64,000 nucleotides of DNA from an uncultured cyanobacterium (GTDB lineage Bacteria > Cyanobacteriota > Cyanobacteriia > Cyanobacteriales > Microcystaceae), in NCBI GenBank assembly GCA_903887375.1, contig CAISPN010000034.1, positions 1 to 64,000 on the forward strand, given 5' to 3'. The notes beneath the pieces were generated by a model. That model was given only the letters and a program-made list of their open reading frames with translations, was not told the origin of the DNA and made no database searches. This document shows positions 1 through 64,000 of the stretch, piece after piece. Position 1 is the stretch's first letter; the number at the start of each line of letters is the position of its first letter. Made by a program: the position numbers and the translations under genes.

Positions 1-324
1 TAATAAAACTGTATTTAAAAGATCTGGTTGATTGCTATTGAGAAAATTTTGATCTATGTATATAGTATTAGTACTGCTACCATAAGCCGCTACCCCATTC
101 ATCCCAGAAGAGAGCACCACAATCTGAGGCAGGTTACTAAAATCTCCACTAGCCCATTGACTGCGGATAGCTTTAGCCAAAATAGGATTGTAGATAGTGC
201 CAAAAGATCTAGAGATAATATCGTAGAAACTATTACTATCTTGAGAGATTGACTGGAGGATATTTTCAGCGTAAACGATACTATTTTGGAGGAGCGGATC
301 GTTGATAGTCAAAGTTGATAGCAA
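1..324 (-). CDS. N-terminal part of a large calcium-binding/hemolysin-type protein (runs off window start)
   Basis: The minus strand is open for 108 codons from a TTG at 324 to the window edge. An AGGAG Shine-Dalgarno sequence (plus-strand 332-336) lies 7 nt before the TTG, and an in-frame stop lies just upstream. The encoded segment includes 'STNTIYIDQNFL' followed by 'LLNTVLL', with no signal peptide. This resembles the N-terminal domain of very large cyanobacterial surface proteins, where a similar stretch precedes an E-E-I-G-H motif and later RTX-type or other repeats. The part carrying that motif and the repeats lies outside the window. Coding and strand are well supported; the family call is an inference from the pattern. 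Confidence 0.65.
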   Translation of the reverse strand, partial: MLSTLTINDPLLQNSIVYAENILQSISQDSNSFYDIISRSFGTIYNPILAKAIRSQWASGDFSNLPQIVVLSSGMNGVAAYGSSTNTIYIDQNFLNSNQPDLLNTVLL

Positions 325-488
325 AGCACTACTCCTAATTAGCTAAAAATATACTTTTTAAATTCAGATCCAATTATTAAATTTTCAAGTACTTAAAAAA
401 CACGAAATACAAAAATAATAATGATCTGTTTTGCTACTAAGCAATCTATGTATAAATCAATAGTAAATTACTTTTTTAAAAAACACCA
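325..488. other. AT-rich intergenic region upstream of the partial gene
   Basis: This stretch separates the partial calcium-binding-type gene from the hairpin at 491-525. It is very AT-rich and must hold the minus-strand promoter of the partial gene, but no confident -35/-10 pair or operator was recognised. No coding frame was seen. Confidence 0.4.
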
Positions 489-754
489 TTAGGACCCCCT
501 CCTATTTTTTATAGGAAGGGGTCCTGGGACAAATAACAGTATATAGCTACAACATAAGATTGTTGCTCTCAATGGTCTGTTGCCAATTTCATCTATGACG
601 TTAAAAAAATTTTCCCTGTTTAGTTCGTCTATTTTTGGTAAATACAGGTCTTTTTTTTTCAAATAAACTATTGATTTTATTGCTTTTGTCAGGAAGTCAT
701 AACTATAAGTTTTTTACATTCTTCTATTGGCATTAGAATCAAGAAAAATTTCAT
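489..754 (-). pseudogene. Frameshifted small gene translationally coupled to glcF
   Basis: An ATG at 754 overlaps the glcF stop (ATGA-type overlap) and has a perfect AGGAG 7 nt upstream (plus 762-766). The zero frame encodes 21 residues and stops at 689. Codons 13-15 read TGT AAA AAA on an A6 run (plus 710-715). A -1 shift there enters a frame open for 73 more residues, ending at 489, with protein-like text such as 'YLPKIDELNRENFF'. The combined product would be about 88 aa. It is either a small gene broken by an A-tract indel or, less likely, a programmed -1 frameshift. No family was recognised. The frame's last codons run into the hairpin at 491-525. Confidence 0.45.
491..525. terminator. 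Strong hairpin, probable end of the glcE-glcF transcript
   Basis: A near-perfect inverted repeat: AGGACCCC pairs with GGGGTCCT, the inner CTCCTAT pairs with ATAGGAA apart from one mismatch, and the loop is TTTTT-rich. On the minus strand a T6 run follows about 9 nt later, which is too far for a textbook intrinsic terminator. It lies downstream of glcF and its coupled small gene. A role in termination or 3'-end stability of that transcript is inferred. Confidence 0.55.
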
Positions 755-2064
755 ATCTTATCTCCTGAGATAGCAAGATCCAATAATTCTATTGGATGTC
801 GAAGTGGGATTACTTGCCCTTTAGATTTCATCGCTTTGACTATCTGCAGAGAACAACCAGGATTTGAAGATGCAATCATTTGAGCTCCTGTAGCCAAAAG
901 ATTTTCCAATTTTTGTCTGCCTAACTCCTCGGCTACTTCCGGCTCAAGCATGTTGTATACACCCGCACTGCCACAGCAAAGAGCCGCATCAATTGGCTCT
1001 TTCAAGATCACATTGGGGATTTGTTGGAGCAATGTTCGAGGTTGAGCGCTGATACATTGGCCGTGGAGCAGGTGACAGGCATCTTGATAGACTATCGTCA
1101 AGCTTCCTTCACTGATAGGAGAAAGTTGGACACTCAAACCAATTTCAACAAGAAATTCTTGAATATCTCTGACTTTTTTAGAAAAATCTTGTCCCTTTTG
1201 CCGATATTGGGGATCATCTTGCAAAATACTGCCATATTCTTTGAGAGTATGGCCGCATCCTGCAGCGTTGATGATGATATAGTCAACCCCAGTTTCTGCA
1301 AAATTATCGATCATTTGTTTAGCAAGTGTTTGGGCTTGTTGTTCTTGACCCTGGTGAGCCGGCAAAGCGGCGCAGCAGCCCTGATGGGGAGGAATTACTA
1401 CCTCACAGCCATTAGCGCTTAAAACCCTAATAGTAGCAGCATTAACTGGTGAGAAAAATAACTGCTGCACGCAACCTAGAACCATACCGACTCTATAGCG
1501 TTTTGTCCCTTGCGCTGGAACTAGAGTAGGAAAATTAACTTGTAGGCTTTTTAGATCTACAGCAGGCAAGAGGGATTCCATCGCCGCAAGATTAGCTGAG
1601 AATAACTTGAGGATACCCATTTTCCCAAAGAGAGATTGTAGGCCAGAATTTTGATAGAACCAGAGCAAAGGTAAGAACAACTTTAAACGCTCTGGATAGG
1701 GAAAAAGATTGAAAATCAGACTTCTTATAATCTTTTGATGGAGTGAGCGAGGTTGATTTCTTTCAACCTGGGGTCTAACTGCCATAATCAACTGGTCATA
1801 TCTTACCCCCGATGGACAAGTTGTGACACAAGCCAAACAGCCTAGACAGCTATCAAAATGTTGAGAAGTGACAGAATCAAGTGAGGCTTGACCTTGATTA
1901 ATGGCATCCATCAGATAGATACGTCCACGCGGTGAGTCAGTTTCCTTGCCAATGACTCGATAGCTAGGACAAGTAGCTAGACAAAAGCCACAATGCACAC
2001 AGGCGCTCAGTAGTTCCGCAGATGGAGGATTTTTAGAATCAAAACCTGTATTAAAACTATGCAT
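751..2064 (-). CDS. glcF: Glycolate oxidase/dehydrogenase iron-sulfur subunit GlcF
   Basis: GlcF passes electrons from glycolate oxidation, the first step of the photorespiratory salvage of 2-phosphoglycolate, to the membrane quinone pool. Two 4Fe-4S ferredoxin motifs are visible near residues 22-32 (C-x2-C-x2-C-x3-CP) and 73-83. Two CCG-type cysteine motifs of the heterodisulfide-reductase-like family follow ('GCCAALPAHQG' and 'CCGSAGVYN'). The frame is open to 2121, but that would overlap glcE by 50 nt. The ATG at 2064 lies 7 nt after the glcE stop and gives 437 aa, so I chose it. The gene follows glcE as an operon. Confidence 0.9.
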   Translation of the reverse strand: MHSFNTGFDSKNPPSAELLSACVHCGFCLATCPSYRVIGKETDSPRGRIYLMDAINQGQASLDSVTSQHFDSCLGCLACVTTCPSGVRYDQLIMAVRPQVERNQPRSLHQKIIRSLIFNLFPYPERLKLFLPLLWFYQNSGLQSLFGKMGILKLFSANLAAMESLLPAVDLKSLQVNFPTLVPAQGTKRYRVGMVLGCVQQLFFSPVNAATIRVLSANGCEVVIPPHQGCCAALPAHQGQEQQAQTLAKQMIDNFAETGVDYIIINAAGCGHTLKEYGSILQDDPQYRQKGQDFSKKVRDIQEFLVEIGLSVQLSPISEGSLTIVYQDACHLLHGQCISAQPRTLLQQIPNVILKEPIDAALCCGSAGVYNMLEPEVAEELGRQKLENLLATGAQMIASSNPGCSLQIVKAMKSKGQVIPLRHPIELLDLAISGDKI

Positions 2065-2071
2065 AGTATTG

Positions 2072-3391
2072 TTATATATTGCCGATAAAACGTCCGGGAC
2101 TAAAGATCCCATGGGGATCAAATTGCTCTTTAATTTTGCGCATCATCTCTAGAGCGTTGCCCTGATAACCCCATGGCTCAAATTCACTCTCTCTTGACCC
2201 TTCCAAAACTGTCAAAAAGCCTTTATTTGATTCTAGATATGAGCGAAGTTCCGCTAGAAGATGGGTTTGCTTTATCTTGAGATAGCCAACGCCACTGGCA
2301 AAATGAATCTGTCCCAGAGCTGATTTACTTAGAGCGCAATTGAGAAAATCTACTGAATTACTAGAGCTTATCCCAATTTTACAGATAGTAGATTGTTGAT
2401 CTCCTTGGCGAATAGTAGATTTTATCTCCTGCCAGAGAGCCTCTTGAGCTTGCGCAGTGTAAACTTTAAACTGACAATCAGATATTTGAGCTATCACGAG
2501 CTCTTTTTGTTTGGCAATGCTCTCTGGAATAGTTTGCCATCGGAGGATCAATCCTACTAAACCTTCTCCCAAGCCCAAATGAGTAACTAACTCTTTAGAA
2601 AGAAGGTCAAACATAGTTGGAGTTAGGCTAGATTGGTATATCTTTTGAGCTAGCTGTTTAATTGGCTCAGCCTGGCCTGTAACTACTAAAGTCAAAGAAT
2701 CAGCAGGTAAAGGATAGAGGCGAAAAGTAATACTAGTTAATACCCCTAAAGTTCCATAGGAACCACTTAAAAGTTTCATCAAGTCGTAACCTGCGACATT
2801 TTTGACAACCTTGCTTCCAGCTTTAGCCAATTGCCCATCACTTCTAAGCCAAGATAGCCCCAGAACTAAATCTCTGAGCGAGCCATATCCTTGGCGATAG
2901 CTGCCAGTATCAGCGGTAGAAACTATCCCACCTAAAGTAGCCAAATCAGCATAAGCAGGATCAATTGGCAGGAATTGGCGAAACTTAGCTAATTCAAACT
3001 GCAAATCTTTCAAAAGAACACCAGATTCTACTGTAACTGTCAGCTCAGAAACAGCATGCTCAAGGATTTTGTTTAATTTTTTTGTGCTAAGGATAATTTG
3101 AGGAGAATTTACTTGTCTTCCCCATGCTAACTTGCTTCCTTGACCTGAAGGAACTACTGACCATTTATTGGCATAGGCTAGTTGTAGTACCTGAGCCATA
3201 GAATCTAGGGTAAATGGACAAACCAGCAAAGTATCCTGGCCCCGGATTGCTTCGAGATCAAGATTGCCAAGAGATGAAATTTGATTGAAAAGAGACATCC
3301 GAGCTTTAACTGTTGAAGATCCACAAGCTAGTCTAACATTTAGATCAGAATAGATTGTATTTTGTTGATTTGTGGCCAGGCGCGCTGTCAT
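2072..3391 (-). CDS. glcE: Glycolate oxidase/dehydrogenase FAD-binding subunit GlcE
   Basis: An FAD-binding PCMH-type protein of 439 aa. The flavin-binding region 'VVPSGQGSKLAWGRQ' near residue 80 and 'LATLGGIVSTADTGSYRQGYG' are typical of GlcE, the smaller FAD subunit partnering GlcD and GlcF. GlcD is not in this window, so the third subunit must be elsewhere. glcE is the first gene of a glcE-glcF pair and is divergent from hemC with 50 bp between starts. The N-terminal 30 residues are less conserved in appearance, so the true start could be the Met near residue 32. Confidence 0.88.
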   Translation of the reverse strand: MTARLATNQQNTIYSDLNVRLACGSSTVKARMSLFNQISSLGNLDLEAIRGQDTLLVCPFTLDSMAQVLQLAYANKWSVVPSGQGSKLAWGRQVNSPQIILSTKKLNKILEHAVSELTVTVESGVLLKDLQFELAKFRQFLPIDPAYADLATLGGIVSTADTGSYRQGYGSLRDLVLGLSWLRSDGQLAKAGSKVVKNVAGYDLMKLLSGSYGTLGVLTSITFRLYPLPADSLTLVVTGQAEPIKQLAQKIYQSSLTPTMFDLLSKELVTHLGLGEGLVGLILRWQTIPESIAKQKELVIAQISDCQFKVYTAQAQEALWQEIKSTIRQGDQQSTICKIGISSSNSVDFLNCALSKSALGQIHFASGVGYLKIKQTHLLAELRSYLESNKGFLTVLEGSRESEFEPWGYQGNALEMMRKIKEQFDPHGIFSPGRFIGNI

Positions 3392-3441
3392 GGTACGCTA
3401 AACCATATCGGTAAAATTTTTAAATTCTCTATTTCTATAAA

Positions 3442-4410
3442 ATGAGTCTTAATCGCAATATTTGTATTGGTTCTCGTAAAAGTCAGCTTGCTTTAGTTCA
3501 GACACACTTCATTCATGAACAACTTCAACTACATCATAAGGATCAGACTTTTACTATAGAGACCATGAGTACTCAAGGTGATAAGATTCTCGATGTTGCC
3601 CTAGCTAAAATCGGCGACAAGGGACTATTTACTAAAGAATTGGAATTGGGCATGATAGATGGCAGTATAGATTTGGCGGTGCACTCACTTAAAGATCTTC
3701 CCACCAATTTACCAGAAGGATTAGTTTTAGGCTGTATTACTCAAAGAGTTAATCCTGCCGATGCTTTGGTTCTCAACGAAAAAAATCGCCAATATCAGCT
3801 AGAAACCTTGCCTGAAAATTCAGTTATTGGGACTTCTTCTTTAAGACGTTTAGCTCAGCTAAAGTATCATTACCCTCATTTGAGCTTTAAAGATGTCAGG
3901 GGCAATGTCAACACTCGCCTCAAAAAACTCGAGCAGGGAGAATATGACGCTTTGATTTTGGCAGCAGCTGGCCTGGAGCGTTTAGGAATGCAAGATCGTA
4001 TACATCAAATTATCCCTGCTGAAATATCACTACATGCAGTTGGTCAAGGCGCTTTAGGGATTGAATGCCGCGATGGAGATACTGAAGTTCTTGAGCTTTT
4101 AAAGGTCTTAGAGCATCAACCCTCTAGAGATTGCTGTCTAGCTGAGAGATCTTTTCTCAGAGAACTTGAAGGCGGCTGTCAAGTGCCTATAGGAGTCAAT
4201 ACTAAAATTGAAAATGAGATCTTGAGCCTTACAGGTTTAGTTGCCAGTTTAGATGGACAAAAATTGGTTAAAGACACCGTAACAGGTCTACCGCAAGATG
4301 CCGAAAAGATTGGCATTCAATTAGCTAACAATTTAAGAAGCCAAGGTGCTCAAGAAATCTTAGATGAAATCTTCACCCAGATTCAAAGAAATTCCAATCC
4401 CATTGGTTAA
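3442..4410 (+). CDS. hemC: Hydroxymethylbilane synthase (porphobilinogen deaminase)
   Basis: Polymerises four porphobilinogens to hydroxymethylbilane for haem, chlorophyll and bilin synthesis. The 322 aa length is normal. The N-terminus '[13 protein letters not shown]' and 'VHSLKDLPT' are family signatures. Cys246 in 'GGCQVPIG' is the expected attachment site of the dipyrromethane cofactor. The 3' end overlaps the convergent acyltransferase gene by 4 nt. Confidence 0.96.
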
Positions 4411-5510
4411 ATCTTGATAAAAATTCTGCGCTTGTAAAGAAAATAGGCTACCAAGGACCAAAATAGCAGCATCAATAAAGCTAATAACAATGAAGCATTT
4501 TCCTGATTGAGCCAACTCAAAAATAAATGTTCATAGAGCCATTGATAGGTGGAAATTTCACCTACGTTAGTCTTAACTAGAATTTTTATCTCCAGCACAG
4601 AACAAATGAAGATAAACAGGGAATTAAGACCCAAAATCTCCAAAGGTTTTCCCCAATTGTCTTTTTTTCTAACCTGGCTGATTTCATAGCATATTGCTAA
4701 AGCTAGAAGAGACCAACCTGCTGTATGCAGTACATAGGAGCTGGTCCAAAGTTGTTTATTGATAGGAAAAAACAAATTCCATATACCCCCAACAACGATA
4801 GAAGCTAGACCCATAATAGCTAGGTTCATACTGGTTTGGGAGTTGGTTTTCTGCCTAGAGATCCACTCACCTGTTAAATAGCCAAGCAGCGCTGTAACTA
4901 GAGCGCCTATAGTGCTAAATAAACCCTCGGGATCCCCTTGATGATGAAATCCTCCACCTTTATAGAGATGATCATCACTTAAAATATGGCGATCTATATA
5001 AGATCCCAGATTACCAATAGGACTCAAATCTCCTGCTACATGGCCTGGCAGAGCAAGATAAGTTAAAGCTAGATAATAAAAAATCAGTAAAGATGCGCAG
5101 AGAAACTTGATTTGTTTGAGCGAAAGATTAAGCACTAATACACTTGAAAATAAATAGCACAGAGCGATTCTCTGAAGTACGCCCAATATGCGAATATTAC
5201 TTAAGTCATAGTTGTAAAAACCATTGAGCAATAGTCCTAAACCAAAGAGAACTAAACTGCGGCGAATAATTTTACTGTAGAGCTGTAAATTAATCCTTTG
5301 CTTAAAGGTCAGATATTTACCTAGAGTGTAAGGTAGAACTAAACCTACAACAAATAAAAAAGCGGGAAATACTAAATCCGCTATAGTACATCCATTCCAG
5401 GGAGAATGGTCTAGAGCGCTATAAGGTTTGGGAGCAAGGCTGACAAAATTAACCAAAATCATTGTCGCAATAGCCAGTCCCCGAAAAATATCTATATAGA
5501 CTAATCGCAT
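4407..5510 (-). CDS. Membrane acyltransferase of the HGSNAT/NagX (DUF5009) type
   Basis: A 367-aa integral membrane protein with about ten hydrophobic segments. The N-terminal '[18 protein letters not shown]' matches the start of heparan-alpha-glucosaminide N-acetyltransferase-like proteins, which move acetyl groups across a membrane onto sugars. The substrate is unknown here. The start codon directly follows the T7 run of the hairpin at 5518-5531, so there is no room for a ribosome binding site. Either translation starts without one or a later start is used. Confidence 0.75.
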
Positions 5511-5531
5511 AAAAAAAGGGGCAAAAGCCCC
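5511..5531 (-). terminator. Intrinsic terminator between the repeat protein and acyltransferase genes
   Basis: On the minus strand a perfect GGGGC-TTTT-GCCCC hairpin (5518-5531) is followed directly by T7 and then by the ATG of the acyltransferase gene. This is a textbook intrinsic terminator for the repeat-protein gene ending at 5538. Confidence 0.85.
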
Positions 5532-5537
5532 AAATTT

Positions 5538-5909
5538 CTAGTCTAGATAGCCCATCAACAAGGCAGGATCATCAATTTCATTGGATGCCACAGGGCGACT
5601 ACCCATAACTGAGTAAGTGTCACTGATTTTCAAATGGCTCACAGCAATAGGACGATTACCAGAAATAGTCAAAGTTCCACTCATTTCAACCTCACTGGCA
5701 ACAACCGGTCTAGTTGTACCAACTGAATTGTAGGTTTTGACGACATTGAGATGGCTAGCTTCGATTGGTCGGTTGTTGGGAAGAGCTCCCAAATTAGAAC
5801 TATTTTTTACTGAAATAGCAAGCTCCTCTGATTTAGATTTGGCAGCAGCTCTAGTTTTGGTTGTTTCAGGGATTGGGGTTTCTTGTAATTCCACTTTCTC
5901 AGTCGTCAT
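5538..5909 (-). CDS. Small repeat protein with 'RP(I/V)' units
   Basis: A 123-aa soluble protein with no signal peptide. The first 45 residues are charged and Ala/Thr/Lys-rich. The rest consists of four units of about 20 residues, each beginning N/T/S-R-P-I/V and continuing with a small-residue/Ser/Glu/Leu pattern (for example 'NRPIEASHLNVVKTYNSVGT' and 'NRPIAVSHLKISDTYSVMG'). No enzymatic motif is visible. The even repeat spacing suggests a stacked beta or coil structure. It has its own terminator, so it is probably a single-gene transcript. The biochemical function is unknown. Confidence 0.75.
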   Translation of the reverse strand: MTTEKVELQETPIPETTKTRAAAKSKSEELAISVKNSSNLGALPNNRPIEASHLNVVKTYNSVGTTRPVVASEVEMSGTLTISGNRPIAVSHLKISDTYSVMGSRPVASNEIDDPALLMGYLD

Positions 5910-5958
5910 ATAGTTCTCCTAAAATCTATCTTTATTTTTTTTTAAGATTCTCTTTTCT

Positions 5959-6480
5959 TTATTCTAAACTAACATTGAAGATTACCCAGAAATCTATCAT
6001 GAAAAGTGGCACAGTTAATACAAGTAGAGCTAGATACATCCAAGGCTGAGCGAGAGGAGCAATATCTTTAGTATCTATAGCAGTATTATTTTCTATTTCC
6101 TTAAGTAATTTGGAAAAGCCAGCAACTCTCATTGGTAGTAAATAGGCCTTAGAATTGCTCACAAAATAATAGACTATTCCTCCTTGACCAGTAGTGCGCA
6201 TCTTGAGCTCTTTAATTTCCTGCCATGGTAAACTCCAGCCAGAGAGTATAGGTACCCAGGACCCGTAGGATACAGAAATACCATTCGAGCTAACAACCAC
6301 TCTCTCGCTGAGAATGGCCAGTAATACTACAAAGCCCAATATTATAAATAGCCAAACCAGCAAAGGATCTATTGAAGTTTCGGTAACCTTGGCTAAAAAA
6401 GGTAGCGGAATCATTAGTGAACCATAGAGGCTCAAAAGAGTAAAGCGGATCAATGGTGAGAGTCGAAAGCTTTGATTCAT
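5959..6480 (-). CDS. Hypothetical membrane protein
   Basis: About 173 aa from the ATG at 6480; a TTG at 6504 would add eight residues. It has two transmembrane segments near the N-terminus and one at the C-terminus. In between is a soluble beta-rich stretch of about 80 residues ('VVVSSNGISVSYGSWVPILSGWSLPWQEI'), a pattern like bacterial PH-like membrane proteins. No catalytic residues were seen. It is divergent from the large two-gene operon starting at 6623. Confidence 0.65.
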   Translation of the reverse strand: MNQSFRLSPLIRFTLLSLYGSLMIPLPFLAKVTETSIDPLLVWLFIILGFVVLLAILSERVVVSSNGISVSYGSWVPILSGWSLPWQEIKELKMRTTGQGGIVYYFVSNSKAYLLPMRVAGFSKLLKEIENNTAIDTKDIAPLAQPWMYLALLVLTVPLFMIDFWVIFNVSLE

Positions 6481-6622
6481 CAAGGTTTTCTGAATATTAA
6501 GCAAAGCTATAGTCTAACTCAAAATATTGTTTTTGAAATTCCAGAAAATCAGTAACAAAATACTTTACAGATCTACTAATACCATGATACGATGGTTCGT
6601 AAATATAAACTAAGTAAAGCAA

Positions 6623-9586
6623 ATGAATATATTGTCCGAAGACAATAATAGTCTTAGTCGTCTGGACTACGATCCAGTATTGGCAAATATTTTGAGGCAT
6701 ATTCAAGAAAATAAACTATTTGACTGGGCAGAAAATGAGCAACAAATTATTTTACAAGCTCATCAAATAGCACAAAAAGTTGCTATAGAAAATATTGAAT
6801 ATCCTCTCTTTGCCGAATATGGTACTCGCAGCGCAACAATCAATCTTACAGAGCAATCAGAGCGCTCCTTTGCCCAAAAAATTCAACAGATCTATAAAGT
6901 AATATCTAACCAACTCTCAGAAACTCAATTAAAGCTACCTAGCCTAGTTAGAGAGCAATCTACCTTGCGCCTGGAAAAACAACCAAACCAACTAGGTTTT
7001 TCCTACCATTTCCCTGGTTATCCTCATCTAGTTCAAAAAAGACTCAGCCTGCAAAGCAGCAACAAGGGTTCTGATGCTGCTCTAAAATTGCACTTGCTCA
7101 CTGTCACTGTTAAAAATATCAATAGCTTTACCAATGAGCTCAAACAGAGTATCAGCAATCTCTATGCAAATGAGTTTCCGCCTGATGCGCAAGAACAAGA
7201 AGATATTCAACAGGAATTAGAAAATCAATATAAAAAACCAGATTCTAGCTTTTATAAGCTGCGCAATTTAGTCTTTGAAGAGACTGTGGGCAAGCTAAAA
7301 AAAGAAGCAAAAATTCTGTATTTAGAATACCTTAAAGAAAATATTGAAGATAAAAATAATCTAGATCTAATCTATTTAAAAAATCTCATTAAAAGATTGC
7401 GACTTTTGGAGCAATATATAAATGACTTGAATAAATCTGATTCAGAATATGACGTCGAATACGAGGGTTGTAAGGTCAATTATAAGGATATATTCTCTAG
7501 GGCTGAAGCTTTAGATCGCTTGCCAATTATTCCAATAGTCGAAGGTAATTTAGGTGAATCCTCGCAAATAGAAAAAGGCACTAAAGAATTTATCTTTTGC
7601 CTAAAAATGAAACTCAATGGCAATGTTAACAATCAATTTGATAGCACAGTTTCAGTTTTAGATTACAATTTACAAATATTAAATCCTGAAAGTGCTGAAC
7701 ATCAAGAGGCAATTAACAGTAATACTGGCAGAGAAACTTTTATTCGCAAGGTTTTGCAGTCATTCTTACTCTATTATTTTGTTTTTGCCCAAATGGATGA
7801 TGAAAATTTTGATCCAGTAGCCAAATATGAGCAAAGATGTCTAGCCACACTACAGGGCAATGATCAAGATAAAAAAAGAAAGCTTTTTAAAAATCTCGTA
7901 AAAAGATTTGAAGAAATTAATATACATGCCAAAGTAGACAAGCTCAAAAAAATAATCCAAGAGAGTCTCAAAAGAGCTGCAATTACTGAAGCTAAAAGTT
8001 GGTCAATATATTTAGGACTCTCTACAGCAATTTTGGCCCCAGCTAATGAGATAAGTGATGGCAATGGTGATAGTTTCTTTAGAGCTAATATAACCAAATC
8101 AAAAGAATATCTCAAATATATTACTTTAACTGCAAATAATGTTGATCAAAATAATCTAGCTCATCTGCCTGTTAAATTTACAATCAAGGATATGCGCTAT
8201 TTCCCAAGTGAACAGGAACAGTCTCTCAGCTTCAATTACAATATAGATGGGATCAAATTTTTACCTGTTATTTTCTGGAATAATGCTGGGAAGAATGATA
8301 AAATCTCTCGAGAATATTATAGGTATTTTGACAAGCAAAAACATATCAGCATACCTTATGTTAATAATATTTTAAATGGCAAGCAATATGTGCAATCTTT
8401 TCTATATAAATTTACATTTTCTCTGCTAGTTTACATCAGCTTAAAAACAATTATTACCCAATTGAAACTATCGGAAGATTCATTTATAGGTATATTGCGT
8501 CTACATAAATGTGGCAAGGATAATTCTCCAGCAGATGAAGAATTTATTCATCATTTTTCTAAGACCTTGGATCATCTTTTATCTCAAGATGTTCTTGCCA
8601 ATTCTCAAGGGATCAATATCAATGATTTAAATAGTTATAAAGTTCAAAATGCACTATCTTCTTTCTATATAAAATTACCAAAAGTCTTTGAGTTCAAGCA
8701 ATATACCCCAAAATTAAATCGTTTGGGAATTATTGTAGTTTCCAGCAGAGAAGCTGATCGCAAAACTGGAGAAGATACAGTCTTGAGTAACCTTATAGGT
8801 GAGGTCATCACTCTAGATCGCCAAGACAATGGAATCCATCTGCGAAATCTGCGTACCTTTTCAGCCAACTTTGAAAAATCCAAAATGTATCAAAAACCTG
8901 CGCTCTTGATTGATCAAGTCGATGATCTCTACCGCAGAGGTTATCAACATATTTTCTATGTAGCTAGGACTCCTTATTCTAGTTCTCTAAATCTCAACTT
9001 GAAAGATGAAGATGATTTTTTCATGTCCAAATCAGTGCTAGCTTCGCTTAAGGGAGATAAATCGGATCTTAAAATCTATCCAATTTTCTTTGACAAATAC
9101 CATGTCAAGAAAATAAAACCAATAAGTGATTCTACTGCTTACTATGTCAAAGACAGCAGAGAACTAGATAAATTAGTGCATGATTCTAGTAAACAGACGG
9201 TCATCTTTTTTAATCTCTTTAGTGGGATTTCTGTAGGTAGGGACCAGAAGGTTTACAATGGCGTGATTTCCTATGCTACTTTACTCAATGTCTACCAAGG
9301 AGTCCTCCAAGAGCAAGATATCCGCCAAGCTCTGATTCATGATGACGATGATAATCAGCTCAAAAATGATCTACTCAACTATTTAACGCTAGTTCATTAT
9401 GCTCGTTATGAAGCAAGATCTAGATTTAATATCAAATTAGATCCCTATGAAAATATCATAGGTGATCAATCAGTAGGAGCTTACTCCATCTTCAATCATG
9501 GCTGTGATAACAAATTTTCTATTAATTTTAACTCGTTAGCCTTTTTAACGGAAGTTCGCAATATAGTTAATGCCAATGTCAACTAA
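6623..9586 (+). CDS. Large uncharacterised protein, possible PIWI/RNase H-like C-terminal region
   Basis: A 987-aa soluble protein, first gene of a two-gene operon. Residues 1-330 are mostly helical and charged, with coiled-coil-like Lys/Glu runs. The middle (about 330-690) has no recognised motif. From about residue 701 an alternating beta/alpha pattern begins: 'LGIIVVSSREADR', then 'IGEVITLDR', a helix, a strand 'HIFYVARTPYSS' (Arg782), and 'KIYPIFFDKYHV'. The protein ends at Glu977 plus ten residues. This resembles the PIWI/RNase H fold, and a PIWI-RE-type protein next to a helicase would fit the neighbour. No clear DEDX tetrad is visible, so it may lack nuclease activity. Ile ATA and Lys AAA codons are frequent and the region is more AT-rich than flanking genes, suggesting transfer. 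The domain call is tentative; the ORF itself is certain. Confidence 0.6.
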   Translation: MNILSEDNNSLSRLDYDPVLANILRHIQENKLFDWAENEQQIILQAHQIAQKVAIENIEYPLFAEYGTRSATINLTEQSERSFAQKIQQIYKVISNQLSETQLKLPSLVREQSTLRLEKQPNQLGFSYHFPGYPHLVQKRLSLQSSNKGSDAALKLHLLTVTVKNINSFTNELKQSISNLYANEFPPDAQEQEDIQQELENQYKKPDSSFYKLRNLVFEETVGKLKKEAKILYLEYLKENIEDKNNLDLIYLKNLIKRLRLLEQYINDLNKSDSEYDVEYEGCKVNYKDIFSRAEALDRLPIIPIVEGNLGESSQIEKGTKEFIFCLKMKLNGNVNNQFDSTVSVLDYNLQILNPESAEHQEAINSNTGRETFIRKVLQSFLLYYFVFAQMDDENFDPVAKYEQRCLATLQGNDQDKKRKLFKNLVKRFEEINIHAKVDKLKKIIQESLKRAAITEAKSWSIYLGLSTAILAPANEISDGNGDSFFRANITKSKEYLKYITLTANNVDQNNLAHLPVKFTIKDMRYFPSEQEQSLSFNYNIDGIKFLPVIFWNNAGKNDKISREYYRYFDKQKHISIPYVNNILNGKQYVQSFLYKFTFSLLVYISLKTIITQLKLSEDSFIGILRLHKCGKDNSPADEEFIHHFSKTLDHLLSQDVLANSQGININDLNSYKVQNALSSFYIKLPKVFEFKQYTPKLNRLGIIVVSSREADRKTGEDTVLSNLIGEVITLDRQDNGIHLRNLRTFSANFEKSKMYQKPALLIDQVDDLYRRGYQHIFYVARTPYSSSLNLNLKDEDDFFMSKSVLASLKGDKSDLKIYPIFFDKYHVKKIKPISDSTAYYVKDSRELDKLVHDSSKQTVIFFNLFSGISVGRDQKVYNGVISYATLLNVYQGVLQEQDIRQALIHDDDDNQLKNDLLNYLTLVHYARYEARSRFNIKLDPYENIIGDQSVGAYSIFNHGCDNKFSINFNSLAFLTEVRNIVNANVN

Positions 9587-12500
9587 ACACTCGCTGGGTT
9601 TTCTTTTTGAAGTAGCCTTTAATTTGGGCATCTTGAATTATATTAAGCAGAAACAAATCAGCAATCGCTATGGTGAAATATATTGCAAAGATCTAGAATT
9701 ATTGAAATTTTCTAAAATAAAAGAGCGAATTTTTAAACAGGAAAATATATTTGATCCAGCTAATAGAGACACAGTAGAACAATGGTGTTTATTTATTCTC
9801 CAAAAAGGGTTCCTCTCTGGTCTTAACTTTATTGATGAGTATATAACTTCTCTTGGCAGCAAAAAAGATAGTATAGAAATTCATTATCTACAGTCTAAAT
9901 TTAGCGGTGATAACAGCTTTGGCATCAATAATAGTACCGACTATAATAAAATTCTCCAACAGTTAACCCAGCAAGCTATAGATATTAGTTATTATCAAAA
10001 AAAAGGGGAATTTCTCAATGCCGATACTCTTTTATTGATAAAAGCTAAGGAACAATACCGAATATTAACAGTTGATCTTTCCCTGTTTTCTTTTAAAACA
10101 ATGCAAGATCTCCAGGGAATAGATGATATAGAGCAAATCAAAAGAATATTATTAAAAGAAATTAACTATTTAAAATCAAAAAGTGTCTTTGCCAATTTGA
10201 GTATAGATACAGGAGAAGAAACTTTTCCTTTAAATAATAAACTTGGTTACTATTTAAAGGCTTTTAGTCGCGAAGATAAAGAAAGTTATAAATTAATTCA
10301 AGCTGGTAGCTACGCTTATAGTTTTTATGAATTCCTAAAAAAATATGATATTTTAAGTGATGCTGATAGGCTAATTTGTAATATTATTGGTTATAGTGAT
10401 CGCGGGGCAAGCGCGATGGCTATCAATCAAAATAATCTTGAATTTCTCAAAAATTGTCAGACTATATATCAACAAAATCAAGGCAATGAAAATATAGATC
10501 AAGCTAGAGATAGGCTTTTTAAAACCATCATCAAAAGTGCTAAAAAAAGTTTTCCTGATAGTGGAAAATTATTTGAAGAACTTGATAAACTTTCTCCTTC
10601 TCGCAGTGAACCTATTAGCTATCAAGAAACTATTTCTGATTTTCTTGCAGCCCAAAGTGTCCTATCAGAAGATAATTTAAAAAGCATAGACCTAAGTGGC
10701 AATATTAAGCTGCGCGATGCCCATGCCCAATTAGTCCATAAAGGACTTGATAGCCAAACGCCTTATATCTTCTTAACTGGTAATCCAGGTATCGGCAAGA
10801 CTACTGCCTTGGTAAAATTTCTGGAAAACCATTTCGATGAGGGTTTTATTTTTCTTTACTGTAGTCCTCGCACGCAAGTAAACCTAGATATTATTAACAA
10901 ATTTACTCGTGAAGACCTCAATAGTGAAAAAAGCAAAAAAGTTTTTGCAATCACTACCGATAGTCAAATAATCAGTAGCCAAAATGGTCTTCCCACGGTG
11001 AGATACTTCAGTGATCTATTTCAAGATAACTTTCAACAAGGAAATATCACCTTTTTGAAAAATCTTCCTGAAAATTTCAAAAAAATCAAACAAAGGCTCA
11101 AGCAGGAAAAAGAAGATCTAATTATTGACCAGGAAAGCAAGAATGCTGGAGTGATCAATAGCCTCTTTAGCGCCTTGGGTATTTTGATTGAAAAGAACAT
11201 ATCTCGACAGGTCGTAGCATCTCTCTCAATTCAAGCTTTAAAAAAAACCAACCATGGTAATACAGATACATTAGATTATTTTGAGCATATATTTAGATCT
11301 GCGCATAGAAAAGGCTATGGACTGATTGATTCAAAAATGCAGGATATTGCTAGCAGATATAAGTATTTTTTTATCATGATTGATGAAATCACAGGCGATC
11401 CTAGTGGAGTTGAATTTCTCAGCAAAATCAGCAAACTTTTAGAAAAGTATAAACTCCTTGATGGCAAGTATGGCTTTAATTGTAAGATCATAGTTGCCGA
11501 TGCATCGATTGTAGAGCAAGATGTCATAAGAGCTCATCTTAAAAATCAAGATTATGAACCCAATAAAATTTTCTATCGCCAAGAAAAAAGCGAGAGTTTA
11601 CCAATTTCTCTAGATCGATTCAAATTTAATAAAAGGGATGCTATTAGTATTAATACTAACTCTTATCCTGCCAGAGAACTAGTAATTAACTATAAAATAT
11701 TTACCCAATCTTTTCAATATAATCAAGATCAACTCAAACAAGAAAAATTAGAACTTAACAAGGGGATTGATTTTGATATATCAAATCAAATCACTGAACA
11801 AAGCGATCCCTATCAAACAATAGTCTATATTCAAAATAAAAATAGACTACAAGAATTGATCCAGACCATAAAAAATAAATTAGATTATTTTGAAAAATTT
11901 GAACAGTATATTGAAATACATTCTAATATTTCAGATGATGAAATAGAAAAAATTAAAGAGAAAAAAAATTCAGTTAAAATCATCTTTATGACTGCTTCAG
12001 CTAGTAGAGGTCTATCTTTTCCTAGGGTAAAGCGCATTATAGTTGATTTGCCACGTTTTTCTATTGAACAAAATTTAATGGAAATTATCCAGGTCATATA
12101 TCGAGGAAGAGGCAAAGATCCTCATGATGGATTAGATTTAGAAGATCAAGTCAAAGAACTTACTTTTTATATTACTGAGGCAATTTACTATGATCAAGAA
12201 AATTTAGAACTTTCTTTTAAAGAGAGAATAATCAATATAATTGATATTTTGTTAATTTTAAAAGCGGCAATTCTTACAAGAATTAAAGGCTCTTGTCCTA
12301 TTGGTAAACATAATTATAAAATCATACCTGTAGGTGGCAAATCCGTCACATCTGCTCAAACTAACTATAGTGAGCAACTCGGCAATTTCATTGACGAACT
12401 CAAAAAACAGGCAAATACAAAACCTACTCATAAAAAAAATCTCGAGGAAATTGCTTCTCAATTAACTAGTTTACTTAATCAGTTAGATATTAAAATTAAA

Positions 12501-13175
12501 GATATTTCACATAATTCAAATAATAAATTATCCTATCTCTCTGTGAGAGAACCATTTCAGGAAAAATTTGAAAAAGATATTAATAAAGGCTTTCACCTAT
12601 TACTAGATTTTTCTGAATTAGAACCATGCCATGTTACAGGTAGCCTCTTGATAGTACCACTTGGAAATAAAAGAATACAAGAAGTCTATCAAATGCGTCC
12701 TTTAGCATACCCAGATCAATTACTAGATAAAATCTACAAAATTTCTGCTAATCCTGAGTATCCTAAAAATCTTAAACAATCAGCTAAGATTACTAGCGAA
12801 ATGATTGAAAAGCTTAAAAACAATCAGAATATTACTCAGTATTTTTTACAAAATAGCCAACGCAATGATCAATATTATGCAGTTCCTATGTTTATTTTTA
12901 CTGCAGCTAAGTTGATGGAAGATTATTTCTCTCAAGCTAGAAAAAATGATTCTGAAAATATTAATTTTAAAGCTATTCTCAAAAACTATTTAGCTTTGCT
13001 TTATCCTATAGGCTACGTATTACCGATAGGTAAAGATTATGAGAAATTTCCCTTTATAGTCTTTAATAGCCATGATTTACCAGAAATTAGAAATCGTTTG
13101 TATACTAAAGCGCAACTATTGACTTCCTCTGAATTAAATATTTTGAACTTGATTCTTTCGCAAAGTCCGGATTAA
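9570..13175 (+). CDS. SF2-type helicase/ATPase with large N-terminal extension, second gene of putative defence operon
   Basis: A 1201-aa protein overlapping the upstream gene by 17 nt, so the two are translated together. Motifs: Walker A 'TGNPGIGKTT' at about 403-412; motif Ia-like 'CSPRTQVNLDI'; Walker B 'IMIDEITGD' (D605, E606); motif V-like 'MTASASRGLSFPRVK' from 807; motif VI-like 'QVIYRGRGKDPHDG' from Q841 with R845/R847. The last two are arranged as in DinG/XPD-like SF2 helicases, but no Fe-S cysteine cluster is evident. Residues 1-390 contain 'ADTLLLIKAKEQYRILTVDLS', which loosely recalls a PD-(D/E)xK strand pair but lacks the expected Lys. The C-terminal 300 residues are unassigned. 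AT-rich and flanked by core genes. Helicase identity is probable; a defence role is inferred. Confidence 0.72.
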   Translation: MPMSTKHSLGFLFEVAFNLGILNYIKQKQISNRYGEIYCKDLELLKFSKIKERIFKQENIFDPANRDTVEQWCLFILQKGFLSGLNFIDEYITSLGSKKDSIEIHYLQSKFSGDNSFGINNSTDYNKILQQLTQQAIDISYYQKKGEFLNADTLLLIKAKEQYRILTVDLSLFSFKTMQDLQGIDDIEQIKRILLKEINYLKSKSVFANLSIDTGEETFPLNNKLGYYLKAFSREDKESYKLIQAGSYAYSFYEFLKKYDILSDADRLICNIIGYSDRGASAMAINQNNLEFLKNCQTIYQQNQGNENIDQARDRLFKTIIKSAKKSFPDSGKLFEELDKLSPSRSEPISYQETISDFLAAQSVLSEDNLKSIDLSGNIKLRDAHAQLVHKGLDSQTPYIFLTGNPGIGKTTALVKFLENHFDEGFIFLYCSPRTQVNLDIINKFTREDLNSEKSKKVFAITTDSQIISSQNGLPTVRYFSDLFQDNFQQGNITFLKNLPENFKKIKQRLKQEKEDLIIDQESKNAGVINSLFSALGILIEKNISRQVVASLSIQALKKTNHGNTDTLDYFEHIFRSAHRKGYGLIDSKMQDIASRYKYFFIMIDEITGDPSGVEFLSKISKLLEKYKLLDGKYGFNCKIIVADASIVEQDVIRAHLKNQDYEPNKIFYRQEKSESLPISLDRFKFNKRDAISINTNSYPARELVINYKIFTQSFQYNQDQLKQEKLELNKGIDFDISNQITEQSDPYQTIVYIQNKNRLQELIQTIKNKLDYFEKFEQYIEIHSNISDDEIEKIKEKKNSVKIIFMTASASRGLSFPRVKRIIVDLPRFSIEQNLMEIIQVIYRGRGKDPHDGLDLEDQVKELTFYITEAIYYDQENLELSFKERIINIIDILLILKAAILTRIKGSCPIGKHNYKIIPVGGKSVTSAQTNYSEQLGNFIDELKKQANTKPTHKKNLEEIASQLTSLLNQLDIKIKDISHNSNNKLSYLSVREPFQEKFEKDINKGFHLLLDFSELEPCHVTGSLLIVPLGNKRIQEVYQMRPLAYPDQLLDKIYKISANPEYPKNLKQSAKITSEMIEKLKNNQNITQYFLQNSQRNDQYYAVPMFIFTAAKLMEDYFSQARKNDSENINFKAILKNYLALLYPIGYVLPIGKDYEKFPFIVFNSHDLPEIRNRLYTKAQLLTSSELNILNLILSQSPD

Positions 13176-13188
13176 GAACAATCTTTTT

Positions 13189-13863
13189 TTAATCTATATC
13201 GCCAAAGCGATAGCCTTTACTATAGACTGCATGAATTAGGGGTTGTTCCTTTTCAATCTCTATTTTACGGCGGAGCAAACGAACTAAAGCCGCCAATACG
13301 TTACTATTGGGGGTTTCACCACTAGAATCAGTCCAGACATATTGATAGATTATTTCGTGAGTGAGCAGTTGTCCAGGATGCTGCATAAATAGGGTCAGTA
13401 AGGCAATTTCTTTTTCTGAAAGGGCAATTGCTTTGCCTTGGCGATAAACTATTTGATTTTCGCTATCTAATTCTAAATCTGCCACCTTGAGATGAATAAA
13501 AGCATTCGAGCGGCGCAGCAAGGCTCTGACTCTTGCTTGTAGCTCTCTCAATTCAAAAGGTTTAACCAGATAATCATCAGCGCCAGCATCTAACCCTTCT
13601 ACTCGATCATCTAAGGTATCTTTAGCGGTTAAAAATAATACCGGTGTTGTTTTACCGGCTAGACGCAAATTGCGGCAAATTTCTAAGCCAGAACAATGCG
13701 GCAACATCCAATCTAAAATCAAAAGATCATAATGCTCACTGTTGGCTAATTTTAAACCTTGCTCGCCATCGGCTGCTACATCGACGTCATAGCCATCGTT
13801 TGAGAGAATATGACTAAGGGGAGTCGTCAATTGAGTCTCATCATCAACCAAGAGGATGCGCAT
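13189..13863 (-). CDS. OmpR-family two-component response regulator (RppA-like)
   Basis: 224 aa. The receiver domain has acidic residues 'VDDE' near 6-9, the phosphoacceptor Asp in 'LLILDWMLP' near 51, Thr in 'LFLTAKD' and Lys in 'DDYLVKPF'. A winged-helix DNA-binding domain follows from about 125 to the end ('EKEIALLTLFMQHPG', 'LRRKIE'). It is most like cyanobacterial RppA-type regulators of redox or metal response, but no partner sensor kinase gene lies next to it here, so the target is unknown. It is convergent with the helicase gene and divergent from hisG. Confidence 0.88.
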   Translation of the reverse strand: MRILLVDDETQLTTPLSHILSNDGYDVDVAADGEQGLKLANSEHYDLLILDWMLPHCSGLEICRNLRLAGKTTPVLFLTAKDTLDDRVEGLDAGADDYLVKPFELRELQARVRALLRRSNAFIHLKVADLELDSENQIVYRQGKAIALSEKEIALLTLFMQHPGQLLTHEIIYQYVWTDSSGETPNSNVLAALVRLLRRKIEIEKEQPLIHAVYSKGYRFGDID

Positions 13864-13911
13864 CAGGGGTTAAAATCATCAATAGAGTTCTAATTCCATT
13901 TCTATAATCGC

Positions 13912-14556
13912 ATGTTGACCGTTGCTATGCCCAAAGGGGCTCTATTGACTGACAGTATAAATATTTTTAAAGAGATCGGTCTAGACTTTAGTTTGCTCCT
14001 AGAACCGGGTAATCGTCAACTTCAAGTTACAGATCCTACAAACAGCGCTAAAGCACTTTTAGTTAGAGCGCAGGATGTTCCGGTCTATGTTGAGTACGGA
14101 CAAGCTCAATTAGGTATAGTAGGTTATGATGTATTATTAGAAAAAAAACCGGCTGTAGCCCAGCTTTTGGATTTAGGTTTTGGTGGTTGCCGAATGTCAG
14201 TAGCAGTTCCCAAAACGAGCCCCTACAAAAAATCCCAGCAATTACCTCCCAATGGTCGGGTAGCCTCTAAGTTTGTCCACTGCGCCCAAGATTACTTTTA
14301 TAAACTAGATCTACCCATAGAAATAGTTCCACTTTCTGGCTCAGTTGAGTTAGGTCCGATTACAGGAATGTCTGAGGCAATAGTAGATCTAGTATCTAGT
14401 GGAAAAACACTAAAAGAAAATGGACTTGTTGAAATAGACGTCCTTTTTTATAGTACAGCTAGGCTAGTGGCTCACCCACTAAGTTACCGTTTAAATTTAG
14501 ATAGTATTGCTGACTGGATTGCCAGGTTAGAAAAAAAACAATCAGGTAACTTGTGA
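13912..14556 (+). CDS. hisG: ATP phosphoribosyltransferase, short form
   Basis: First step of histidine synthesis: ATP plus PRPP gives phosphoribosyl-ATP. The 214 aa length is the short form, which needs the HisZ regulatory subunit (not in this window). The start '[12 protein letters not shown]' and '[25 protein letters not shown]' contain the PRPP-binding loop. The stop overlaps the next gene's GTG start by 4 nt (GTGA), indicating coupling. Confidence 0.94.
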
Positions 14557-16358
14557 TTAGAAAAAACCTAAGACCAAAACGTGAGAACGACTGGAAATTA
14601 TTTCTCAGGCTTGTTCCCTATTTGCGCAGACATAAAAGCTCTTTGGTTGTATCTGTTGTTTTGTTGATTCCTTTAGCTTTTGCTAGCGCGGTTCAGCCTT
14701 TAATTGTTGGGCAGGCTGTCTCTTTTTTGTTGCATGAGCCAACTTGGTCTTTTTTACAGGGAAAACCCGTTGTAGCTGCAATTAACACTCTTTCATTGCT
14801 ATTGTTGCTAACTATCGTCATCAGACTGTGCTTTGTAGCTTATCAAGGTACATTGGTTCAGAAAATAGGACAGCAGATTACAACTGAAGTCAGAGAGGAT
14901 TTATTCTCACATGTGACGCATCTTCCTTTGAGTTTTTTTGAAGCAACTCCAGTTGGTAAGTTAGTAACCAGAATCACCAGTGATGTAGAAGCTTTAGGCG
15001 AGGTATTCTCCAGTGGAGCTATTGGGGTTTTGAGCGATCTGATTTCTATGTTGGTTTTGCTGGTGGTTATCTTTCTAACTCAATGGCAATTGTCCTTGAT
15101 GTTGTTGTTGATCTTGGTTCCGGTAACTTTTTTGATTATTTATTTTCAGCAAGAGTACCGCAAAGCCAATTACCAAGTTAGAGAAGAGCTCTCTAAACTT
15201 AATTCTATGTTGCAGGAGAATGTCTCTGGTATCAATATAGTTCAAATGTTTGAAAGAGAACGATATAATAGTGAGCTATTTGCCGCAACTAACCAGAAAT
15301 ACCGCCTAGCAGTAGATCGCACTATTTTACATGATTCGTCAGTCTCGGCTACCTTAGAATGGGTTGCCTATATTGCTATTGCCGGAGTTCTTTGGTTGGG
15401 CGGGCTATATGTTATGCATAGACAATTAGATTTTGGAATTCTCTCAGCCTTTATTCTCTTTGCCCAACGGCTCTTTACCCCTTTAAGGCAATTTGGTGAG
15501 AAGTTTACTACTTTTCAATCTGGTTTTACTGCTGTTGAGAGAATTACCGAATTGATGCAAGAGCCCACTATTAATACAAATGAAGACTCCAATTTGGTTT
15601 TAGATAATAGCTATTCTGAACATTTAGGAGAAATTCGTTTTGAGAATGTTTGCTTTGGTTATAAGCCCGACCAATATATTTTAAAAGACTTAAACTTTAC
15701 TTTAAAACCAGGACAAAAGGTTGCCATAGTAGGTCCAACAGGAGCAGGTAAGACTTCGCTGATTCGTCTGCTTTGCCGACTCTACGAGCCAAACGAAGGT
15801 AGGATTCTTGTAGATGGGATTGATATCAAAAATATCCCAAAAACTCAACTGCGAAACTACATAGGAGTCATATTGCAAGAGAGTTTTCTTTTTGCTGGTA
15901 ATATCAACCGCAATATTACCTTAGGGGAAACCTATAGCCAAGAACAAATCCAAGAAGCTGCCAAAGTCACTGCGGTTGATTCTTTTATCAGCGAACTGCC
16001 CCAAGGTTATCAAACCCAGCTGCGCGAGCGAGGAACTAATCTTTCTGGTGGACAAAAACAGTTATTAGCCTTTGCCAGAGTAGCAATCCGCAATCCTAGT
16101 ATATTAATATTAGATGAAGCCACCGCTAGCCTAGATGTAGCGACCGAAGTAACAGTACAAAATGCGCTTGACAAGCTTCTTCGCGGCAAAACAGCTATTA
16201 TCATTGCACATAGACTCTCTACTATACGCAATGTGGATAAAATTCTGGTCCTCAAGCGCGGCGAATTGGTGGAAATGGGTACACATGAAGAACTTTTAAA
16301 ACGAGATGGAGTCTATGCTGGTCTATATCATCTGCAACTGTTGGGCACTGCTGTTTAA
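14553..16358 (+). CDS. ABC exporter, fused permease and ATPase (MsbA-like)
   Basis: 601 aa half-transporter with a GTG start inside the hisG stop. Six transmembrane helices (about 30-320) are followed by the nucleotide-binding domain: Walker A 'GPTGAGKTS', signature 'LSGGQKQ', Walker B '[12 protein letters not shown]' and the H-loop 'IAHRLS'. It probably works as a homodimer exporting lipid or a hydrophobic compound. The substrate cannot be told. The coupling to hisG appears to be a matter of genome compactness. Confidence 0.9.
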
Positions 16359-16384
16359 ACAAAAAGCCACAATCAATACAAAAG

Positions 16385-17593
16385 ATGGTTAGTTGGTTTT
16401 TAATAGTGGCTTTAGGTTTTGTGGGTAGCTTTGGGCATTGTGTAGGCATGTGTGGTCCTCTGGCTGTGACCTTTTCACTATCTCAAAAGAGAAACTCTCA
16501 GCTATCCCAACAGTTTACATTTCATATTTTGCTCAATTTAGGCAGACTGTTAAGCTATACGCTTGTTGGAGCTGGGATAGGGGCAGTTGGTTCAATTATC
16601 GTAGCTGGAATCGGCAGTGAGCTGCGAGAGTATTTGGTCAAAATTACTGGAATTATCCTGATTTGGATGGGCTTGATCCAGATTAAACCCAAATGGTTAC
16701 CCAAATTTCCCATAATTCATCCATTATTAAAAGATGGGCTCCATCAATCTCTGAGCTCTGCCATGCTCAAGCTCTCTAATAGTTCACACCAGTTGATGCC
16801 ACTATTACTGGGTGTGGTGTGGGGTTTGATACCTTGTGGCTTTTTGTACATAGCACAGATCAAAGCGGCAGAAACTGGTGATATTTTCCATGGCGCACTG
16901 ATCATGTTCGGCTTTGGCTTGGGCACCCTGCCATCAATGCTCGCTGTAGGCATCTGGGGCTCAAGATTGAGTGCTAGTAAACGTAGTCAGCTCTTTCGCT
17001 TCGGTGGCTGGTTGATGATCCTGATGGGTCTGGTCAACCTGCAGCGCAGTGGCAATACAATGAACGACTTGACAGGCTATGGCTCAGTTTTTTGCTTGAT
17101 GTTAGCATTAATTGCCAGGCCCATTAATCGTATAATGCCCGGTCTGTTAGAGTATCGTAGGCTTTTGGGAGTAGGTTCTTTTGTTTTAGCTGTTGCCCAT
17201 ACTCTGCATATGCTGCAACATACCTTTAACTGGAATTTTGACGCTATTGGCTTTATGTTGCCCGAACAACAAGTCTCTATTTTTCTGGGTCTTGCTGCTT
17301 TATTGCTGTTGCTGCCAGCAGCCTGTACCAGTTTTGATCATTTAGCCAAGCGTTTAGGGAAATACTGGCGATATATTCATCTTTTAAGTATTCCAGCTTT
17401 GATTTTTGGTATATTGCATATTGTGCTCATCAATGGGTTTGTGCCGAGCTCTTGGCTTGATAATCTGATGGTCTATGCTATAACTAGTCTGGCTATTTTG
17501 GTATTATTGATTCGTCAACGTTGGTTCTGGAATTTATTGGGAATGGAAAACTATTATGGGTCTATTTTTAAATCATCGACAAATCATCGCTAG
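16385..17593 (+). CDS. TauE/SafE (UreH-like) membrane protein fused to a ferric-reductase-like domain
   Basis: 402 aa, all membrane. The first ~225 residues carry 'GFVGSFGHCVGMCGPL' and 'GVVWGLIPCGFLY', the paired Cys/Gly motifs of the sulfite-exporter/UreH-like family often tied to copper handling or cytochrome oxidase assembly. The C-terminal ~170 residues form a second multi-helix unit with spaced histidines ('AVAHTLHMLQHTFNW', 'RYIHLLSIPALIFGILHIV') like haem-binding ferric reductase-like helices. It overlaps a secreted small protein downstream by 38 nt, so the two probably act together at the membrane. The substrate is unknown. Confidence 0.75.
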   Translation: MVSWFLIVALGFVGSFGHCVGMCGPLAVTFSLSQKRNSQLSQQFTFHILLNLGRLLSYTLVGAGIGAVGSIIVAGIGSELREYLVKITGIILIWMGLIQIKPKWLPKFPIIHPLLKDGLHQSLSSAMLKLSNSSHQLMPLLLGVVWGLIPCGFLYIAQIKAAETGDIFHGALIMFGFGLGTLPSMLAVGIWGSRLSASKRSQLFRFGGWLMILMGLVNLQRSGNTMNDLTGYGSVFCLMLALIARPINRIMPGLLEYRRLLGVGSFVLAVAHTLHMLQHTFNWNFDAIGFMLPEQQVSIFLGLAALLLLLPAACTSFDHLAKRLGKYWRYIHLLSIPALIFGILHIVLINGFVPSSWLDNLMVYAITSLAILVLLIRQRWFWNLLGMENYYGSIFKSSTNHR

Positions 17594-17987
17594 TTTATTG
17601 CTCTGCTCTATGGCATCGGCATCTTTTGCCCATGAGATGGTGGTTTCTGGGGATGTAGCTGCGATGATTCACCTAGATCCACAAGATCATCCTAAAGCCG
17701 GTGTTCCATCACAAATTTGGTTTGCCCTGACTAAAAAAGCAGGAGAACCAATCCCGCTTTCACATTGCCAATGCCATTTAGTAATTTACCCGGTTCCTCG
17801 CCAGAATATTGCACCTTTAACTCCAACATTAAAAGGGTTCAGTACGGAAAAGTACAAAGATATTCCTAGCGCAGTAGTTACTTTTAGCAAAGCGGGACTA
17901 TATAGGCTAGAACTTGTTGGTGAACCAATAAAGGGAGAGAATTTTTCTCGTTTTAAAGTCTCTAGAGAGGTGATGGTGACCAAATAA
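17556..17987 (+). CDS. Secreted hypothetical protein coupled to the TauE/SafE-like gene
   Basis: 143 aa with a signal peptide ending near 'ASASFAHE', leaving a mature protein of about 118 residues. A short 'HCQCH' cluster in the middle could bind a metal. The beta-rich pattern with 'FSKAGLYRLELVG' resembles the Ig-like small domains found in copper-handling (YtkA/FixH-like) periplasmic proteins. The overlap with the upstream membrane gene supports a shared task. The function is an inference. Confidence 0.7.
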   Translation: MGLFLNHRQIIASLLLCSMASASFAHEMVVSGDVAAMIHLDPQDHPKAGVPSQIWFALTKKAGEPIPLSHCQCHLVIYPVPRQNIAPLTPTLKGFSTEKYKDIPSAVVTFSKAGLYRLELVGEPIKGENFSRFKVSREVMVTK

Positions 17988-17993
17988 GCAATA

Positions 17994-18209
17994 CTATTGA
18001 CTCAATTGCCACCAACCAAAGGCCGGTCCAATGAAGCGTATTACAAACCAGGCACTAGCTAGGGTGAAAATACCAATCCAAGCTCCTTGAGTTGTAACCC
18101 TATATGCATCTTTAGCTTGTTTTTCGGTTAGTGGTAACCAAGAAAAGATAGGTTTATCCTGTCCATACTTGTCCCCTAGTACTTCTTTGCGGCGTTTTGC
18201 TTCTCCCAT
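17994..18209 (-). CDS. DUF2839-type small membrane protein
   Basis: 71 aa. It begins 'MGEAKRRKEVLGDKYG', the hallmark N-terminus of cyanobacterial DUF2839 proteins, and continues with a single transmembrane helix (about 43-62). The function is unknown. It is divergent from the DUF1824-like gene with 45 bp between starts. Confidence 0.85.
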   Translation of the reverse strand: MGEAKRRKEVLGDKYGQDKPIFSWLPLTEKQAKDAYRVTTQGAWIGIFTLASAWFVIRFIGPAFGWWQLSQ

Positions 18210-18254
18210 AGTCTTGTTAAAATTCTCTAGTTATCAAAAAATAAATTATATTTT

Positions 18255-18653
18255 ATGAATATAGCAGAATCTTTAGGTGTTTTGAAATCCTATAGCTCTC
18301 GTGAGATTAAATTGCCAGCTAACCTAAATGAAAAAGAAAAATTAATTACTGCTATAGTACGCTTTGCTCAGCTCTCAGATTGGCAGAATCTGGGAATTTG
18401 TAGCGATAACCTAGAAGAAGGAATAAATAGCCTGAGGGAATATCTCAAAGCTCTTAATTATCCTAGTGAACAAATAATAACCTATGAGCATGAGCCCATT
18501 AAAGCCAGTTACATCAAATACAATACTCAAAAAATGTCCCATCTAATTGAACCCTATTGGGGGGAATATAGAGGAGTTTTGATTTCCTATCAGAGTGAAA
18601 ATCCTCAAATTGAAGGAACTTTTGGTTATTTTCCTCTGAATCTATTTAGTTAA
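18255..18653 (+). CDS. DUF1824-like cyanobacterial protein
   Basis: 132-aa soluble protein. '[10 protein letters not shown]', '[25 protein letters not shown]' near the C-terminus matches the cyanobacteria-specific DUF1824 pattern as I recall it. No catalytic motif. It precedes pyrD by 2 nt and is probably cotranscribed with it. Confidence 0.65.
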
Positions 18654-18655
18654 TC

Positions 18656-19798
18656 ATGATTATAAACTTAGTCAAACCTTTCTATCCACTAGCACTATTT
18701 TGGGCCAAGCAGCAACCTGAATGGTTTCACAAAAAATTGATACAGAGTTTAGGGTATATAGAAACTTCACGCGCTTCATCTTGGTCTCAAAAATTGATCC
18801 ACAGCTTGGAGAACTCCTTTTGCCTAGAGGATCAAAGGCTGGGGCAAAGCATTTGGAATCTGAATTTTCCCAATCCCTTTGGACTAGCTGCAGGGTTTGA
18901 TAAAGATGCTCAAGGAGCTGGAATATGGTCTAGTTTTGGTTTTGGCTTTGCTGAAGTTGGCGCAGTTACCCAACATCCACAGCCTGGAAATCCAACACCT
19001 AGACTTTTTCGTCTGTCTCAAGATAGAGCCATTTTGAATCGTCTTGGGGCCAATAACTTAGGCTCTTTAGTGATGTCTGAACAACTTGAACAGACTTGGC
19101 AAAGAAAAGCGCGCTCTATTCCAATTGGGGTTAATCTTTGTAAGTCTAAAATCACCCCTTTAGAAGATGCGGCCAAAGACTACCTTTTTAGTTTTGAAAA
19201 TTTGCGCAACTGGGCAGACTATTTTGTCATCAATGTTAGCTCTCCTAATACTCCAGGGCTACGTTCACTCCAAGGGGCAGAGCAACTAGAACCTATTCTA
19301 GATACCCTTCAATCTGCAAATGAAAATTCTCAACCAATTCTCATTAAAATCTCACCAGATCTGGATTTTGAAGCTATTGAGAGTATTTTAAATTTAGCTA
19401 AAAGCTATCAAATTGCCGGCATCGTTGCAACTAACACCACTATAGGGCGCAGTGGTTTAAAAACAACCACCTTACCAGAAACCGGCAAACCAATCAGCCA
19501 AGAAAGTGGGGGAATTAGTGGAGCGCCTCTTGCTAGACGATCTACTGAGGTGATCCGTTTTATATATCAATCTACCAAGGGAGAGTTACCTATAATAGGG
19601 GTAGGTGGAATCTTCACAGCAGAAGATGCCTGGGAAAAAATCCAAGCAGGCGCATCATTACTACAGGTCTACACTGGCTGGATCTATCAAGGTCCCTGGT
19701 TGGTTCCCCAAGTTCTAGGCGGTTTGCTCAATATTTTAGAAAAATCAGGTTATGCTAATTTATCTGCGGCAGTTGGAAAGCAACACAATCTTTCCTAG
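18656..19798 (+). CDS. pyrD: Dihydroorotate dehydrogenase (quinone), class 2
   Basis: Oxidises dihydroorotate to orotate in pyrimidine synthesis and passes electrons to quinone. 380 aa, class 2 length, with the N-terminal membrane-associating helix segment. '[15 protein letters not shown]' is the FMN/substrate region. '[15 protein letters not shown]' holds the catalytic Ser of class 2 enzymes. '[19 protein letters not shown]' is the FMN phosphate site. Confidence 0.95.
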
Positions 19799-19821
19799 AA
19801 TATCAAACTAAAGGAAAAAAT

Positions 19822-20319
19822 ATGTTTAAGCAGCGCAGCAATCTTCCTTTGATAATTTTCTACGTTTTATCTATTAGCGGCGTAGTATTTCTTTTTAATA
19901 TAGTCACAGGGTATGCTCAGAAAAACCTGAAAGTGCCTTCTAAACTGGGAAGTACCTATGATATTGATAGTCAAGCACTAAGCCAATGCCTCACAGAAAG
20001 CAAATTATTGCTCAAAATCAAACAATCAGGTCTTTATCTCAATGCTTATTTGATACCTAGCTCTTTGGAGAAGAATTTTTCAACCGATGAAACTCGCCCA
20101 AATTTATCTGGTCACTTTAACCAATCTATAGTGAGCCTTAAAGGACATTCAAGTCTTTTTAAGAACTGCCCAGGCGCTGATCCTCACGGGAAGATTAGTA
20201 TTAATGCTAACACTGAGCAAAAACAACTCAAGGGCGTCTTAGCTTCCGGTAATATAAGTTTGCCATTTACCAGCCAGTCCAAAAAAACAGAAAAAACTTC
20301 CCCCCAAGCTAATCACTAG
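19822..20319 (+). CDS. Hypothetical exported or membrane-anchored protein
   Basis: 165 aa with one hydrophobic N-terminal helix (about 9-30), probably an uncleaved anchor or signal. The rest is polar and ends in a Ser/Lys/Thr-rich tail. No known domain. An AAGGAA precedes the ATG at suitable distance. It follows pyrD by 23 nt and ends 15 nt before the convergent folE. Confidence 0.6.
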   Translation: MFKQRSNLPLIIFYVLSISGVVFLFNIVTGYAQKNLKVPSKLGSTYDIDSQALSQCLTESKLLLKIKQSGLYLNAYLIPSSLEKNFSTDETRPNLSGHFNQSIVSLKGHSSLFKNCPGADPHGKISINANTEQKQLKGVLASGNISLPFTSQSKKTEKTSPQANH

Positions 20320-20334
20320 GAGGGAATATTAGTT

Positions 20335-21060
20335 CTAGAGAAAATTGGGCCTGTGGCGAAGGAGATTGAGAAATTCTTCCCTGGTTTTTTGTTCTTCTTG
20401 GAATGAACCAACCATTGAGCTTGTGACAGTCCAAGATCCAGGCTTTTGTACTCCACGCATGACCATGCACATGTGAGTGGCTTCCATGACTACAGCTACA
20501 CCTTGAGGTTCTAAAACTTCTTGGATAGCTTCAGCAATTTGTCTGGTTAACCTCTCTTGTACTTGAAGTCTGCGTGAGTACATTTCTACGATCCTGGCAA
20601 CTTTACTCAAGCCGACTACTTTTTGGTTAGGAATATAGGCAACATGCGCTCTTCCCATAAAGGGCAACATGTGATGTTCGCAAAGGCTAAAAAAATCAAT
20701 ATCTCGAACTAGAACCATTTCATTGTGTCCCTCATCAAAGATAGCTCCATTGACGAGTTTTTCCAAAGATTGACTATAGCCTTGGGTCAGAAACTGCATT
20801 GCTTCAGCTACTCTTTTTGGCGTTTTAAGTAATCCTTCTCTTTCTGGATCTTCTCCTACAGATTCCAGAATCACCCTAACTGCCTCACTCATTTTTTGAC
20901 AACTATCTTCAGATGAGGTTTGTTGAATCTTGGCCTCTATTCCATTATGTGTGTCACGGGCAGGTCTACTTAAAATAAGATCAGAAATACTTTTTTTGAT
21001 GCCAATATTTTCTGAATCTGATTCTTTGGAGTTGCCATTTATTGAGTTTGTAAATGTCAT
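20335..21060 (-). CDS. folE: GTP cyclohydrolase I
   Basis: Converts GTP to dihydroneopterin triphosphate for folate and, in cyanobacteria, pteridine synthesis. 241 aa. '[20 protein letters not shown]' contains the zinc-binding Cys and His; '[25 protein letters not shown]' and '[17 protein letters not shown]' complete the active site. The first ~55 residues are a poorly conserved extension. It lies downstream of an SDR gene on the same strand (50 bp), probably an operon. Confidence 0.95.
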
Positions 21061-21110
21061 GTTTCTGGCCTTGTTAATGATTGTATTATTGGGTTAGTGT
21101 TTAATGTGAA

Positions 21111-21833
21111 CTAAAGTGCGCCAGCACTAGGAGTAATGATCATCTCCTGAATCACCGCTTCTGGAGGTAATAGAGCTGCTTGGAGGATAGCGTGCGCTAC
21201 GGTATCAGTCGAAAGCATTACTGTAGTATCAAAATTGGTATCAACAGTATTCCAAAGTGGTGTATTGACAGCCCCTGGGCTAATCACCATAACTCTGATG
21301 CCGTTACTTTTCTCTTCTAAAGACAAGACTTCTGAAAATTTCACCAAGCCTGCTTTACTAACGCAGTAAGCTCCCCAGTCGGTAAATGCATTATGAGCAG
21401 CAATTGAGGCAACATTAATGATAGTCCCTTTCTTTTGCTCTCTCATTTTAGGCAGAACACCTTGAACTGTCTGAAAAACACTGGTTAGGTTGAGATCTAT
21501 AGTTTTTCTCCAATCAGATAGAGAGGTTTGGGCCAAACTAGAAGTACAGGCTACTCCAGCAGCATTTACCAGAATATCTACTCCTTCTATCTGCTCTACT
21601 ATTGAGGAAACTTTTTGGCTTATAACTTCGGTCTGTGCTAAGTCCAAGAAATAAGCATCAGCTTGCCCTCCTTGATTTCTAATCTCTTGGGCAAGAGCCT
21701 CTGTCTTATCGAGCGAACGCCCCAGTAGAACTACTCTAAAACCCGCCAAAGCAAAAACAAATGCAGTAGATCTTCCAATACCACCACTGGCTCCAACAAT
21801 AATAGCGTTTTGGTTACTTTTAGAGAGAGTCAT
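21111..21833 (-). CDS. SDR-family oxidoreductase
   Basis: Short-chain dehydrogenase of about 240 aa. The glycine motif 'GASGGIGRS' binds NAD(P). Catalytic Ser lies in 'NVASIAAHN' and Tyr-x3-Lys in 'YCVSKAGL'. The frame is open to a GTG at 21848, but the ATG at 21833, with an AGG-containing purine stretch upstream, is the likelier start. Next to folE, so a role in pteridine reduction is possible but unproven. Confidence 0.82.
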   Translation of the reverse strand: MTLSKSNQNAIIVGASGGIGRSTAFVFALAGFRVVLLGRSLDKTEALAQEIRNQGGQADAYFLDLAQTEVISQKVSSIVEQIEGVDILVNAAGVACTSSLAQTSLSDWRKTIDLNLTSVFQTVQGVLPKMREQKKGTIINVASIAAHNAFTDWGAYCVSKAGLVKFSEVLSLEEKSNGIRVMVISPGAVNTPLWNTVDTNFDTTVMLSTDTVAHAILQAALLPPEAVIQEMIITPSAGAL

Positions 21834-21925
21834 GGTCTGGTCTTCCACCTCGAGCTTAACCTGAGGATTTTCTGAGTTGAACTTAACATTAAGTTACATT
21901 TACCGACAAATCAAATTATAACATT

Positions 21926-22909
21926 TCAAGCAGATCCTTTTTCTAAAAATGTCCCTATTTGTCGGAACTTTTGATAGCGAAGATCACACCTTTGTTTATG
22001 CCCGAGATGAGTCAATTCCTCTAAGTTCTTAACCAGAGCCTGCTTAAGTAATTCAGCAGCTTGAATGGGCTGGGCATGGGCACATTTAGGAGGCTCTGGT
22101 ACGATTTGATCTATAATACCTAGCTCTTTAAGGTCTTCTGGTGTTATTTTTAGAGCGCCGGCTGCTTGCTGGGATTTTTTAGCATCTTTCCAGAGAATAG
22201 CAGCGCAGGCTTCAGGTGTAGCTACAGTATAAACTGCATGCTCGAGCATCAAAAGTCGATCTCCTACCCCTATACCTAGAGCGCCGCCAGAACCACCTTC
22301 TCCAATAACTGTGCAGATTATCGGCACCTCAAAACGAAACATTTCACGCAGGTTATAGGCAATAGCTTCTCCTTGTCCTAGTTTCTCTCCATCGACTCCG
22401 GCCCAAGCCCCTGGTGTATCAATAAAGGTGATAATGGGCATACCAAATTGATGGGCATGTTCCATCAAACGCCAAGCTTTTCGATAGCCACCGGGTAAGG
22501 GCATGCCAAAATTACGTGCCACATTATCTTTAGTATCGCGACCTTTTTGGTGCCCTAGAATAACGACTGGACGTCCTTCTAGGCGAGCAACTCCACCAAC
22601 TAAAGCTGGATCATCGCTTCCTCCTCGATCTCCATGCAGCTCAAACCAATCATCGAAAATAGTCTGAATATAATCTAGAGTACTAGGACGACGAGGATGA
22701 CGGGCTAATTGCAGACGCTGAAGAGGATTAAGTCTACTAAAAATCTTTCTATGTAATTCATAATAGGTATTTTCCAGTTGACTTACCTCTTTAGAGAGAT
22801 CTACGCTGTCTTCTTCGGCTGATTGCTTCAGTTGTTCTATTCTTGTTTCAATCTCCCAGAGGGGTTTTTCAAATTCTAGTAAGAAAACTCTATTTTCTGT
22901 TTTACTCAT
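21926..22909 (-). CDS. accA: Acetyl-CoA carboxylase carboxyltransferase subunit alpha
   Basis: 327 aa, normal length. Transfers the carboxyl group from biotin to acetyl-CoA with AccD to start fatty acid synthesis. '[12 protein letters not shown]', '[17 protein letters not shown]' and '[32 protein letters not shown]' are family signatures, including the oxyanion-forming glycines. It follows lepA on the same strand after 30 bp. Confidence 0.96.
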
Positions 22910-22939
22910 ATTTTTTTATGATCTAATCGTTTTTATAAG

Positions 22940-24754
22940 TTATTGTTGTTGTTCAAGTCGTAAAACGGCCATGAAAGCCTCTTGAGGAACATCGACCGTA
23001 CCTATTGATTTCATTCGTTTTTTACCTTTAGCTTGCTTATCAAGTAGTTTTTTCTTCCGAGAAATATCCCCTCCATAACACTTGGCTAGTACATCTTTGC
23101 GAAGAGCTGGGATATGTTCACTGGCAATCACCTTTGCTCCTATGGATGCTTGGATAGGTATCTTGAATTGGTGGCGTGGAATGAGCTCTTTGAGTTTTTC
23201 AGTTAAGGCTCGTCCAACGTTGTAAGCCTTGTCACGATGAACTATCATAGCTAGAGCGTCAACTGGATCACCATTAACTAGTATATCCAGCTTTACTAGT
23301 GGATTTTCTCGATAGCCAATCACATGATATTCCATACTGGCATAGCCACGTGAGCGAGATTTGAGTTGATCGAAAAAGTCAGTAACCACTTCTGCTAGAG
23401 GCAGTTCATAGATCAAGGCTGTGCGGGTCTTGGTGAAAAAGCGCATGTCTTTAAAAATGCCTCTTCTTGATTGACAAAGCTCCATCAAGGAACCTACATA
23501 GGTTTCAGGGGTGATCATTTCTACCTGAATGTAAGGCTCTTCAATTTTCTCTCTTTTTTGAATTGGCGGAAGTTGACTGGGATTATCAATCTCACTGACT
23601 TCTCCATCGATTGTGCTCACTCGGTAAACCACTGAGGGTGCTGTGATAATCAAATCTAGATTATATTCTCTCTCTAGTCGCTCTTGTACTATTTCCATAT
23701 GGAGTAGCCCTAAAAAGCCACATCGAAAACCAAAGCCCATAGCGCTAGAGGTCTCAGGTTCATAGGAAAGTGCTGCATCGTTGAGCTTGAGCTTTTCTAG
23801 AGCTTCTCTGAGATCTTCATAGCGATCTGAATCAATCGGGAAAAGGCCACAAAATACCATTGGTTTGGCTTCTGTATAGCCTGGCAGTGCTTCTGCTGCC
23901 GGTTTAGCTAATAGGGTAATGGTATCCCCAACTCTGGCATCTACCACAGACTTGATAGCCGCTGAGAGATAACCAACTTCGCCTGCATGCAGCTCATCGA
24001 CTGGAATCTGATTTGGAGATAGTACTCCAAGCTCATCTATTTGGTGTTCCTTGCCTGCAATCATCAAGAGGATGCGATCACCTTTTTTTAAACGACCATC
24101 CATTATCCGAAAATAGACAATAACTCCTCGATAAGGATCATAATAGCTATCAAAGATCAAAGCGCGCAGAGGTTTGTCTAAGGTATCTAGAGGTGGTGGT
24201 ACTTGCCGAACTATAGATTCTAAGATTTCTTCAATCCCAATACCTGATTTAGCCGAAGCCTTGATTATATCAGTACAATCTAGTCCTACTATTTCTTCTA
24301 TTTCTTCAGCTACGCGGTCAGGTTCAGCGCTCGGCAGGTCTATTTTGTTGAGAACTGGAATAATTTCAAGGTTATTATCCAGTGCTAGATATACATTAGC
24401 CAAGGTCTGAGCTTCGACCCCCTGAGAGGCATCTACTACCAAAAGAGCACCTTCACAAGCTGCCAGCGAGCGAGATACCTCATAGGAAAAATCAACATGC
24501 CCGGGAGTGTCTATCAGATTTAGCACATAATCATGACCGTCTTTTGCCCTATAGTTCATGCGCGCAGCTTGAAGCTTGATAGTGATACCGCGCTCGCGTT
24601 CTAGGTCCATATTGTCAAGAAACTGCTCTTTCATTTCCCTAGCTTGCACTGTCTTGGTAACCTGTAAAAGACGATCAGCTAAGGTAGATTTGCCATGGTC
24701 AATATGGGCAATTATACAAAAGTTGCGGATACGAGAGACCGGGACCTCAGTCAT
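22940..24754 (-). CDS. lepA: Elongation factor 4 (LepA)
   Basis: 604-aa translational GTPase that back-translocates or remodels stalled ribosomes. G motifs: 'AHIDHGKST', 'DTPGH', 'NKID' and 'SAKSG'. The C-terminal LepA-specific domain ends in Lys-rich text ('[20 protein letters not shown]') typical of the family. Length and start (14 residues before the P-loop) are standard. Confidence 0.97.
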
Positions 24755-24840
24755 AGAATATTAATCACTATAGATAATTCCTATTCTAAGGTCTCTTTAG
24801 TCCATTTGTAGCTGATTTCTAACTTGAGTGATGCTATTAA

Positions 24841-26811
24841 TTAAATACTCTCTCTAAGTTGATCTAGCACATTACGATCTTCTAGCGTTGATGTATCCCC
24901 TACAATCTCTCCACCACTGGCCAAGCCTCGCAGCAATCGGCGCATGATTTTACCGGATCTAGTTTTAGGCAGAGCATCAGTAAAACGAATTTCTCCAGGT
25001 CTGGCAATAGCTCCAATTTCTTCAACAACATGTTGTTTGAGAGATTCAGCTAGTTTATCACTAGGGCTATAGCTACTTTCTAGGGTGATAAAGGCAAAGA
25101 TATCTTCTCCCTTGAGTGAATCAGCTTTGCCGACTACTGCGGCTTCAGCTACAGCAGGGTGAGAAACAAGGGCTGATTCTATTTCCATAGTACCTAGGCG
25201 ATGGCCTGCCACGTTGATTACATCATCTACTCGGCCCATCACCCAAAAATAGCCATCTTCATCTTCTCTAGCACCATCACCAGCAAAGTAAAAATACTGG
25301 CCATCTTTAGGTTGAATATGTTCCCAATAGCTCTTGCGAAAACGCTCTGGATTACCATAAACAGTTCTCATCATTCCAGGCCAAGGATATTTGATCGTGA
25401 GGTAACCACCTTGGTTGGCCAGCAGTCCATTGCCATCTAAATCCACAATCTCAGCTTGAATACCAGGTAGTGGCTGGGTGCAAGATCCAGGTTTAGTAGG
25501 AATCACACTGGGTATCGGAGCAATCATGATTCCACCTGTTTCGGTCTGCCACCAGGTATCTACAATTGGACAGCGCTCACCACCTATAACTCTGTGATAC
25601 CAGATCCAAGCTTCTGGGTTAATGGGTTCACCTACTGTACCAAGTAGACGTAGAGAAGTGAGATTGCGAGAATTGGGATGTTCTTCGCCCATTTTCAGCC
25701 AAGCCCTGATAGCAGTAGGAGCGGTATAGAAAATAGTGACGCCGTATTTTTCAATTACATCCCAGATACAGCCGGGATTAGAGGCTCGGGTGACTCCTTC
25801 ATACATGACGGTAGTGGCACCATTAGATAGCGGTCCATAGACTATATAGCTATGTCCAGTAATCCAGCCAACATCAGCGGTGCACCAATATACATCAGTT
25901 TCTTGTAAGTCAAATACCCATTTGGTGGTCATATGAGAATAGAGATTATAACCACCTGTAGTATGGACAACACCTTTGGGTGTTCCTGTAGTTCCACTGG
26001 TATAGAGAATAAAAAGCATATCCTCACTGTCCATCTCTTGCGCCTGGCATTCGGAACTTACACTTTTTCTCAATTCATGCCACCAATAGTCTCGGCCTTC
26101 TACCATTTCTGTAGGACTGTTACTTCTTTGGACAACTAATACTTTTTCTACTGAGGGTGCGCCATTATCACTAAGGGCTAGGTCAACCTGTGGCTTTAGT
26201 GGTACAACTTTGTCTTTTCGATAGCCACCATCTGCTGTTACTACTATTTTGACTTGGGCATCATTGAGTCTATCTTTGATTGCTTCTCTGCTAAAGCCAC
26301 CAAAAATCACAGTGTGGGCTGCCCCGATTCTGGCACAAGCTAGCATAGCAATAGCAGCTTCAGGAATCATCGGCATATAGATGGCTATGCGATCTCCTTT
26401 GCTAGCGCCCAATTGCTTGAGAGCATTGGCAAATTGACATACTTCTCTATGAAGTTGAGCATAGGTAATCACCCTGGAATCTCCAGGCTCTCCTTCCCAG
26501 ATAATGGCGGCTTTATTTTTGCGCCAAGAGTGCAGATGTCTATCTAGACAGTTGTAAGAAATATTTAATTTGCCACCTACAAACCATTTGGCAATGGGGG
26601 GTTGCCAGTCGAGCACCTTTTCCCATTGCTTAAACCAATGCAACTGGCTCTGGGCAAGATCTGCCCAAAATTTCTCCGGCTCTTCTAAAGATCTCTCTCG
26701 AAGATCTTGATATTCTTGCAGGCTTTTAAAATTGGATTTTTCTATAAATTCAGCAGATGGCTCGAACTTACGAGCTTCTTGTAGGACTGATTCTATATTC
26801 TGGTTGTTCAT
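24841..26811 (-). CDS. acs: Acetyl-CoA synthetase (AMP-forming)
   Basis: 656 aa, full length. Activates acetate via acetyl-AMP to acetyl-CoA. The AMP-binding motif is '[16 protein letters not shown]'. The C-terminal '[11 protein letters not shown]' contains the catalytic Lys that is the usual acetylation control site. '[10 protein letters not shown]' is the adenine/acetate pocket. Acetate reuse is consistent with photosynthetic or mixotrophic life. Confidence 0.96.
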
Positions 26812-26898
26812 AATTTTTTGGGAGTTATCTTGAAAGATATTATCTCAAACTCTGCTCAAGTATCTATGAAGATCCAGAAAGTATAAGCCTAGCTGATT

Positions 26899-28188
26899 TT
26901 ATCTCTGCAAGGATGATGTTTTTTGGCGTTCAATTTCGGGTTTGAGTATTTCCAAGGATTTGACCAACTGAGGATCGCTTAGAGTACCAATTTTATCTCT
27001 GTTGCCTTGGAGTTCCTTGCGCTCTGCATCTGTTAGCTCTATCACAACATCTGGCTCAATACCACGCTTGTTGATATCTCTACCACTTGGGGTGAGATAT
27101 TTGGCAATTGTCACTGCCATTCCAGAGCCATCAGCTAAGCTGCGCACTGACTGGACTAGCCCCTTGCCGAAGGTTTTAGTTCCAATTAATTTAGCACGGC
27201 GATTGTCTTGCAATGCTCCAGAGAGGATTTCACTGGCACTGGCAGAACCACCGTCAACTAAAATAACTAGGGGTTTTTCAGTTAGAGCGCGGTTGTTGGC
27301 TCTATAGCGCTCTTTTTCTCCTCGTCTTTCCACCGTTGATACAATAGTCCCTTCGTTGAGCCATTGTCGGGCTATATCCACAGCTGCGTAGAGTAGACCA
27401 CCTGGGTCAGAGCGTAAATCTAACACATAACCTTTGACATTTTGTTGCTCGAGTCTTTGGATGGCATTGCGCATCTCATCTCCTGCTTGAGCGCTAAATT
27501 GAATCAGGCGAATATAGCCAATTGATCCATTTGGAGTATCTTGAACATGGAAGCGCACTGGATGAATCTCAATTTTAGAGCGTACCAGAGGATAATCAAT
27601 CTCTTTGCTTCCTCTGAGAATAGTTAGCAGAACCTTGGTACCTGATTCTCCTCTGATTAATTTAACGGCATCTTGGATGTCCATACCTTTGGTGCTTTTG
27701 CCGTCAATTTTAATGACGATATCTTTAGGCTGAATGCCTGCTTTGAACGCTGGACTTCCTTCAATAGGGTTTGCTACTATCAACTGACCAGTTTTTTCTT
27801 GCTTGCCTAATTCTAGACCTACACCGGAGAGCTCACCTGAGGTTTGGATTTGCATATCCTTGAACTCCTCTGGATCCATAAAGCGAGTGTAGGGATCTCC
27901 CAGTTTTTTGAGCATTTCTCTGATAGCTTTGTATGCTTGCTGCCTATTGTCATAATTTCTTCCCAGGTATTCACTGCGGACAGCTTGCCAATTAGTCTTG
28001 TTAAAAGTACCATCAACATAAGTCCTGTTGATGATTTGCCATACCTCGTCAATTACCTCTTTGGGGCTTTCTTGAAAGGAAGCCTGGCTTGCTGACCAAT
28101 GCAGTAAACCAGCCCCGGTAATCGTAGCTGTAGTTAGCATAAATGCCGTAGCTCCACGAAGCAAACCACGCTTTTGAATATTGCCCAT
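26899..28188 (-). CDS. C-terminal processing peptidase (S41/Ctp family)
   Basis: 429 aa with an N-terminal signal/anchor helix (about 12-32), so it acts in the periplasm or thylakoid lumen. A PDZ domain spans about 115-200 ('SGVGLELG', 'IKPKD'-like). The protease domain has catalytic Ser in 'DGGSASASEILSGALQDNRRA' and Lys in 'FGKGLVQS'. Cyanobacteria carry CtpA, B and C; CtpA trims D1 of photosystem II. Which paralogue this is cannot be decided here, though it is closer in layout to CtpB/CtpC than to CtpA. Confidence 0.9.
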   Translation of the reverse strand: MGNIQKRGLLRGATAFMLTTATITGAGLLHWSASQASFQESPKEVIDEVWQIINRTYVDGTFNKTNWQAVRSEYLGRNYDNRQQAYKAIREMLKKLGDPYTRFMDPEEFKDMQIQTSGELSGVGLELGKQEKTGQLIVANPIEGSPAFKAGIQPKDIVIKIDGKSTKGMDIQDAVKLIRGESGTKVLLTILRGSKEIDYPLVRSKIEIHPVRFHVQDTPNGSIGYIRLIQFSAQAGDEMRNAIQRLEQQNVKGYVLDLRSDPGGLLYAAVDIARQWLNEGTIVSTVERRGEKERYRANNRALTEKPLVILVDGGSASASEILSGALQDNRRAKLIGTKTFGKGLVQSVRSLADGSGMAVTIAKYLTPSGRDINKRGIEPDVVIELTDAERKELQGNRDKIGTLSDPQLVKSLEILKPEIERQKTSSLQR

Positions 28189-28493
28189 AAATCCCGTTTT
28201 TCTCCTGCTGGGGTGAGAAACCTTTTACTCTCTTTCCTTTCAACTCTAACATAGCTCAATTGTTGCTGAGTTAATCGCTCAAGATAAATCTTGAGTCTCT
28301 CACGCGGTCTATGAGGTTTTTCTTTGATGTAGCCAACTTAGCTACCAAAACTAGATCAATACCAGATCTTACTTATTAAAGAATAATATGCGTAGGAACA
28401 AAGCAAATTTATTGTAATTTTTTTTTAGTTCCTCGCCCTTTTTTTTGCTGCGTTGAGATAGCTAGTAAAGGAGATATAAGCTGTTCATAAAGT
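28189..28493. other. Intergenic region upstream of the Ctp protease gene
   Basis: Must hold the minus-strand ctp promoter. It is AT-rich, with polyA/T tracts near 28420-28450, and shows no coding frame with plausible residues. It probably includes the decayed 3' end of the methyltransferase remnant at 28494-28817, but nothing recognisable remains. Confidence 0.45.
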
Positions 28494-28817
28494 TTAAACA
28501 AGTCCTATAGAGTATCGATAATCACTTTTAAGTTTTCCCCCAATATGTCGAAGCCAAGACATGTGCATAGAACTGGTTAAGATACCAAAATGCCAGAGAT
28601 TAGCATCTTTCAATATAAATACAAGATCACTTGGAATAGTTGGAGGTTTAAGCCAACTTATAGGGATATAATCGCGTCGTTCTGAACTAACCTTTGGTAT
28701 TACAAGGAAAGGATTATCAGGAATAACTGTGACATTAAAAACTTCTGGATAAGACGCATTAAAGTTATGTCCTATATCGTTTAGATAGTATACTCTGTTA
28801 CCGAAGACATAGATTAA
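28494..28817 (-). pseudogene. Remnant of a type II (MmeI/IIL or IIG-like) DNA methyltransferase-restriction enzyme
   Basis: A 107-residue open frame on the minus strand bounded by stops at both ends, with no start codon at a sensible position. It encodes 'PKVSSERRDYIPISWL', 'DANLWHFGILTSSMHMSW' and 'GKLKSDYRYS'. These are the strongly conserved stretches found just before the Y-N-x-F-P-W-P segment near the C-terminal target-recognition half of MmeI-like fused restriction-methyltransferases. The frame breaks right where that segment should follow. The methyltransferase core (NPPY) and nuclease are gone. This is the fossil of a lost restriction-modification enzyme. Confidence 0.8.
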
Positions 28818-28863
28818 TTAAATAATCAGTATGGGCATAATTCTTTAGTAAGAGCAGATACCT

Positions 28864-28950
28864 CTAAGTCGAGTTCTTTTTAGTAGACAAATCAGCAATG
28901 ATTCTTTGGTGCTCGCGGGCTATCGCCAGTACTTTATTGGGTACACTACG
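28864..28950 (-). other. Short protein-like open segment in decayed region
   Basis: A 28-codon minus-strand segment between stops reads 'RSVPNKVLAIAREHQRIIAD', which looks more like real protein than chance. It has no start codon. It may be another fragment of the decayed restriction-modification gene 50 bp away or of a neighbouring lost gene. Family not recognised. Confidence 0.25.
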
Positions 28951-29060
28951 CTACCTATCAGTTGTAGGTCCAGAGCAAACAAAGGTAGGGTAACTATTGG
29001 AACAGAGAAGATAAATTATAGCAACACTTTTACTAATTATTTTGCTAAACTATAAAAAGT

Positions 29061-29125
29061 ACCTGGCTTAACTCCTGTGTTTTTCTTACTACCAGGCGCT
29101 ACAAACTGCTGGCAGCAATGCCAGC
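29061..29125 (+). other. Hairpin cluster with GNRA tetraloop
   Basis: GCTGGCA-GCAA-TGCCAGC (29108-29125) is a perfect 7-bp stem closed by a GCAA tetraloop. Just upstream ACCTGG (from 29061) can pair with CCAGG (from 29092). A T-rich stretch follows. It could be a terminator or a small structured RNA. No known cyanobacterial RNA family (Yfr1, 6S, tmRNA) was recognised in it. Confidence 0.35.
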
Positions 29126-29147
29126 TTATAAATTTTTCACAAGCACT

Positions 29148-29330
29148 ATGGACACCAACAATCACGACGATCTTAAAATTCGCATTAGTCTAGAGAAAAA
29201 TTATGATCCATCTTTTTCTGCTAACGTTGATGAAATGGCTATGCGTGTATACAAAAGTACTCCCAGAAACAACCATAAGCGTAAATTTAAAGCAACCAAA
29301 GTAGTTCATGATGACTGGATTTGTTTTTAA
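29148..29330 (+). CDS. Possible small hypothetical protein
   Basis: 60 aa from the ATG at 29148; an upstream ATG at 29118 falls inside the hairpin and is unlikely. The product is polar and basic towards its end ('RNNHKRKFKATKVVHDDW'), without membrane segments. No Shine-Dalgarno sequence is visible and no family was recognised. It lies between the methyltransferase remnant and sbtA, in a gene-poor stretch, so it could also be a remnant. Confidence 0.35.
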   Translation: MDTNNHDDLKIRISLEKNYDPSFSANVDEMAMRVYKSTPRNNHKRKFKATKVVHDDWICF

Positions 29331-29748
29331 GTTAATAAGATAAAAAATTCTGCTATAGCCATCTCTAGATGAAACTGCTAGATATGTTTTACCGTTTAAT
29401 TATTTATCAAAGGACATCATAGAAATAAAATAAAAGCGGATCACTAAAGATGTAGTGCTGCTGTAATAGTTTGGGGATGAAATACTAGAACTAGCAAAAT
29501 TAAGATCTTTATATCAAGTATTTTTAAACGAAATACCAATTAGTGAAAAAAATTAAAGATCAGCAGGAAGTAGAAATATGACTTGATTAAATATACATCA
29601 CTGTAGCTAGCTATACAGTTTGTTATGGCGTTACTGTGTTTTTTTCATCGGATTTGCATTTATAATAAATCTTGAAGAAATTTTGGTTAGATCTAAAAGA
29701 AAATAAGATATTAACTCACGTAAAACAAAGATAAATAAATAATTCCAT
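29331..29748. other. Intergenic region upstream of sbtA
   Basis: 418 bp with no convincing gene. A 28-codon open segment near 29470-29556 looks weakly protein-like but has no start. The sbtA promoter must be here. SbtA is usually induced by low inorganic carbon, but I could not identify a CcmR/CmpR-type operator by eye. The region is AT-rich throughout. Confidence 0.4.
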
Positions 29749-30738
29749 ATGGATAGTAGTTTAATTCTGTCTAACATATTAAATCCACCAGTATTGTTTT
29801 TCTTTTTGGGGATGCTGGCAGTTATTGTTCAATCTGATCTGGAAATTCCTAATCCACTGCCCAAACTATTTTCACTTTATCTTTTAATAGCTATAGGCTT
29901 TAAAGGTGGACATGAACTTATCAATAATGGATTAAACCCTCAAGTTATATTAACCTTGATAGCTGCAATATTAATGGCAGTAATAGTTCCTTTGTATTCT
30001 TTTTTCATACTAAAATTAAAACTAGACAATTATAACGCCGCAGCAATTGCAGCCACTTACGGATCAATCAGTGCAGTAACCTTTATTACAGCAAGTGCCC
30101 TGCTTGATAAATTGCAAATAAATTATGGTGGACACATGGTAGCGGCACTAGCTTTGATGGAATCTCCTGCGATTGTAGTTGGATTATTGCTAGTGCGTAT
30201 ATTTACAAAAAACAACAAAAATGGCGAGAATGAATTAGAGCAGACATCTTGGGGAGAAGTTTTACATGAAGCTTTTTTAAATAGTTCTGTTTTATTATTG
30301 ATTGGCAGTCTTGTAATTGGAATACTTACAGGTATTAATGGCTGGAATAAAGTTCATTTGTTCATAGACAAAGATATATTTTATGGCGTATTGATGCTTT
30401 TTTTGCTTGATATGGGATTAGTAGCAGCACGCAGGATAAAAGATGTAAGTAAAAGTGGTACTTTTTTAATTAGTTTTGCAATATTTATTCCAGTTATCAA
30501 TGCCTTGGCTGGTATACTTCTTAGCAAAGCTATTGGCATTGGTCAAGGTAATGCTCTTCTATTTGCTGTTCTTTGCGCCAGCGCATCCTATATTGCAGTA
30601 CCGGCAGCAATGAGAATGACAGTACCGGAAGCCAACCCAAGTCTTTATGTATCAATGGCGTTGGCTATTACATTTCCCTTCAATATTATCGTAGGTATCC
30701 CGATCTATTTGTATGTTATAAAAATGCTGGGAATTTAA
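29749..30738 (+). CDS. sbtA: Sodium-dependent bicarbonate transporter SbtA
   Basis: 329-aa inner-membrane Na+/HCO3- symporter of the carbon-concentrating mechanism, with about ten transmembrane helices. 'LYLLIAIGFKGGHEL', 'TYGSISAVTFITAS' and, in the second half, 'LCASASYIAVPAAMRM' are the inverted-repeat core motifs of the family. It is somewhat shorter than the best-studied SbtA (about 370 aa); the cytosolic loop between the two halves is compact. sbtB follows after 2 nt. Confidence 0.93.
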   Translation: MDSSLILSNILNPPVLFFFLGMLAVIVQSDLEIPNPLPKLFSLYLLIAIGFKGGHELINNGLNPQVILTLIAAILMAVIVPLYSFFILKLKLDNYNAAAIAATYGSISAVTFITASALLDKLQINYGGHMVAALALMESPAIVVGLLLVRIFTKNNKNGENELEQTSWGEVLHEAFLNSSVLLLIGSLVIGILTGINGWNKVHLFIDKDIFYGVLMLFLLDMGLVAARRIKDVSKSGTFLISFAIFIPVINALAGILLSKAIGIGQGNALLFAVLCASASYIAVPAAMRMTVPEANPSLYVSMALAITFPFNIIVGIPIYLYVIKMLGI

Positions 30739-30740
30739 TT

Positions 30741-31028
30741 ATGTTACAGTCAGTAAAGAAAATTGAAATTATAGTTAGCGATGTAGAAGTACCAGCAGTA
30801 TTAAAAATACTGAAAAAATGTCAAATAAAAAATTTTACTATTATCAATAACATTTCCGGTACAGGTTCACATGGAAATCCTAGTGATGGTCTATTGACCA
30901 ATAGTTATATCATGATTATCTCTAATGAATTGGAGCTGTTTGAAAAATTATTAAAGGATATAGAACCTTTGTTAAAAAAACTCGGTGGAATATTTATTGT
31001 CAGTGACGCCGAGTGGATTGCACATTGA
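30741..31028 (+). CDS. sbtB: SbtB, PII-like regulator of SbtA
   Basis: 95 aa from the ATG at 30741; the frame is open further upstream but only inside sbtA. It has the ferredoxin-like PII fold pattern with the variable loop 'NNISGTGSHGNPSDG'. SbtB trimers bind adenyl nucleotides (including cAMP) and plug SbtA. The protein ends 'FIVSDAEWIAH' and lacks the C-terminal C-G-P-x-x-C redox (R-loop) segment of some SbtB proteins, so redox switching through it is not expected here. Confidence 0.88.
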   Translation: MLQSVKKIEIIVSDVEVPAVLKILKKCQIKNFTIINNISGTGSHGNPSDGLLTNSYIMIISNELELFEKLLKDIEPLLKKLGGIFIVSDAEWIAH

Positions 31029-31120
31029 GATACTCTACCAGTAGCGAATGAATCTGCAACTATAGCGGCGAGAGAATGTCAAAATGAAGATATAACAATA
31101 ATCCCAAAGTAACTCTAGAA

Positions 31121-32773
31121 GTGGAAATCATCTTTGACTCAATTGATGCAGCCTTAGCTGATATTAAGGCCGGTCGTTCTGTGGTTGTGGTAGATGATGC
31201 TCATCGTGAAAACGAAGGAGATCTGATCTGCGCTGGGCAGTTTGCTACTCCAGATATGATTAACTTCATGGCTGTCGAGGCAAGGGGGTTGATTTGTTTG
31301 GCGATGACCAGAGAGCGACTCGATGCTCTGGATTTACCGCTGATGGTCACCAAAAATACCGATAGTAATCAAACTGCTTTTACAGTTAGTATCGATGCAA
31401 GTCCACATCTTGGAGGCTCTACAGGAATTTCAGCCGAAGATAGGGCCAGAACAATTCAAGTTGCCATCAATCCTGCTAGTACGCCAGAAGACCTGACACG
31501 TCCTGGACATATTTTTCCCTTAAGGGCTAAAGATGGCGGCGTGCTCAAAAGAGCTGGACATACAGAAGCCGCTGTTGATTTGTCTAGACTAGCAGGGCTC
31601 TATCCTGCTGGGGTAATTTGTGAAATACAAAATCCAGACGGTTCAATGGCCCGTTTACCAGAATTAGTAGAATACTCACGTAAGCATCAACTCAAGCTCA
31701 TCAGCATAGCAGATCTTATTAGTTATCGTCTCAAGCATGATCGCTTTGTTTATAGAGAAGCGGTTTCAGATCTCCCTAGTCAATATGGCAAGTTTACTCT
31801 CTATGCCTATCGCAATATTTTAGATAAGAGTGAACATTTAGCTATAGTCAAAGGTGATCTCAATAAAATTGAGCAAGAGCCGGCAATGGTGCGAATGCAC
31901 TCAGAGTGTTTGACGGGAGATGCTCTTGGGTCTCTGCGCTGTGATTGTCAAATGCAGTTACAAGCGGCCCTAAAAATGATAGAAAATGCCACATTAGGGG
32001 TGGTGGTTTACTTGAGACAAGAGGGCAGAGGTATCGGCTTAATCAATAAAATAAAAGCCTATTCCCTGCAGGATATGGGTCTAGATACAGTTGAAGCCAA
32101 CGAAAAATTAGGATTTCCTGCCGATCTGAGAGACTACGGGGTTGGAGCGCAAATTCTCAACGATTTGCATGTTAAAAAAATCCGACTGATTACCAACAAT
32201 CCGCGAAAAATTGCTGGACTCTATGGTTATGGTATTGAGGTGGTGGAACGCTTACCTCTTTTGATTGAAGCCAATGATTACAATTTTAGTTATCTCTCGG
32301 TTAAAGCCCAAAAATTGGGGCATCTTCTGTTGAGGAACTATTTGGTAACCATTGCCCTGGAATGGAGCTCTTCTGTGCAAAATGTTAAAGAGCGCTATCA
32401 AAGATTAGAAAAGCTAAGAGAACTTACCCACCAATATGATCTATCCTTACAAGAAGAGGTAAGACCTGTAGCTATTTCACTATTTGGCAAACCCTCGTTA
32501 ATCTTTAACTTAGGCTTTGAGCAGCCTACTTCTATAGAATCTAATTGGTACAAAAATAGAGATAATCCTCATTTTATTGCCATATTTAAAATTCTAGATA
32601 GCTTAATTTCCTGGGAGGAGATTAAGCTATTAGAATTTCTAATTTCTGATGGTGAAGATCCTATGCTGGGGCTACAAATGAAGCTAGACAGGTTCTCTCT
32701 AGCTTCTGGTTCTTCTCCCTCTTTGCTCAAAACAGTTGAAAGGCAAATTATCTATAGTTTTAAGAAATTATAG
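31121..32773 (+). CDS. ribBA: RibBA: DHBP synthase / GTP cyclohydrolase II
   Basis: Bifunctional riboflavin enzyme with a GTG start. The N-terminal DHBP synthase half shows 'HRENEGDLICAG' and 'RPGHIFPL'. The GTP cyclohydrolase II half has zinc ligands in 'HSECLTGDALGSLRCDCQ' and 'LRQEGRGIGL'. 550 aa is longer than the usual ~400; the extra ~150 C-terminal residues are a further domain of unknown role that some cyanobacterial RibBA proteins also have. Its stop overlaps the convergent apcF end by 6 nt. Confidence 0.94.
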   Translation: MEIIFDSIDAALADIKAGRSVVVVDDAHRENEGDLICAGQFATPDMINFMAVEARGLICLAMTRERLDALDLPLMVTKNTDSNQTAFTVSIDASPHLGGSTGISAEDRARTIQVAINPASTPEDLTRPGHIFPLRAKDGGVLKRAGHTEAAVDLSRLAGLYPAGVICEIQNPDGSMARLPELVEYSRKHQLKLISIADLISYRLKHDRFVYREAVSDLPSQYGKFTLYAYRNILDKSEHLAIVKGDLNKIEQEPAMVRMHSECLTGDALGSLRCDCQMQLQAALKMIENATLGVVVYLRQEGRGIGLINKIKAYSLQDMGLDTVEANEKLGFPADLRDYGVGAQILNDLHVKKIRLITNNPRKIAGLYGYGIEVVERLPLLIEANDYNFSYLSVKAQKLGHLLLRNYLVTIALEWSSSVQNVKERYQRLEKLRELTHQYDLSLQEEVRPVAISLFGKPSLIFNLGFEQPTSIESNWYKNRDNPHFIAIFKILDSLISWEEIKLLEFLISDGEDPMLGLQMKLDRFSLASGSSPSLLKTVERQIIYSFKKL

Positions 32774-33277
32774 GGATATTTCACCTAATTCTGCGCAGAT
32801 GTGATCAAAGGGTTCATCTATCGAGGAAAGATCACTAATACCAGATTCTAATGCTTTAGCCTTAACCAAATCTTTCATAATTGCAACCCCGCGAACGGTT
32901 GGACCAATAGAAACCGCTAGGGAATTGTAAGTTTCACGCAGACCCTGGAGAACCCTCTCATCAAGAACATCAGTATCTCCAGCTACAAGAGCGTAGCTAG
33001 CATAGCGCAGATAGTAATCTAAATCTCTCAAACAAGCCGAATAACGTCTTGTTGTGTAAGCATTGCCACCTGCACGGATCAATTCAGGCACTTCTTCAAA
33101 AAGTTGGACACCAGAAGCTTTTACTATGCTAGCGGCATTGGCATTAATCACCGCGGCAATAGCCAAGCGCGCAGATGCTGAGTTGAAATAAGACTTCAAC
33201 TGCTCCATTGCATCGCGATCGAAATAACGTCCATTCAAATCGTAGTTTTTTATTAAACTGGTGACCGCATCTCTCAT
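32768..33277 (-). CDS. apcF: Allophycocyanin beta-18 subunit ApcF
   Basis: Phycobiliprotein of the phycobilisome core, which funnels energy to the photosystems. 169 aa from 'MRDAVTSLIKNYD'; the frame is open 18 nt further. Cys82 in 'RRYSACLRDLDYYLRYA' carries the phycocyanobilin, and the neighbouring 'GGNAYTTRR' holds the Asn that is methylated in beta subunits. The divergent sequence relative to ApcB and the isolated position favour ApcF. This is strong evidence for a phycobilisome-bearing organism. Confidence 0.9.
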   Translation of the reverse strand: MRDAVTSLIKNYDLNGRYFDRDAMEQLKSYFNSASARLAIAAVINANAASIVKASGVQLFEEVPELIRAGGNAYTTRRYSACLRDLDYYLRYASYALVAGDTDVLDERVLQGLRETYNSLAVSIGPTVRGVAIMKDLVKAKALESGISDLSSIDEPFDHICAELGEISL

Positions 33278-33484
33278 TTTAAATAATTCTCCCAAATCGA
33301 AATTTTCAACGAATCTTGATCTATCTATAATTTTATAATCGCATGGGGATCCATAATGGCCCTATGCTAGCTTGTTTAAGTCTCCGTCTTCTGCGTGATT
33401 TTATTGATTTTTTGAAATATTTCTTCACAAATTACAGGGCAATGGGAAAAATTTTGTCTTTAAGCGGCAACTTGGATAGAAACA

Positions 33485-33498
33485 GTAGCAACAAATAC
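33485..33498 (+). promoter_or_regulatory. NtcA-binding site upstream of glnA
   Basis: GTA-GCAACAAA-TAC is a perfect GTA-N8-TAC NtcA palindrome. A TAAGAT box (fits TAN3T) starts 23 nt after it at 33522, the usual spacing for NtcA-activated promoters. glnA is the classic NtcA target, so nitrogen-limitation activation is expected. Confidence 0.88.
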
Positions 33499-33521
33499 AA
33501 AAAACGTGTTGGATTCATAAC

Positions 33522-33527
33522 TAAGAT
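33522..33527 (+). promoter_or_regulatory. -10 box of the glnA promoter
   Basis: TAAGAT fits the TAN3T consensus of NtcA-type promoters, lies 23 nt behind the NtcA box and about 50 nt before the glnA start. Confidence 0.75.
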
Positions 33528-33575
33528 TAAATATTCGAGTAAAAACATATCTTGATCTATAGCAAGGAGTTAGCA

Positions 33576-34997
33576 ATGGCTAATACGCCTCAAGAAGTAT
33601 TACAGTATATTAAAGACAACAATATTCAGATGGTTGATCTGAAATTTGTTGATATGCTTGGAACCTGGCAACACTGTACTTTCTACCATGACCAAATTGA
33701 CGAAAGTGCCTTTGATGTTGGTGTACCGTTTGATGGTTCCAGTATCCGTGGTTGGAAAGCAATCAACGAGTCTGATATGTCAATGGTGGCTGATCCTACT
33801 ACTGCTTGGATTGACCCCTTTTATGCAGAACCAACCCTCAGCCTGATCTGCAGTATTAAAGAACCTCGTACAGGCAATCCCTACAGTAGAGATCCTCGTT
33901 CCATTGCCCAAAAGGCAGTAGATTATCTGGCTACTACTGGTCTGGCTGATGTTGCTTATTTTGGACCTGAGGCAGAATTTTTTGTCTTTGATGATGTTCG
34001 CTTTGACCAAACTGAAAACAAAGGTTACTACTATCTAGATAGCATTGAAGGGCGTTGGAATAGTGGTAAAGAAGAAGAAGGTGGTAATCTAGCCAATAAA
34101 CCAGCCTATAAAGGTGGTTATTTCCCAGTAGCTCCTACAGATACTATGCAGGATCTCAGAACTGAGATGCTCTTAGTCATGGCAAAATGCGGTGTGCCAA
34201 TTGAGAAGCATCACCATGAGGTAGCAACTGGTGGACAAAATGAATTAGGTTTTAAATTTGCTCCTTTGATTCAAGCAGCTGACTACTTGATGATCTATAA
34301 GTATGTTATTAAGAACGTTGGTAAAAAGCATGGTAAGACAGTTACCTTCATGCCCAAGCCCTTATTTAAAGACAATGGTTCAGGTATGCATACCCACCAA
34401 TCACTTTGGAAAGGTGGACAGCCTCTGTTCTGGGGTGATGGCTATGCCAACTTGAGTGAAATGGCCCTTCATTATATAGGTGGACTGATTAAACATGCTC
34501 CTGCTCTGTTGGCTTTGACCAATCCTAGTACTAACTCTTATAAGCGTCTGGTACCTGGATTTGAAGCTCCTGTAAATTTGGCTTACTCACAGGGTAATCG
34601 TTCAGCTTCAATCCGTATCCCTCTTTCTGGCCCTAACCCCAAAGCTAAACGTTTGGAGTTCCGTTGTCCTGATGCTACTGCTAATCCTTACCTAGCTTTT
34701 GCTGCTATGCTCTGTGCTGGTATTGATGGTATCAAAAACAAAATCGATCCAGGCGCATCATTGGATGTAGATATTTATGAATTAACTCCTGAAGAGCTGA
34801 GTAAAGTTCCATCTACTCCTGGTTCACTAGAGGCCGCTCTAGAAGCTCTTGAAAAAGATCATGACTTCTTGACCTCTGGTGGAGTATTCAGCGAGGACTT
34901 TATCACCAATTGGATCAGCTATAAACTTGACAATGAAGTCAATCCAATGAGGCTACGTCCTCATCCCTATGAATTTGCTCTTTATTACGATGTTTAG
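33576..34997 (+). CDS. glnA: Glutamine synthetase type I
   Basis: Assimilates ammonium into glutamine. 473 aa from 'MANTPQEVL', preceded by AAGGAG; the frame is open eight codons upstream but that start lacks a ribosome site. 'DGSSIRGW', '[13 protein letters not shown]' and 'NRSASIRIP' carry metal and substrate residues. Transcription from the NtcA promoter at 33485-33527 and a strong terminator after the gene mark a monocistronic unit. Confidence 0.97.
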
Positions 34998-35015
34998 TAA
35001 TTAGCATAATTTTTT

Positions 35016-35048
35016 AAAAAGGTGGTTTTTGTATAGACCACCTTTTTT
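35016..35048. terminator. Bidirectional terminator between glnA and the SLH porin
   Basis: AAAAAGGTGGT ... ACCACCTTTTTT forms an 11-bp stem with A-run on one side and T-run on the other, so it can stop both glnA and the convergent porin gene. Confidence 0.88.
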
Positions 35049-35052
35049 TATC

Positions 35053-36714
35053 TCAAAATTTGAATGTTCCACGCAAAACGCCAATTATTTGAGAATTGCT
35101 ATTAATCGTTTGGGTAGGATTACTTAGCCAAATAAAACCAGGAGTAATCGAAAAATTGTCATTGAGGGGATATTTATAAAATAGCTCAAGATGTACAGGC
35201 GCTGAAGTGGTGTAGCCTTCTAGACTATACACTTGACTGGTACTTACATTGCCAAAATATGGCTGTACCCCGCCGAAAAAACCTAACACGGCTCCTTCTT
35301 TTCCTAAATCAGAAAAAGCAAGTCCAGCGCCATAGCTCCAAACCTCGCCTGTGCCCGTAAAGCCAGTTCCAGCGTTGGGATCTCCGACAAAATTGACATT
35401 AGTATAATTTCCAAAGGCAATCAGAGTCAATCCTTGAAACGCCCTAAATGAAAATTCTAGACCATAGCTATTGACAACTTTGCGAGAATCAAAAATAGTA
35501 TTACCACTATCATCAATCACCAAGCCATTGGCTAAAGGGCTACCAACTGCTCCACTTTCTATTCCAATATTGCTATTACTAAATATGGGGACTCCTTGAG
35601 CTTGGTAGGCATTGACATAGGTAAAGCCAATCTCAAATGATTCACCAATGTGGGTATTAATTTGACCGAGCAAACCATAGCTGCCATTAGTTAAACCATT
35701 ACCTAGAGTAGGGATGTTGGGGTTAGGTCCTGCTAAATAACCTAGACTTATCGTTGTAGATTGACCCAGCTCAAGAGTAAATCCGGCTCCAGATCCTCCT
35801 CCAATGTAATAAATAGGGTTCTGTTGGCTAAAAAGTGAGAGACTACCGCTTCCGCCACCACTATCACCAAAATAGGGACTTACTGTGGGTATAAAATCAT
35901 TCCAACTGCCAGCTAGTCCTGCAATATAAGTATCTAATTTGGTATCTGGAGTTAAGTGGATTGCACCTTGATAAGCGATCCAATCTACTCCTATATTATT
36001 ACCAGTGCTGCCGCCGCTTGAGCTAGCTAGCGCTGTTTGAGGTGAAAATATACCCGAGCGATAACCTTCTAGATTGGCAGTGCTATTAAAGCCTATAAAA
36101 TTTCCTGATGACAGTCTTGTATGCAGGACTTCTTCTGCGCCAAAACTACTATCAAGTGTTAATCTGACGCGATTTTGAAGAACCACTTGATTATTAGCTT
36201 GAGAAGCTCCTGCTAGAGAAAAAATAATCTCACCGTTTAATTTGGTGGTAGTGGAGAATTGATGATTTTCTAGAAAAGCTACTCGCTCATCTAGCTTGGT
36301 AATCTTGGCTCCTAAACTGGCTAATTCATTTTGAAATTCTCTAGTGAGTCGGTTTAGTTTTTCTAGATCTTCTTTAGTGACACTTCCTTGTTCAATCAAT
36401 CGTTCTAGATTATTTAGACAGGCATTGAGACCGGCAGCAAATTCCCATCTTGAAAGAGATCTATTGCCTTTATAGGTACTATCTGGATAGCCAACGACGC
36501 AGCCATAGCGCTCAACTAGATTTTGCAGAGCTTCATAGGCCCAATCGCTAGGAGCAACATCGCGTAAATTACTAACATTTGTGATTTGATTTTGCCTTTG
36601 ATCCAAGCCAATAAAATGAGAATCAAGATCCCTTGCCAAAACGCCAGTGCTATCTAGGCAAATAAGTGATAGGCTAATGCTACCTATATTTTTAACTAAT
36701 TCTTGCAATTTCAT
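35053..36714 (-). CDS. SLH-domain OprB-type outer-membrane porin (Som-like)
   Basis: 553-aa outer-membrane protein. After a secretion signal, an SLH domain at about 50-115 ('DVAPSDWAYEALQNLVERYG', 'GYPDSTYKGNRSLSRWEFA') anchors it to cell-wall polysaccharide. A coiled-coil stretch follows (about 120-155). The remainder is a beta-barrel rich in Gly/Ser/aromatic strands and ends in 'LRGTFKF', a C-terminal Phe signal for barrel insertion. These are the main porins of cyanobacterial outer membranes, used for small inorganic nutrients. Confidence 0.9.
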   Translation of the reverse strand: MKLQELVKNIGSISLSLICLDSTGVLARDLDSHFIGLDQRQNQITNVSNLRDVAPSDWAYEALQNLVERYGCVVGYPDSTYKGNRSLSRWEFAAGLNACLNNLERLIEQGSVTKEDLEKLNRLTREFQNELASLGAKITKLDERVAFLENHQFSTTTKLNGEIIFSLAGASQANNQVVLQNRVRLTLDSSFGAEEVLHTRLSSGNFIGFNSTANLEGYRSGIFSPQTALASSSGGSTGNNIGVDWIAYQGAIHLTPDTKLDTYIAGLAGSWNDFIPTVSPYFGDSGGGSGSLSLFSQQNPIYYIGGGSGAGFTLELGQSTTISLGYLAGPNPNIPTLGNGLTNGSYGLLGQINTHIGESFEIGFTYVNAYQAQGVPIFSNSNIGIESGAVGSPLANGLVIDDSGNTIFDSRKVVNSYGLEFSFRAFQGLTLIAFGNYTNVNFVGDPNAGTGFTGTGEVWSYGAGLAFSDLGKEGAVLGFFGGVQPYFGNVSTSQVYSLEGYTTSAPVHLELFYKYPLNDNFSITPGFIWLSNPTQTINSNSQIIGVLRGTFKF

Positions 36715-36725
36715 ACTTTCTAAAC

Positions 36726-38618
36726 TTATGATTCATTTTCAGCCAAAACTATAATAGTATCTTCTATTGAAAAGTCTACTAAAGCATCTTTGGCAGGATT
36801 AATCACTACTCCATAGGATTTTGCCGCATTGCGGTAATCACCTTTTCGCCGGTAGCCAATGGCAGATTCACCCCGAGTTTTGGCTGCTTCGACAATAGTA
36901 TAGAAATTGAGAGGATAGTCAATATCTACATATTTGTTAATAGGTTTGAGATAGATTTCTGAACCTTCTGGTTTGAAGAGCTCATTAAATACGGTGTTGA
37001 GATATTTCTGTTCACTGACTTGGGCAAGAACCATGCTGATTAATTCCTCACCAATGACAAAATCATCCGCTCTGGCTGATTGGGCTAGAAACTCGTTATT
37101 TTCATCTATAATTTCGCTGACTATACGCAAGCTTAAGTTATCTCGATCAATGATATTTCTCAAATGCAGAAGAGTTACTACAATCTGCGCATCTGCCGTC
37201 TGGGGATCTATATCTCTGTTGCACAGTGCAATAATATTGTCGTAGTTGCCTATATTGAGGCTCTCAAGAAACTTACGATTGGTGATTTCCCCTTGAATAT
37301 ATTGGATAGTCTGTTTTTTTAGGTAAACTTTAGAAAAATCAACTTCCTCTTGAGGAAAATTAGCTGCAATAGTGATCTTTGAGCCTTCTAAAGCATATTG
37401 TTCAAGCTGTTGGATAATCAAAGAAATACGATTACTTGATCCTAAAATAAGGGTATTTCCAGCTTCTGCGGAATTAACTGAGCTGATATGGATGGCTCTT
37501 TGATCAATTGGGGTAGGTGAAATTGTTGAAAGATTTATCTTGTCGTCATCTTCACTGATCAAGATTAATTTCTCTCCAACTTGTAATATTCTCTCTGCTG
37601 GAGGATTGAGCGATATTCTCCCATCAATCTGTTGGATACCGATAACGGCAGAGGTATTGAAAGACAGTAGGGCTTGACCATAGGAGAGTCCTTCTAGGCG
37701 TGGCTCTTTTTGAAAATAGATTTCGTTACCATAGAAACTCAACAATTCTTTATAAACTAGCGACAAGCCAGATTGTCTTGAGGTTTGAGCGATCAGACGT
37801 GAGATTAGATCGTTAACCAAGACAGGTTCAACTTGACCTTGCCCAACGATCTCAATAATGTCTAAACTATTGAGATTTTGTACTTGCGTTACTATGTGAT
37901 ACGGAGAATCAACCGCTCTGGGAATATTGAGGATTGCCAGTAGAGTTTTGACCAGTTCAAGTTCAGTGTTTTCTTCTGGCAGTTTGAGAATCACAACTGA
38001 GCGCGAAGTTTGAATATTTACCAAAGCTAAATCAGCTACGTTGGCGAAATTTCCTCTGCGTGATACTAACCGAACATTTCGAGGTAAGGTGATCCTTTTG
38101 AGGGTATCATCCATTTCGGTTTTATCCTGCTCAGATAAAATTACAATACAGGTATTGGGTTTATTGGCGTTGGCTTGCCCTAACTCTTCGATAATGGTTG
38201 TAATTTGTGGAGACCAACCCAAAATTACAATATGCCCAGTTTCTATCACCCTGGAGTTACCCTTTTTTAAATTATCCAGTTTTTCTTCAATAGCACTAGA
38301 AAGAATACCGATTAATGTACTGACACTAAAAATTCCCACTAGAGTTACAAACAAAAGAAGTAAACGAAGTTTCCAAGCCCTAGCCAATGCTACATTTCCG
38401 GTATCTACGGCGTTCATTAGGACAATCCAAAGCGATTCTCCTAGATGATGATGCACACTATCACTAGGCAAAAGATTATTAGCATACAAAAAAACTGACA
38501 CTAAAAAGATAAACAATAAGTTAACTAACGCTAGTCCGATAATTAGGGTGATTGTTCCTTTCGCCATAAAATTGTCAAATTTATAGTGAAAGTAATCAAT
38601 AAAGTTATTTTTTTTCAT
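36726..38618 (-). CDS. CASTOR/POLLUX-like ion channel with RCK domains
   Basis: 630 aa. The N-terminal two to three transmembrane helices (about 20-110) are followed by two TrkA-N/RCK-type nucleotide-binding units ('HIVILGWSPQITTIIEEL' near 125 and 'GNTLILGSSNRISLIIQQL' near 385). This is the architecture of the plant CASTOR/POLLUX (DMI1) family. The ion is not shown; relatives conduct K+ or Ca2+. It starts 28 bp from the divergent DALR gene. Confidence 0.85.
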   Translation of the reverse strand: MKKNNFIDYFHYKFDNFMAKGTITLIIGLALVNLLFIFLVSVFLYANNLLPSDSVHHHLGESLWIVLMNAVDTGNVALARAWKLRLLLLFVTLVGIFSVSTLIGILSSAIEEKLDNLKKGNSRVIETGHIVILGWSPQITTIIEELGQANANKPNTCIVILSEQDKTEMDDTLKRITLPRNVRLVSRRGNFANVADLALVNIQTSRSVVILKLPEENTELELVKTLLAILNIPRAVDSPYHIVTQVQNLNSLDIIEIVGQGQVEPVLVNDLISRLIAQTSRQSGLSLVYKELLSFYGNEIYFQKEPRLEGLSYGQALLSFNTSAVIGIQQIDGRISLNPPAERILQVGEKLILISEDDDKINLSTISPTPIDQRAIHISSVNSAEAGNTLILGSSNRISLIIQQLEQYALEGSKITIAANFPQEEVDFSKVYLKKQTIQYIQGEITNRKFLESLNIGNYDNIIALCNRDIDPQTADAQIVVTLLHLRNIIDRDNLSLRIVSEIIDENNEFLAQSARADDFVIGEELISMVLAQVSEQKYLNTVFNELFKPEGSEIYLKPINKYVDIDYPLNFYTIVEAAKTRGESAIGYRRKGDYRNAAKSYGVVINPAKDALVDFSIEDTIIVLAENES

Positions 38619-38646
38619 CTTTCAAAATTCTTTATTCTTTTAACTT

Positions 38647-39330
38647 ATGAGTTTACCAGTAAAGATTCCCTTTTCTACCTGTTCTTTAATCGGCAACTTA
38701 AAAAATTATTTTGAATCATTTATACCTGAAGTTTCTCAAGTATCTTTTTCAAGAGTAGAACAAAATTATCGTGGTTATTTCTCAAGCGAAAAAGAAATCT
38801 TTGTTTATTTACAACAACAGATAGATTGTAAAGATTTTTTGGAATTTGAAGTCATATCTAGTTCATTGGGCTATTTAGATTTCAAGTTGAGTGATCGTTC
38901 TTTGGTACTTTGGCTCAATCAATTACCTAGATATCTTTCTCAATTAACCTACAATTATTCAAATCAAGAAGAAATGGATTTTCTTTTGCATTATGTTCAC
39001 GCACGCTGCCACGCTCTCTTACGTCTTGCTAAACAAGAGAAAATAATTCCAGATAATTTTGATTTAACCGAGGTTGATTGGACTGTTCTTGATTCAATCT
39101 GGGAAAAACAATTTTTTTGGCAATTACTAGATATACCTGAATATCCTATAGATCAAAAAAGGCTATTAAAAATTGCCCAATCTACACTTGATGTTGAGCG
39201 CTATTGTCGTATCTGGGAAAAAAATCACAACCTATCCAAAACAAGGCTATTTCTGTTTTTACTCTCAAGTCTTATTCTCAATCAATCAGTAAAGGTTCTC
39301 TTTCAACAAGAACTGCTAACAAGATTATAA
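38647..39330 (+). CDS. Stand-alone DALR anticodon-binding-domain protein
   Basis: 227 aa, resembling the C-terminal anticodon-binding part of arginyl-tRNA synthetase: 'LLHYVHARCHALLRLAKQ' is the tRNA-contacting helix. There is no HIGH/KMSKS catalytic core. It is not a broken ArgS: it has its own start, full-length frame and a different N-terminal 110 residues. A tRNA-binding or regulatory role is inferred. Confidence 0.75.
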   Translation: MSLPVKIPFSTCSLIGNLKNYFESFIPEVSQVSFSRVEQNYRGYFSSEKEIFVYLQQQIDCKDFLEFEVISSSLGYLDFKLSDRSLVLWLNQLPRYLSQLTYNYSNQEEMDFLLHYVHARCHALLRLAKQEKIIPDNFDLTEVDWTVLDSIWEKQFFWQLLDIPEYPIDQKRLLKIAQSTLDVERYCRIWEKNHNLSKTRLFLFLLSSLILNQSVKVLFQQELLTRL

Positions 39331-39406
39331 AAATTGATCATAAAATTTGTATTCATGAGTGCTTGTTTACGTAATAATAAAAAGGAGATATCTAGAATTG
39401 GTTTCC

Positions 39407-39874
39407 ATGAAATCCAGACTTTTTGCTTTTACATCTATTTTACTGCTTTGTTTTTCTAGTTGTGCTATTGCCCAAGAGCTCGAGACACCAATTTCTGCTC
39501 AAGCTAACATTGGGGGGCACACTATAGATCTTGAGGTTGCCAAAACTCCAGAGCAGATGGAAAAAGGATTGATGTATCGCCGCAGCTTGGCTAAAAATCG
39601 AGGAATGCTTTTTGTTTTGCAATATCCCTTGATTCCCCGATTTTGGATGAAAAATACACTAATTCCTCTGGATATGATTTTTTTAAAACAAGGGAGAGTT
39701 CAGGCTATATTGACTGAGGTACCGCCTTGTTTGCAAGATCCTTGTACTGTTTATAGCCCAAAGGTCATTGTCGATAAAGTTATTGAAATATCTGCTGGGC
39801 AAGCTAAAACACTAGCTATCAAAAAAGGTGATCCTGTTTATATTCATTTTTTTGAAACCGCTCAAAAAAAATAA
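39407..39874 (+). CDS. DUF192-family secreted protein
   Basis: About 155 aa from 'MKSRLFAFTSILLL', with a signal peptide ending near 'SCAIAQE'. 'RFWMKNTLIPLDMIFL' and 'GKVIEISAG'-type text define the DUF192 family, small periplasmic beta-barrel proteins of unknown function. An AGGAG at about 39382 is better spaced for a TTG at 39398, so the true start may be three codons earlier. Confidence 0.85.
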   Translation: MKSRLFAFTSILLLCFSSCAIAQELETPISAQANIGGHTIDLEVAKTPEQMEKGLMYRRSLAKNRGMLFVLQYPLIPRFWMKNTLIPLDMIFLKQGRVQAILTEVPPCLQDPCTVYSPKVIVDKVIEISAGQAKTLAIKKGDPVYIHFFETAQKK

Positions 39875-39889
39875 TCCAAGCTCATTTGT

Positions 39890-42100
39890 ATGTCGAATTC
39901 GACAGAAGATTCAATTACTGGTGTTGTTGAACGAATTACCTTCCATTCGCAAGAATCTGGCTATACAGTAGCTAGAATTCAAGTGCCTAGATTGCGCGAT
40001 TTAGTGACAGTAGTTGGAAATTTTCCCAATTTGCAACCAGGTCAAACCCTCAATATCCGTGGACATTGGCATAATCACCCCAAGCATGGGCAGCAGTTTC
40101 AGATGTCGCAATACTCAGAAACCAAGCCTGCTACTTTAACCGCCATAGAAAAATACCTAGGTAGTGGCTTGATTAAGGGAGTAGGTCCAGTTACTGCTAA
40201 GCGCATAGTTAACCATTTCAACCTAGACACTCTAGATATTATTGAGCAGGAGATTGATCGTTTAGCTGAAGTTCCCGGTATTGGTGGAAAAAGAGTGCAA
40301 ATGATTAAAGTAGCCTGGCTAGCCCAAAAATCGATCAAAGAGGTGATGCTTTTTTTGCAAGGCCATGGCGTATCAACTGTCTACGCAGTCAAGATTTTTA
40401 AACAATATGGTGCTAAATCTATCAATATAGTTTCAGAAAATCCCTATCAACTGGCGATAGATATTTATGGTATTGGCTTTTTAACAGCAGATAAAATAGC
40501 CCGCAACTTGGGAGTGTCTCCTTGGTCAAAATATCGCTACAAATCTGGTCTTCTTCATTTACTTGCTAAAGCTTCTGAAGATGGGCATTGTTTTTTGCCA
40601 CAAACTGAACTGCTAACCCAAGCTAAAGAGTTATTAACTATTGATGGGCAAGAGATAGAGATTGAAGTTATCAATACAGTGCTCGAAGAGATGAACCAAG
40701 CCAAGGAACTGCTTATAGAAATTGACGAAAATGGTTTAACTCTCTGTTATAAGCCAGCTTTTTTAAATACCGAAAAACATCTAGCTCAACTATTGCACAG
40801 TCGCTCTAGTAGCACGGTATTGGTAGATATGGAGCGGGTGAGAAATTGGATTGAACGCTACACTCAAAGCAAAAAAATAACTCTTTCTGCTGCCCAACAA
40901 AAAGCTGTTGAAACTTCTACTAGTTCTCGTATTATGATTCTTACCGGTGGACCGGGAACGGGTAAGACCTTCTGCGTTAGTACTATAGTTGCTCTCTGGA
41001 AAGCGATGGGTGAGAAAATAGGACTAGCTGCCCCAACTGGCCGGGCAGCCCAGAGATTAGGTGAAATGGCTAAGCTGGAAGCCAAGACTGTTCATCGTCT
41101 TCTAGAGTTTTCACCTGCGTCAATGAGCTTCAAAAGAGATCTGGAAAATCCCTTGTCCTATAGCGCAATAGTTGTAGATGAGTCCTCTATGCTGGATTTG
41201 TTTTTGGCCCATTCTTTAATTAAGGCCATTCCACCTGATGCCAGATTGTTAATTGTTGGAGATTGTGATCAGCTCCCTTCAGTCGGTCCTGGCAATGTTC
41301 TCTCAGATTTAATCGCCTCTAATTTGATACCTGTTGTCAGTTTGAGTGAGGTTTTTCGTCAAGCTGCTACTAGTAGTATCATTCAGGCGGCCCATAGTAT
41401 TAATCGCGGACTTGTTCCCAAGTTAGAACCGATCTCTGATTTTCCTAAAACTGATTGTCTTTGGCATAGTGGAGGAAACCAGGCTGAACATGGGCTGCAG
41501 AGTGTTTGTGAGCTAGTGCAGGGTTTGATTCCCCGATTGGGCTTCAATCCACTGACCGATGTGCAGGTACTCTCTCCTATGGTACGTGGGGCGGTGGGAA
41601 CCAAAAGTTTCAATCAGGCTCTGCAAAGCTTACTCAATCCTCTACAAAATGGCAAAGCGGAAGTATCTAGAGCTGGAGTTAACTTTAGAGAAGGGGATCG
41701 GATTATCCAGCTAAAAAATGACTATGATAGGGAAGTTTTCAATGGGGATCTGGGAAAAATTCTTAATATTGACCCCCTTGAACAGGAGGTAACTATCCTC
41801 TTTGATCAAAGAGAGGTTATCTATGATTATGGTGATCTCAATGAAATTGCTCTGGCTTGGTCGATTTCTATCCACAAATCACAAGGCTCTGAATACCCAG
41901 TAGTAATACTGCCTATCTATTTTCAGCATTTGATGATGCTCTCGCGCAACTTACTCTATACAGGTTTAACTAGGGCCAAACAATTGGCAATTATTGTTGG
42001 TCCAGGCGCAGCAATCAGAACTGCTATCAATCAAGTAAATCAATCTCAGCGCTACACTAGGTTGAGCCAGAGATTAGGAAAAAATCATCTGATAGAGTAA
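39890..42100 (+). CDS. recD2: RecD2-type ATP-dependent helicase
   Basis: 736-aa SF1B 5'-3' helicase of the RecD2 class (without RecBC). The N-terminal ~330 residues hold OB-like and helix-hairpin-helix segments ('LGSGLIKGVGPVTAKRIV', 'EVPGIGGKRVQMIK'). Helicase motifs: Walker A 'GGPGTGKTFC', 'DESSMLD', 'VGDCDQLPSVGPG' and the C-terminal 'SIHKSQGSEYPVVILP', 'YTGLTRAKQ'. Acts in DNA repair or mismatch tolerance. Its end overlaps the convergent mntH by 27 nt. Confidence 0.94.
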   Translation: MSNSTEDSITGVVERITFHSQESGYTVARIQVPRLRDLVTVVGNFPNLQPGQTLNIRGHWHNHPKHGQQFQMSQYSETKPATLTAIEKYLGSGLIKGVGPVTAKRIVNHFNLDTLDIIEQEIDRLAEVPGIGGKRVQMIKVAWLAQKSIKEVMLFLQGHGVSTVYAVKIFKQYGAKSINIVSENPYQLAIDIYGIGFLTADKIARNLGVSPWSKYRYKSGLLHLLAKASEDGHCFLPQTELLTQAKELLTIDGQEIEIEVINTVLEEMNQAKELLIEIDENGLTLCYKPAFLNTEKHLAQLLHSRSSSTVLVDMERVRNWIERYTQSKKITLSAAQQKAVETSTSSRIMILTGGPGTGKTFCVSTIVALWKAMGEKIGLAAPTGRAAQRLGEMAKLEAKTVHRLLEFSPASMSFKRDLENPLSYSAIVVDESSMLDLFLAHSLIKAIPPDARLLIVGDCDQLPSVGPGNVLSDLIASNLIPVVSLSEVFRQAATSSIIQAAHSINRGLVPKLEPISDFPKTDCLWHSGGNQAEHGLQSVCELVQGLIPRLGFNPLTDVQVLSPMVRGAVGTKSFNQALQSLLNPLQNGKAEVSRAGVNFREGDRIIQLKNDYDREVFNGDLGKILNIDPLEQEVTILFDQREVIYDYGDLNEIALAWSISIHKSQGSEYPVVILPIYFQHLMMLSRNLLYTGLTRAKQLAIIVGPGAAIRTAINQVNQSQRYTRLSQRLGKNHLIE

Positions 42101-43375
42101 ATGTAAATTTAGAAAAATAATAATTATACTGGCAGCCCAAGACAGAATCTGTAACCAAAAAGGACAAACAAACTCACCCATCATGCGTCGGTTGCTGGTA
42201 AAAATAACTAGAGGAACTACGGCAAAGGGTAACTGTAAACTTAGTATTACTTGACTTAATATTAGTAGACTGCCGACAGCCTTCTCTCCAAATAAAAAAA
42301 CAACTATTAATGCTGGAATCAAAGCTAAACATCTAGTAAGCAATCGCCGCAGCCATGGTGCTATCTTTAAATCTAAAAAACCTTCCATGACTATCTGACC
42401 TGCTAAAGTTGCAGTCAAAGTAGAACTTTGTCCAGAGGCCAAAAGAGCCAAGGCAAACAAGAAACTGGCTACTTTGACTCCTAGTAAAGGTGAAAGTAGC
42501 CTATATGCTTGTTCAATTTCTGCTAAATCTTGATGTCCCGAAGCATGGAAGGTAGCTGCTGAGACAATTAAAATAGCACAGTTGATAAACAGAGCAAAAC
42601 TTAGGGCAATAGTCGCATCGATAGTACCAAACTTAATAGCTTCCCAGCGTTTTTTGTTGGTAGGTTGCCAGTTTCTACTTTGAATAATCGAAGAGTGCAA
42701 GTAAAGATTATGTGGCATGATTGTCGCTCCCACAATGCCTATAGCTAAATAGAGCATTTGTGAGTTTTGCCAAATCGAGTGATCTGGCAAGAAACCTTGT
42801 ATTACCTTTGAGGGATCTGGGTGAGAAAAAAAGAGCATCGCTGCAAAACACCCACCTACAATTGTTATCAGTAAAATTATCAGCGATTCGACATAGCGAA
42901 AACCCCTGCCTTTGAACAGAAGCAAAATAAGTACGTCCGCTCCGGTTATACATATACCCAGCAACATAGGGCAACCAAAAAAAAGCTTTAGAGCTATTGC
43001 ACTACCAAGTAATTCTGCTAGATCACATGCCAAAATAGCTAATTCACATAGTAACCAGAGTGCAATATTAATTCCAGGATGAAAATTATCCCGGCAGGCT
43101 TGGGCTAAATCTTTTTCTGTTGCTACTGCTAGTCTGACGCAGAGTGCCTGTAGTAGTACTGCTAAGCAATTAGCCAGGAAAATTACTCCCAAAAGGCTAT
43201 AACCAAATTTTGAGCCTGCTGCAATATCTGTAGCCCAATTGCCCGGATCAATGTAGCCTACTGCCACTAGATAGCCAGGTCCAGCATAAGCCAATAATTT
43301 TTTCCACCAGTTTTTGGCATTGGGGATCGCTATTGTGCGGTTAATCTCCGGAAGACTGGGGCTTTTGATGCTCAT
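42074..43375 (-). CDS. mntH: Nramp-family Mn2+/metal-proton symporter
   Basis: 433 aa with about 11 transmembrane helices. 'GYIDPGNWATDIAAGSKFGYSLLGV' contains the D-P-G-N metal-coordinating motif and 'GATIMPHNLYLHSSI' the M-P-H motif of helix 6. Manganese import fits a photosynthetic organism, since photosystem II needs Mn, but substrate selectivity is not shown here. Confidence 0.93.
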   Translation of the reverse strand: MSIKSPSLPEINRTIAIPNAKNWWKKLLAYAGPGYLVAVGYIDPGNWATDIAAGSKFGYSLLGVIFLANCLAVLLQALCVRLAVATEKDLAQACRDNFHPGINIALWLLCELAILACDLAELLGSAIALKLFFGCPMLLGICITGADVLILLLFKGRGFRYVESLIILLITIVGGCFAAMLFFSHPDPSKVIQGFLPDHSIWQNSQMLYLAIGIVGATIMPHNLYLHSSIIQSRNWQPTNKKRWEAIKFGTIDATIALSFALFINCAILIVSAATFHASGHQDLAEIEQAYRLLSPLLGVKVASFLFALALLASGQSSTLTATLAGQIVMEGFLDLKIAPWLRRLLTRCLALIPALIVVFLFGEKAVGSLLILSQVILSLQLPFAVVPLVIFTSNRRMMGEFVCPFWLQILSWAASIIIIFLNLHLLYQMIFS

Positions 43376-43390
43376 CTCATAATTTTATCA

Positions 43391-43525
43391 TTATTGAGTT
43401 TTGGCTTCACAATTTGGACAAATAGGTTGGTCTAAACTTAGCAAGGTTAAGTTATATTTGTAGATAGGACTGAAAAAGTCTTTAAATCTGCAAATACAAA
43501 AGTGGAGTCTTTTGTCTGATGGACT
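43391..43525 (-). other. Possible small zinc-ribbon-like peptide upstream of mntH
   Basis: A minus-strand frame ending at 43391 reads '...DFFSPIYKYNLTLLSLDQ' then 'PICPNCEAKTQ'. The C-P-N-C ending is like half of a zinc ribbon and the text looks coding, but there is no ATG: the only start is a TTG giving 16 aa. Its 5' end is antisense to the first codons of the 44-aa gene at 43519. Could be a leader peptide or a remnant. Confidence 0.25.
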
Positions 43526-43653
43526 ATTTAGATAAGGTTTGGGAAAACATCAAAGATTGGGCTAAAAAGCTGATAGAAATCTTGTTAGGTGGATCTCCAG
43601 AGCCAGAGTCTGAGCTGATCCCCATCCCCGTCGATCAGCCAAAACGTCGTTAG
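43519..43653 (+). CDS. Small acidic-tailed protein upstream of aroQ
   Basis: 44 aa beginning 'MDYLDKVWENIKDWAKKLIE', an amphipathic helix, followed by 'GGSPEPESELIPIPVDQPKR', a Pro/Glu-rich tail ending in basic residues. This layout recurs in small cyanobacterial proteins of unknown function. It is 25 nt before aroQ, so probably cotranscribed. Confidence 0.65.
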   Translation: MDYLDKVWENIKDWAKKLIEILLGGSPEPESELIPIPVDQPKRR

Positions 43654-43678
43654 AGAAGATTGATTTAAATTTTTAATT

Positions 43679-44137
43679 GTGTCCGCACAGATAAGTGTTT
43701 TAGTTCTTCATGGGCCTAATTTGAATCTTTTGGGGTTGCGTGAGCCCCAGATATATGGTTCCTTGACATTACAAGAGATAGATTCACTGTTATTAACTGA
43801 ATCTGTAGTTCTGGGTGTCTCTGTTGTTACGCAGCAATCAAACCAAGAAGGAACCTTGATAGATGCCATACACAGTAGTTATCAGCAATATCAAGGGATA
43901 CTCATCAATGCAGGCGCTTATACTCATACCAGCGTAGCAATTGCCGATGCTCTCAAAGCTGTGAGGATTCCTACGGTAGAAGTGCATCTGAGCAATATCT
44001 ATCAGAGAGAATCCTTCCGTCATCATTCTTATATTGCCCCAGTCGCCATAGGACAGATCAGTGGGTTTGGGGCGCAGAGCTATTGTCTTGGCCTGCGCGC
44101 TTTAGTAGGCTATCTTAGAGACAATCCTAAATTGTAA
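43679..44137 (+). CDS. aroQ: 3-dehydroquinate dehydratase, type II
   Basis: Third step of the shikimate pathway. 152 aa, GTG start. '[18 protein letters not shown]' is the type II signature with the catalytic Tyr, '[11 protein letters not shown]' and '[12 protein letters not shown]' are the loop and substrate site, and '[12 protein letters not shown]' contains the catalytic His. Confidence 0.95.
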
Positions 44138-44149
44138 CTTTTGAGGTAG

Positions 44150-45415
44150 ATGGGATCTATTCAAGCCCTGCGGGGAACCAGAGATATTCTGCCTGCCGAG
44201 GTCGGCTATTGGCAATTAGTAGAAGATACAGCTAGACAAATTCTCTCTCGAGCTCTTTATCAGGAAATCAGATCTCCACTTCTGGAGCAGACTGATCTTT
44301 TTGTCAGGGGCATAGGTGAGGGGACTGATGTTGTTGGCAAAGAGATGTATAGCTTTAGTGACCGCTCTGGCCGTCAGCTTACTCTCAGACCCGAAGGGAC
44401 TGCTGGTGTGGTTAGAGCTTATGTAGAGCATGGGCTAGATAAAATTGGTGGGATACAGCGTCTCTGGTATCAGGGTCCTATGTTTCGCTACGAAAGACCC
44501 CAAGCTGGCAGACAAAGACAATTTCATCAGATTGGCTTGGAGCTGTTAGGGAGTGGATCTCCTAGAGCTGATGTTGAAGTGATTGCCTTAGCCAGTGATA
44601 TTCTCAGAGCTTTGGGCTTAAAAGATCTCTCCTTACAACTTAACTCGATAGGAAATAGAGACGATCGCCAGAAATATCGCACAGCCTTATTAGATTATTT
44701 ACTACCACTAGAGCAAGAACTAGATAGTGATTCAAAATATAGGCTAAGACGTAATCCTTTGCGAATTCTAGATAGTAAAGATCCTAAAACTCAAGAAATA
44801 GCCCGCAACGCTCCTAGTATTCTTGATTATCTATCCAAGGAATCTCTAGCACATTTTGAGCAGGTACAGTATCTTTTGACGGAGCTAGGTATCACCTATC
44901 AAATCAATCCCTCTTTGGTGAGGGGTTTGGATTACTATACTCATACAGCTTTTGAAATTCAATCTGCAGATCTAGGGGCCCAATCTACAGTCTGTGGCGG
45001 TGGGCGCTATGATGGGCTAGTTGGCGAATTAGGAGGAAATGATACACAAGCTATAGGTTGGGCAATAGGTGTAGAGCGTTTAGTTTTGCTTTTAAAAGAA
45101 CTTCGTCCCTTACCTGGTTTAGAACCGGATTTTTATATCGTTTCCAAAGGAGAAAAGGCTGAAGCTCAAGCTTTGAAAATTGCACAAATATTGCGCTCAA
45201 ATAACTTGAAAGTTGAATTGGATTTGAGCTCTAGTGCTTTTGGTAAACAGCTCAAAAGAGCTGATCGTAGCGGCGCTCCTATAGCCTTAATCTTAGGAGA
45301 TGAAGAGGCCCAAAACCAAACAGTCAAGTTAAAATGGTTGAAGTCCGCTCAAGAGACAACTATACCTAGTGACCAGTTGATTGCGGATCCTACTAGCTAT
45401 TTGGAGTTGAGGTAA
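44150..45415 (+). CDS. hisS: Histidyl-tRNA synthetase
   Basis: 421 aa class II synthetase. Motif 2 '[21 protein letters not shown]', His-specific '[13 protein letters not shown]' and motif 3 '[13 protein letters not shown]' are all present, followed by the anticodon-binding domain. It starts 12 nt after aroQ and is followed 8 nt later by a hypothetical gene on the same strand. Confidence 0.95.
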
Positions 45416-45423
45416 TAGGTGCA

Positions 45424-46347
45424 ATGTGGAAGTTTTTGATCCAGCAGGAGGGTTCGCAAGATTGGCAACTGCTCGAAGATGAAGTGAGTCCTTTGCCTGA
45501 GGGAAGATATCGCATGGTTGCTAATTCCCATATCAACAACGCCAAGGTAGAGATCTTTATCTTGCATGTAGATAGAAATCAGAAATTGCAGCCGATGCCC
45601 AAATATCACCGTAAGAGCAATGAGCAAGGACTGCTAATGGTCTTTTCCCATAAGCGACTAAGCGCTGGATTCTGGCAAATAATCTGCTCCACTCAAGAAG
45701 GTGAAGGCAAAATAGATCTAGAGATCACATCCAAAGTCCCTCAAGAAAATCAATCCTCAATTGCCAAATTGTTAGAAAACTGGCAAACAACCCCCCAAGC
45801 CGAACTAGAAAGAATACTTAAAACAGAAATAGAATCCTATCTAGATGAGCATTCTGTTGCTCCTACTGTTGCCGCCGAAAATTTAAATCTCAAGATATCC
45901 TTAAATCAAAATAGCTTTTTTTGTTTGCAAGGTGAAGTTGTGCCGATCTTTGCCAAATTAGAATCCACAAGCTCTCAGATTATTGCCAAGGATTTTACGC
46001 TTGTTTATAATCTGCGCAGTTTATTTGAATCCAATGTACTTTATTCCCAAAAGCAGTCTATCACTGTAGATAAATTGCCATTTGAGTTTCAGTATTTTTT
46101 AGAAATTCCTCAAAATATACCCTATACAACATTTAAAGGGGAAATAATTCTCCTAGATGAGAATGAGCCTATTGCCAGTGAAGAATTTAATCTTTTTACG
46201 GAAAAGGCAGCTCCTAAAACTACTTCAGAGCCAGAAGTGAATCAGATAGATGATATTTCTGTTGATACCAACTCAGCATTGCCCCCTAAACTAAATGGTA
46301 AGGTTAAACCAATCAAAGAGATTATCTTACCTTCTTTTCTCAACTGA
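45424..46347 (+). CDS. Hypothetical soluble protein downstream of hisS
   Basis: 307 aa, no signal peptide. The N-terminal ~90 residues are a beta-rich unit ('WQLLEDEVSPLPEGRYRMVA'), the middle ~150 another beta domain, and the C-terminal ~40 a disordered Pro/Asp-rich tail. No catalytic motif. I know of no named family. Confidence 0.65.
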   Translation: MWKFLIQQEGSQDWQLLEDEVSPLPEGRYRMVANSHINNAKVEIFILHVDRNQKLQPMPKYHRKSNEQGLLMVFSHKRLSAGFWQIICSTQEGEGKIDLEITSKVPQENQSSIAKLLENWQTTPQAELERILKTEIESYLDEHSVAPTVAAENLNLKISLNQNSFFCLQGEVVPIFAKLESTSSQIIAKDFTLVYNLRSLFESNVLYSQKQSITVDKLPFEFQYFLEIPQNIPYTTFKGEIILLDENEPIASEEFNLFTEKAAPKTTSEPEVNQIDDISVDTNSALPPKLNGKVKPIKEIILPSFLN

Positions 46348-46355
46348 GAGGTTCT

Positions 46356-46841
46356 TCAAGGGCACAGTAGAGTTTCTCTGGTTTCTCTTGCTGTTATCGG
46401 GTTTGTGCCACTGGCTTGGGCACAAAGTATTTTTTGAATAGCAGGCCGCAAGACAACATCAGTAAAATCAGCTCCTTCTATGATTGCGCCGTCAAATTTA
46501 GCATTGGTCATAAAAGCACTTTCTAAAATTGCATTTTTGAAATTGACATTGGTTAGTCTAGCTGATTCAAGATCGGCTGCGGTTAAATCGGCAGCTTCAA
46601 AATTTACAGATTCTAGATTGGCTGCAAAAAAACGAACCCCCCTCACGTTAGCATGGCTAAAATCGCTACTGCGCAGGTTCGCATGGTCAAAACTAGCATC
46701 TTGCAAATTTTGGGAGGAAAAATCTCTTTCAATTAGATTTTCCTTGCCATAGCTAATAGCCCAAGCCGGAGAAATTAAAAGATACAGACAAACTAAAATA
46801 GTGCTAAAAATATAGAATATCTTGCTAAGTGTCTGTTTCAT
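46356..46841 (-). CDS. Secreted pentapeptide-repeat protein
   Basis: 161 aa with a signal peptide (to about 'SPAWAISYG'). From about residue 40 come some fifteen pentapeptides of the A(D/N)LXX type ('LQDASFDHANLRSSDFSHAN'), which form a right-handed quadrilateral beta helix. Periplasmic or lumenal location is expected. A late Cys pair (C-A.. and LLCP) follows. Starts only 8 bp from the divergent yraN. Confidence 0.9.
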   Translation of the reverse strand: MKQTLSKIFYIFSTILVCLYLLISPAWAISYGKENLIERDFSSQNLQDASFDHANLRSSDFSHANVRGVRFFAANLESVNFEAADLTAADLESARLTNVNFKNAILESAFMTNAKFDGAIIEGADFTDVVLRPAIQKILCAQASGTNPITARETRETLLCP

Positions 46842-46849
46842 AATTTGTT

Positions 46850-47284
46850 ATGGGTGATTCAAATCTCGGAAAAATAGGAGAAGATTTTGTTGCTAGTTGG
46901 CTTGAGGGTCAGAACTACTCTATTTTAGCTCAGCGCTGGCGCTGTTCTTATGGAGAAGTTGATCTAATTGCACTCAAATCGGGGGTCTTGGCCTTTGTTG
47001 AGGTTAAAACTCGTAGCCCTAGAAATTGGGATGCCGATGGCTTATTAGCTGTTAATATGCAAAAACAGACTAGATTGAGCCGAGCTGCTGCCTATTTTCT
47101 AGCTAAGCATGCAAATTTTTCTAGATGTTCCTGCCGTTTTGATGTTGCCTTGGTCAGATCTGGCAATTTTGTCCGGGAAGATATGGTAAAAATTAACATA
47201 GATCGCACTGTTCACTATCAAGGTTACCAATTGACTTTAGTGGATTATATAGAATCAGCATTCGAACCTTTAGATGGGTATTGA
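46850..47284 (+). CDS. YraN/UPF0102 family protein
   Basis: 144 aa with a restriction-endonuclease-like fold: 'LGKIGEDFVASWL', 'GEVDLIALKSGVLAFVEVKTR' gives the D-x(n)-E-x-K pattern. A nuclease-like role in DNA metabolism is proposed for the family but not established. Confidence 0.88.
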   Translation: MGDSNLGKIGEDFVASWLEGQNYSILAQRWRCSYGEVDLIALKSGVLAFVEVKTRSPRNWDADGLLAVNMQKQTRLSRAAAYFLAKHANFSRCSCRFDVALVRSGNFVREDMVKINIDRTVHYQGYQLTLVDYIESAFEPLDGY

Positions 47285-47318
47285 GCAGGATGATCGTCCA
47301 AAGAAGATGGTGAACTAG

Positions 47319-48149
47319 ATGCAAGTAAAACAATTGTGGATCTATCCAATCAAATCCTGTCAAGGGATATCTTTAACTTCTGCGCAAGTGACCTTCAAGG
47401 GTCTCAAATGGGATAGAGAGCTAATGCTTGTAGATAGCTTGGGTGGTTTTCTTGGCCAAAGACAATATCCAAAATTAGCTAGCGTTAAAGTAGAGCTCAA
47501 ACAAGAAAACTTAATTCTCTCTCTTGAGGATCAAAATATTAAGCCACTTGTATTTACTCCCACTCTAGAAGGAGAGCAAAAGCCTGTCGGGATTTGGCTA
47601 GATAAGACTATTGCTATAGACCAAGGTGATATTGTGGCTAATTGGTTTGAAAAACTTCTGCAATTAGATGGTGTTCGTCTAGTGCGACAATCTCCTCAAC
47701 ATATTAGAGCAATTGATCCTAATTATGCCCATAAGGAAAATGAGCCGGTGAGTTTTGCCGATGGTTATCCTCTTTTGCTTACTAACAGTTCTTCCTTGGA
47801 TGAGCTCAATCGTCGCCTAGATGAAAAATACACTAACAATACAAAAGTTTCTATGAATCGCTTTAGACCCAATGTAGTGGTTGAAACAGATATTCCCTTT
47901 CTGGAAGATCAGTGGAGATCTATTACTATTGGTTCATTGGAATTTGCTGTCATAAAATCCTGTAGCCGTTGTATTGTAACAACTACAGATCAAGCGTCTG
48001 GCCAGCTAGATCCTCAAAAAGAACCATTGGCTACTTTGAGCCAATTTCGCAATTTTCGAGGCAATATAAACTTTGGAGAGAATCTTGTGCCCCGCAAAAC
48101 TGGTAGCTTGAATGTAGGAGATATGGTAGAAGTAATCAGAAAAAGATAA
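47319..48149 (+). CDS. MOSC-domain protein (YcbX-like)
   Basis: 276 aa. N-terminal MOSC_N beta barrel ('LWIYPIKSCQGI') followed by the MOSC domain with the molybdenum-cofactor-binding Cys in 'KSCSRCIVTTTDQASG'. Such proteins hold or transfer the Mo-cofactor sulfur or reduce N-hydroxylated bases. Confidence 0.88.
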   Translation: MQVKQLWIYPIKSCQGISLTSAQVTFKGLKWDRELMLVDSLGGFLGQRQYPKLASVKVELKQENLILSLEDQNIKPLVFTPTLEGEQKPVGIWLDKTIAIDQGDIVANWFEKLLQLDGVRLVRQSPQHIRAIDPNYAHKENEPVSFADGYPLLLTNSSSLDELNRRLDEKYTNNTKVSMNRFRPNVVVETDIPFLEDQWRSITIGSLEFAVIKSCSRCIVTTTDQASGQLDPQKEPLATLSQFRNFRGNINFGENLVPRKTGSLNVGDMVEVIRKR

Positions 48150-48168
48150 ATTTTAGGGAGCGAATTTT

Positions 48169-49239
48169 ATGGGTTTGAATCGTCGAGGTTTACTTGTTTT
48201 GGCTGGAGTCGGAATTGCTGGCTTAGCCCTAGCTCGTCCTAAAGATAGGGTTGTTGACCAAAATTTAATTACTAAAGCTCCTAGGTTATCAAAAGCGCCC
48301 CGGGGTTTGAATGCACCACCTGTCAGGGGAGATGTCAGAATAATTGTCATTAGTGATCTCAATAGTCAGTATGGTTCAACTAGCTATGAACCAGAGGTAG
48401 ATCGGTCCATAGAAATGATTCCAGCTTGGGACGGGGATCTGGTCCTCTGTGGTGGAGATATGATTGCAGCTCAAAAGACTTCTCTTTCTGATAGTAATCT
48501 CAAGGATATGTGGGAGGGCTTTGATCGCCATATTGCCGCTCCACTTCGTCAAGCTAAAATACCACTTGGCTTTACTGTAGGCAATCATGATGCTTCTGGT
48601 AGTCTTTTAGAAGGCAAGCAGATCTTTGCTAGAGATCGCGATCTTGCCAGTCAGTACTGGCAGTCACATGATCCTGGCCTTGCTTTTGTTGATCGTCAGG
48701 GGTTTCCTTTTTACTATACTTTTGCTCAAAATGATGTTTTTTATCTAGTTTGGGATGCTTCTTGTGATACTATTGCTCCTGAGCAAGTAGCCTGGGCAGA
48801 GCGCAGTTTAACTAGTCCAGTGGCTAAGAAGGCTAAATTGCGCATAGTAATTGGCCATCTTCCTCTCTATGGAATCACCAAAGGGCGTGATAATCCTGGC
48901 AATTATCTTTCCCAAGCTGAGAGCTTGCATGCTCTTCTAGAGCGCTGTGATGTGCATACCTATATCAGTGGACATGATCATGCCTATTACCCTGCTAAAC
49001 GAGGTAAGCTGGAACTTCTCTATACTGGAGCATTGGGTACTGGTCCACGCAGGCTAATTACAGGCTCCTTGAGTCCCTATAAGACTTTGACTGTGGTGGA
49101 TATTGATTTGGCTAAGCAATCAACTATCTATACTACATACAATATGACCAAACTTACCTTGGTCGATATTACAACTTTGCCTAGGCAGATCAAAAGTCCA
49201 ACAAAAACAATCACTCGCAGGGACCTTGTTGGTATTTAG
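48169..49239 (+). CDS. Calcineurin-like metallophosphoesterase with Tat-like signal
   Basis: 356 aa. The N-terminus 'MGLNRRGLLVLAGVGIAGLA' is a twin-arginine-like signal. Metal-site motifs: 'VISDLN' (expected D-x-H, here D-x-N), 'GGDMI', 'GNHD', 'GHLPLYG' and 'SGHDHAYY'. The first ligand His is Asn. The substrate is unknown. Confidence 0.83.
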   Translation: MGLNRRGLLVLAGVGIAGLALARPKDRVVDQNLITKAPRLSKAPRGLNAPPVRGDVRIIVISDLNSQYGSTSYEPEVDRSIEMIPAWDGDLVLCGGDMIAAQKTSLSDSNLKDMWEGFDRHIAAPLRQAKIPLGFTVGNHDASGSLLEGKQIFARDRDLASQYWQSHDPGLAFVDRQGFPFYYTFAQNDVFYLVWDASCDTIAPEQVAWAERSLTSPVAKKAKLRIVIGHLPLYGITKGRDNPGNYLSQAESLHALLERCDVHTYISGHDHAYYPAKRGKLELLYTGALGTGPRRLITGSLSPYKTLTVVDIDLAKQSTIYTTYNMTKLTLVDITTLPRQIKSPTKTITRRDLVGI

Positions 49240-49299
49240 TCTGATTTGCTCATAAAGGCGATATTCTGATTTTAAGTATATTTATTTCTAGATTTGTCA

Positions 49300-50187
49300 A
49301 TGTCAATTGTTATTAGTACTGTAAATATGAAAGGCGGGGTCGGTAAGACTACACTGACTGTGAATTTGGCGACTTCATTGGCTAAGTATTACCAAAAAAA
49401 AGTTCTGGTTTTGGATTTAGATTCTCAAATTAGTGCCACTTTGAGTTTATTTCAACCTCATGAATTTGCCAAGATTCGCAAAAAAAACCGCACCTTGACC
49501 TATCTGCTAGATGAAGTGATAGAACCTAATCCCTATAGCAAATTGACAATCCAGGATATTATTGTTCCCTCAGTCTGCGGCGTAGAAGGTTTAGATTTAC
49601 TACCAGGAGATATAGAACTCTACGATGAGTATATAATTTCCAAAAAATTGCATCAGCAATCTTTAGAGCAGGAAGAATTTGATTTTGAGGCGATATGGGA
49701 TAGATTTGAACGAGTTTTACTCAAAAAAATTATAGATCCTGTGCGAGATAGCTATGATTTCATCATCATGGACTGCTCTCCTGGATATAATCTACTTACC
49801 CGCAGTGCCATAGCAGCTAGCGACTACTATATTTTACCGGCCAGGCCTGAGCCACTTTCTATTGTGGGTATTCAACTATTGCAAAGGCGTATTGAGAAAT
49901 TGAGGGAAAGACACCAAAACACCGAAGCGCTCAATCTCAATTTGCTCGGTATAGTCTTTATTCTCTCTAGTGGAGGTCTTTTTAGCCGTTACTATTCTCA
50001 GGTGATGAAAAGAGTAGAAGAGGATTTCACTCCAGAGCAAAGATTTAAAACTACTATTCCGATGGATGTCAATGTTGCCAAAGCAGTAGATCTTTTTACT
50101 CCTGTAGTTCTATGCGCACCTACTTCTAGTGGTGCCAAGGAGTTTGTCAGATTAACTCAAGAGATACTAGCCAAATTAGGTCGATGA
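49300..50187 (+). CDS. ParA/MinD-type ATPase
   Basis: 295 aa from the ATG at 49300 (a TTG two codons earlier is less likely). The deviant Walker A 'MKGGVGKTT', 'LDLDSQ' and 'DCSPG' define the ParA family of chromosome or protein-positioning ATPases. No parB lies nearby, so this is probably an orphan ParA. ATGA overlap couples it to the hydrolase gene downstream. Confidence 0.85.
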   Translation: MSIVISTVNMKGGVGKTTLTVNLATSLAKYYQKKVLVLDLDSQISATLSLFQPHEFAKIRKKNRTLTYLLDEVIEPNPYSKLTIQDIIVPSVCGVEGLDLLPGDIELYDEYIISKKLHQQSLEQEEFDFEAIWDRFERVLLKKIIDPVRDSYDFIIMDCSPGYNLLTRSAIAASDYYILPARPEPLSIVGIQLLQRRIEKLRERHQNTEALNLNLLGIVFILSSGGLFSRYYSQVMKRVEEDFTPEQRFKTTIPMDVNVAKAVDLFTPVVLCAPTSSGAKEFVRLTQEILAKLGR

Positions 50188-51320
50188 AAAAAAATTTATT
50201 GGTATTGTTTTTAATAGCTTTTTTGCTCCCTTTTGTGCCAAAAAGTATAGCTGCTGATTCTCCTTCCCAAATAAGAGGAATTTGGCTGACCAATGTAGAT
50301 AGTGAGATTCTCTTTAAAGCTGATGAACTACAAAGAGATATTGACCAGCTTGCTCAGTTTAATTTCAATACTCTTTACCCGACGGTCTGGAATTGGGGCT
50401 ATACTCTTTATCCTTCTGCTGTTGCTCAAAAAGCAACGGGAGTGGGGCTAGATCCTACAGAAGGACTACAAGGGCGTGATGTATTGCAAGAGATAATCAA
50501 TGTAGCACATCCTAAAAAAATGAGGGTCATTCCTTGGTTTGAATTTGGCTTTATGGCCCCTGCTGATTCACAATTGGCTAAACAACATAGTCAATGGTTG
50601 ACTCAAAAAAAGGACGGATCTAAGCTCTGGCTTGAAGGCGCTGTGCATAAGAGGGTATGGTTAAATCCTCTCTATCCTGAAGTTCAAGCATTCATCAAGG
50701 ATTTAATTGTAGAAATAGTTTCTAAATATGACATAGATGGGATTCAGCTTGATGATCATTTTGGCTATCCTGCTGAATTTGGTTATGACCCCTATACAGT
50801 TGAGCTTTATAAACTAGAGCATCAGGGTCAATCACCTCCTTTGGACTTTCAAGATAAACAATGGATTCAATGGAGAGCTGATAAGATTACTGACTATGTA
50901 GAAACTATTGTCCAATCAGTAAAAAAGGTCAATCCTAAGGTGATTATCTCGCTCTCGCCTAATCCTCAAACTTTCTCTTTAGAGTCATATCTTTTGGATT
51001 GGTTAAAATGGCAGCAAAAGGGATTGATTGATGAACTTGTACTGCAAGTCTATAGAAATGATCTCTCTAGCTTTACAGAGGAAATAACTCAACCTGAAGT
51101 GCTTCAAGTTAAAGAGAAGATCCCCTTGGCTATTGGAATTATGACTGGACTTAAGGGATCTATTACTCCACTAAATTTAATTTCAGAGCAAATTGAGCAG
51201 GTCAAAAACAGATCTTTTGGCGGAGTGTCTTTCTTTTTTTATGAAAGTCTTTGGAACTTAGCCAGCAAGGAAACTCCCCAACAACGTCAGCAGTTCTGGG
51301 GGGCTGTATTTACTAAGTAA
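50184..51320 (+). CDS. GHL10/DUF187-type glycosyl hydrolase-like protein, secreted
   Basis: 378 aa, signal peptide to about 'PKSIAAD'. TIM-barrel hydrolase of the YngK/GHL10 group: 'RGIWLTNVDSEIL', 'FNTLYPTVWNWGYTLYPS', 'DGIQLDDHFGYP' and 'ISLSPNP'. Acts on cell-envelope or environmental glycans; substrate unknown. The start overlaps the parA-like stop by 4 nt. Confidence 0.85.
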   Translation: MKKNLLVLFLIAFLLPFVPKSIAADSPSQIRGIWLTNVDSEILFKADELQRDIDQLAQFNFNTLYPTVWNWGYTLYPSAVAQKATGVGLDPTEGLQGRDVLQEIINVAHPKKMRVIPWFEFGFMAPADSQLAKQHSQWLTQKKDGSKLWLEGAVHKRVWLNPLYPEVQAFIKDLIVEIVSKYDIDGIQLDDHFGYPAEFGYDPYTVELYKLEHQGQSPPLDFQDKQWIQWRADKITDYVETIVQSVKKVNPKVIISLSPNPQTFSLESYLLDWLKWQQKGLIDELVLQVYRNDLSSFTEEITQPEVLQVKEKIPLAIGIMTGLKGSITPLNLISEQIEQVKNRSFGGVSFFFYESLWNLASKETPQQRQQFWGAVFTK

Positions 51321-51323
51321 TCT

Positions 51324-51887
51324 TTATTTGATGCTTTTTCTTTTAAGTACATTAGTCAAGGCTCCAAATAAAGCAATTCCTGTAACAGAACCCAAGACAT
51401 TGATCGGTTCAGGGACCTCAATAGCTTGGAAATTTATATCAGCTATGTTTGTATAAGTACCAGGACTATTGCCATAATCGGCAGTAAATACATAAAGACC
51501 ATAGCCCACAATAGGAAAATTAGGATCAACGATTCCATCATCATAAAAAAGCACAAGGCCTGCTTGATTAGCGGTAGTTAATTCCTCCGTAGCAAAACCT
51601 ATGCCTTTATAGGTAAGTTGAGGTTGGTTTGCAAAAAGAAGATTATCGATTCTCTGATAAATAAGAGTTCCTGCTGGATATAATCCTGTAATATTTGAAC
51701 CTTCAGCAATACCAGTGATACCTGTGACTACGAAAGGGGATGTATTATTGGTTGTAAATGTACCACTTCCGCCAATGGTTCCAGCTCCGCTGTATGACCA
51801 ATTCCAAGTAGCAGCTTGAGCTCCATTTATTCCTGATATACCACTTATGATCAGCGTTGAAAGTAAAACAATTTTTTGAGGATTCAT
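51324..51887 (-). CDS. PEP-CTERM-sorted exported protein
   Basis: 187 aa, signal peptide with Ala cleavage near 'NGAQAAT'. The C-terminus has 'EVPEPINVLGSVTGIALFG' followed by a basic tail: a V-P-E-P motif, hydrophobic helix and Lys/Arg end as needed for exosortase processing. The middle is beta-rich, Gly/Thr/Asn-rich. No exosortase gene is in this window. Confidence 0.85.
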   Translation of the reverse strand: MNPQKIVLLSTLIISGISGINGAQAATWNWSYSGAGTIGGSGTFTTNNTSPFVVTGITGIAEGSNITGLYPAGTLIYQRIDNLLFANQPQLTYKGIGFATEELTTANQAGLVLFYDDGIVDPNFPIVGYGLYVFTADYGNSPGTYTNIADINFQAIEVPEPINVLGSVTGIALFGALTNVLKRKSIK

Positions 51888-53100
<1,213 letters not shown>

Positions 53101-53105
53101 AGACT

Positions 53106-54089
53106 ATGAACCAAGTTGACTATCTCAGAATAAGCCTAATTGACCGCTGTAATTATCGCTGCCAATACTGCATGCCAGAAGGAAGTGAGCTCGATTACGT
53201 ATTGCAAAAAGATCTTCTTACTCAACAAGAATTATTAACCCTAATCAAGCAGATATTTATCCCTCTAGGGTTTAGCAAAATTCGCCTCACCGGGGGAGAA
53301 CCTCTTTTGAGAGCTGAGTTAATTGAGATAGTAGAGAATATCTCAAGCTATGAGCAAATTAGTGATCTAGCTTTGACTACTAATGGCTATTTCCTAGAAG
53401 AAAAGGCCCAAGATCTCTACAATGCCGGCTTAAGGAGAATCAATATCAGCCTAGATTCGCTAAACCCTCAAACTTTTAATAATATTATTGGCAGAAGTGC
53501 TCCTGAACTTTGGCACAAAACCTGGCGGGGAATTCAAAAAGCTCATCAAGTCGGCTTTGATCCTTTGAAAATTAATGTAGTAATTATACCTGGCATCAAC
53601 GAAGAAGAAATAGAAGATATAGAGGCATTGACCATCGAGCGCAACTGGCATGTTAGATATATTGAATTTATGCCTATAGGTAATGATGAATTATTTCAAC
53701 AGAGGGCTTGGGTGCCTTCTACTGAAATCAGAGAGAGAATCAAACAACGTTGGGGTTTAGTAGAATCTAGTGTCAAAGGCAATGGTCCAGCCGATGTCTA
53801 TCAAATTCCCGATGCCCAAGGAACATTAGGCTTTATCAGCCAGATGTCTGAATGTTTTTGTGATAGATGTAATCGTTTGAGATTATCAGCAGATGGTTGG
53901 CTGCGGCCATGTTTGCTCAATGAAACAGGACAAATCGATCTCAAAAGTGCTCTAAGATCTAATCAAACTCTAGAACAAATCCAACAGCAAGTTAGAGAAC
54001 TCTTAGAAGCCAAAAAAGATATAAATTTTAAACTGCGAGATAAAGGAGCTCAATTCTATACTCGTACTATGTCCCAAATTGGAGGATAG
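53106..54089 (+). CDS. moaA: GTP 3',8-cyclase MoaA
   Basis: Radical-SAM enzyme of molybdopterin synthesis. 327 aa. Cys15, 19 and 22 (C-x3-C-x2-C) bind the first 4Fe-4S cluster; '[11 protein letters not shown]' and 'RPC' bind the second. 'TGGEPLLR' is the SAM motif. The C-terminus ends 'MSQIGG', the double-Gly tail of MoaA. Confidence 0.96.
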
Positions 54090-55646
54090 TTACCATGAAT
54101 GCAGAGCCCTTAACTGCGGCGTTTTTTTTAATTGATGCGCTTCCATTCTAGAGAGGACATCATTCAAAATTGTGATAGCTTCGCATAAAAAAGGACCTTT
54201 ATTGAGCATCACACATTCAGCGCGTTGGGACATAGCTGCATCGGTCATCTCAGAACGCGAAGGAGCTCCATTTTTTACCAAACTTTCGAGCACTTGGGTT
54301 GCCCAAATTACTGGAATATTGGCTGCTTCACAGAGCCAGAGGATTTCTTCTTGAATTTCGGTTAATCTTTGATAGCCAATTTCCACAGCCAGATCTCCTC
54401 TGGCAATCATCACCCCAAAGGATTGTTTACCTGCAGCATGGACAATCAACTCTGGAAGATTCCTTACTGCTGTGGCTGTTTCAATTTTGGCTACTATTGC
54501 CGGCATTTTCTTTACTTTTCTTTTGGAGAGTTCCTGCTGGAGTAATTCAATATCAGCAGGATTTTGAACAAATGAATAGCCAATGATATCGGCATATCTT
54601 GCCACAAAATCTAGATCACTTAAATCTTTATCACTCAGAGGACTCAGGCAAATTCTAGTACCAGGAAAATTGAGCCCTTTTTGGCTTTGCAATTTAACTC
54701 CTTTGGGTCTAGTCTGGGTAACTTGCAAAAGTAACCCCTTTTGTTTATCAGGAAAAAGGTAATCAGTATCTATTACTTTGGTACAAATCTTGCCATCATC
54801 AATATAGACAAGTGAGTTGATTTTTAACTGCTCTAGTACCTCTGGGTTACTGCAATAAATTTGAAAGTTATCAAGCTCTAACTCTGCTTTATGCAATCCA
54901 GGCTGTTGGCGCGATAGTAAGATTAAATCTTCGCGAAATACTCTATTTTTGGCAATTGGCGTTAATACATCTATGGTGCGTATTTTGGCTCCAGCAAGGT
55001 CCATCATGAGTTTACAAGATCTAGCAAGCTCAACTTTCGCTTTTTGTATTTGAGTAATCATTTTTAGCCAGATTTGTGGATCATCATGAGCACAGTTGAT
55101 TCTCAGACAATTGGCACCTCTTTTGATTATGTCCCGTACTAAAGAATAATCACTAGCTGCTTCAGTAGGCAAAGTAACCATGATCCTTACTCGTCTTCTA
55201 GGTAATGGGGGAGGACCAAATAATTCATCCGTATGCAGTTGTAACAGACGATTGCCTTCAAAAAACGACTCAATATGCGGTAGATGTGGATGTTCTTGAC
55301 CACAAAGTGATTCTAAAGTTGCAATTACAGCATCTAGATTTGGCAGTACCCTTGATTCAATTCTACCTAGTGAAGATAATCCCCAAGGCATCAGAGCAAG
55401 CTGAATTTCACGCAGATCATGGTGGCGAAGAGCTAGATAGCAGGCTAGATTAAGCGCACTAGATAGAAATTCGCTCCTTTGAATGTGGGGTTGCCATTTG
55501 CTGAATGTAGAGTGTCCCTCATCTAGAACCTGCTGACGTACTGATTGTAAAGTTGAGAGCAGATTTTGAGGACAAGCTAGCTGCTGAAAACTTGACATAA
55601 CCTTATGTTTTGGGGCTTTTGGGTTTAGGATCAGATCACACATCAC
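54090..55646 (-). CDS. Pyruvate-kinase-like protein with N-terminal extension, no C domain
   Basis: 518 aa. An N-terminal ~150-residue region of unknown role precedes a pyruvate kinase barrel ('LMMDLAGAKIRT', 'VAKIETATAVRNLPEL', 'MIARGDLAVEIG', 'ATQVLESLVKNGAPSRSEMTDAA'). The usual 'RLNFSHG' substrate loop reads 'LRINCAHDD', and the effector-binding C domain is missing. It may be a divergent pyruvate kinase or a related enzyme. Starts: 55646 is a GTG; an internal Met at 55598 is also possible. Confidence 0.72.
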   Translation of the reverse strand: MMCDLILNPKAPKHKVMSSFQQLACPQNLLSTLQSVRQQVLDEGHSTFSKWQPHIQRSEFLSSALNLACYLALRHHDLREIQLALMPWGLSSLGRIESRVLPNLDAVIATLESLCGQEHPHLPHIESFFEGNRLLQLHTDELFGPPPLPRRRVRIMVTLPTEAASDYSLVRDIIKRGANCLRINCAHDDPQIWLKMITQIQKAKVELARSCKLMMDLAGAKIRTIDVLTPIAKNRVFREDLILLSRQQPGLHKAELELDNFQIYCSNPEVLEQLKINSLVYIDDGKICTKVIDTDYLFPDKQKGLLLQVTQTRPKGVKLQSQKGLNFPGTRICLSPLSDKDLSDLDFVARYADIIGYSFVQNPADIELLQQELSKRKVKKMPAIVAKIETATAVRNLPELIVHAAGKQSFGVMIARGDLAVEIGYQRLTEIQEEILWLCEAANIPVIWATQVLESLVKNGAPSRSEMTDAAMSQRAECVMLNKGPFLCEAITILNDVLSRMEAHQLKKTPQLRALHSW

Positions 55647-55670
55647 AATTGTAAGAGATATTATTTTTCC

Positions 55671-56201
55671 ATGTTGTCAGCAACTACCGTATTGTTTTTA
55701 CCTGGCGAACATTCTCCAGAGCTGACAGAAGATTTGCTAGCTCCTTTTGAGCTTGATTCCTATTTGATCTGTGAGGCTTGGGCAAGTTATAGTGCTAGAG
55801 AACAGCTTAAGTTCATCCAAAAACATCACACTATTTTCAAGCCAAAGATTGTGATAGTTGCTTTTAGTGCTGGAGCGGTAGGAGCTAGTGAAATTGCAAA
55901 CACTTTACAAAAGTGGGGCCATCAAGTTGAAGCAATGATCCTAGTTGACGCTTGGGGTGTGCCTCTAATTGGTGATTTTCATAAGTACCGCCTGAGCCAT
56001 GATTATTTTACTCATTGGAGCTCACATCTACTCGGTGGTGGTGATTATAGTTTTTATGCAGATCCCGGGGTAGATCACCTGAAGATGTGGCAATCTTCCC
56101 AACAGGTAAGTGGTTATCTTGTAGAGCGAGTAGGACAAGGCTGCTATAAATATTCCAGAACCAATTTAAAAAAAGCTCTAGAATTTTTCATTTTGTATTA
56201 A
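55671..56201 (+). CDS. Hypothetical alpha/beta-hydrolase-like protein
   Basis: 176 aa. 'VIVAFSAGAVG' resembles a nucleophile elbow (Ser in place, flanking Gly incomplete). Later 'AMILVDAWGVPL' and 'DPGVDHLKMWQ' could supply acid and His. No transmembrane segment. Divergent from the pyruvate-kinase-like gene. Confidence 0.6.
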   Translation: MLSATTVLFLPGEHSPELTEDLLAPFELDSYLICEAWASYSAREQLKFIQKHHTIFKPKIVIVAFSAGAVGASEIANTLQKWGHQVEAMILVDAWGVPLIGDFHKYRLSHDYFTHWSSHLLGGGDYSFYADPGVDHLKMWQSSQQVSGYLVERVGQGCYKYSRTNLKKALEFFILY

Positions 56202-56227
56202 AAGGGTTTATTGAGCAAATTACCTAA

Positions 56228-57079
56228 TTAAATATGGGTTAACTGATTCAATTTCCATTGATTCTCGTTGGTGAGTTGTTTCTGTCCTAGGCGTACCTCT
56301 TCAACAAATTGAGAAACTTTTATAGGATCAATGGCTTCGGTGATCTGATTGTTTCTTTTTAAAGAACTAGCCACAATTACTCCATTAGCTGAGTGGATTA
56401 GTTGAGCGATATTGTCACAATTGGCCCCACTGCCTATAAGTACAGGATGTCCTCCAGCGGCTATCTTGGCAATCTCTAGCTCTTCTAGAGAAGGAGGTAC
56501 TCCTGTGGATATTCCAGAGAGAATCACCGCATCAGCCAGTTCTCTTTCGAGAGTATCTTTAACTGAACTGGCTAAATCAATATTGCCTAAAGGATTGGCA
56601 TGTTTAACCAAAACATCAGCAAAGATAGCTACTTTCGAATTAAGTTCTCTGCGATATCGGAGCAATTCATAGGCCTTGCCTTCGATAATACCTTGATCAG
56701 TAGCCATGACCCCTGATAGTACATTAACCCTGATAAAATGAGCATTGACAGTTGAGGCGATAGCCATAGCTCCTAGGGCATCATTGCGCAAAAGATTGAT
56801 ACCAATTGGTAGAATAACTAAATTCTGAATGCGATCGATAATTAGGGTCATAGCACTAATTACAATAGGATCAACCTCTCCTTTGGCAAAGGGGGCATCA
56901 AAAAAATTTTCTACAATGATGCCATCTACGCCACCTGCTGCTAGAGCGGTTGCTTCTTGTTCAGCCCTTTGGGTAACAGCCCGTAAATCTCCACCCCAGC
57001 GGGGAGAAGAAGGTAAAGGTAAAAGATGAACAACACCAATAACAGGACAAGATGTTTTAAAAATTTGAGCTAAATCCAC
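56228..57079 (-). CDS. btpA: BtpA-family protein, photosystem I biogenesis
   Basis: 283-aa TIM-barrel protein. 'VIGVVHLLPLPSSPRWGG', 'GVDGIIVENFFDAPF' and 'ADVLVKHANPLG' are BtpA/SgcQ signatures. In cyanobacteria BtpA is required for stable accumulation of photosystem I reaction centres. Confidence 0.92.
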   Translation of the reverse strand: MDLAQIFKTSCPVIGVVHLLPLPSSPRWGGDLRAVTQRAEQEATALAAGGVDGIIVENFFDAPFAKGEVDPIVISAMTLIIDRIQNLVILPIGINLLRNDALGAMAIASTVNAHFIRVNVLSGVMATDQGIIEGKAYELLRYRRELNSKVAIFADVLVKHANPLGNIDLASSVKDTLERELADAVILSGISTGVPPSLEELEIAKIAAGGHPVLIGSGANCDNIAQLIHSANGVIVASSLKRNNQITEAIDPIKVSQFVEEVRLGQKQLTNENQWKLNQLTHI

Positions 57080-57238
57080 AATATCTCTACCTAATCTATT
57101 TAGAAAATAGTTTTTCTATAAAATCCCACTAGAAAATTGTATCTCTCAGTCCACATGATTTGACATAGATTGAAGTTTTTTGGATAAAATGTACATCAAA
57201 CCAAGCTTTGGGTTCATCGTTTAAAAGGATTTATTTTT

Positions 57239-57862
57239 TTGGCTACTATTTTTAGAACATGGAGTTATCAGTTTCCCGCTCTTTACAATAGTATATCTTT
57301 GTTAGCTACTGCTATGGTGGGAGGAGAGAAACGTTTTCACCTTTTGCCCTTGGAACAGCTCAGCCTTTCTCCTGAGGCTCGGGTTCTGGACCTATGTTGT
57401 GGAGGTGGTCAAGCAACCAAATATTTAATTGAGTCTTTCTCGGATGTAACTGGACTAGATGCATCTCCTATTTCTCTAAAGAGGGCATCTAAGTTAGTCC
57501 CTAGTGCCCACTACGTAGAAGCTTTAGCTGAGAATATGCCCTTTAATGATTCTAGCTTTGATCTAGTCCATAGCAGTGTGGCTTTACATGAGATGAATAC
57601 TGTTCAATTAGAGCAGATTTTTCAACAAGTCTATCGTGTACTTGCTCCCGGTGGATTTTTTGTTTTTCTAGATTTGCACAGTCCCACCAATCCTCTTGTT
57701 TGGCCAGGCTTGAGTTTGTTTATGTCGTTATTTGAAACAGAAACTGCTTGGCAATTGTTAGATACTGATTTAAGAAAATTATTGGAACTACAGGGTTTTA
57801 CTGAGATCAAGCAGAAGCTCTATGCTGGAGGCGCTCTGCAGGTAATCCAATGTCAAAAATGA
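57239..57862 (+). CDS. Class I SAM-dependent methyltransferase
   Basis: 207 aa with TTG start ('TTG GCT ACT'), AAGGA about 10 nt upstream. 'RVLDLCCGGGQATKYL' is the SAM-binding motif I, 'SVALHEM' and 'VYRVLAPGGFFVFLDLH' later motifs, of the UbiE/COQ5-like group. The substrate is unknown. The stop overlaps the start of the ABC lipoprotein. Confidence 0.8.
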   Translation: MATIFRTWSYQFPALYNSISLLATAMVGGEKRFHLLPLEQLSLSPEARVLDLCCGGGQATKYLIESFSDVTGLDASPISLKRASKLVPSAHYVEALAENMPFNDSSFDLVHSSVALHEMNTVQLEQIFQQVYRVLAPGGFFVFLDLHSPTNPLVWPGLSLFMSLFETETAWQLLDTDLRKLLELQGFTEIKQKLYAGGALQVIQCQK

Positions 57863-59439
57863 GAAAATTAAATACTTTGCTAGCATCAGCCTTGCTTTTA
57901 CTATTTGGTTGTCAAGCTAAAAATTTACCTAATGATAGTAAGCGTCCTATTATCTTGGGTACTACTTTGAATCCACGCGGACTAGATCCAGCCGATAGCT
58001 ATGATCTAGCCAGCTTAATGATTATCTACAATCTAGCAGATACTCTCTATACATATGAATTGGGTTCTACAAAACTCAAGCCTCAACTGGCGATTGGTTT
58101 TCCCCAAGTAAGCCAAGACGGACTAACCTATAGGATCAAACTGAGAAAAGGCGTAGTTTTTCATGATGGAACGCCTTTTGATGCTAAAGCAATGGCTTTT
58201 AGTCTGCAGCGCTTTATTAAAAATGGGGGATCTCCTTCTTTTTTACTTTCAGAAACCTTAGAAAAAATAGAGCCAACGGGTCAGTATGAACTGACATTAC
58301 ACTTAAAACAACCCTTTGCCGCTCTTGCTGCTCTTTTAGCTTTTCCGGGCACCTGTGCAATTTCTCCAGCTGCTTATCAAATAGGTGAAGGTAAATTCAA
58401 TCCCAATAAATTCGTTGGCACAGGTCCCTATAGACTTTTGGAAATAACTGGTGATCGCATACGCCTAGAAGCTTTTTCTCATTACTGGGGACAAAAACCA
58501 AGAAATAATGGCTTGCTTGTTCAGATGTACCCAGGTAATCCCGCAAATCTGTATAACGCACTCAGAACCGGTATGGTAGATGTAGCCTATCAGTCTCTAG
58601 CAACTCAGCAGGTAGCAAAGTTGCAGTCAGATTCTTTAAATAATGGCAAATTGCAAGTTATAGAAGGCAAAGGCTCTGCCATCAATTATCTCAGTTTGAA
58701 TCTGCGCATGAACCCACTCAAAGCCCACAAGGTTCGAGAGGCTATTGCGGCAATGATTGATCGTCCCTTTTTAGTCAAACGTATCTTACAGGGACAAGCT
58801 CAGCCAGTTTATAGTTTGATTCCTAATACTTTTGTGGAATATCGGCCTGTCTTTGCCAAGCCCAATATTCCCTTAGCCAAAAAACTTTTGGCTCAGGCGG
58901 GTTTTTCTAGCAATCAACCTGCCAATGTCGAGATATGGTATTCCTCAAGTTCTCTTAATTCGAGTCTTCTGGCCGCTTTGCTCAGAGCCACCGCCAAAAG
59001 AGATTTAGCTGGCATGCTTGTTTTTGAGCCCAAAAGCATAGCATCAGCTGCTTTTTTTCGTAACATCTCTGATGGTCTCTATACTAGCTCGGTAGCTAAC
59101 TGGTATCCTGATTTTTTGGATGCCGATAATTATGTCTATCCTTTTTTGTCCTGTTCTAAAGGATCATCTGTCAATGGTTGTCAAAAAGGGGGCTCTCAAA
59201 GTCAGGGCTCTTTTTACTACAGCAACTATATGAACGAGTTGCTCAATCGAGAAAGGAAGGAACAAGATCCAACAGCCAGAGAGAAAATTTTCATTCAAAT
59301 ACAAAAACTTTTAGCCCAAGATGTTCCCTATATTCCCCTTTGGCAGAGTAAAGATTATGCTTTTGCTCAAAATAACTTAAAAGGAGTCATAATAAACCCA
59401 AGCCAAACCTTTCCCTTTTGGACCTTGGAGAGAAAATAA
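57859..59439 (+). CDS. Peptide/nickel-type ABC transporter substrate-binding lipoprotein (family 5)
   Basis: About 526 aa from 'MRKLNTLLASALLLLFGCQAK', a lipobox at L-F-G-C. It starts at 57859 in an ATGA overlap; 57850 is an alternative. Family 5 periplasmic binding protein fold ('YRIKLRKGVVFHDGTPFDA', 'FVGTGPYRL'). No permease genes are adjacent, so its transporter is elsewhere. Confidence 0.9.
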   Translation: MRKLNTLLASALLLLFGCQAKNLPNDSKRPIILGTTLNPRGLDPADSYDLASLMIIYNLADTLYTYELGSTKLKPQLAIGFPQVSQDGLTYRIKLRKGVVFHDGTPFDAKAMAFSLQRFIKNGGSPSFLLSETLEKIEPTGQYELTLHLKQPFAALAALLAFPGTCAISPAAYQIGEGKFNPNKFVGTGPYRLLEITGDRIRLEAFSHYWGQKPRNNGLLVQMYPGNPANLYNALRTGMVDVAYQSLATQQVAKLQSDSLNNGKLQVIEGKGSAINYLSLNLRMNPLKAHKVREAIAAMIDRPFLVKRILQGQAQPVYSLIPNTFVEYRPVFAKPNIPLAKKLLAQAGFSSNQPANVEIWYSSSSLNSSLLAALLRATAKRDLAGMLVFEPKSIASAAFFRNISDGLYTSSVANWYPDFLDADNYVYPFLSCSKGSSVNGCQKGGSQSQGSFYYSNYMNELLNRERKEQDPTAREKIFIQIQKLLAQDVPYIPLWQSKDYAFAQNNLKGVIINPSQTFPFWTLERK

Positions 59440-59487
59440 CTGTATAGTGGTAAAAAGTATTAACCCGGCGGCAGTCTAAACAACAAA

Positions 59488-60423
59488 GTGGAAATCACAT
59501 TCTTAGGCACAAGCTCAGGAGTCCCTACAAGAGCGCGTAATGTCTCTAGTTTGGCCTTGCGGTTACCGCAAAGGGCTGAGGTGTGGCTCTTTGACTGTGG
59601 AGAGGGTACACAACACCAAATCCTTCGCTCTGATGTCAAGGTCTCCCAACTAAGTAAGATTTTTATCACTCATATGCATGGGGATCACATTTTTGGCTTG
59701 ATGGGATTGTTAGCTAGTTGTGGATTAGCCGGCAGTGCTCAACATGTCGAAATTTATGGACCACCCGGTTTAGAAGATTATCTCAAGGCCTGTATACGCT
59801 ATTCCCATACCCACTTTAGTAACCGCCTTAAAGTTCATGTGGCTAATGCTGGACTACTTTATGAAGATCAGGAGTATTTTGTCAGGTGTCTACCACTTAA
59901 ACATCGTATTCCCGCTTTTGGCTATGCGATTGAGGAAAAAGATAGGCCAGGGCGCTTTAGAGCCCAGCAAGCTAAATCTCTTGGTATTCCTTCTGGTCCG
60001 CTTTATGGCAAGTTAAAGAAAGGACAGACCGTCACCCTAGAAGATGGCAGGATAATAAGAGGTCAAGACCTCTGTGAGCCGACTGAAGCAGGCCGTAAAA
60101 TGGTTTATTGTACTGATACAGTGTATTGTGATGCGGCTGTAGAATTGGCAAAAGGAGCAGACATTTTAATCCATGAGGCTACATTTTCTCACCAAGATGC
60201 GTCTATGGCTTTTGAAAGACTCCACTCTACTTCTACTATGGCCGCTCAAGTGGCACTCAATGCCCAGGTCAAACAATTGGTTATGACCCATTTTAGCCCT
60301 CGTTATGCTCCTGGTAATTCTATACAACTAAACCATTTACTTGAAGAGGCAAAAACGATCTTCCCCAATACAATTCTGGCTCATGATTTTATGAGTATAG
60401 AAGTGCCCAGGCGTTCAAATTAA
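59488..60423 (+). CDS. rnz: Ribonuclease Z
   Basis: 311 aa, GTG start. Trims tRNA 3' ends. 'ITHMHGDHIFGL' is the H-x-H-x-D-H zinc motif, with 'DTVYCDA', 'HEATF' and 'MTHFSPRY' supplying further ligands. Overlaps the minus-strand 54-aa gene by 9 nt. Confidence 0.94.
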   Translation: MEITFLGTSSGVPTRARNVSSLALRLPQRAEVWLFDCGEGTQHQILRSDVKVSQLSKIFITHMHGDHIFGLMGLLASCGLAGSAQHVEIYGPPGLEDYLKACIRYSHTHFSNRLKVHVANAGLLYEDQEYFVRCLPLKHRIPAFGYAIEEKDRPGRFRAQQAKSLGIPSGPLYGKLKKGQTVTLEDGRIIRGQDLCEPTEAGRKMVYCTDTVYCDAAVELAKGADILIHEATFSHQDASMAFERLHSTSTMAAQVALNAQVKQLVMTHFSPRYAPGNSIQLNHLLEEAKTIFPNTILAHDFMSIEVPRRSN

Positions 60424-60579
60424 ATCAGCTTGGTGACAAACAGCTGCAAAAATTCCTGCTATCAAGGTAATCAAAAGAGCCAAAAGAGGATTTTGACCAT
60501 GCCCAACACACCATGAAGTCACCACTCCAGCTCCTAGTGCTGCTGTCAATCCCGCTGTTAAAATATCTTTCTTCATCAT
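60415..60579 (-). CDS. Small membrane protein (54 aa)
   Basis: Begins with two Met (ATGATG) and encodes 'MMKKDILTAGLTAALGAGVV' then a second hydrophobic stretch 'LLALLITLIAGIFAAVCH'. Two short transmembrane helices joined by a His/Gly turn. It overlaps the rnz 3' end by 9 nt. Function unknown. Confidence 0.6.
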   Translation of the reverse strand: MMKKDILTAGLTAALGAGVVTSWCVGHGQNPLLALLITLIAGIFAAVCHQADLI

Positions 60580-60746
60580 GGTCCAAGAAAACTAATTCAA
60601 ACAGAAGATAACATCTTTAATGCTCTTGCTAGAAGAATTTGTAATCAAGTTTCAAACTTAGTTGTCTTTCTTAACATTCTTAAGTGGCATTGACAATGTT
60701 GCTAAATTTTGCTACAACTAGTAGTTTGTGTGAACATTAAATATAA

Positions 60747-62102
<1,356 letters not shown>

Positions 62103-62121
62103 CTTTTAATAGGAGATTGAA

Positions 62122-62415
62122 ATGACTATCACACTTGAATGCAAAAAAAGACCCGAAAATAGCAAGCCCAACGCCTTAAGAAGAGAAGGCTTGATCCCTG
62201 CTACTCTTTATGGACATAAGGGAACTGAATCTGTATCTTTGGTGATCCCCGAAAAAGAAGCCTATGCCCTTTTGAGAAATGCTTATGTTAACAAAACAAA
62301 AGTTGATCTCAGTATTCCCGATTTATCCTGGAACGGCAAAGCTGTCATTCGAGAAGTTCAGGCTCACCCTTGGAAACAAACTCTGTATCATTTAAGTTTT
62401 TTCTATCAAGCTTAA
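62122..62415 (+). CDS. rplY: 50S ribosomal protein L25 (short form)
   Basis: 97 aa, single-domain 5S-rRNA-binding form without the CTC-type C-terminal domain. 'LRREGLIPATLYGHKG' is the characteristic start of the fold. AGGAG lies before the ATG. It follows purA by 19 nt and is stopped by a clear terminator. Confidence 0.93.
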   Translation: MTITLECKKRPENSKPNALRREGLIPATLYGHKGTESVSLVIPEKEAYALLRNAYVNKTKVDLSIPDLSWNGKAVIREVQAHPWKQTLYHLSFFYQA

Positions 62416-62436
62416 AAAATAGATCATAAAATGTAA

Positions 62437-62475
62437 AGGGAGACTATATATTTTCTATAGTCCCCCTTTTTTATA
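62437..62475 (+). terminator. Intrinsic terminator after rplY
   Basis: AGGGAGACTATA ... TATAGTCCCCCT forms a strong stem with T6 following. It closes the purA-rplY unit. Confidence 0.87.
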
Positions 62476-62483
62476 TCTAATTT

Positions 62484-63698
62484 ATGAGTACTACTATAGA
62501 TTTTCCTAAAATTCGTCCCCAAATTCAGCAATTAGAGCCAAAAATAATCGACTGGAGACGTCATTTGCACCAATATCCAGAATTAGGTTTTCTGGAAGTT
62601 TTAACAGGGGAATTTGTTGAGCAAAAGCTCAGAGATATAGGACTTGAGCCTCAAGTTGGGATCGCTAAAACTGGAGTTGTAGTTCTGATAGAGGGAGATT
62701 TACCAGGGCCAACTATTGCCTTGAGAGCTGATATGGATGCCTTGCCAATCCAGGAAGAAAATGAGGTGAGTTATCGCTCAGTGCATCAAGGCAGAATGCA
62801 TGCTTGCGGGCATGATGGACATACAGCAATTGCTTTGGGAGTTGCCTATTATTGGGCGAACAATCGCCATAAGCTCTCTGGTAGGGTAAAAATCATTTTC
62901 CAACCGGCTGAAGAAGGTCCTGGCGGCGCTAAACCAATGATTGAGCAAGGTGTGCTCAAAAATCCGGATGTAGATGTTATCATTGGTTTACATCTTTCCA
63001 ATAATCTTCCATTAGGAGTTGTAGGGGTGCGTAGTGGTCCTATCATGGGAGCTGCAGAAATATTTCATCTGAAGATTCAAGGCAAAGGTGGACATGGCGC
63101 AGTTCCACAGCAGACTATTGATAGTATTGTTGTTGGATCTCAAGTTGTCAACGCCTTGCAGACAATAGTCTCACGTAATGTTGATCCTATTGAATCGGCT
63201 GTAGTTACTGTAGGTAGTTTTCAAGCTGGTTCTGCTCCCAATGTGATTGCTGGAGAAGCCAAAATCAGTGGAACTATTCGCTATTTCAATCCTAAATACC
63301 GCGGTTATTTTGAGAAACGATTAGCCTCTATAGTTTCAGGGATTTCTCAGGCTCATGGGGCAAGCTATGAACTGGATTACAAGGAATACTATCCTCCAGT
63401 GATCAATGATCCCCAAATAACTAAAATAGTCAGCGAAGTTGCCTTGGATGTAGTCGAAACTGAGCAATCTATCGTCTCGCAATGTCAGATATTGTGGGGA
63501 GAAGATATGTCCTTTTTCTTACAAGAGGTTCAGGGGTGTTTCTTTTTCTTGGGAGCAGCTAACCAACTCAAGGGACTTGACTATCCTCATCATCACCCTC
63601 GTTTTGATTTTGATGAAGCATCTTTGACCATGGGGGTTGAGATATTTGTCCGTTTTATAGAACGTTTTTGCGCAAAAGAGTTTGCTAAAATTTCCTAG
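62484..63698 (+). CDS. M20-family amidohydrolase (N-acyl-amino acid/IAA-amino acid hydrolase-like)
   Basis: 404 aa zinc-dependent amidohydrolase. 'MHACGHDGH', 'QPAEEGPGGAKPMIEQG' and 'HHHPRFDFDE' give the metal ligands and catalytic Glu. Cleaves N-acyl groups from amino acids; substrate unknown. It overlaps the small membrane gene on the other strand by 14 nt. Confidence 0.92.
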   Translation: MSTTIDFPKIRPQIQQLEPKIIDWRRHLHQYPELGFLEVLTGEFVEQKLRDIGLEPQVGIAKTGVVVLIEGDLPGPTIALRADMDALPIQEENEVSYRSVHQGRMHACGHDGHTAIALGVAYYWANNRHKLSGRVKIIFQPAEEGPGGAKPMIEQGVLKNPDVDVIIGLHLSNNLPLGVVGVRSGPIMGAAEIFHLKIQGKGGHGAVPQQTIDSIVVGSQVVNALQTIVSRNVDPIESAVVTVGSFQAGSAPNVIAGEAKISGTIRYFNPKYRGYFEKRLASIVSGISQAHGASYELDYKEYYPPVINDPQITKIVSEVALDVVETEQSIVSQCQILWGEDMSFFLQEVQGCFFFLGAANQLKGLDYPHHHPRFDFDEASLTMGVEIFVRFIERFCAKEFAKIS

Positions 63699-63867
63699 CA
63701 CTTTCAACAAGATAGACAAAACCCAAAATCACAGTCAAGATAACTAGCCATATCAATATTGAGCCGGGCAAGAAGGTTATAATTTGTAGTCCTCTTAAAA
63801 GATAAAAGATGAATGTAGCCAAAAGGCCAATAAAAAAAAGATAGCCGATTCTAGGTTTTCTATTCAT
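63685..63867 (-). CDS. Small two-helix membrane protein
   Basis: 60 aa: 'MNRKPRIGYLFFIGLLATF' (helix 1) and 'GSILIWLVILTVILGFVYLV' (helix 2). Basic N-terminus, cytosolic. Likely real; function unknown. Confidence 0.65.
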   Translation of the reverse strand: MNRKPRIGYLFFIGLLATFIFYLLRGLQIITFLPGSILIWLVILTVILGFVYLVESARKF

Positions 63868-63928
63868 GATCTAGTGTTATTGTTGATTTATATTTGTCCC
63901 TAGCATAAAACAAGAGATTATTTAGGCT

Positions 63929-64000
63929 ATGTATTTCAAAAAAATTTTACTACTTGGATCGCTCATTGCTCTTGGACAGCTCACGCTTTTGTGCTCAAAT
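63929..64000 (+). CDS. Start of an exported protein (truncated by window end)
   Basis: ATG at 63929 followed by 'MYFKKILLLGSLIALGQLTL', a typical signal peptide (K-K, then hydrophobic core). The window ends after 24 codons. Confidence 0.6.
   Translation, partial: MYFKKILLLGSLIALGQLTLLCSN

Follow-up and report, generated by a model that had tools for sequence, protein, structure and literature searches.

An Argonaute-fold protein and a helicase encoded by overlapping cyanobacterial genes: a candidate guide-directed system against foreign DNA

Two overlapping genes, called A and B here, in a 64,000-nucleotide window of DNA from an uncultured cyanobacterium of the Microcystaceae encode a protein with the predicted structure of a long Argonaute and an SF2 helicase, respectively. 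A and B work as one unit, which was evident from their strict co-occurrence and co-evolution. We favor, at a probability of roughly 0.6, the reading that the two proteins, an inactive Argonaute and a helicase, form a guide-directed system that acts against foreign DNA. We consider the odds about even that it makes up a third lineage of inactive Argonaute with helicase-nuclease, independent of DdmDE and ApsAB and missed by the Argonaute and defence profiles, in which the nuclease would be N-terminal and would carry Ser in place of the catalytic Lys.

If this reading is correct, surveys of cyanobacterial Argonautes and defence systems miss the commonest Argonaute-fold protein, which is undetectable by sequence profiles, and a third lineage would be several times commoner in its home order than the recognised Argonautes. 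The plan of a guide-binding Argonaute recruiting a helicase-nuclease would then have a further, unrecognised form, and a new guided DNA-binding protein would become available together with the motor that serves it. It would also bear on the plasmid and phage resistance of filamentous cyanobacteria, a practical obstacle to engineering them.

Gene organization and co-occurrence of A and B

The sequence-only reading had described two giant overlapping open reading frames (ORFs), AT-rich and heavy in AAA and ATA codons, which it took for a unit; all of this was borne out by the present analysis. Both ORFs were present with the coordinates and lengths given in Table 1. The GC content was 0.337 for A and 0.309 for B, compared to 0.406 ± 0.026 for the 46 other ORFs of the window, and the share of AAA codons (6.6–8.2% versus 3.7%) and of ATA codons (2.4–3.0% versus 1.9%) was correspondingly higher. 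AT-richness is a feature of the whole A-B family: at 72 of 73 loci the pair was AT-richer than its flanks, with a mean difference of −6.1% GC. The neighbours of the pair in the window were ordinary genes, and no Rfam RNAs were found at the A-B locus.

Table 1 Features of the A-B locus and of the encoded proteins (positions in the window)
Feature	Position	Strand	Basis or remark
Small bPH-domain-like protein, upstream neighbour	5959-6504	-	
Gene A, long protein of predicted Argonaute fold, without known sequence family	6623..9586	+	987 aa ORF
A residues 1-137, N-terminal extension before the Argonaute-aligned part	6623..7033	+	VIA alignments begin at about residue 138
A residues ~590-695, MID-like domain with a candidate pocket for the 5' end of the guide	8390..8707	+	AlphaFold2 model, conserved residues
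A Q662-G663 of the MID-like domain	8606..8611	+	Conserved in homologues
A residues 697-987, PIWI/RNase H-like domain	8711..9583	+	Strand/helix order in the model, Foldseek/VIA
A/B overlap of 17 bases, likely translational coupling	9570..9586	+	Locus L058, the nearest relative, also overlaps by 17 bases
Gene B, SF2 helicase preceded by a candidate nuclease domain and followed by a C-terminal extension	9570..13175	+	1201 aa ORF
B residues ~60-260, candidate PD-(D/E)XK/RecB-like nuclease domain	9747..10349	+	Invariant residue pattern
B residues ~380-910, SF2 helicase core	10707..12299	+	Walker A 404-412, DE 605-606, motif VI 841-848
RppA-like response regulator, downstream neighbour	13189-13863	-	
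hisG, downstream neighbour	13912-14556	+	

At all 67 loci where both genes were intact, A preceded B on the same strand, and at 40 of them the two genes were at most 30 bases apart. The distance matrices of A and B were correlated at r = 0.96. Among 98 relatives, 39 carried both genes, 57 neither, none A only and two B only (Fisher p = 2e-25); both B-only genomes contained remnants, one of them a B gene with three stops and the other a 37-residue remnant. Two genomes in which A and B were unlinked, on different contigs, had still kept both genes. Tandem arrays of the A-B-A-B and A-B-A type were also observed.

Predicted structures and conserved residues

The AlphaFold2 model of A, built with 64 homologues in the alignment, had a pLDDT of 85.5 and a pTM of 0.85. 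When this model was compared with the PDB by Foldseek, the 33 chains matched at E ≤ 0.001 were without exception Argonautes, with Thermus thermophilus Argonaute (TtAgo) as the best match (E = 1.7e-6). VIA alignments of the model with Argonautes reached Z scores of 9 to 11 over model residues 138–980, a part that aligned with residues 3–677 of TtAgo at a Z score of about 10.5, and in both methods residues 528–980 matched the MID-PIWI part of Argonautes. The modelled MID and PIWI domains lie behind an N-terminal lobe in the N-to-C order of a long pAgo: residues 620–691 show a MID-like beta-alpha-beta-alpha-beta order, and residues 700–984 show the PIWI order of three long strands, a helix and a strand, followed by more strands and helices. 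Structure prediction, which the sequence-only reading had called for, therefore confirmed the alternating beta/alpha C-terminus that it had noticed in A; its guess of a PIWI domain there was right, and the whole of A models as a long Argonaute.

No Pfam family was consistently matched by A and its 32 relatives, none of these proteins matched Piwi (PF02171), and genome G000 was negative in the genome search with PF02171. NCBIfam and PADLOC gave no meaningful match for A, the sequence and profile search of the PDB retrieved no chain at a meaningful E-value, and hhalign detected no significant similarity between A and the cyanobacterial long Argonautes retrieved for this comparison. Weak Pfam matches of A to HRI2_3H and NuiA did not recur across the relatives and were dismissed as chance. 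Taken together, the Argonaute-only Foldseek matches, the VIA alignments and the negative sequence profiles indicate that A, as modelled, is an Argonaute-fold protein overlooked by sequence methods.

Within the MID-like domain, Q662 and G663 were conserved in 39 of 39 proteins of the two-clade alignment (63/64 and 64/64, respectively, in clade I), and K687 was kept in 60 of 64 clade I members. Of the Y/K/Q/K residues of the MID 5'-phosphate pocket, the first two are replaced by K647 and H651 in clade I; Tyr and Lys were found there only in the Acinetobacter A proteins of clade II, which carry YxxxK shortly ahead of the QG. Y884 and H925 were invariant across both clades. The catalytic DEDX tetrad of the PIWI domain is present in most long-A Argonautes. 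In A, motif alignment placed S707, T/A783 and S883 at the positions expected for the catalytic Asp residues, and the canonical tetrad has thus apparently been lost. Loss of the canonical slicing site is common to all long-B prokaryotic Argonautes (PMC6299218). D712 and E727 of A are still conserved, and the protein may have an unusual active site.

Protein B is an SF2 helicase. It matched Helicase_C of Pfam at E = 1.2e-6, and the fold neighbours of its AlphaFold2 model (pLDDT 82.2; model numbering two lower than the B residue numbers used here) were SF2 helicases by both Foldseek and VIA. B has the two RecA-like lobes of this superfamily, together with Walker A, DExx, motif V and motif VI. The SF2 motifs recognised earlier in the second gene were present and conserved, with K410 and T411 of Walker A, D605-E606, and Q841, R845 and R847 of motif VI each found in 104 of 104 homologues; among the SF2 motif residues checked, only S812 (99) and F817 (103) fell short of this number.

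In the N-terminal part of B, D152, K237, K241, Q244 and Y248 were conserved in 104 of 104 homologues, E90 and S171 in 102 each, and residue 169 was D in 97 and E in 7 of them. This nuclease-like pattern was kept in homologues that come from three phyla and share about 20% identity. Two strands of the model bear D152 and D/E169, as expected for the alpha-beta-beta-beta core that carries the D...(D/E)xK active site, and the following helix bears K241 together with Q244xxxY248; we infer the layout of a RecB-like PD-(D/E)XK nuclease in which S171 takes the position of the catalytic Lys. Searches for this domain by hhalign, Pfam and PDB profiles matched no family or chain, for which reason we speak of a candidate nuclease, and this result and the Ser at the Lys position suggest that the domain may not cut. 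Of the earlier expectation that a nuclease would be either fused or missing, the first alternative may hold, in the form of this candidate domain at the N-terminus of B.

Comparison with known Argonaute-helicase systems

A kinship with PIWI-RE islands and a DinG-like motif VI in B had both been proposed by the sequence-only reading, and neither found support. DinG has an iron-binding cysteine-rich region with a four-Cys cluster in its helicase domain. No cluster of four conserved Cys was present in the 104 B proteins, indicating that B is not a DinG-type helicase, and its motif VI reads QVIYRGRG. Reduction of a three-component restriction system of the PIWI-RE type to two genes would explain the same general parts in both, namely a PIWI fold, an SF2 helicase and a REase-fold domain, which in B is a candidate. 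We consider it highly improbable, since pPIWI-RE systems consist of three genes in the fixed order REase-DinG-PIWI, whereas the present two genes show no sequence relation to them and begin with the Argonaute-like gene at 67 of 67 loci. None of 33 A proteins matched the pPIWI_RE models of Pfam, and a PF13032 search of 146 genomes matched four other genomes but not G000. When real PIWI-RE triads retrieved from the same phylum were compared by hhalign, A matched their PIWI-RE proteins with a probability of 0.2%, B matched their DinG helicases at Walker A only, and their REase did not match B. PIWI-RE and DinG homology was thus rejected at the level of profiles (Pfam, hhalign).

Plasmids are removed by both DdmDE and ApsAB, each of which pairs an inactive Argonaute-like protein with a helicase-nuclease (PMC12409362; PMC11096173). 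The guides bound by DdmE are DNA, and the displaced strand is where it loads DdmD, a single protein with an N-terminal SF2 helicase and a C-terminal PD-(D/E)XK nuclease (PMC12409362). The A-B pair resembles DdmDE of Vibrio cholerae and Lactobacillus casei in having two genes, for an apparently inactive long Argonaute-like protein and an SF2 helicase with a candidate PD-(D/E)XK-type domain. In contrast to the C-terminal nuclease of DdmD, the residue pattern of the candidate in B spans 90–248, before the helicase, and has the form D/E-x-S. By Foldseek, canonical Argonautes matched the fold of A better than did DdmE, which ranked 49th at E = 0.85; DdmE was not among the best 50 VIA matches of A, an absence that gives no evidence of a different fold. 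The profiles of A and B retrieved no DdmE or DdmD chain from the PDB at E ≤ 1.

The likeness to ApsAB of Escherichia coli ST38 consists of two genes, one for an Argonaute-like protein with a QG in the MID domain and the other for a helicase with a nuclease, which is putative in B. Plasmid loss by ApsAB needs both the MID motif and the helicase; ApsB homologues have the common motif Y[X]3K[X]nQG[X]nK, ApsB reportedly has no PIWI RNase H fold, and the nuclease of ApsA is C-terminal with a D...DVK site (PMC11096173). A has a PIWI RNase H fold in its model and is set apart by that description of ApsB, and the C-terminal part of B has no D...DVK site of the ApsA type in its set of invariant residues. 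The helicase motifs also differ, being QVIYRGRG and DEIT in B versus QAVGRVER and DELH in the ApsA/DdmD comparison.

It is unlikely, in view of the nuclease position, the helicase motifs, the fold of A, the 49th place of DdmE and the negative profile searches, that the pair belongs to the ApsAB/DdmDE lineage proper, with A as a diverged long ApsB/DdmE and B as a rearranged ApsA/DdmD in a new host group. This view is favored by the invariant QG that A has in common with the ApsB motif, by the YxxxK before the QG of Acinetobacter clade II proteins, and by the ApsAB-like systems that the ApsAB authors reported from some cyanobacteria (PMC11096173). On these same three grounds, A-B may share a distant common origin with ApsAB. 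A-B resembles DdmDE and ApsAB but is not recognisably made of the same proteins, the comparison with ApsAB being one by description. Inactive long-B Argonautes with associated nucleases share with the pair the apparent loss of the tetrad and the presence of a partner nuclease, a candidate one in B (PMC6299218); A differs from them in being unmatched by Pfam Piwi and in having a helicase fusion as its partner.

Proposed mechanism, distribution and genomic context

We infer guide binding and a loss of slicing for A, a nuclease in B, and an anti-plasmid or anti-phage role for the pair. In the proposed mechanism, the MID domain of A would bind the 5' end of a short nucleic-acid guide, and guide-loaded A would find complementary DNA, probably of a plasmid or phage, without cutting it. 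A would then recruit B, and this SF2 helicase would load on the opened DNA and translocate. The DNA would either be cut by the PD-(D/E)XK-like domain at the N-terminus of B or be passed to host nucleases.

Of the 294 nearly complete genomes available for the order, 136 (46%) contained the A-B family, and 31 of 32 matches within the phylum fell in this one order. Phylum-wide, A was present in 16% of genomes, compared to 9% for Pfam Piwi and 3% for PIWI-RE. In the Ktedonobacter phylum (Chloroflexota), 8 of 151 genomes also had the family, and the diverged clade II comprised other cyanobacteria and plasmids of Acinetobacter, Cupriavidus and Acetobacter. Five cyanobacterial plasmids carried a near full-length B of 43% identity, conjugative plasmids were among the carriers of A-B copies, and the pair on a Trichormus plasmid was nearly identical to that of Fischerella, the hosts belonging to different families. 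No relative was found in phages or viral contigs. Broken A-B copies were present in more than 12 genomes, with many of the genomes being drafts. The tree mostly tracked taxonomy inside Nostocales and Microcoleaceae, and in Nostocales and the Microcoleus group the pair occupied conserved chromosomal loci adjoining fur or pheT.

A defence role is plausible from the analogy with DdmDE and ApsAB and from the patchy, decaying and sometimes plasmid-borne copies. The accessory behaviour of the pair, which is patchy, broken, plasmid-borne, AT-rich and found at varying loci, is in line with the defence reading; the fixed loci in Nostocales and Microcoleaceae, as might be seen for a housekeeping gene, and the neighbourhoods argue against it. 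No known PADLOC system was matched, and the defence genes that the sequence-only reading had suggested looking for around the homologues were not enriched, with 75 PADLOC families among near neighbours (<2.5 kb) and 82 among far ones (>5.5 kb). That reading had also set its candidate against a core gene kept at the same locus in all relatives. The latter description fits Nostocales and the Microcoleus group, with their fur and pheT loci; it does not fit elsewhere, since about half of the order lacks the pair, which is also often decaying, plasmid-borne and differently located in congeners.

These fixed loci, the lack of defence enrichment nearby and the near confinement to one order within the phylum, with some members in Chloroflexota, would suit a chromosomal maintenance module that serves the host's own polyploid chromosomes rather than defence, with a part in their replication, decatenation or repair or in R-loop removal. 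We regard such a module as quite unlikely, given that more than half of the order lacks the pair, that it has repeatedly decayed, occurs in tandem copies and is AT-rich, and that cyanobacterial plasmids as well as those of Acinetobacter, Cupriavidus and Acetobacter carry it. The guide-directed system against foreign DNA remains our preferred reading.

A 50-locus kinase cluster among the neighbours was set aside as probably a single-linkage blob of multidomain cyanobacterial kinases. In the congeneric genomes G000, G001 and G002, the A-B pair was located in three different contexts, and G001 contained the RR-hisG-ABC block without an A-B pair inside it.

HNH endonucleases and a duplicated gene start

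At two loci of the pair formed by gene A (Argonaute-fold protein) and gene B (SF2 helicase), an HNH endonuclease gene was found, lying either immediately 3′ of B or in the A-B interval; its product could be an optional additional nuclease of the pair. In Okeania sp. SIO2C9, the start of B has been duplicated in tandem: three incomplete copies of its initial ~80 codons follow one another in the A-B interval.

Neighboring probable defense genes and PIWI-RE triads

A DEAD helicase gene and two genes for large sacsin-domain/TmtA-like proteins adjoin the pair on Trichormus plasmid C; together they probably constitute a further defense module. Near the Tengunoibacter tsumagoiensis copy of the pair lies a CARF-PDDEXK (Csx1-like) CRISPR accessory gene. 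The cyanobacterial order of the window also has two clean PIWI-RE triads (REase-like, DinG, PIWI-RE), and one of the two genomes carrying them also contains A and B, unlinked.

Other genes of the window

Leaving A and B aside, two other genes are the most AT-rich in the window by GC content. A 123-aa protein with repeats resembling (G/N)NRPI-x-SHL...TY...GxRPV-x-S had no family match.

Coordinates of the features (L-numbers, loci in other genomes or plasmids)
Feature	Coordinates	Strand	Remark
HNH endonuclease	L141:13507-14526		Acinetobacter piscicola plasmid, 3′ of B
HNH endonuclease	L122:8937-9368		Planktothricoides, A-B interval
Partial B copies	L104:5786-7295		A-B interval
Sacsin/TmtA-like, DEAD helicase	L138:14125-23600		
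CARF-PDDEXK (Csx1-like)	L131:3931-4854		
PIWI-RE triad	L149:868-8967		
PIWI-RE triad	L150:494-8386		
AT-rich gene	38647-39330	+	GC 0.316
AT-rich gene	29749-30738	+	GC 0.351
Repeat protein	5538-5909	-
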